A DNA stretch of 20,350 bases from a virus. The stretch spans positions 1 through 20,350 of the IMG/VR virus record IMGVR_UViG_3300042691_009040, one strand, 5' to 3'. A program made the translations under genes and the position numbers. Under the pieces are notes generated by a model that ran no database searches, was not told the DNA's origin, and saw only the letters and a program-made list of their open reading frames with translations. This document shows positions 1 to 20,350 of this stretch, piece by piece. Each line of letters opens with the position of its first letter. Within the stretch, counting starts at the first letter, position 1.

Positions 1-133
1 CGGCATTCAGTTCAGTGTTTCAGCCAAAGGTGCGGGGGCCGGAACAGCCTCAGCAACGATCAGTGTCAACTACGTGAGTTGTACGGTGACTACAGACCTC
101 GGAACCACAACGCTCGGCTTCTTTTTACAGTGA
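1..133 (+). CDS. 3' end of a tail/fibre-like protein (partial)
   Basis: The frame beginning at base 2 is open from the window edge to a TGA at 131-133 and gives 43 residues, rich in Gly, Ala, Thr and Ser, ending in LGFFLQ. This beta-type composition resembles the C-terminal end of phage tail fibre or baseplate proteins, and the next two genes on the same strand look like tail components. The start and any diagnostic domain lie outside the window, so the function is inferred only from composition and neighbours. The following gene starts 10 bases after the stop, which suggests the same operon. Confidence 0.55.
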   Translation, partial: GIQFSVSAKGAGAGTASATISVNYVSCTVTTDLGTTTLGFFLQ

Positions 134-143
134 AGGTACGGTC

Positions 144-500
144 ATGACAGAACAGGAAATTGCTGACCTGCAGGCACAGGTCGCAACGCTGACGACAGAG
201 AAGAGTGATCTGCAACTTGAAGTAGCGAATCTGCAGGCACAAATTGCGACACTCGAGGAGTCGGCTCAAACGCAGGGAGATAGGCTGACGGCCGCTCTCG
301 AATCGGTGACGGCTCTTACGACTGAGCGGGCGACATACACAGCGATCAATACCCGTCTGAGAACACTGATTGCACGCGGTGTCTCTTCAGATCCAGACTC
401 GCAGGGCATGGCGTTGGAGGCATTGAGCGTTATTGAAGAAAGCATGCTGACAGCCGTAAGTTCTTTGTTTGCTGCCGAAAAATCAAAACTGAGCGAGTAA
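144..500 (+). CDS. Small coiled-coil protein of the tail/fibre region
   Basis: This 118-residue protein starts at an ATG preceded by AAGG about 9 bases upstream. Residues about 3-65 are a long heptad-patterned helix with Leu/Ile/Val at core positions and many Glu, Gln and Thr, so a coiled coil is very likely. The segment LQAQVATL recurs as LQAQIATL 21 residues later, which is exactly three heptads and keeps the core in register. The C-terminal half is a mixed helical region. It has no signal peptide or membrane segment and no enzymatic motif. Between a fibre-like gene and a baseplate-like gene it may be a trimerising stalk, a fibre chaperone or a small structural protein. I do not recognise the family. 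Confidence 0.75.
   Translation: MTEQEIADLQAQVATLTTEKSDLQLEVANLQAQIATLEESAQTQGDRLTAALESVTALTTERATYTAINTRLRTLIARGVSSDPDSQGMALEALSVIEESMLTAVSSLFAAEKSKLSE
168..252 (+). repeat. In-register 63-bp-spaced repeat encoding three heptads
   Basis: A near-identical stretch beginning CTGCAGGCACA occurs at 168 and again at 231. The 63-base offset equals 21 codons, or three coiled-coil heptads. It looks like an internal duplication that lengthened the coiled coil without breaking its phase. Confidence 0.6.
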
Positions 501-503
501 CCA

Positions 504-1238
504 ATGGCAACGCAGACAATAGAATTTCGAGCACCAACGGCACAAGCGGTCACAGCAAAACTGTTTGCCATTGGTTCTGACACGCAGGTTGCCAGCGCCT
601 CAGCCACAGAGGCGACAAACCGCAAGGGTACATATGCAGCAGCGTTTACAGATGTGGCTGCTGGGACGTATGACTTAATTGCGTTTGTGTCAATCACACC
701 TGTCGCTCGATGGTTTGTAAAGTTGACGCTAACAACAGCAACGTTTCAAGCCACTGATACTGCCACAGTGGAATCTGCTATCAGCGCTCTTCAGGGTGCT
801 GATGGAGACACATTGGAAACGCTCAGTGATCAGATTGATGGGATTGAAGGCGGCGGATCATCAAACGTAACAGTCCTACCAGCAACCGGTATCGTAGCGA
901 ATAGAAGTGCAGGCGTAACACTGTTGCCAGTGGTGGGAGAAACGATCAGTCAGGCAATTACTGTCTACCAGTCCGACGGAACAACGGCAGTGAACCTCAG
1001 CGGCAAGACATTACGGGTTGTGTTTGAAACGATGAGCGGTGTGGATGTGGCTATTGTACAGGCTGCTGATATCACTATCGGTGGCACTGGCAGCAACGTC
1101 GTGACGTTCGCCTATCCATCAGCAGTCACAGCATCAGAGCGGACGTTACGGTTCGCTCTGAGAGATGCAGCAGCACCGCTTACAATGTACCTGCAGGGCG
1201 TCTGCAGCGTCATATCAGCACCAAAGGTAGACACATGA
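504..1238 (+). CDS. Two-domain tail fibre/baseplate-like protein
   Basis: This 244-residue protein starts 3 bases after the previous stop. Residues about 3-80 form a beta-rich domain resembling the transthyretin/carboxypeptidase-regulatory type folds of phage tails (pattern GTYDLIAFV). A helical, acidic linker with a GGGSS stretch follows at about 90-120. Residues about 140-240 resemble the N-terminal domain of BppU-type baseplate upper proteins: an Ig-like module opening with a GETISQAITVYQSDGT stretch, then LSGKTLRVVFE, ending near APLTMYLQGVCSVI. In BppU-type phages this domain anchors receptor-binding proteins to the baseplate. The role as a fibre or baseplate adaptor is inferred. Its stop overlaps the start of the HNH gene (ATGA), so the two are probably translationally coupled. 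Confidence 0.6.
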   Translation: MATQTIEFRAPTAQAVTAKLFAIGSDTQVASASATEATNRKGTYAAAFTDVAAGTYDLIAFVSITPVARWFVKLTLTTATFQATDTATVESAISALQGADGDTLETLSDQIDGIEGGGSSNVTVLPATGIVANRSAGVTLLPVVGETISQAITVYQSDGTTAVNLSGKTLRVVFETMSGVDVAIVQAADITIGGTGSNVVTFAYPSAVTASERTLRFALRDAAAPLTMYLQGVCSVISAPKVDT

Positions 1239-1570
1239 AGCTTCGACTGTGTGCATGTGGTGCCGTGCTTGCACTGCGAGACAAGGAATGTGCACAGTGC
1301 GGACGTGGTAAGAAAAGAGGCAGGCAAGGAACAACACAGGCAGGTTATGGCTGGGACTGGCAGCAATTGAGAGAGCGTTTTATTAAAGACAATCCACTGT
1401 GCACAGAGTGTGCGAAAAATGATAAAGCCATTGCTGCAGAGGAAGTGCACCACATCGTGCCGATTACAGAAGCACCGTGGCTAAGGTTGCAATCGAGCAA
1501 CCTGATGGCACTGTGTGTGACATGTCATAGATCAATTGAGCTAGCGAGGCAACGGGCAGGGGGGCGGTGA
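1235..1570 (+). CDS. HNH endonuclease (phage packaging-associated type)
   Basis: This 111-residue protein has Cys pairs at about C6/C8 and C19/C22, then C56-x2-C59 and C94-x2-C97 framing an HNH core: E70-V-H72-H73, N89 and H98. The C-x2-C pairs would hold structural zinc, and the paired histidines with the Asn and last His make the metal-dependent DNA-cleaving site. In HK97-type phages a small HNH protein next to the terminase genes acts with the terminase in DNA cutting and packaging. Here it lies about 1.3 kb upstream of the small terminase, with two accessory genes between. It starts in an ATGA overlap with the previous gene. A G-rich run sits at its end. All key residues are present, so it is probably active. 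Confidence 0.9.
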   Translation: MKLRLCACGAVLALRDKECAQCGRGKKRGRQGTTQAGYGWDWQQLRERFIKDNPLCTECAKNDKAIAAEEVHHIVPITEAPWLRLQSSNLMALCVTCHRSIELARQRAGGR

Positions 1571-1649
1571 TAATGTTGGAGATCGGTCGTCCCTGATAGC
1601 CTGTTTATGCACACGCATGTGTCTCCAAAATTGAGCGTTTAGGAAAAAT

Positions 1650-2180
1650 ATGGCAAAACAAAAACAACCGATTGAAAAAGACAGCCAGCAGATCGAGCAA
1701 ATTGCGACGGCCGAGCTGATTCCCTACGCTCGCAACGCCAGGACGCACAGCGAGCATCAGGTCCAGCAGATCGCTGGCTCAATCCAAGAGTTCGGCTTCT
1801 GCAATCCCGTCCTGATCGACGCGCAGAACGGCATCATCGCTGGCCACGGTCGAGTGATGGCCGCTCAGTTGCTGAAGCTCGAATCGGTTCCATGCCTTCG
1901 CCTGTCGCATCTTACGGACGCACAGAAACGGGCGTACGTGCTGGCGGATAATCGAATCGCTCTTTCATCAGGCTGGGATGAAGAGATGCTGGCAAACGAA
2001 CTGAGTGACTTGCATGCCGATGAATTCGATATGGCGTTGCTGGGGTTTGATGTAACGGAACTTGACAGGCTTTTAGATATCGTTCCAGACTTTGAACCGG
2101 GGACAGAAGATGACCAAGGCAAACTCGACGAAAAAGCAAAAGTCACCTGCCCCGAATGTCAGCACCAATTCACGCCCTGA
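1650..2180 (+). CDS. ParB-like nuclease-domain protein
   Basis: This 176-residue protein starts at an ATG with AGGA about 6 bases upstream. Residues about 18-105 are a ParB/Srx-type nuclease domain, with NARTHSEHQ, SIQEFGFCNPVLID and IIAGHGR (about 62-68, matching the ParB GxxR box), then VPCLRL. The C-terminal part is acidic and ends in a half zinc ribbon, CPEC at 167-170. In phages this domain is commonly fused to or beside a DNA methyltransferase, and it probably binds or nicks DNA. Plasmid partition is unlikely because no ParA gene is present. Here the methyltransferase is absent and a Mom-type gene follows instead, overlapping by 71 bases in another frame. The 79-base gap before it holds only a weak ACAC/GTGT hairpin. 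Confidence 0.88.
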   Translation: MAKQKQPIEKDSQQIEQIATAELIPYARNARTHSEHQVQQIAGSIQEFGFCNPVLIDAQNGIIAGHGRVMAAQLLKLESVPCLRLSHLTDAQKRAYVLADNRIALSSGWDEEMLANELSDLHADEFDMALLGFDVTELDRLLDIVPDFEPGTEDDQGKLDEKAKVTCPECQHQFTP

Positions 2181-2847
2181 ATTACGAATTGATTGGGCAA
2201 CACACGAGGCGGCAAAGTATGCAGTTGAGAATTGGCATTATTCAAAGCGAATGCCGAAATCAAAACTTGCAAAGTTTGGAGTCTGGGAGGATGGAAAGTT
2301 CATCGGTGTTGTAATTTTTGGCGTTGGAGCAACATCGGATCTAGTCAAAAGGTACGGACTGAAGATGACGGAAGGCTGCGAGCTAGTTCGCGTCGCGCTA
2401 ACATCGCATAAGACACAAGTTACACGAATTGTTGCAATCGCCCTTAAGATGCTGCGAACATCATTTCCGGGGTTAAGACTGTGCGTTTCGTTTGCTGATC
2501 CGGATGAAGGGCACCATGGCGGCATCTATCAAGGCGGTGGATGGTTGTTTTGTGGACGATCGGCAGCATCAGATGAGTATATATTCCAAGGCAAAAGATG
2601 GCAGGGAAGAAGTTTTCGCAATCGATTCAAAGGAATGGAACATCACCCTTCAGTGCAAATTGTGAAAGGATCGTCAAAATATCGCTACCTCATGCCACTC
2701 GACGAAGCCATGAAAAAGCAAATCGAACCACTCCGCAAACCTTACCCTAAACGCGTCCGAAGTGTTGACAGCGACACGTCTGCTATCCATGCAGAAATAG
2801 GCGGTGCAAATCCGACCCGGACGCTTTCTATTCCTCCAGAGGAATAA
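2110..2847 (+). CDS. mom: Mom-family adenine-modification protein
   Basis: This is a 245-residue protein if the ATG at 2110 is used; a TTG at 2092 is the alternative. After a basic, low-complexity N-terminus of about 25 residues come the hallmarks of the Mom family: WHYSKRMP (about 42-49), KFGVWEDGKFIGVVIFG (about 55-71), CELVRVALTSH (about 90-100) and SFADPDEGHHGGIYQGGGW (about 127-145). Phage Mu Mom has a GNAT-like fold and converts adenine in phage DNA to N6-carbamoylmethyladenine, protecting it from host restriction. The same role is likely here, acting on replicated DNA before packaging, which fits its place just upstream of the terminase genes. No Com-like translational activator was recognised nearby. 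The family call is strong; the exact product of the reaction is inferred. Confidence 0.88.
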   Translation: MTKANSTKKQKSPAPNVSTNSRPELRIDWATHEAAKYAVENWHYSKRMPKSKLAKFGVWEDGKFIGVVIFGVGATSDLVKRYGLKMTEGCELVRVALTSHKTQVTRIVAIALKMLRTSFPGLRLCVSFADPDEGHHGGIYQGGGWLFCGRSAASDEYIFQGKRWQGRSFRNRFKGMEHHPSVQIVKGSSKYRYLMPLDEAMKKQIEPLRKPYPKRVRSVDSDTSAIHAEIGGANPTRTLSIPPEE

Positions 2848-2855
2848 GCAAGAAA

Positions 2856-3350
2856 ATGACAAGAGGACGAAAACGAATAGCACAGGAAGTACACGAGGCG
2901 ACCGGAGCGTTCCGCGTACATCCCGAGCGACGAAACAAAAAGGCAACGAAGCCAGACGGTAAACGGCCCGTGATGCCGGAGGACTTCGATGCTCACGAAG
3001 CAACGAAATGGGATCAACTCTGCAAGATTCTGGAAGACAATCGTGTGATGTCGAAAGACCTCATTGAAATCCTTGTCGCGTATTGCACTGCCTACGGCGG
3101 ATGGATGCGGGCGCGTGAGGCGATCAGAAAGACCGGTATTGTTCTCGTACAAAAAATGCCTGACAACACGACCGAAATCAAACGCAATCCGTTTAGCGTA
3201 GAACTGCACAAATACCGTGAAGAAATGAACAAGCTACTTCCTGAACTTGGGTTGACACCAGCAAGCCGAAGCAAGGTGTCGGTTACTGATCCTGACGACA
3301 ACAAAGATGACCCGTTTGCAAAAATCATGGCACGAATGGGACGCGGATGA
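2856..3350 (+). CDS. terS: Terminase small subunit, P27 family
   Basis: This 164-residue protein has the P27-type layout. A basic N-terminus (MTRGRKRIAQ) is followed by a Pro/Lys-rich segment, then MPEDFDAHEATKWDQLCKIL (about 48-67), a helix-turn-helix-like region through DLIEILVAYCTAYGGW, and a C-terminal segment NPFSVELHKYREEMNKLLPE followed by LGLTPASRSKV. This subunit recognises phage DNA and recruits the large terminase to start packaging. Length is normal for the family. It starts 8 bases after the Mom gene and ends in an ATGA overlap with the large terminase. Confidence 0.93.
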   Translation: MTRGRKRIAQEVHEATGAFRVHPERRNKKATKPDGKRPVMPEDFDAHEATKWDQLCKILEDNRVMSKDLIEILVAYCTAYGGWMRAREAIRKTGIVLVQKMPDNTTEIKRNPFSVELHKYREEMNKLLPELGLTPASRSKVSVTDPDDNKDDPFAKIMARMGRG

Positions 3351-5053
3351 AGAAGCATGAGGCACACAAGGCAGTCGACAAATACGTCAAAGACGTGTGT
3401 AGCGGTCGCGTTGCGTCTTGTGTGTCGCATCGTGCGGCGATACAGCGATACCTCGACGATCTGGAACGGCAGAACAGCAGTGAGTTTCCGTATTATTTTT
3501 CACTGGATGCAGCTACCGCATGCTGTGATTTTTTCCCGCAAATTCTGAAGCACTCCATCGGCAAGTGTTCTGGAATGCCATTCGTCCTCGAGCCTTGGCA
3601 ATTGTTCGGGATATGGAACATTTTCGGGTGGAAACGATGCGCTGACAGAACCCGCAGGTTCCGTCGTTTTTTTTGGACGATGGCACGCAAGAACGGGAAA
3701 TCTACGCTCGGATCGGGAATCGCAATACTCGGCGCGATGTCGGACGTTAACCCGTTTACTGGACGTCCGGAAGATGTTGCCGAAGTGGTGTTGTGTGCCA
3801 CAAAACGAGAACAGGTGCAGAAGGTGATGTATGCGGAAATTGAACGCATGCGAGGACAATCGGAACACGTAAAAGCCCTGTCGACACCGATCAATAAGCA
3901 GATCACGTTCAGTCACAACAAGGGATACATTCACTGCATTGGAAGCGACAAACCTTTTGACGGTCTTAATCCTCACATGGTGCTGATGGATGAAAAGCAC
4001 GCATGGCGTGAACATCATCGTAAATTTTATGACACAATGATGACTGGTTCGGGCAACCGTTCTCAGCCGTTAATAGGTGACTTTACAACAGCAGGAGACG
4101 ATACTAGTCAACTGTGGCAGGAAGATTACAACTACGCAACGGGTGTGGTGCGTGGCGACTTCGTCGATGAGTCGTATTTCTCCTACATATTTGAACTGGA
4201 CGAAAACGACGACGCTCTTGACGAATCGCTATGGCCAAAGGCCAACCCCAATATCGGCGTTTCGATCGGGCTGGAATCCCTGAGAGAAGCGGCAGCAAAG
4301 GCGAAGACATCACCAGTAGAACTTAATCGCTTTACGCGATACCACTGTAATCGCAAGGTGTCAGCGTACGAACGATTTATTCTGCCGGCTGATTGGGATG
4401 ATATGGCGGACAGTCTGTCCTCATGGCGTGACGCCGACGCAATCACCGCAGGAATTGACCTTGGCGGCCGTGATGACCTCGCAAGCTTCGGTGTTGTAGC
4501 GAGGTTTCCGGTAGACGAAGACGATGACGGAAAAACCATCTGGCGATATGAGGGGTTTACAAAATCATTCATCGTCGACGAAACCAGTCGAGACCTAAAA
4601 AAACAGCCATGGGCTGGATGGATCGCAACCGGTGAATTGACGGTTGTTCGATACGTGGTCGCATCGCTCAGGGATGTGTTTTTGCAACTTGCCGACGAAA
4701 TTGGAATTCGTGCCGTAGCCTATGACCCATACAACGCAGCTCAATTAGGTGATGAGCTATCACAGGCAGGTCTGGAGGTTATAAAAATGCCTCAGAACTG
4801 CTTCCAATTTCATGAGCCGATGCAAGAACTATCGGCAGCGATTCGCGAAAACAGGTTCACGCCGGACAAGACAGACAACATCCTTCGCTGGTGTGCCCTT
4901 AACATGATGACAACCAGCAACGCACAAGGTAAGATGATGCCAGATAAGCGAAATTCGAGCGAGAAAATAGACGCTGCGGTAGCCTTGTTGATGGGGATTC
5001 GCTTAGCGATGCTGGCTCCATCACGTCCTACAGGTTCTCTATTCATCGTTTGA
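3347..5053 (+). CDS. terL: Terminase large subunit, HK97-type
   Basis: This 568-residue packaging motor has an N-terminal ATPase with Walker A ARKNGKST (about 113-120) and a Walker B ending in LMDEKH (Asp215, Glu216). The coupling region LIGDFTTAG (about 242-250) follows. The C-terminal nuclease carries acidic residues in AGIDLGGRDD (Asp371), AVAYDPYN (Asp460) and KIDAAVALLMG (Asp542), the usual RNase-H-like trio. It cuts the DNA and pumps it through the portal into the prohead. All expected motifs are present and the length is typical, so it should be functional. It begins inside the small-terminase stop and is followed by the portal gene after 11 bases. Confidence 0.97.
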   Translation: MKKHEAHKAVDKYVKDVCSGRVASCVSHRAAIQRYLDDLERQNSSEFPYYFSLDAATACCDFFPQILKHSIGKCSGMPFVLEPWQLFGIWNIFGWKRCADRTRRFRRFFWTMARKNGKSTLGSGIAILGAMSDVNPFTGRPEDVAEVVLCATKREQVQKVMYAEIERMRGQSEHVKALSTPINKQITFSHNKGYIHCIGSDKPFDGLNPHMVLMDEKHAWREHHRKFYDTMMTGSGNRSQPLIGDFTTAGDDTSQLWQEDYNYATGVVRGDFVDESYFSYIFELDENDDALDESLWPKANPNIGVSIGLESLREAAAKAKTSPVELNRFTRYHCNRKVSAYERFILPADWDDMADSLSSWRDADAITAGIDLGGRDDLASFGVVARFPVDEDDDGKTIWRYEGFTKSFIVDETSRDLKKQPWAGWIATGELTVVRYVVASLRDVFLQLADEIGIRAVAYDPYNAAQLGDELSQAGLEVIKMPQNCFQFHEPMQELSAAIRENRFTPDKTDNILRWCALNMMTTSNAQGKMMPDKRNSSEKIDAAVALLMGIRLAMLAPSRPTGSLFIV

Positions 5054-5064
5054 AAGCCCATAAT

Positions 5065-6660
5065 ATGGACCTGTTTAGACGGTTTATTACACGAATTGGC
5101 TCAGGTTTGAGTGCTTTCTTCGGCGTTTCGCCGGAATTTGGCGACTCTAAGGTCACACCACGAAGAGCCATTGAATATGCGCCAGTATGGTACGCAGTTA
5201 ACAAGATCGCCGGGCACTTTTCACAGTTGCCTATCAACTGCCATCGACGGTTGGAACGTGGCAGCACAGTCGAGCGTACTCACCCTGGGCATAAGCTTGT
5301 TCATACTCGCCCGAACGAGTACCAGACTGCTCCTGAATGGAAAATGTTCGGCGCTCCGAGCCTGCTGCTATATGGCAACTGGCGGTGCCTGATCGTGCGG
5401 GAAGGATCTCGGCCGGTCGGGTTATATCCACTGCTGCCGGATCGCTCAGGCAGTGAATGGTACGAGGGTAAGCGATACCACGGCACGGTATTGTGCAAGC
5501 ATGAGCCGCTAGCAAAACTGCTCGGCGTGACCGAAGACAGCCAGACCGTGTGGTTTCCCGATGAGGATGTGTTTTTTGTGCACGGTCTCAGTTTCAACGG
5601 ACTGGCCGGCCTGAATGCTTCCGCAGTCATGAGTAACAGTCTCGATGCGGGGCTGTCTGCAGAAGATCAAGTAAGGAACCTTGCAAAAAAAGGTTTCAGC
5701 GGGTCGCTAATTCTTGAGGCTCCGGGCGGAATGTTCCGCAACGAGGAAGAAGCAAAGAAATTCCTGTCGATGTTTCGCGAGGCTCACGATGGTGCGGAAA
5801 ACACCGGCAAGACTGCCATGCTCCGCGAAGGCATCAAGGCCAACATGGTGTCGATGAGCGGTAAGGATTCCCAGTGGATAGAGCAGCGTCTATTTCAGCG
5901 TCAAGAGGCTGCAATGTGGTTCTGTCTTGAGGAGATTCTTGGCGACGATTCTAGTGTGTCCTACAACAGCCTTGCAGAAAAGCATTTGGCGTATTTGACG
6001 AACTGCCTGAATCGCTGGCTGGTGCATATTGAGGCAGCCTGTAATCGGTCTCTGCTGACAGAACGCCAGTTGACCAGTGAAACGCACTATTTCAAATTCA
6101 ACACAAACGCACTCATGAGAATGGATCCGCTCAAACAGGCGGAGTACCTGACGAAACTGATTGCAGCTACTGTCATGAGTCCTAACGAGGCACGGGAAAA
6201 ACTGGAGATGAATCCGTATGACGGCGGGGACGAATACAAAAATCCAGCCATCACGGTGACTGAACCAGTCGATGAGCCGGAAGATGTGCCAGACAATCCA
6301 GAACCTGACGACGATTCAGAGCCTGACGCACGCCAGAGAATGGCTATTGTTTCACGACTTCGGCCACTGCTTGCAATTGAGCAGCAGCGAGTGGCAGCCG
6401 CGATGAAAACAAAATCACCAGTGGCGGCTGTAGAGCGATTCTACGCCAAATGGCAGGACACGTTATCAGATGTGTGTGAGCAACTAGGCGGAACACCTTA
6501 TGCGGCCGCTGAGCACTGCCGGCAATCGCAGGACGCCCTCATTGAAATGATGGGACGCACATCCGTAAAAGCATTGCCGGACGCTGTAGGAGAACTTACA
6601 GCGGCATGGGGTGAACGTGTTGAGGAATTGGCCGACAACATACTGGGAGCGACAGTATGA
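5065..6660 (+). CDS. Portal protein, HK97 family
   Basis: This is a 531-residue protein from the ATG at 5065; a TTG at 5050 would add five residues. HK97-portal features include the early YAPVWYAVNKIAGHFSQLP segment, HPGHKLVHTRPNEYQT, LLLYGNWRC, VFFVHGLS..GLAGLN, and the wing/stem region with FSGSLILEAPGG and a late FNTNALMRMDP...YLTKLIAATVMSPNEARE. The dodecameric ring sits at one capsid vertex and passes DNA. After about residue 395 comes a very acidic Pro/Asp/Glu linker and then a helical C-terminal segment of roughly 110 residues with two-helix character, beyond the usual HK97 portal core. Its stop overlaps the next start (ATGA). Confidence 0.95.
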   Translation: MDLFRRFITRIGSGLSAFFGVSPEFGDSKVTPRRAIEYAPVWYAVNKIAGHFSQLPINCHRRLERGSTVERTHPGHKLVHTRPNEYQTAPEWKMFGAPSLLLYGNWRCLIVREGSRPVGLYPLLPDRSGSEWYEGKRYHGTVLCKHEPLAKLLGVTEDSQTVWFPDEDVFFVHGLSFNGLAGLNASAVMSNSLDAGLSAEDQVRNLAKKGFSGSLILEAPGGMFRNEEEAKKFLSMFREAHDGAENTGKTAMLREGIKANMVSMSGKDSQWIEQRLFQRQEAAMWFCLEEILGDDSSVSYNSLAEKHLAYLTNCLNRWLVHIEAACNRSLLTERQLTSETHYFKFNTNALMRMDPLKQAEYLTKLIAATVMSPNEAREKLEMNPYDGGDEYKNPAITVTEPVDEPEDVPDNPEPDDDSEPDARQRMAIVSRLRPLLAIEQQRVAAAMKTKSPVAAVERFYAKWQDTLSDVCEQLGGTPYAAAEHCRQSQDALIEMMGRTSVKALPDAVGELTAAWGERVEELADNILGATV

Positions 6661-7289
6661 ATGAAGGTTTTGTGGCGGATCGGCCCGCGTTCGAGTGGCT
6701 TACAGAAAAATCAGGCGGTTGGCAGTTCGGCGAGCAGGGCATTTTGGTTGCGTTGGCAAACCTGATCAACAAGCCGGGCCAGTGCGTTGAAGTTGGTGCT
6801 GGCGACGGCGAGGGGCTGCCGTTGACGATCGAGCCGTTTTACAATTACGGGCTTGATTGCGTGTTGTTTGAAAGAGACGAAGATTCAATCAGGCAACTGG
6901 CTGCTAAGTTTCCAAGGGCCAAGATACGCGGGGAATATGCTTTCGAAACAAGTTTTAATCTGGACGCACATGTAATGCTTTGTGTCATTGATGTGGACAG
7001 CATCGACAGTCTTATCATGGAGCATGTGCTAAGCAATCATCAGACGAGCATTCTGATGGTAGAGCATTTTGACAAATGCTATTCCGGAAACACGAATCAT
7101 ATCGCGCGTGTTCCGGCGTGGTTGCTTGGTCGCGAAATCGATGGCGGCTTTACAATCCAGGATAATGCGGCAACGATAAATTCAATCGCAATTGGAAACG
7201 GTTACACGCGACTCGGGACGACACGAGTCAATTCCATTTTTGTCCATGACTCTTTTGTCGAAAAGGTCGCGAACTATGTACCAAGCTGA
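6657..7289 (+). CDS. SAM-dependent methyltransferase-like protein (MT1)
   Basis: This 210-residue protein lies between the portal and protease genes. It shows a class I methyltransferase nucleotide-binding core: CVEVGAGDGEGLP (about 43-55, motif I), an acidic residue after beta-2 in LFERDEDSI (about 70-78), and VMLCVIDVDSIDSLI (about 106-120), which occupies the place of the IDVEG box of FkbM-type enzymes. The family transfers methyl groups from S-adenosylmethionine, in FkbM members often to hydroxyls on sugars or small molecules. The acceptor here is unknown. Its start is embedded in the portal stop, and its last 14 bases overlap the protease gene, so it is translated with the head genes. 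Virion or glycan methylation is inferred from its position. Confidence 0.72.
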   Translation: MNEGFVADRPAFEWLTEKSGGWQFGEQGILVALANLINKPGQCVEVGAGDGEGLPLTIEPFYNYGLDCVLFERDEDSIRQLAAKFPRAKIRGEYAFETSFNLDAHVMLCVIDVDSIDSLIMEHVLSNHQTSILMVEHFDKCYSGNTNHIARVPAWLLGREIDGGFTIQDNAATINSIAIGNGYTRLGTTRVNSIFVHDSFVEKVANYVPS

Positions 7290-7944
7290 TCACGAAACAG
7301 GCGAAATCTTTCTTTATGACGCTATCGGCTCGTCATTCTGGGGAATGATCGACGCATCCACAGTGCTGCCTGATTTGGCCAAAATGTCCGGGCGCAGAGT
7401 TACGCTGCGAATTTCATCACCCGGTGGCAGCGTCGACGAAGGGCGGGCAATCTTTAACGCACTCAAGCGGCATCAGGGCGGCGTTGATGTCGTGGTAGAT
7501 TCATCGGCTTATTCTATCGCCAGTTACATTGCCATGGCTGGCGATCGTGTCGTCATGGCAAAAAACGCCATGATGATGGTTCACAATCCGTGGACGATGG
7601 CCATGGGATCTGCTGAAGAGCTTCGCAAAACGGCGGACGTGCTGGATAAATATCGAGATTCAATTCTTGACGCCTACACAGAACGAACAAAGAAAACCCG
7701 CAACGCAGTTAAGGAAATTCTCGACGCGGAAACATGGTACACCGCCTCGGAAGCAGTCGCTGCCGGATTCGCGACAGAAGTAGGTGATATTGTCGTAGAC
7801 GCACCAGCGTTCGCCAAAGCGATGTATGGCAGCAAGCCGGAAGGCGAAAAGCCCAACGAACCAACGGCTGGAAGTCGGACGCCAGCAACAATTGCATCGC
7901 GTGAAATTCGGCTTCAACAGATCAAGGCTATGTTTGGACGATAA
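7276..7944 (+). CDS. ClpP-like head maturation protease
   Basis: This 222-residue protein starts at the ATG at 7276; an upstream in-frame extension would run across the MT1 gene and encodes nothing family-like. ClpP/SppA-type motifs are RVTLRISSPGGSVDEGRAIF (about 41-60), the nucleophile region DSSAYSIASYIAMAGD with probable Ser80, and MMVHNPW with His103. The third catalytic position falls in LDAETWYTASEAVAAGF (about 149-165), where Glu152 stands in the place of the canonical Asp, as is common in phage members. The enzyme clips the scaffold domain from the capsid protein during head assembly. A short C-terminal tail follows the catalytic domain. It precedes MT2 and the capsid gene. Confidence 0.93.
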   Translation: MYQADHETGEIFLYDAIGSSFWGMIDASTVLPDLAKMSGRRVTLRISSPGGSVDEGRAIFNALKRHQGGVDVVVDSSAYSIASYIAMAGDRVVMAKNAMMMVHNPWTMAMGSAEELRKTADVLDKYRDSILDAYTERTKKTRNAVKEILDAETWYTASEAVAAGFATEVGDIVVDAPAFAKAMYGSKPEGEKPNEPTAGSRTPATIASREIRLQQIKAMFGR

Positions 7945-7956
7945 GGTTGGTACGAC

Positions 7957-7962
7957 AAGGAG
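7957..7962 (+). promoter_or_regulatory. Shine-Dalgarno AAGGAG deciding the MT2 start
   Basis: AAGGAG lies 2 bases before ATG 7965 and 5 bases before ATG 7968. The spacing favours 7968 and argues against the in-frame TTG at 7947. Confidence 0.6.
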
Positions 7963-7967
7963 CGATG

Positions 7968-8576
7968 ATGGGAACTGCGGTAATTGTTGGGCAAAACATG
8001 CCAGACAAAACACTGGATTGTGTTGTTGACATGCACGATCGCACGATCATGTTTGAGCCTGTTCCGCAGGCTGCTGAAGCGTGCCGGAAAAGGTACGCAA
8101 CGCAGCCAAAGGCTATCGTGATCGAAGCGGCCTGCGGGGAGGAGCATGGCAAATGTGTATTTAATCTGTATAACACTGATGGGATATCGTCGTCGCTCGG
8201 CAACATTACAGCACAGGCTGAGGGCACATGGCGGAATGTAGATTTCAGCAACACCAAAGCGATCCATGTGCAAGTTGTGCGGCTCGACGATGTTTTGCAG
8301 ATGCTGGGAGTCACACAGATTGATTGCCTGGTGATCGATGCCCAGGGTATGGACTTTGCAATTCTCAAGACGCTCGAACCGATGATCAACGACGGCATGA
8401 TCGGTTACATTCAACTGGAAGCAGACGGGGCTGGCTTTTGTCACTACACAGGAACACCAGATAATTCAGAGGCAGCGATTCTGCAATGGATGTCTCAGTT
8501 TGAGCAATACGAGGCATCGCGATTGCCCGGCCGGATGGTGGAACAGCCAGATTTAGTGTTTACGTTTAAAGAATAA
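7968..8576 (+). CDS. FkbM-type methyltransferase (MT2)
   Basis: This is a 202-residue protein if ATG 7968 is used; 7965 adds one Met. The FkbM pattern is clear from the middle onward: FEPVPQAAEACRKR (about 29-42), ACGEEHGKCVFNLYNTDGIS (about 55-74), VRLDDVL (about 104-110), IDCLVIDAQGMDFAILKTLE (about 118-137) and IQLEAD (about 148-153). Oddly, the N-terminal motif I (usually DIGANxG) is shortened and poorly matched, with only VIVGQN near the start. SAM binding may therefore be atypical or weakened. FkbM enzymes usually O-methylate sugars or natural products. It sits between the protease and the capsid gene, a position normally free of extra genes. It is a different gene from MT1, not a recent duplicate. 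Confidence 0.82.
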   Translation: MGTAVIVGQNMPDKTLDCVVDMHDRTIMFEPVPQAAEACRKRYATQPKAIVIEAACGEEHGKCVFNLYNTDGISSSLGNITAQAEGTWRNVDFSNTKAIHVQVVRLDDVLQMLGVTQIDCLVIDAQGMDFAILKTLEPMINDGMIGYIQLEADGAGFCHYTGTPDNSEAAILQWMSQFEQYEASRLPGRMVEQPDLVFTFKE

Positions 8577-8579
8577 ACG

Positions 8580-8608
8580 TTGACACGATTCCGACAATCT
8601 GCTTAAAT
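8580..8608 (+). promoter_or_regulatory. Sigma70-like promoter candidate upstream of the capsid gene
   Basis: A perfect TTGACA -35 box (8580-8585) is separated by exactly 17 bases from TTAAAT (8603-8608), a four-of-six match to the -10 consensus. It begins just after the MT2 stop. Transcription would start near 8615 and run toward the capsid gene. Confidence 0.5.
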
Positions 8609-8616
8609 GCAGGCAC

Positions 8617-8634
8617 GCGGGGGAGTCATCCCGC
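8617..8634 (+). other. Leader hairpin near the predicted transcript 5' end
   Basis: GCGGG (8617-8621) and CCCGC (8630-8634) form a 5-bp GC stem with an 8-base loop, at the expected 5' end of RNA made from the 8580 promoter. It could stabilise the leader or be part of a regulatory fold. Confidence 0.35.
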
Positions 8635-8665
8635 ACCGAACACGAATTTTCTGAGCAACTCGTTA

Positions 8666-8720
8666 GCGGCCGGAAAAGTCAAAGCGAAACCATTTCGCCG
8701 ACTTTTTGCGCCGCTTTTTT
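8666..8720 (+). terminator. Intrinsic terminator upstream of the capsid gene
   Basis: This is a three-part stem: GCGGC (8666-8670) with GCCGC (8710-8714), AAAAGTC (8674-8680) with GACTTTT (8700-8706), and GCGAAA (8684-8689) with TTTCGC (8693-8698) around a CCA loop. Six Ts follow at 8715-8720. It would end transcripts coming from the terminase-protease genes, or those from the promoter at 8580, before the capsid start. Partial read-through would make it an attenuator. Confidence 0.72.
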
Positions 8721-8762
8721 CATGGCCTGAGTCGGCATCACAATCGACTAAGGACTATGGAA

Positions 8763-10112
8763 ATGATTTGGAATCTGAAGGTAATTCGCGAGCAAATTGA
8801 CGAAGAGCTTGGCAAGGTTGATGCCATCGTCGCTCTCGCAAAGGAGGAAAACCGCGACTTGTCGGCAGAAGAAACTGCTGAAGTGGATCGCATTCAGGGC
8901 ACTGACGACAAGCCTGGCGTTCTTCAGAAGCTTTACGCAGACGAAAAGCGAGCGGCACGGATGTCGCAGAATTCAGCCGCTCGAGTTCGCTCGATTGGCT
9001 CAATCGAAGTTGGTGGCCAGACCGGCGGTACGGCACTGGCAACAGCAGAGCCGCCTCGGGTTTTGGTTCCAGCGACTGCCAAGCGTCATGGCACTGTCAA
9101 GCACTTTAAAGGGCCAGACGCAGAGGCAAACGCCTATCTGACCGGCCGTTTTTTGATGGCTGCTATCGGTAATGATCAGAAGTCGAAAATGTGGCTGCAG
9201 GATCATGGCGTATCCATGCAGCACAGCAGCGACGACAACAGCAAGGGTGGCTACCTCGTCCCTGAAGTGTTGGAAAACGCTCTGATCGACCTGAAGGAAG
9301 AATTCGGCATGTTCCGGCGTTACGCCATGAACTGGCCGATGACTTCGGACGTTTCGCTTGTTCCTCGTCGCGTGTCTGGATTCACGACGTATTTCGTGGG
9401 CCAGAATGACACGATTACGACATCCACGACAGCATTGGATCAGGTGCGACTGGAAGCCAAGAAACTGGCCGCCCTGACGCAGTATTCCAGCGAACTGAAT
9501 GAGGATTCAATCATTTCGGTGGCTGATTACTACGCTCGGGAGTTTGCCTACGCTCTGGCAGTCCGTGAAGACCAGTGCGGTTTTCTCGGTGATGCTACCA
9601 GCACGTTTGGCGGCATTACGGGTGTGGCGAATGCTCTGGCTGCAGGGTCAATCGTCACGGCAACCGGCGTTACGGCCCTGTCCAATTTGCTGATCGGCAC
9701 GTTTCAGGAAGCCGTCGGCAAGCTGCCAGAATTCCCAGGCATTCAGCCCGCATGGTACGTTCACAAAGCCGTCTACCATGCGTCCATGGGACGCCTGCAG
9801 ATGGCTGCCGGTGGAAACACCGTGCAGGATCTGGGAAGCGGCCCTGTGCTGCAGTTCCTAGGCTATCCAGTGCGGTTTATTCAGACCCTTCCATCGACGG
9901 CATCGTCCGGAACCAAGATTGCCTACTTTGGTGATCTGGCGATGGCTGCCACGATGGGCACACGTCGCGGTGTGACGCTGCGGGCCGACGAATCGCTTTA
10001 CTTTGCTCAAGACGCTCTGGCGTTGCGAGTAACCGAGCGATTCGACATCAACGTGCATGAACGCGGAACGGCTTCGGCTGCAGGTCCGCTGCTGATGATC
10101 CAGATGGGCTAA
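8763..10112 (+). CDS. Major capsid protein, HK97 fold
   Basis: ATG 8763 is preferred because AAGGA at 8750-8754 lies 8 bases upstream; ATG 8757 is only 2 bases away and would add two residues. The product is about 449 residues. The first ~100 are a charged, helical scaffold (delta) domain starting IWNLKVIREQIDEEL, followed by a flexible linker. The capsid domain shows GGYLVPEVLENALIDL, LVPRRVSGFTTYFVGQND, AALTQYSSELNEDS, FLGDATSTFGGITG, a late AYFGDLAMAATMGTRRG and VTERFDINVHERG, all typical of HK97-fold major capsid proteins. The ClpP-like protease probably removes the N-terminal domain. The gene has a candidate promoter upstream and terminators on both sides, so it can be expressed as a separate high-level unit. 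Confidence 0.95.
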   Translation: MIWNLKVIREQIDEELGKVDAIVALAKEENRDLSAEETAEVDRIQGTDDKPGVLQKLYADEKRAARMSQNSAARVRSIGSIEVGGQTGGTALATAEPPRVLVPATAKRHGTVKHFKGPDAEANAYLTGRFLMAAIGNDQKSKMWLQDHGVSMQHSSDDNSKGGYLVPEVLENALIDLKEEFGMFRRYAMNWPMTSDVSLVPRRVSGFTTYFVGQNDTITTSTTALDQVRLEAKKLAALTQYSSELNEDSIISVADYYAREFAYALAVREDQCGFLGDATSTFGGITGVANALAAGSIVTATGVTALSNLLIGTFQEAVGKLPEFPGIQPAWYVHKAVYHASMGRLQMAAGGNTVQDLGSGPVLQFLGYPVRFIQTLPSTASSGTKIAYFGDLAMAATMGTRRGVTLRADESLYFAQDALALRVTERFDINVHERGTASAAGPLLMIQMG

Positions 10113-10146
10113 TCACTGAGCCACTCGTCGCTCCGGGTGGACCCGG

Positions 10147-10180
10147 CCGGAACGTTGGCTTGCTGGCGTTCCGGTCTTTT
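10147..10180 (+). terminator. Intrinsic terminator after the capsid gene
   Basis: CCGGAACG (10147-10154) pairs perfectly with CGTTCCGG (10167-10174) across a 12-base loop and is followed by TCTTTT. It lies 35 bases after the capsid stop and would separate capsid mRNA from the downstream genes, at least partly. Confidence 0.72.
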
Positions 10181-10216
10181 CAAAACCAATTGCACACATT
10201 TTCATAAGGTGATCAC

Positions 10217-10660
10217 ATGAAAGCAAATCAAAGAACTCAGGCAGTGATTGCACTGTCAGCACAGACGGCGGCAGCAACGGCAACGGTTGCTGGGACTATC
10301 GTAGACATGAAAGACTGCGATTATGCGACAATCATCCTCGCGACTTCAGTTGCGGCGAACACAAACGCTGCTCCAGTCGTCGTCAAGATTCAGGAATCCG
10401 ACACCACAACCACAACTGACTTCACCGACATCAGCACCAGCACGATGCAGTTGTCCGTGACGCTGTCAACAGCGACTGGCCGAGATGCGAAGTTTCACAT
10501 CAACAACGACGGCACACGAAAACGTTACGTGCGTTTGTTCGCGACACCTGGCACGCACACGACGAACAGCGTCGTCTCATTGGCTGCGGTTGCAGAGTTG
10601 ATGATGGACACGATGCCATCAGGCACCACAGGACAGGCCGACTTTGTCGCAATTGGCTAA
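10217..10660 (+). CDS. Thr/Ser-rich probable head protein
   Basis: This 147-residue protein starts at an ATG with AAGGTGAT about 5 bases upstream. It has no recognised enzymatic motif. It is rich in Thr, Ala and Ser, including a five-Thr run inside SDTTTTTDFTD, and is predicted mostly beta (VVVKIQES, LSVTLSTATG, RYVRLFATPG). Position right after the major capsid gene, its size and its beta character suggest a head decoration or minor capsid protein; this is inference. The next gene is the glycosyltransferase, so its many hydroxyl residues make it a conceivable acceptor. It follows a terminator, so expression depends on read-through or an unseen promoter. Confidence 0.7.
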   Translation: MKANQRTQAVIALSAQTAAATATVAGTIVDMKDCDYATIILATSVAANTNAAPVVVKIQESDTTTTTDFTDISTSTMQLSVTLSTATGRDAKFHINNDGTRKRYVRLFATPGTHTTNSVVSLAAVAELMMDTMPSGTTGQADFVAIG

Positions 10661-10688
10661 CCAAACTTAAAACACCCGGAGCAAACGA

Positions 10689-11351
10689 GTGACCTCAAAA
10701 TCTGTAAAAGTGTGCGGCATGATGACTTCGCCGCGTTACATCAATTGTTTTTGTCGAGACTACATAGACGCGGCATTTGTGGCGGCAAAGATTCCGCTGC
10801 AGGATTCGCAAGGCGTGTTTTACGGTCAATGTATGCAGCGGATGTTGCAACACGCCGTAGAAAAGGGCGTCGACATTGCCGTAATCTGCGACGGTGATTC
10901 ACTGTTCACAGATCGCGACATTATGCGATTGCTGCAGACCTTGGAAGCCAATCCGCATATCGACGCACTGGCATCCATGCAGATCCGGCGTGGAAACAAA
11001 ACGATGCTGGCAAGCATTAAAGGGCAATCGACAGCAGAGGTGGGCGGAACGCCGTTGCAGGTTTCGACAGCACATTTTGGGCTGACCGTGATTGATTTGA
11101 AGAAGCTCAAGAACGTTGCAAAGCCTTGGTTTTGGTCGAAGCCAGATGAGAATGGCGAATGGGGCGACCTTCGCATTGATGATGACATTTGGTTTTGGAA
11201 GCAGTGGGAAGCGGCCGGTAACACGGTCTATCTTGATCCGCAAACGCGAATCGGGCACATGGAAGAAATGGTCGTCATGGTTGAGCCGAACACATACGAA
11301 GCCGTTCACGCATACCCGAACGAATGGATTGAATCATGCAAGTCGAGTTAA
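10689..11351 (+). CDS. Glycosyltransferase-like protein (GT-A type)
   Basis: This 220-residue protein uses a GTG start with GGAG 8 bases upstream. It opens with KVCGMMTSPRY, like the first strand of GT-A nucleotide-sugar transferases. VDIAVICDGDSLF (about 61-73) supplies the metal-binding DxD motif (Asp68-Gly-Asp70). The later segment STAHFGLTVIDLKKL (about 126-140), then RIDDDIWFW (about 162-170), AGNTVYLDP and RIGH (His190), matches the acceptor/aspartate and metal-ligating His arrangement of these enzymes. It would transfer a sugar from a nucleotide-sugar donor; donor and acceptor cannot be told from sequence. It sits between head genes and overlaps the next gene by 16 bases. No membrane segment is seen, so it is cytoplasmic. 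Confidence 0.78.
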   Translation: MTSKSVKVCGMMTSPRYINCFCRDYIDAAFVAAKIPLQDSQGVFYGQCMQRMLQHAVEKGVDIAVICDGDSLFTDRDIMRLLQTLEANPHIDALASMQIRRGNKTMLASIKGQSTAEVGGTPLQVSTAHFGLTVIDLKKLKNVAKPWFWSKPDENGEWGDLRIDDDIWFWKQWEAAGNTVYLDPQTRIGHMEEMVVMVEPNTYEAVHAYPNEWIESCKSS

Positions 11352-11587
11352 TGCAGGACTGGCGCGGCTATCGTATGGGTTCTCGGTTCCAGTTGGATGT
11401 GATAGGCGGAGGTGTGTTTGATGTTCTGCAACGCAACAACGTGGCAAGATTATTACCCGAGCCAAACGACGCGAATCAAAGATCAGGAGATTCGCCACAC
11501 AGTCAGAGTAGTGACACCACCGACCAGCGAACCAGTAACGATCGCAGAAGCGAAAGCACAGCTCAGCATCGGAGCAAGCGACGATAG
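11336..11587 (+). CDS. Small protein upstream of the head-tail connector
   Basis: This 83-residue frame starts inside the glycosyltransferase end. Residues 1-42 (MQVELMQDWRGYRMGSRFQL, then GGGVFDVLQRNNVARLLPEP) match a common short phage protein found next to connectors, with the pattern of a basic beta domain ending in a helix before an RxxVA turn. After about residue 43 the composition turns to Ser/Asp/Gln/Arg, as expected when a frame runs antagonistically through another gene. Its last 167 bases overlap the connector gene in a different frame. The N-terminal part is probably real; the tail may be a passenger of the overlap, or the two frames may be joined by a shift. Function unknown. Confidence 0.55.
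   Translation: MQVELMQDWRGYRMGSRFQLDVIGGGVFDVLQRNNVARLLPEPNDANQRSGDSPHSQSSDTTDQRTSNDRRSESTAQHRSKRR
11408..11412 (+). promoter_or_regulatory. Shine-Dalgarno GGAGG for the connector gene
   Basis: GGAGG followed by TG lies 8 bases before ATG 11421, an ideal spacing. It supports 11421 rather than GTG 11412 or GTG 11511, and implies a long overlap with the upstream small gene. Confidence 0.55.
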
Positions 11588-12053
11588 CCACGACACGGAA
11601 CTCGTGTCAATCATCGCAGCCGCTCGTGAGGAATGGGAACGAGACACGTCAATAGCACTGATTACACGAACGCTCGAGCATCGGCTACCAAAACTGCTGG
11701 AGGTTATCACGCTGACAGTGCGGCCGGTGATTGCCATATCGTCGGTGAAATACATGGATGCCGCAGGCACCGAGCAGACTATATCCTCGTCTGAATACTA
11801 TCTGGATGGCGACGAGCTGCGATTTCTGGACACGTTCGTAAAGCCTTTGCTGCAGGATCGTAGTGAGGCCGTGCGAATCACTTACACGGCAGGCTATGGA
11901 ACGACGTCGGCTGCGTGTCCGGAACTGGATCGAATGGCTATCAAGCTGAGTCTGGCAAATCGGTTTGAAGATAGAGACATGATCGCGTCACCGGGAGAAC
12001 GAAAGGCTTACGAAGCTTTAGTGGCCAAAAAAATGAGGGCCAGTTATCCATGA
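11421..12053 (+). CDS. Head-tail connector (HK97 gp6-like)
   Basis: From ATG 11421 this is a 210-residue protein. The recognisable domain begins near residue 30 with VVTPPTSEPVTIAEAKAQLS and continues SHDTELVSIIAAAREEWERD, the all-helical connector pattern of gp6/gp15-like proteins. RFLDTFVKPLL, VRITYTAGYG and PELDRMAIKLSLANRFEDRD follow. These proteins form a ring below the portal on which the tail attaches. The first ~28 residues overlap the upstream gene and look less conserved. It ends in an ATGA overlap with the head-closure gene. Confidence 0.87.
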   Translation: MFCNATTWQDYYPSQTTRIKDQEIRHTVRVVTPPTSEPVTIAEAKAQLSIGASDDSHDTELVSIIAAAREEWERDTSIALITRTLEHRLPKLLEVITLTVRPVIAISSVKYMDAAGTEQTISSSEYYLDGDELRFLDTFVKPLLQDRSEAVRITYTAGYGTTSAACPELDRMAIKLSLANRFEDRDMIASPGERKAYEALVAKKMRASYP

Positions 12054-12397
12054 CGTTTCGCCCTGAACGAAAATTCCGGCTCGGGACCATGCGACACCGC
12101 ATCACCGTCAGCGTGGAAACTACGACTCAGGACGCTGCCGGCCAGCCAGTGGTGACGGCCAATCGATGGTTAGCCGATGAACCGGCAAAGATGGAACCGA
12201 CAACGGGCGGAGAAGGAGCCAGAGGTAGACAGGTGGAGGCTGGTATCAGTGCTATTTTCACCGTGCGGTACAGGAGCGGCTACACGCCAGAAATGGCGAT
12301 CGACTTCGAGGGGCAGCGATTCTACATCGTCTACGTTAAGCCAGTGCAGGGAATGGATCGTTATCGAGAACTCTATTGCAAATCGGTGGTGCTGTAA
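12050..12397 (+). CDS. Head closure / head-tail joining protein
   Basis: This 115-residue protein has the SPP1 gp16/HK97 head-closure pattern: LGTMRHRITVSVETTTQD near the N-terminus, a middle ARGRQVEAGISAIFTVRYRSG, and a C-terminal EGQRFYIVYVKPVQGMDRYR followed by ELYCKSVVL. It forms a beta-barrel ring that plugs the connector and receives the tail. Size and order are typical. It overlaps the connector stop (ATGA) and shares its own stop with the next start (TAATG), so the trio is likely translated in tight coupling. Confidence 0.9.
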   Translation: MTFRPERKFRLGTMRHRITVSVETTTQDAAGQPVVTANRWLADEPAKMEPTTGGEGARGRQVEAGISAIFTVRYRSGYTPEMAIDFEGQRFYIVYVKPVQGMDRYRELYCKSVVL

Positions 12398-12939
12398 TGG
12401 CCAGACCTCGAAAGCAACCTGTAGGCCGACGTCATGGCGTGTCGGTCGGCATGGAATTGATTAACGGTAATGAGTTAGTGCAGGCGCTTCAAAAATTGGT
12501 GTACGAGGTGCAAACGACAGTTCTGACGAAAGCGATTGAGGCCGGCAGCCGGCCGGTGGAGTCGGCAATGATTTCCAACGCTCCAGAAAGTCAGGACGGC
12601 AGACGACAGCAGTCATCAAAAACGAAACAGAAATGGAGTGGTGCGAAAAAACTCAAAACCACAATTCGTTCTGTCGTGCGTCCACAACGTAAATTCGGGC
12701 AAATCGTCGGCCGTCTGGGATTGGTGGGACCATCGTACAGTGACGGAGGCGGGCACGGAAATCTGTTTTCGCGAGATCATAACCGCAAGGTGTTATGGGG
12801 TCGCGATGCTGGAACGGTGCGAAAGGTAAATCAATTCGTCAAACGAACGGCGGACGAAACAAAATCGGCGGCAGCATCGGCAGTAAAAGCAAGTTTGAAA
12901 GCGGGAATTGATGCGGCCGCAAAACAGGCGGCTAACTAA
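12397..12939 (+). CDS. HK97 gp10-like tail completion protein
   Basis: This 180-residue protein starts at the TAATG junction. An in-frame TTG at 12376 would only add residues inside the previous gene. After a basic start comes ELINGNELVQALQKLVYEVQ, then TVLTKAIEAGSRPVESAMIS and the later KLKTTIRSVVRP, a layout matching HK97 gp10-type proteins. The unusually basic, Lys/Ala-rich C-terminus (about 145-180) is helical. These proteins sit at the head-proximal end of the tail. Order between the head-closure and DUF3168 genes supports the call. Its stop overlaps the next start (TAATG). Confidence 0.82.
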   Translation: MARPRKQPVGRRHGVSVGMELINGNELVQALQKLVYEVQTTVLTKAIEAGSRPVESAMISNAPESQDGRRQQSSKTKQKWSGAKKLKTTIRSVVRPQRKFGQIVGRLGLVGPSYSDGGGHGNLFSRDHNRKVLWGRDAGTVRKVNQFVKRTADETKSAAASAVKASLKAGIDAAAKQAAN

Positions 12940-13367
12940 TGGCTGACATCGGCAGTGCAATACGAGGATACCTAGCAGCGAACACCGGCGTAGCGGCGCT
13001 GGTGTCAAGCCGGATCTATCCAGATGTTCTGCCACAGGGCTACACAATACGAACTGGCGGAGCGTTGACCTACACGGTCATCAGCACGATTCACGATCAT
13101 TTGATTAACGGACTGGCAGGAATCGCCAGAAGTCGGATTGAGTTCACTGCATTTGCATCGACGCGAGCCGGTGCGAATCTGATTGCAGAAGCCGTAAGAA
13201 CAAGTGATCTGCAGGGGTATACCGGAGCAATGGGTGGTGCATTTATTGAATCTGTGATGATTTCCGGAGGCATTCAGACACTGGATGAGCGGCCAACGGA
13301 TGGATCGCAGGAACATCGCTACCTGACCGTTTTTGATTACATGATCGCATATCAGGAGACAATCTAA
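12939..13367 (+). CDS. Tail terminator/completion protein, DUF3168-like
   Basis: This 142-residue protein shows the DUF3168/tail-terminator pattern: an N-terminal IGSAIRGYLAANTGVAALVS, SRIYPDVLPQGY, LTYTVISTIHDHLINGLAG, then a SRIEFTAFASTRAGANLIAE stretch with DERPTDGSQEHRYLTVFDY. Such proteins cap the tail tube and set its end during joining to the head. Length and order before the tail-tube gene are as expected. It starts inside the preceding stop codon. Confidence 0.85.
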   Translation: MADIGSAIRGYLAANTGVAALVSSRIYPDVLPQGYTIRTGGALTYTVISTIHDHLINGLAGIARSRIEFTAFASTRAGANLIAEAVRTSDLQGYTGAMGGAFIESVMISGGIQTLDERPTDGSQEHRYLTVFDYMIAYQETI

Positions 13368-13369
13368 AC

Positions 13370-13822
13370 ATGGCCACCGGAACACGTTTCAAAACTGGAA
13401 ACACTGCAACAATCACATTGGGCGGTGCACAAACTACGGGCATTACTACCGCATGGGCTGGAAACATCGTATCGATCAATCCCGGCGAATGGACGCTCGG
13501 AGAAAGAGACGTAACGCTGCTTTCTGATACTGGCTTCATGCGAGTTGACCCGCATGATTTGGCAGTCCCGAACGAAATTAGCGGAGTAGTGCGGTTCAGT
13601 GCTGCATTGGGAGTTCCGCCAATCGACGGAACAGTGGCTACGGTGACCGTCACACTGCCGCAGGTAAGCACCGCAACCACCGGAGTGACTCGCGGCACAA
13701 TCACCGGCAAAGCATTCTTTAGCCGTGTGGCATTTCCTCAAATGGCCAACAATGAAACGATGGACTCGGAATTTACCCTCAAAATGACTGGCGAATCACT
13801 CGCGCAGACTCGGGAAACATGA
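13370..13822 (+). CDS. Major tail tube protein
   Basis: This 150-residue protein starts at an ATG with AGGAG about 11 bases upstream, consistent with high expression. It is Thr/Gly/Ala-rich and mostly beta, with FKTGNTATITLGGAQTTGIT near the start, GEWTLGERDVTLL, NEISGVVRFSAALGVPP in the middle, and MDSEFTLKMTGE near the end, as in siphovirus tube proteins. Identity rests on size, composition and place between the tail-completion and chaperone/tape-measure genes; I see no single diagnostic motif. Many copies would polymerise into the tube. It overlaps the next gene by four bases. Confidence 0.75.
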   Translation: MATGTRFKTGNTATITLGGAQTTGITTAWAGNIVSINPGEWTLGERDVTLLSDTGFMRVDPHDLAVPNEISGVVRFSAALGVPPIDGTVATVTVTLPQVSTATTGVTRGTITGKAFFSRVAFPQMANNETMDSEFTLKMTGESLAQTRET

Positions 13823-14088
13823 TGGATATTAAGTTGATTGATCACGTGGGCGAATCACCCAACGGAACGCCAGTAGACCACGGTCAATGGATCGTGTTTT
13901 GCGATGACATTCAGGTTGGGTATCTGCCAAAGGAACCCGATTCCTGGCTGCAGTGTATCGTCACCTTTGACGACAACACAAAAGCCGAACTGATCGAGGC
14001 CGTCAACAAAACGGCAGCACTTACCATCGGCGGCGTTGTGATGCCCGTCGATATTGACCTGCAACCACAAGAGGATGACGACGTATGA
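13819..14088 (+). CDS. Small unidentified tail-region protein
   Basis: This 89-residue protein starts with ATGATG at the tail-tube stop. It has a short beta-type pattern (GQWIVFCDDIQVGYLPKEP, WLQCIVTFDD), a helix (KAELIEAVNKTAAL) and a very acidic C-terminus (QPQEDDDV). Position between the tail tube and chaperone genes points to tail assembly. I do not recognise the family. It overlaps the chaperone start (ATGA). Confidence 0.72.
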   Translation: MMDIKLIDHVGESPNGTPVDHGQWIVFCDDIQVGYLPKEPDSWLQCIVTFDDNTKAELIEAVNKTAALTIGGVVMPVDIDLQPQEDDDV

Positions 14089-14483
14089 CACTAACGCGAG
14101 CGACGTTAGGCAAGCTGACAAAGCGAGCGACAAAAGATATTGAGATCGACGGCAACGCCGTGCGACTTCAGCGGCCTACACCGCTTGAGTATTCTCAGTA
14201 TCAGATGTCGCTCGTTGACAAGGACGGCAAATGGAACGCCACAAACCTGAATGAGGCGCTGCTGTTGCTCGTGGCTCGGATGTGGATTGATGACGAAGGC
14301 GAGCGGCTGTTTAAGGATACGGAGACAAAACAGTTGGGTTCCATCGATCTGGCGTTTTATCAGAAACTGTCGGAAGAATGCCAGAAGTTTACAAGAACCA
14401 GTGAGGCATCAGAGACGCTGGGGGAGTCCGTAGTAACAACCGTCTCCGGTTCGCCTGCCGAGTATGTCTTGAGCTTGGAATAG
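14085..14483 (+). CDS. Tail assembly chaperone, upstream frame
   Basis: This 132-residue protein lies between the tube and tape-measure genes, where siphoviruses encode the G/GT chaperone pair. It has a basic N-terminus, a LQRPTPLEYSQYQMSLVDK segment, a helix LNEALLLLVARMWIDDEGE and LAFYQKLSEECQKF. The last ~25 residues (from about ASETLG) are less structured, and the frame ends at a TAG (14481-14483). A second frame, one base back, is open across this tail and continues to 14785 with a conserved chaperone motif, so a fraction of ribosomes probably shifts by -1 to make a longer fusion. The shorter and longer forms would both coat the tape measure during tail assembly. Confidence 0.78.
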   Translation: MTLTRATLGKLTKRATKDIEIDGNAVRLQRPTPLEYSQYQMSLVDKDGKWNATNLNEALLLLVARMWIDDEGERLFKDTETKQLGSIDLAFYQKLSEECQKFTRTSEASETLGESVVTTVSGSPAEYVLSLE

Positions 14484-14785
14484 ACGATCCGGAGGCGTGG
14501 CTTGATAGCATTTCCGAAAGAACGCTGGAATTGTGGTGGGCGTACTACCAATGCGAGCCGTTTGGCTCTCATTGGGAGCAAACTGCGTCGTTGTCCGCAA
14601 TCGTACACGCCAACACGGCAATGATGGCTGCAATCAATGGTGCAAAGATGGAACCTTTGAGCGTTGTTGATTTCATGCCACGAGATTCTATGCGATGGCA
14701 GAAACGTACTAAGCTGAAGTCACGTGGAATAAAAAATCCGAAAGCACAAACAGAGATTCTGAAAAAGGCATTCGGTTTCACATGA
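14405..14785 (+). CDS. Tail assembly chaperone, -1 frameshift extension
   Basis: This frame is open from just after a TGA at 14402-14404 to the stop at 14783-14785. The coding signal is clear from about 14471: LELGIDDPEAWLDSI, then RTLELWWAYYQCEPFGSHW, matching the W-x-A-Y-Y-x-x-E-P-F-G signature of phage T-type chaperone extensions. There is no ATG or GTG before that motif (the TTG at 14531 falls inside it), so a separate start is unlikely. The probable shift site is the five-G run at 14420-14424, where a ribosome reading CTG-GGG-GAG can slip back one base onto GGG. The start given is the open-frame limit, not a translation start. It ends in an ATGA overlap with the tape-measure gene. Confidence 0.75.
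   Translation, partial: GIRDAGGVRSNNRLRFACRVCLELGIDDPEAWLDSISERTLELWWAYYQCEPFGSHWEQTASLSAIVHANTAMMAAINGAKMEPLSVVDFMPRDSMRWQKRTKLKSRGIKNPKAQTEILKKAFGFT
14420..14424 (+). promoter_or_regulatory. Candidate -1 frameshift slip site
   Basis: Five consecutive Gs (CTG GGG GAG in the upstream frame) allow the P-site tRNA on GGG to re-pair one base back. It is the only good homopolymer slip in the 80-base window where both frames are open (14405-14480). It is not a perfect X-XXY-YYZ heptamer, because the A-site codon GAG would mispair. Confidence 0.45.
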
Positions 14786-17028
14786 CGACAATTACCGCTC
14801 TTAACGTCCGTCTTGGAATGGACGTGTCCAACTTTAGTGAAGGTGCGAATCTTGCGAAAGGCGAGGTCACCAAAGTCGCTAGCATTATGCGGCAATCAGT
14901 TCCGCCTGCGGAAAAGTACAGGCAGGAACTGGATCTGCTGAATCGGGCGTTTAGCGATGCCGGAAAACAGTCCGCTCAGTACGCCAATGCGGTCGATCAC
15001 CTTGCGAAAAAGCATCAGCAAGGAAAGTATTCTGCTGAAGAATTGCAAAAGGCACAAGATGTTCTGAACCTAGCCAGTGAAAGAGCCGCAGAGGCAGCGA
15101 GAAAACAAAAAGAGGAAACAGCACGTCTCGCCGAAATTGAAAAGCAACGCCAAGCTGTCATGCAGCAGGGTCGGCAATTGACTCAGTCACTGCAAACTGC
15201 AGAAGAGGCATACTGGCAGCGCTTCGCACAATACAAAGAACTGCGCAGATCTGGTGCAATTACCGAAGAGACTTATAAGAGAGCTTTAGCTGAATCAAAG
15301 GCAACGCTCGAGTCGTCGCGAAATTCTACGGATACGGCTATCGCAGCCGCAAAGAAACTGAAGGAAGAAAAACTTCGGCTTGCTGAAGCGGAAAAGCAAC
15401 ATCAGCAGGTGATGGAACGGGGCAAGCAACTCACACAGTCCGTTGAGCGTGCTCAGGAATCGCACAATCGTAGAGTGAGAGAATACCGGGAGCTGCTTCG
15501 TGCTGGTGCCATCGATCAGGAAACCTATCGGCGAGCAGTTGAGCGATCAAATAAAACTCTCAAAGAGTCTCAGACCTCTTCAACTTCTGCAATTGCTTCG
15601 ATCAAAGGCATGGCGGCCGCCTACCTCGGCGTGCAGACAATCGCGAAATCCCTGAATCTTGCTGGGCAGGTTGAGGACGCAACGATCGCGTTTGAAGTGC
15701 TCACCGGCAGCGTAAATGACGGCAAGGTGTTGTTTGAACAGATTCGTCAGTTGGACAAAAACACGCCGATCACTTTCGGTAATGCAACGCAAGCAGCAAA
15801 AACAATGCTGTCTTTTGGCGTACAAGTGCAGGACGTAGCGAAAAATCTGCAGATGCTGTCAGACGTGACTGGCGGAAACAACGATCGTTTCAAAATGCTC
15901 GCGCTAGCGTTTTCACAGATGTCTGCTGCGGGTCGCCTGATGGGGCAAGATGTGCTGCAGATGATCAACGCTGGTTTCAACCCGTTGCAGCAGATCAGTA
16001 AGACGACTGGGGAATCTTTGATCGATCTGAAAAAACGCATGGAGGATGGAGCTATTTCTTCGCAGGAAGTGCGAAAGGCATTTGAGGATGCTACTTCTGC
16101 AGGCGGCATGTTTCACGGCATGACAGACAGGCTCGCACAGACTGTCAGCGGAAAAATGAACATTGCGTTGAGCGAGTTTGAAAAGAAACTCGGCGAAATC
16201 GGTGCTTCCTTGGGACCATTAGTTTCTCAATTGCTCGACCTGTTTACTCAGTTGCAGCCGTGGCTGGAAGCCACTGCACGTTTGATTGGTCGCGTTGCTG
16301 AAGGTTTCGGGTATATGCTTGCTCGAATTCGCGACATCATGAGCAGCATCATCAATTTCACATGGGACGAAACCGAAACCAACAAATTTCTCGACGGCTG
16401 GGAGAAGCGGCAGCGAGAACAGGCTGAGGCTGCAAGACAGCAAATAAAGACCGAGTTTGAGCAAAGAAAAGCGGCAGTGAACGAAGTAGCGATTGCCGAG
16501 CATAAAGCACAGCAGGAAATTGCTGAAGCGAAAAAGAAAGCTGTTGAGGAACAGGAAAAAGCAGCTAAGGCCGCAGCCAAGGACGAAGAAAAGCGAATCA
16601 AGGATCTCGAAAAGGAACGCCTGAAAGCCATCGAGACAGAACGCAAGGAACGTGAAAAAGCGGCAAAACAGGCTGAAGAACAGTTTGCTCGTGACCTTAA
16701 CGAAGCTCGCAAAGGTGCAATGGAGTTTTTCAAGAAGCAAGAAGAGAAGAACCAAAAACGCCGTGAAGATATCGCTGCAGGCCCTGGCGCTGGAATCGAA
16801 CTAGGTTCTGCCGAAGCCGTGAAGTTTTCGGCAGACCGAATCAACAAAGCGATGGCGGAAGGTGTTATTCCGGAACAACAGGAAACACCTTGGGGCGACC
16901 TCGGAGAGAAAACTGCTCAGTTGTTTAAGGAACAGCAAATCGCCAACCAGATCAACCGAGAACAGACGCAAATTCTGTTTAGTATTTTGACTGAATCTAA
17001 AGAAAATGGTTTTCGGAGAATTCGGTAA
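14782..17028 (+). CDS. Tape measure protein
   Basis: This 748-residue protein begins in an ATGA overlap with the chaperone extension. Residues about 1-275 are long helices with two tandem copies of an ~84-residue unit. Residues about 285-500 carry the conserved tape-measure domain: AFEVLTGSVNDGKVLFEQIR, ITFGNATQAAKTMLSFG, AAGRLMGQDVLQMINAGFNP, LKKRMEDGAISSQEVRKAFE and a hydrophobic LGPLVSQLLDLFTQLQPWL. Residues about 535-665 are a highly charged Lys/Glu/Ala coiled coil. It sets tail length; at roughly 0.15 nm per residue, it would predict a tail near 110 nm. No lysozyme or peptidase domain was seen. It shares its stop with the next start (TAATG). Confidence 0.93.
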   Translation: MTTITALNVRLGMDVSNFSEGANLAKGEVTKVASIMRQSVPPAEKYRQELDLLNRAFSDAGKQSAQYANAVDHLAKKHQQGKYSAEELQKAQDVLNLASERAAEAARKQKEETARLAEIEKQRQAVMQQGRQLTQSLQTAEEAYWQRFAQYKELRRSGAITEETYKRALAESKATLESSRNSTDTAIAAAKKLKEEKLRLAEAEKQHQQVMERGKQLTQSVERAQESHNRRVREYRELLRAGAIDQETYRRAVERSNKTLKESQTSSTSAIASIKGMAAAYLGVQTIAKSLNLAGQVEDATIAFEVLTGSVNDGKVLFEQIRQLDKNTPITFGNATQAAKTMLSFGVQVQDVAKNLQMLSDVTGGNNDRFKMLALAFSQMSAAGRLMGQDVLQMINAGFNPLQQISKTTGESLIDLKKRMEDGAISSQEVRKAFEDATSAGGMFHGMTDRLAQTVSGKMNIALSEFEKKLGEIGASLGPLVSQLLDLFTQLQPWLEATARLIGRVAEGFGYMLARIRDIMSSIINFTWDETETNKFLDGWEKRQREQAEAARQQIKTEFEQRKAAVNEVAIAEHKAQQEIAEAKKKAVEEQEKAAKAAAKDEEKRIKDLEKERLKAIETERKEREKAAKQAEEQFARDLNEARKGAMEFFKKQEEKNQKRREDIAAGPGAGIELGSAEAVKFSADRINKAMAEGVIPEQQETPWGDLGEKTAQLFKEQQIANQINREQTQILFSILTESKENGFRRIR
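15127..15597 (+). repeat. Two tandem 84-codon repeats in the tape measure gene
   Basis: Residues about 116-187 and 200-271 align as LAEIEKQRQAVMQQGRQLTQ versus LAEAEKQHQQVMERGKQLTQ, YKELRRSGAITEETYKRAL versus YRELLRAGAIDQETYRRAV, and a shared STDTAI/STSAI end. The period is 84 residues (252 bases). The copies have diverged, so the duplication is old. Confidence 0.75.
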
Positions 17029-17432
17029 TGGCTGATTTAGGCGGCATCACTGCGGTAAGGCCCACAGCGACAACGCAACTGCGAATAGTGCAATATGGCG
17101 GCACTGTGTCCGTAGGTCAGCCAGTAGTGCAAAGCTCAAGCAAATACGTGGCAGCGGATGCAAACGCGTCGCTAGCGTTGGCTGCAGCGGAAGGTATCGC
17201 GATGACTCCCGGAGTTACTGACGGGTATGGTGTCGTTGCCTTCAGCGGGTCTGTGCTGCTTATCGGAACCACAATGACAGTTGGAGAAACGTATCTTCTG
17301 TCGCGAACGGCCGGCGGCATTATGCCAAACGCTGACAGGACTACAGGCGACTACGTGACTCGGCTCGGCACGGCTGCAACTGCGACTCAGCTCGATCTCG
17401 CAATCAAAGCAACAGGAATTCAGGTGCCCTGA
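17028..17432 (+). CDS. Small beta-rich virion-like protein
   Basis: This 134-residue protein is rich in Ala, Gly, Thr and Val, with LRIVQYGGTVSVGQPVV, ALAAAEGIAMTPGVTDGYG and MTVGETYLLSRTAGGI. The pattern, with an intake of 'quality' loops around a Gly-rich barrel, resembles DUF2190-type capsid cement or small fibre proteins, but it lies directly after the tape measure, so a tail-tip or decoration role is equally possible. There is no signal peptide or catalytic motif. It overlaps both neighbours by one base (TAATG, TGATG), so it is translated with the tail genes. Function is inferred only. Confidence 0.68.
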   Translation: MADLGGITAVRPTATTQLRIVQYGGTVSVGQPVVQSSSKYVAADANASLALAAAEGIAMTPGVTDGYGVVAFSGSVLLIGTTMTVGETYLLSRTAGGIMPNADRTTGDYVTRLGTAATATQLDLAIKATGIQVP

Positions 17433-18277
17433 TGGCCACAGTGCTCGTCGGAGAACAAAGCGAAGGAAAGTCGTCTCTGCGTTCGTCAGGTGGATTGCCT
17501 GTTCTCGACGAGACGTTTCATTTTTTGGTCCGAGCCGATTCTGTCAATGAAGACAGAGTCAACGTTCTTTACACAGCAGGACTGCCACGGGTCAATGTTT
17601 CCGTTTCTTCTTACGGATCTGCGGTGTGTCGTTCCGTTGATGCTGTAAGGCGATCAGATCAGAGGAAACTCTGGGACGTCACCGCAACCTTCAGCAGTGA
17701 AGTCACCGAAAGCCAAGGCGGACAAGACAGTTCAGAGGAGCCGACGGAATGGGTTCCGATCTATGAAACGAAGTTTGAACGTCTTCAGGAAAATGTGACA
17801 AAAGACACAAACGGCGATGCGGTTGCAAATAGTGCAGGGCAACCGTTTGCAAATGGAATCATTCGTTCGAGATTCATCCCCATTTGGGAGTTTTATCAAT
17901 TTGAATCCGCAACGCTCACCGATGAGCAGGTCATCGAACGAAACGAGGTTGTCAACAGTGCCACATTTAAGGGGCGACCGGCCAGAACCTTGTTGTGTAC
18001 AGTAATGTCATCAGTTGTCGGGTTCTATTACGGCAGGAAACTGCGTCTTACGCGGTATGCTCTGCGATACAACAAGAAGAACTGGAGAGACAAAAGGATA
18101 GACCTTGGAACACTTTATCTGGACGGCGGCCAATTAAAGCCGTATCTCGTGAAAGGTGTCGTTGTTCTTGGTGGTCTCAATGGCTCCGGCGGCAAAGTCG
18201 CAACAGGCACGAAGCCAAGTGTTCTTGAGTTTGCGTTGTACGAAGAGGTGGCATTTGCAGATTTTCTGAGGATCTGA
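17432..18277 (+). CDS. Probable minor tail/baseplate protein
   Basis: This 281-residue protein follows directly after the small beta-rich gene. It has alternating beta strands (FHFLVRADSVNEDRVNVLYT, LWDVTATFSSE), a segment WVPIYETKFERLQENVTKD, and a basic C-terminal third with FYYGRKLRLTRYALRYNKKN, then DLGTLYLDGGQLKPYL. No enzymatic motif or membrane segment is seen. A tail-tip or distal-tail role is suggested by order after the tape measure, but a standard Dit or Tal signature was not recognised. It starts within the previous stop (TGATGG) and is followed after one base by the next gene. Confidence 0.68.
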   Translation: MATVLVGEQSEGKSSLRSSGGLPVLDETFHFLVRADSVNEDRVNVLYTAGLPRVNVSVSSYGSAVCRSVDAVRRSDQRKLWDVTATFSSEVTESQGGQDSSEEPTEWVPIYETKFERLQENVTKDTNGDAVANSAGQPFANGIIRSRFIPIWEFYQFESATLTDEQVIERNEVVNSATFKGRPARTLLCTVMSSVVGFYYGRKLRLTRYALRYNKKNWRDKRIDLGTLYLDGGQLKPYLVKGVVVLGGLNGSGGKVATGTKPSVLEFALYEEVAFADFLRI

Positions 18278-18278
18278 A

Positions 18279-18638
18279 ATGCAAGACGAAAACACATACG
18301 GATTCCGAAAAGAGGACGCAGAAGCATTACTGCAGGGCATTGAGCCTCGTGAGTCAGAATACAATGAAAACGTACCTTGGAATGCTCCCCCGATCGCTGT
18401 CATTATCGATGCGGCGCTGGACGTCGCAACACATGCTCTAACAGGTGCAACAAGTTGTCTTGCAACCATCTGTCAATGGTCCGATGTAGACGAGGAATAC
18501 AGCGAGACGACTGATCAAATCACAGTCTGGAATCACAGCGAAAGCGATTCCTACGAAGTCGACACGTTTGGTAAAGCTGAATGGATCGACGGTCACTGGT
18601 GGTTCCTCGGCGATTGCGCACCAATGGCAGCGAGGTAA
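18279..18638 (+). CDS. Small acidic unidentified tail-region protein
   Basis: This 119-residue protein starts with an ATG one base after the previous stop. The N-terminus YGFRKEDAEALLQGIEPRE is helical and acidic. A middle segment IAVIIDAALDVATHALTGAT is followed by an acidic, aromatic C-terminus with WIDGHWWFLGDCAPMAAR. The small size and cotranscription with tail genes suggest a tail-tip or fibre-accessory role. I do not recognise the family. Two Cys in the middle and one near the end show no clear metal motif. Confidence 0.68.
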   Translation: MQDENTYGFRKEDAEALLQGIEPRESEYNENVPWNAPPIAVIIDAALDVATHALTGATSCLATICQWSDVDEEYSETTDQITVWNHSESDSYEVDTFGKAEWIDGHWWFLGDCAPMAAR

Positions 18639-18641
18639 GCG

Positions 18642-19340
18642 ATGGCGTTTAAGTTGTGCTGCAGTTGCAACAATCAGCCCAAAACTGTCGGTTTGTGGGA
18701 CACCTACGACCAAAACGTGTGGACAGTAAACTTCCCGGTCAATTGGACGATTCTGTCGAACCGCACGAAGGACAATCTTACTGATTGCAACGTGTTGGTG
18801 ATTGGTCGATATAAGTTTTCAACACCGTACACTAGTCAGCCAACGACCTCGGCTCAATACACCGCGATCGCCAGTTGGATAACGGGCGGTGGCGTGCTGT
18901 TCGTGATCCATGACTACTATGGTTCCCCTACAACTGTCCCTAGTTCTGTTGTGACCTCGCTCAACACAGCACTGGCTGGAATCGGCACGCAAGCTAGAGC
19001 AGTTGCTACTTCTGGTGCGGCACCAACAAATAGCACATCACCGATCGGCACGAAGCCAGTGTCCGGCACTGGTGCTGTCATGACTGACGTGACGGCTCTG
19101 TATGTTGCTGGTCCCGGCTTCATGAGTCTCGGTTCGTCTACATTGGAATTCGAGGCAAGAAAAACGAGTTCAGATCCATACGTCGAGATCGTGAGTGTTG
19201 AAGCATTTGGTGCGGGCTTTGTTGTGTTTCTGTCAGACTTCAGCATGCTCAACACTGCTGACTCATTAACACAGATTACCACTATGGGGAATAAGGTCAG
19301 ATTGTTCCTGCGCAACATCGGGAACATATCCACCAACTGA
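18642..19340 (+). CDS. Tail-region protein with glutamine-amidotransferase-like fold pattern
   Basis: This 232-residue protein starts three bases after the previous stop. A CCSCNNQP cysteine cluster opens it. The middle follows a Rossmann-like alternation of strand and helix: CNVLVIGRYKFS, QYTAIASWITGGGVLFVIHD, VVTSLNTALAGIGTQARAVA, and near the end AGFVVFLSDFSMLNT. This resembles class I glutamine-amidotransferase-like (ThuA, DUF4350 or IFT52/GIFT-type) domains, which often lack the catalytic Cys and serve as binding folds; no nucleophile elbow is evident. It is the last + strand gene of the tail region before the hairpins at 19402. Function unknown; the fold call is tentative. Confidence 0.68.
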   Translation: MAFKLCCSCNNQPKTVGLWDTYDQNVWTVNFPVNWTILSNRTKDNLTDCNVLVIGRYKFSTPYTSQPTTSAQYTAIASWITGGGVLFVIHDYYGSPTTVPSSVVTSLNTALAGIGTQARAVATSGAAPTNSTSPIGTKPVSGTGAVMTDVTALYVAGPGFMSLGSSTLEFEARKTSSDPYVEIVSVEAFGAGFVVFLSDFSMLNTADSLTQITTMGNKVRLFLRNIGNISTN

Positions 19341-19401
19341 AAGCACTTGGACCGTCAAAGTAACGCCTTGGCACCATGCAGGCACCAACGCAGCACCGGG
19401 A

Positions 19402-19428
19402 GAGCCGGCGGGGAAACCCGTCCGGCTC
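19402..19428 (+). terminator. Strong hairpin after the last tail gene (possible terminator)
   Basis: GAGCCGG-CGGG (19402-19412) pairs with CCCG-T-CCGGCTC (19417-19428) around a GAAA tetraloop with one bulged T. The stem is very stable, but the following bases are only moderately T-rich, so it may be a weak terminator or an mRNA 3'-end stabiliser for the tail operon. Confidence 0.5.
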
Positions 19429-19443
19429 GCTGTGTTTGGGGAA

Positions 19444-19465
19444 CGCGATATCGGGATATCACGCG
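19444..19465. repeat. Imperfect inverted repeat with two GATATC copies
   Basis: CGCGATATC at 19444-19452 faces GATATCACGCG at 19455-19465 with a 2-base centre and a small bulge. A third partial copy (GTGATATT) follows at 19470-19477. It may be an operator, a recombination-site arm or chance. Confidence 0.35.
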
Positions 19466-19518
19466 CGAGGTGATATTCTGAAAACAACACGTGACGGATA
19501 ATTCAAAGTTCGCTGGAG

Positions 19519-19779
19519 CTATTTCGTCAACTGATCCCAAAGCTCGTAAATGTCACCGCGGATTCTGTTTGCCATCGTTTCTCCGATTGGACGATCACTT
19601 CCAGTCTGACATATTATCTGATGTGCTAGGCCACCGAGAAAGTAATCCGCAAATGTTGCTCTGTCTCCATTCCGCACCAACTCCGCAATGTCGTTGTGTG
19701 ACACATTGCCGTCGTGCCGCTTTTGTGCTGTTGGAACGTTGATCTCAGATGGTGCGTTCAAGATACACAAGTAAAACAT
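19519..19779 (-). CDS. Unidentified small cassette-type protein
   Basis: This 86-residue - strand protein runs from ATG 19779 to a TAG. An upstream in-frame ATG at 19818 would lie inside the attC-like hairpin and is less likely. It reads as a normal soluble protein: APSEINVPTAQKRHDG, then AELVRNGDRATFADYFLGG and IGETMANRIRGDIYELWDQL. I do not recognise the family. The opposing + frame (GTG 19491 to 19742) is Cys/Arg/His-rich and less protein-like. It lies beside the attC-like site at 19801-19890, so it is probably a cassette gene unrelated to the phage. No ribosome site stands out. Confidence 0.5.
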   Translation of the reverse strand: MFYLCILNAPSEINVPTAQKRHDGNVSHNDIAELVRNGDRATFADYFLGGLAHQIICQTGSDRPIGETMANRIRGDIYELWDQLTK

Positions 19780-19800
19780 GGATTTTCTCACAACGCCGCA

Positions 19801-19890
19801 GCGAACAAAGCATTCCACCGGAGTTGCGGTTCACGGTTTCTGAAGAAATGAAAGTCACCGGCCGCAACCCGGTGAATGCCGTCGTTATGC
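19801..19890. other. attC-like recombination site 1
   Basis: The left arm GCGAACAAAGCATTCC, then ACCGGAGTTGCGG (to 19829) pairs with the right arm CCGCAACCCGGTGAATGCC, then GTCGTTATGC (19862-19890) across a 32-base loop. The left arm has unpaired C and A relative to the right, the same two extra-helical positions (G and T on the other strand) that mark real attC sites. The GTTATGC end is a plausible but imperfect core site. It shares arm design with site 2, 397 bases away. Confidence 0.7.
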
Positions 19891-20283
19891 CGATCTTAGA
19901 AATACCATCGGCCCCATTCTTCGTGTCTTGGTCCACTGCCCGACATCACAAAAGCAACCACCTGTTCCATGCTCAATCCGTAGTTGCCACCGCGAGACAC
20001 CTTCTGATTCAGAAAACGTCGTACAGCCTTTGCCGATGGCAGATCACGAAATCCTATGCCCCAGTTGACTCCCCAGCCGATATGCGGATTCCACGCATGC
20101 CAGCAAATACACCAGCCTTTTGATGGCGTGTGTCGTCGTACCCAAAAATACCCGCGCAGAAAAGGCTTCCATGCTGGTAAGTCGCGTGGCACCAACGGCA
20201 TAACAATGCAATCAACCGGAGTTGCCGACGATGCGTTTTTCATGATTCGAACCCTTTCACCGGCAACCCGGTTATTGCAATCG
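19885..20283 (-). mobile_element. Probable integron gene cassette
   Basis: Cutting between G and TT of the GTT core at each attC-like site would release this 399-bp unit. It carries one complete - strand gene (19896-20201) and one attC-like site, the classic one-gene cassette size. No integrase gene is in the window, so this may be part of a cassette cluster lacking its own integrase. Confidence 0.55.
19896..20201 (-). CDS. Trp-rich unidentified cassette protein
   Basis: This 101-residue - strand protein has its ATG within the GTTATGC end of the attC-like site 2 and stops 5 bases before site 1. It has nine Trp, with GWCICWHAWNPHIGWGVNWG (about 29-48), followed by FRDLPSAKAVRRFLNQK and a Gly/Glu-rich end. 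There is no signal peptide or clear membrane segment, and no motif I can name. The open frame continues upstream to 20339 only by reading through the hairpin repeat. It is the only complete gene-like frame in the cassette; + strand frames there run into the attC-like site. Integron cassettes often encode such orphan proteins. Confidence 0.62.
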   Translation of the reverse strand: MPLVPRDLPAWKPFLRGYFWVRRHTPSKGWCICWHAWNPHIGWGVNWGIGFRDLPSAKAVRRFLNQKVSRGGNYGLSMEQVVAFVMSGSGPRHEEWGRWYF

Positions 20284-20289
20284 TTATCC
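20198..20289. other. attC-like recombination site 2
   Basis: The left arm GCATAACAATGCAATC, then AACCGGAGTTGCCG (to 20227) pairs with CGGCAACCCGGTTATTGC, then AATCGTTATCC (20261-20289) across a 33-base loop. Extra C and A in the left arm are at the same places as in site 1. R''/R'-like ends are GCATAAC and GTTATCC. Confidence 0.72.
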
Positions 20290-20350
20290 GCACTGATGAG
20301 CAACCAACAAATGAACGCGAAAGTCTTCCGCTGACTCATAAATCGTATCA
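20284..20350 (-). CDS. 3' end of a further - strand gene (partial)
   Basis: Read on the - strand from the window edge, the frame gives IYESAEDFRVHLLVAHQCG and stops at the TAA formed by GGATAAC of the attC-like site 2. Cassette genes often end on the TAA of the attC left core, which supports a real gene end, but only about 21 residues are visible. Nothing can be said of its function. Confidence 0.35.
   Translation of the reverse strand, partial: DTIYESAEDFRVHLLVAHQCG

Follow-up and report, generated by a model that had tools for sequence, protein, structure and literature searches.

A glycosyltransferase gene and exchangeable methyltransferase genes within the head operon of an uncultured phage lineage: a possible virion-glycosylation system

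To our knowledge, virion glycosylation has been established in only a few phages. The coat protein of STIV, an archaeal virus with an internal membrane, is glycosylated, and the virus encodes an essential glycosyltransferase, A197, which is the candidate enzyme for this modification and for which these papers report no methyltransferase partners (PMC10551542, PMC4187194). Mycobacteriophages and other actinobacteriophages also glycosylate their virions (Freeman et al. 2023, cited through PMC12619734, PMC11652166, and PMC13313380). These phages are cultured, a phage-encoded glycosyltransferase decorates the virion, and the glycans sit on the capsid and the tail tube; in Rhodococcus phages, a methyltransferase gene is likewise read as a possible sign of virion glycosylation (PMC13313380). 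A further likeness, in gene content, comes from Streptomyces phage ShakeNBake, in which genes 31–33 place a glycosyltransferase beside an FkbM-like methyltransferase.

The window (the whole stretch of DNA that we analysed) is a 20,350-base virus record with tailed-phage packaging, head, and tail genes. It also carries the DNA-modification gene Mom (PF25680, 6.8e-43), and no known RNA families were found within it. The initial annotation had read a gene order of portal, first methyltransferase (MT1), protease, second methyltransferase (MT2), capsid, a small Ser/Thr-rich head protein (head147), and glycosyltransferase (GT). We verified this order, with all genes on the plus strand, and found it again in dozens of contigs from related uncultured phages, so that it is neither a chance arrangement nor an assembly error. 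The features of the module are:

5065–6660, plus strand: portal protein (PF04860, 4.7e-65; phrog_12), flanking the module
6657–7289, plus strand: MT1, predicted class I SAM methyltransferase, probably a remote FkbM relative
7276–7944, plus strand: ClpP-type head maturation protease (PF00574, 1e-28; phrog_94, 3.3e-69), between MT1 and MT2
7968–8576, plus strand: MT2, FkbM-family methyltransferase (PF05050, 6.5e-14)
8757–10112, plus strand: major capsid protein, HK97 type (PF05065, 6.2e-31)
10217–10660, plus strand: head147, small Ser/Thr-rich head protein of 147 aa (phrog_5707), proposed sugar acceptor
10358–10366, plus strand: head147 loop 1, Asn48-Thr49-Asn50, candidate modification loop
10544–10567, plus strand: head147 loop 2, residues 110–117 (TPGTHTTN), candidate modification loop
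10689–11351, plus strand: GT, predicted GT-A-fold glycosyltransferase with the DxD motif Asp68-x-Asp70, starting at GTG 10689

Judged from relatives, the most likely start of the capsid gene is ATG 8757 rather than TTG 8706, and that of MT2 is ATG 7968, which is kept in relatives, rather than TTG 7947. At its 5' end MT1 shares an ATGA overlap with the stop codon of the portal gene, and at its 3' end the protease gene, starting at ATG 7276, runs over it by 14 nt; with overlaps on both sides, MT1 is firmly integrated into the operon rather than loosely inserted. Purifying selection acts on all three enzyme genes (median dN/dS of 0.15 for MT1, 0.14 for MT2, and 0.04 for GT), and the constraint on GT is about that on the portal (0.03) and capsid (0.06) proteins.

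What is new relative to the known systems is the GT family, which is unmatched in the searched records of cultured phages, its location in a head cluster, and the swappable methyltransferases. Like A197, GT is a small viral enzyme made of a single GT-A domain and nothing else, but STIV has another capsid fold, A197 and GT share 13% sequence identity, and GT comes with methyltransferases, whereas none are reported for A197. Compared with the actinobacteriophage enzymes, GT comes from uncultured phages, belongs to a family with no match among 50,697 phage records (two queries), and is encoded inside the head operon. The ShakeNBake genes follow the tail and lysis genes instead of lying between head genes, and their FkbM-like methyltransferase shares 30% identity with MT2 over half its length. 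The FkbM family (PF05050, TIGR01444), whose members are sugar O-methyltransferases, includes MT2 and several of the replacement enzymes of relatives; the members considered here differ in being encoded in phage head clusters, and MT1 is probably no more than a distant relation.

GT reaches no curated family cut-off, and its assignment therefore rests on its fold and DxD motif. Two of 21 GT family members matched Glycos_transf_2 (PF00535) below the gathering score (best E 0.022), and the GT of the window did not match it. The predicted model (pLDDT 88) aligns with GT-A enzymes from end to end; STIV A197 ranks first (PDB 2c0n; Z 18.9, 2.5 Å, 173 residues), followed by the human collagen lysine glycosyltransferases LH3 (Z ~17) and COLGALT1 (Z ~15), both of which act on proteins. 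The two aspartates of the DxD motif, together with Asp164, Asp166, and His190, are invariant across 21 diverse relatives. On this predicted structure GT is a GT-A-fold glycosyltransferase, and we infer that it is catalytically active. MT2 passes the FkbM cut-offs (PF05050, 52.8 bits vs. 22.7; TIGR01444, 58.9 vs. 37.7). MT1, in contrast, itself matches no family in Pfam, PHROG, or NCBIfam, so that its assignment depends on fold and motifs: motif I (EVGAGDG) and the acidic motifs are invariant in 16 relatives, and the AlphaFold model (pLDDT 86) has the class I SAM fold, with the glycine-rich motif I in place and Z-scores of ~12–13 to SAM methyltransferases. The model places MT1 among the class I SAM methyltransferases. 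It is probably a far FkbM relative, because a remote homologue found with the MT1 profile (L172:3208–3753) passes the PF05050 cut-off (26.0 vs. 22.7); we do not file MT1 itself as FkbM, since neither the window protein nor any other member except that homologue reaches the cut-off. A comparison of the MT1 and MT2 profiles found no relation (probability 0.6%), and searching PDB sequences with profiles of GT, MT1, MT2, and head147 returned no useful match.

Relatives of GT are encoded on at least 592 matched stretches of the viral collection. GT also turned up in two metagenome-assembled genomes, one of a Pirellula and one of a gammaproteobacterium. An attempt to assign a host from them failed, as no further GT was found among 241 genomes of the family of the former or 200 genomes of the order of the latter, and both contigs may be mis-binned phage.

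Using MT1, GT, and capsid as queries, and then profiles and a capsid lacking GT, we gathered 291 loci, which we counted by capsid cluster because the loci overlap (some contigs were fetched repeatedly). GT lies downstream of capsid and head147 in all GT-bearing loci, so that throughout the lineage a phage glycosyltransferase is genetically tied to virion genes, as expected of virion glycosylation. A methyltransferase is present in the head module of 30 of the 34 GT-bearing capsid clusters, and none was found in the head module of the GT-less relatives. When clusters found only by methyltransferase queries were dropped, the counts became 24/28 and 0/9, respectively, with a Fisher p of 6e-6 that is indicative only, because we counted by hand across two lists of clusters, and clusters that are related are not independent. 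Five GT-bearing loci (L082, L084, L092, L154, L173), some of them on short contigs, have no visible methyltransferase.

The methyltransferases of the module belong to several unrelated groups and occupy four kinds of place. Between portal and protease lie MT1 (the window clade and others), MT2 relatives (L090, L094, L239, and others), or a Methyltransf_11 enzyme (L149). The protease-capsid gap holds MT1 (L087, L107, L195) or MT2 relatives (the window, L218), as well as an extra methyltransferase-like protein in L100, which matched no family and was therefore called by eye from its motif I. An FkbM enzyme lies between head147 and GT in one clade (L080, L260, L267, L270, L272), and in L041 and L172 methyltransferases are found upstream of the portal gene. 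Enzymes from several groups substitute for one another in the same slots: the arrangement changes 12 times on the capsid tree among GT-bearing phages, or about 10 times once the one or two changes arising from mixed labels are set aside, and the GT state changes only twice. MT1 is constant in the close clade and moves elsewhere, and MT2 is present in seven of the 16 distinct close genomes. We rejected as a replacement enzyme a 207-aa frame that follows head147 in the GT-less L155; it has no family match and reads as an out-of-frame overlap of head147.

The claim that a glycosyltransferase and methyltransferase set is tied to the head genes is thus supported, both by the structural match to A197 and by co-occurrence across relatives. 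The further expectation that the three enzyme genes travel as a set held for GT, which is constant together with head147, and failed for MT1 and MT2, which are exchanged independently and form no fixed set. The initial annotation would have been contradicted by genes occurring independently at random positions; MT1 and MT2 are indeed independent of each other, but they occupy a few fixed slots, and do so in GT-bearing phages only.

The window itself records such an exchange. It is 88–93% identical to a sister backbone, L125, at terminase, portal, protease, capsid, and connector, and 63% identical at MT1, 78% at head147, and 79% at GT; L125 lacks MT2. Against L115, the same backbone genes are 75–86% identical (capsid, 86%), whereas MT2 is 98%, head147 and GT are 97%, and MT1 is 85% identical. 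The window is therefore an L125-type backbone carrying L115-type MT2 and head147-GT alleles, and the 97–98% identity of these alleles to L115 implies a recent common source from which the intervening capsid was not brought along. We rejected the three patches of recombination as proof of joint transfer, because MT1 (85–87% identical to its nearest relatives) arrived less recently than MT2 and head147-GT.

Co-variation was tested in 16 distinct complete genomes, a small number, conditioned on backbone distance and with raw p values over several gene pairs. head147 and GT co-vary with an r of 0.86, a value that is partly positional because neighbouring genes recombine together. In the same genomes, the presence of MT2 is associated with GT (p 0.0075) and head147 (p 0.013), and shows no such association with capsid (p 0.13) or with protease (p 0.78). 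The MT2-GT link spans the capsid gene, and adjacency does not account for it. A link between MT1 and GT alleles was tested for in these 16 genomes and not found; MT1 is independent.

The initial annotation had named either the capsid or head147 as the protein to be glycosylated, and our comparison favours head147 over the capsid. head147 occurs in GT-bearing and GT-less relatives alike, and in the former is richer in Ser/Thr (fraction 0.217 vs. 0.169, p 0.0008) and in Asn (0.069 vs. 0.032, p 0.0002). Asn48 of loop 1 is present in 25 of 28 GT-bearing clusters, with a gap in all eight GT-less ones, and Thr113 and Asn117 of loop 2 are kept in 24/28 GT-bearing clusters and replaced in nearly all GT-less ones; these contrasts, like those in composition, represent one or two evolutionary events, because GT switches state only twice on the capsid tree. 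Such changes, read from protein sequences, are a pointer to head147 as the acceptor rather than proof. It is conceivable, though in our estimation unlikely, that the virion is glycosylated instead on some other structural component, such as the major capsid protein or the tail tube. In mycobacteriophages, glycans are carried by capsid and tail-tube subunits (as cited in PMC12619734), the distances of capsid and GT are correlated as well (r 0.58), and the tail protein encoded at 13370–13822 is Ser/Thr-rich with or without GT. However, no GT-linked gain in both Ser/Thr and Asn was found in the capsid, connector, head-completion, tail, portal, or protease proteins, the association between MT2 and GT skips the capsid, and the capsid of the window came separately from its GT and MT2 alleles.

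We lean, with modest confidence, toward the view that the late head operon houses, in this region, a system for glycosylating the virion, in which GT acts on head147 and the methyltransferases finish the sugar. GT, as a metal-dependent enzyme, would take a sugar, presumably from the host nucleotide-sugar pool, and attach it in the cytosol to the Thr/Asn-rich loops of head147, before or during capsid assembly. MT1, joined by MT2 in some phages, would then O-methylate and so cap the attached sugar, and the head would display a methylated glycan, probably on its surface, whose exact form would vary as methyltransferase genes are exchanged among related phages. The initial annotation suggested that such a decoration might conceal the virion from receptors, antibodies, or protists, or imitate the surface of the host. 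By analogy, such a mechanism would resemble the role proposed for STIV A197 and the virion glycosylation of actinobacteriophages (PMC10551542, PMC4187194, PMC12619734, PMC13313380). If correct, it would extend virion glycosylation to a large uncultured lineage, name a likely acceptor and its loops, and suggest glycan methylation as a fast-changing surface trait; the two-gene pair of GT and head147 would offer a simple test system for the role of phage head glycans. More tentatively, the head genes might form an exchangeable surface-typing locus, with a constant GT and a co-adapted head protein, in which methyltransferases swapped in a few slots alter the surface of otherwise similar virions much as bacterial O-antigens vary. 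Recombinants in nature such as the window phage would then have acquired alleles for the enzymes and the head protein but not the capsid that went with them; we regard this as possible, although we would not expect it.

An improbable alternative is that GT may act on the virion while the methyltransferases are cargo with no link to it, lodged in a gap prone to insertions, with substrates such as small molecules, RNA, or other proteins. The protease-capsid gap does take unrelated cassettes (proteins of phrog_4652 and, in a single relative without GT, an amidoligase set), the alleles of MT1 vary independently of GT, and some structural neighbours of MT1 methylate proteins or RNA. Yet methyltransferases from several groups recur beside GT and were not seen in GT-less relatives, one clade has its FkbM enzyme directly between head147 and GT, and MT2 tracks GT across the capsid gene.

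Many phage glycosyltransferases and FkbM enzymes target surface glycans, and the enzymes could modify the surface polysaccharide of the host, as in phage-driven seroconversion or the exclusion of other phages. We think this quite improbable, given that no flippase or membrane partner was seen within the window, that GT stays with the head genes throughout and is as constrained as portal and capsid, and that head147 changes with the presence of GT. Modification of the phage DNA, considered because some phages glucosylate their DNA and the window phage encodes Mom, is very improbable indeed, as no modified-base synthesis gene was recognised within the window, Mom is a separate system, FkbM enzymes act on sugars, and the fold of GT matches enzymes that act on proteins and polysaccharides.

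The capsid gene, which we read from the ATG at position 8757, is flanked by two intergenic elements:

8613-8756: a non-coding leader that ends at the capsid start
about 10131-10160: between capsid and the gene for the 147-residue head protein (head147), a GC-rich inverted repeat with TCTTTT downstream

Among close relatives, the DNA identity of the leader is mostly 91-96%, which exceeds that of the genes on either side. Its predicted hairpins are conserved, and their structure stays at the level of prediction, since covariation within them is slight. The indels that are found in the leader speak against a longer capsid coding sequence, initiated at TTG 8706. The inverted repeat, which is absent from the list given by the scan, looks like a terminator when judged from its sequence, and could separate capsid from head147 and the glycosyltransferase gene.

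The protease-capsid gap holds other genes in related phages. That of L287, a relative lacking the glycosyltransferase, encodes an amidoligase, a γ-glutamylcyclotransferase-like protein, and a weak match to class-II glutamine amidotransferases (L287:3334-5577), and is possibly another protein-modification cassette. In three further loci (L026:5304-6316, L033:5781-6592, and L034:5268-6808), the gap encodes phrog_4652 proteins of 188-189 residues, downstream of which are open frames with repetitive, low-complexity sequence.

Two adjoining methyltransferases of different groups lie immediately upstream of portal in L172 (L172:2684-3753), a locus from a contig of a gammaproteobacterial metagenome bin, where the glycosyltransferase occupies its usual position.

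Elsewhere in the window, positions 1650-2847 encode a ParB-like protein and then a DNA-modification protein of the Mom family (PF25680, 6.8e-43); L164, a locus without the glycosyltransferase, likewise has a Mom relative (71% in the best segment).
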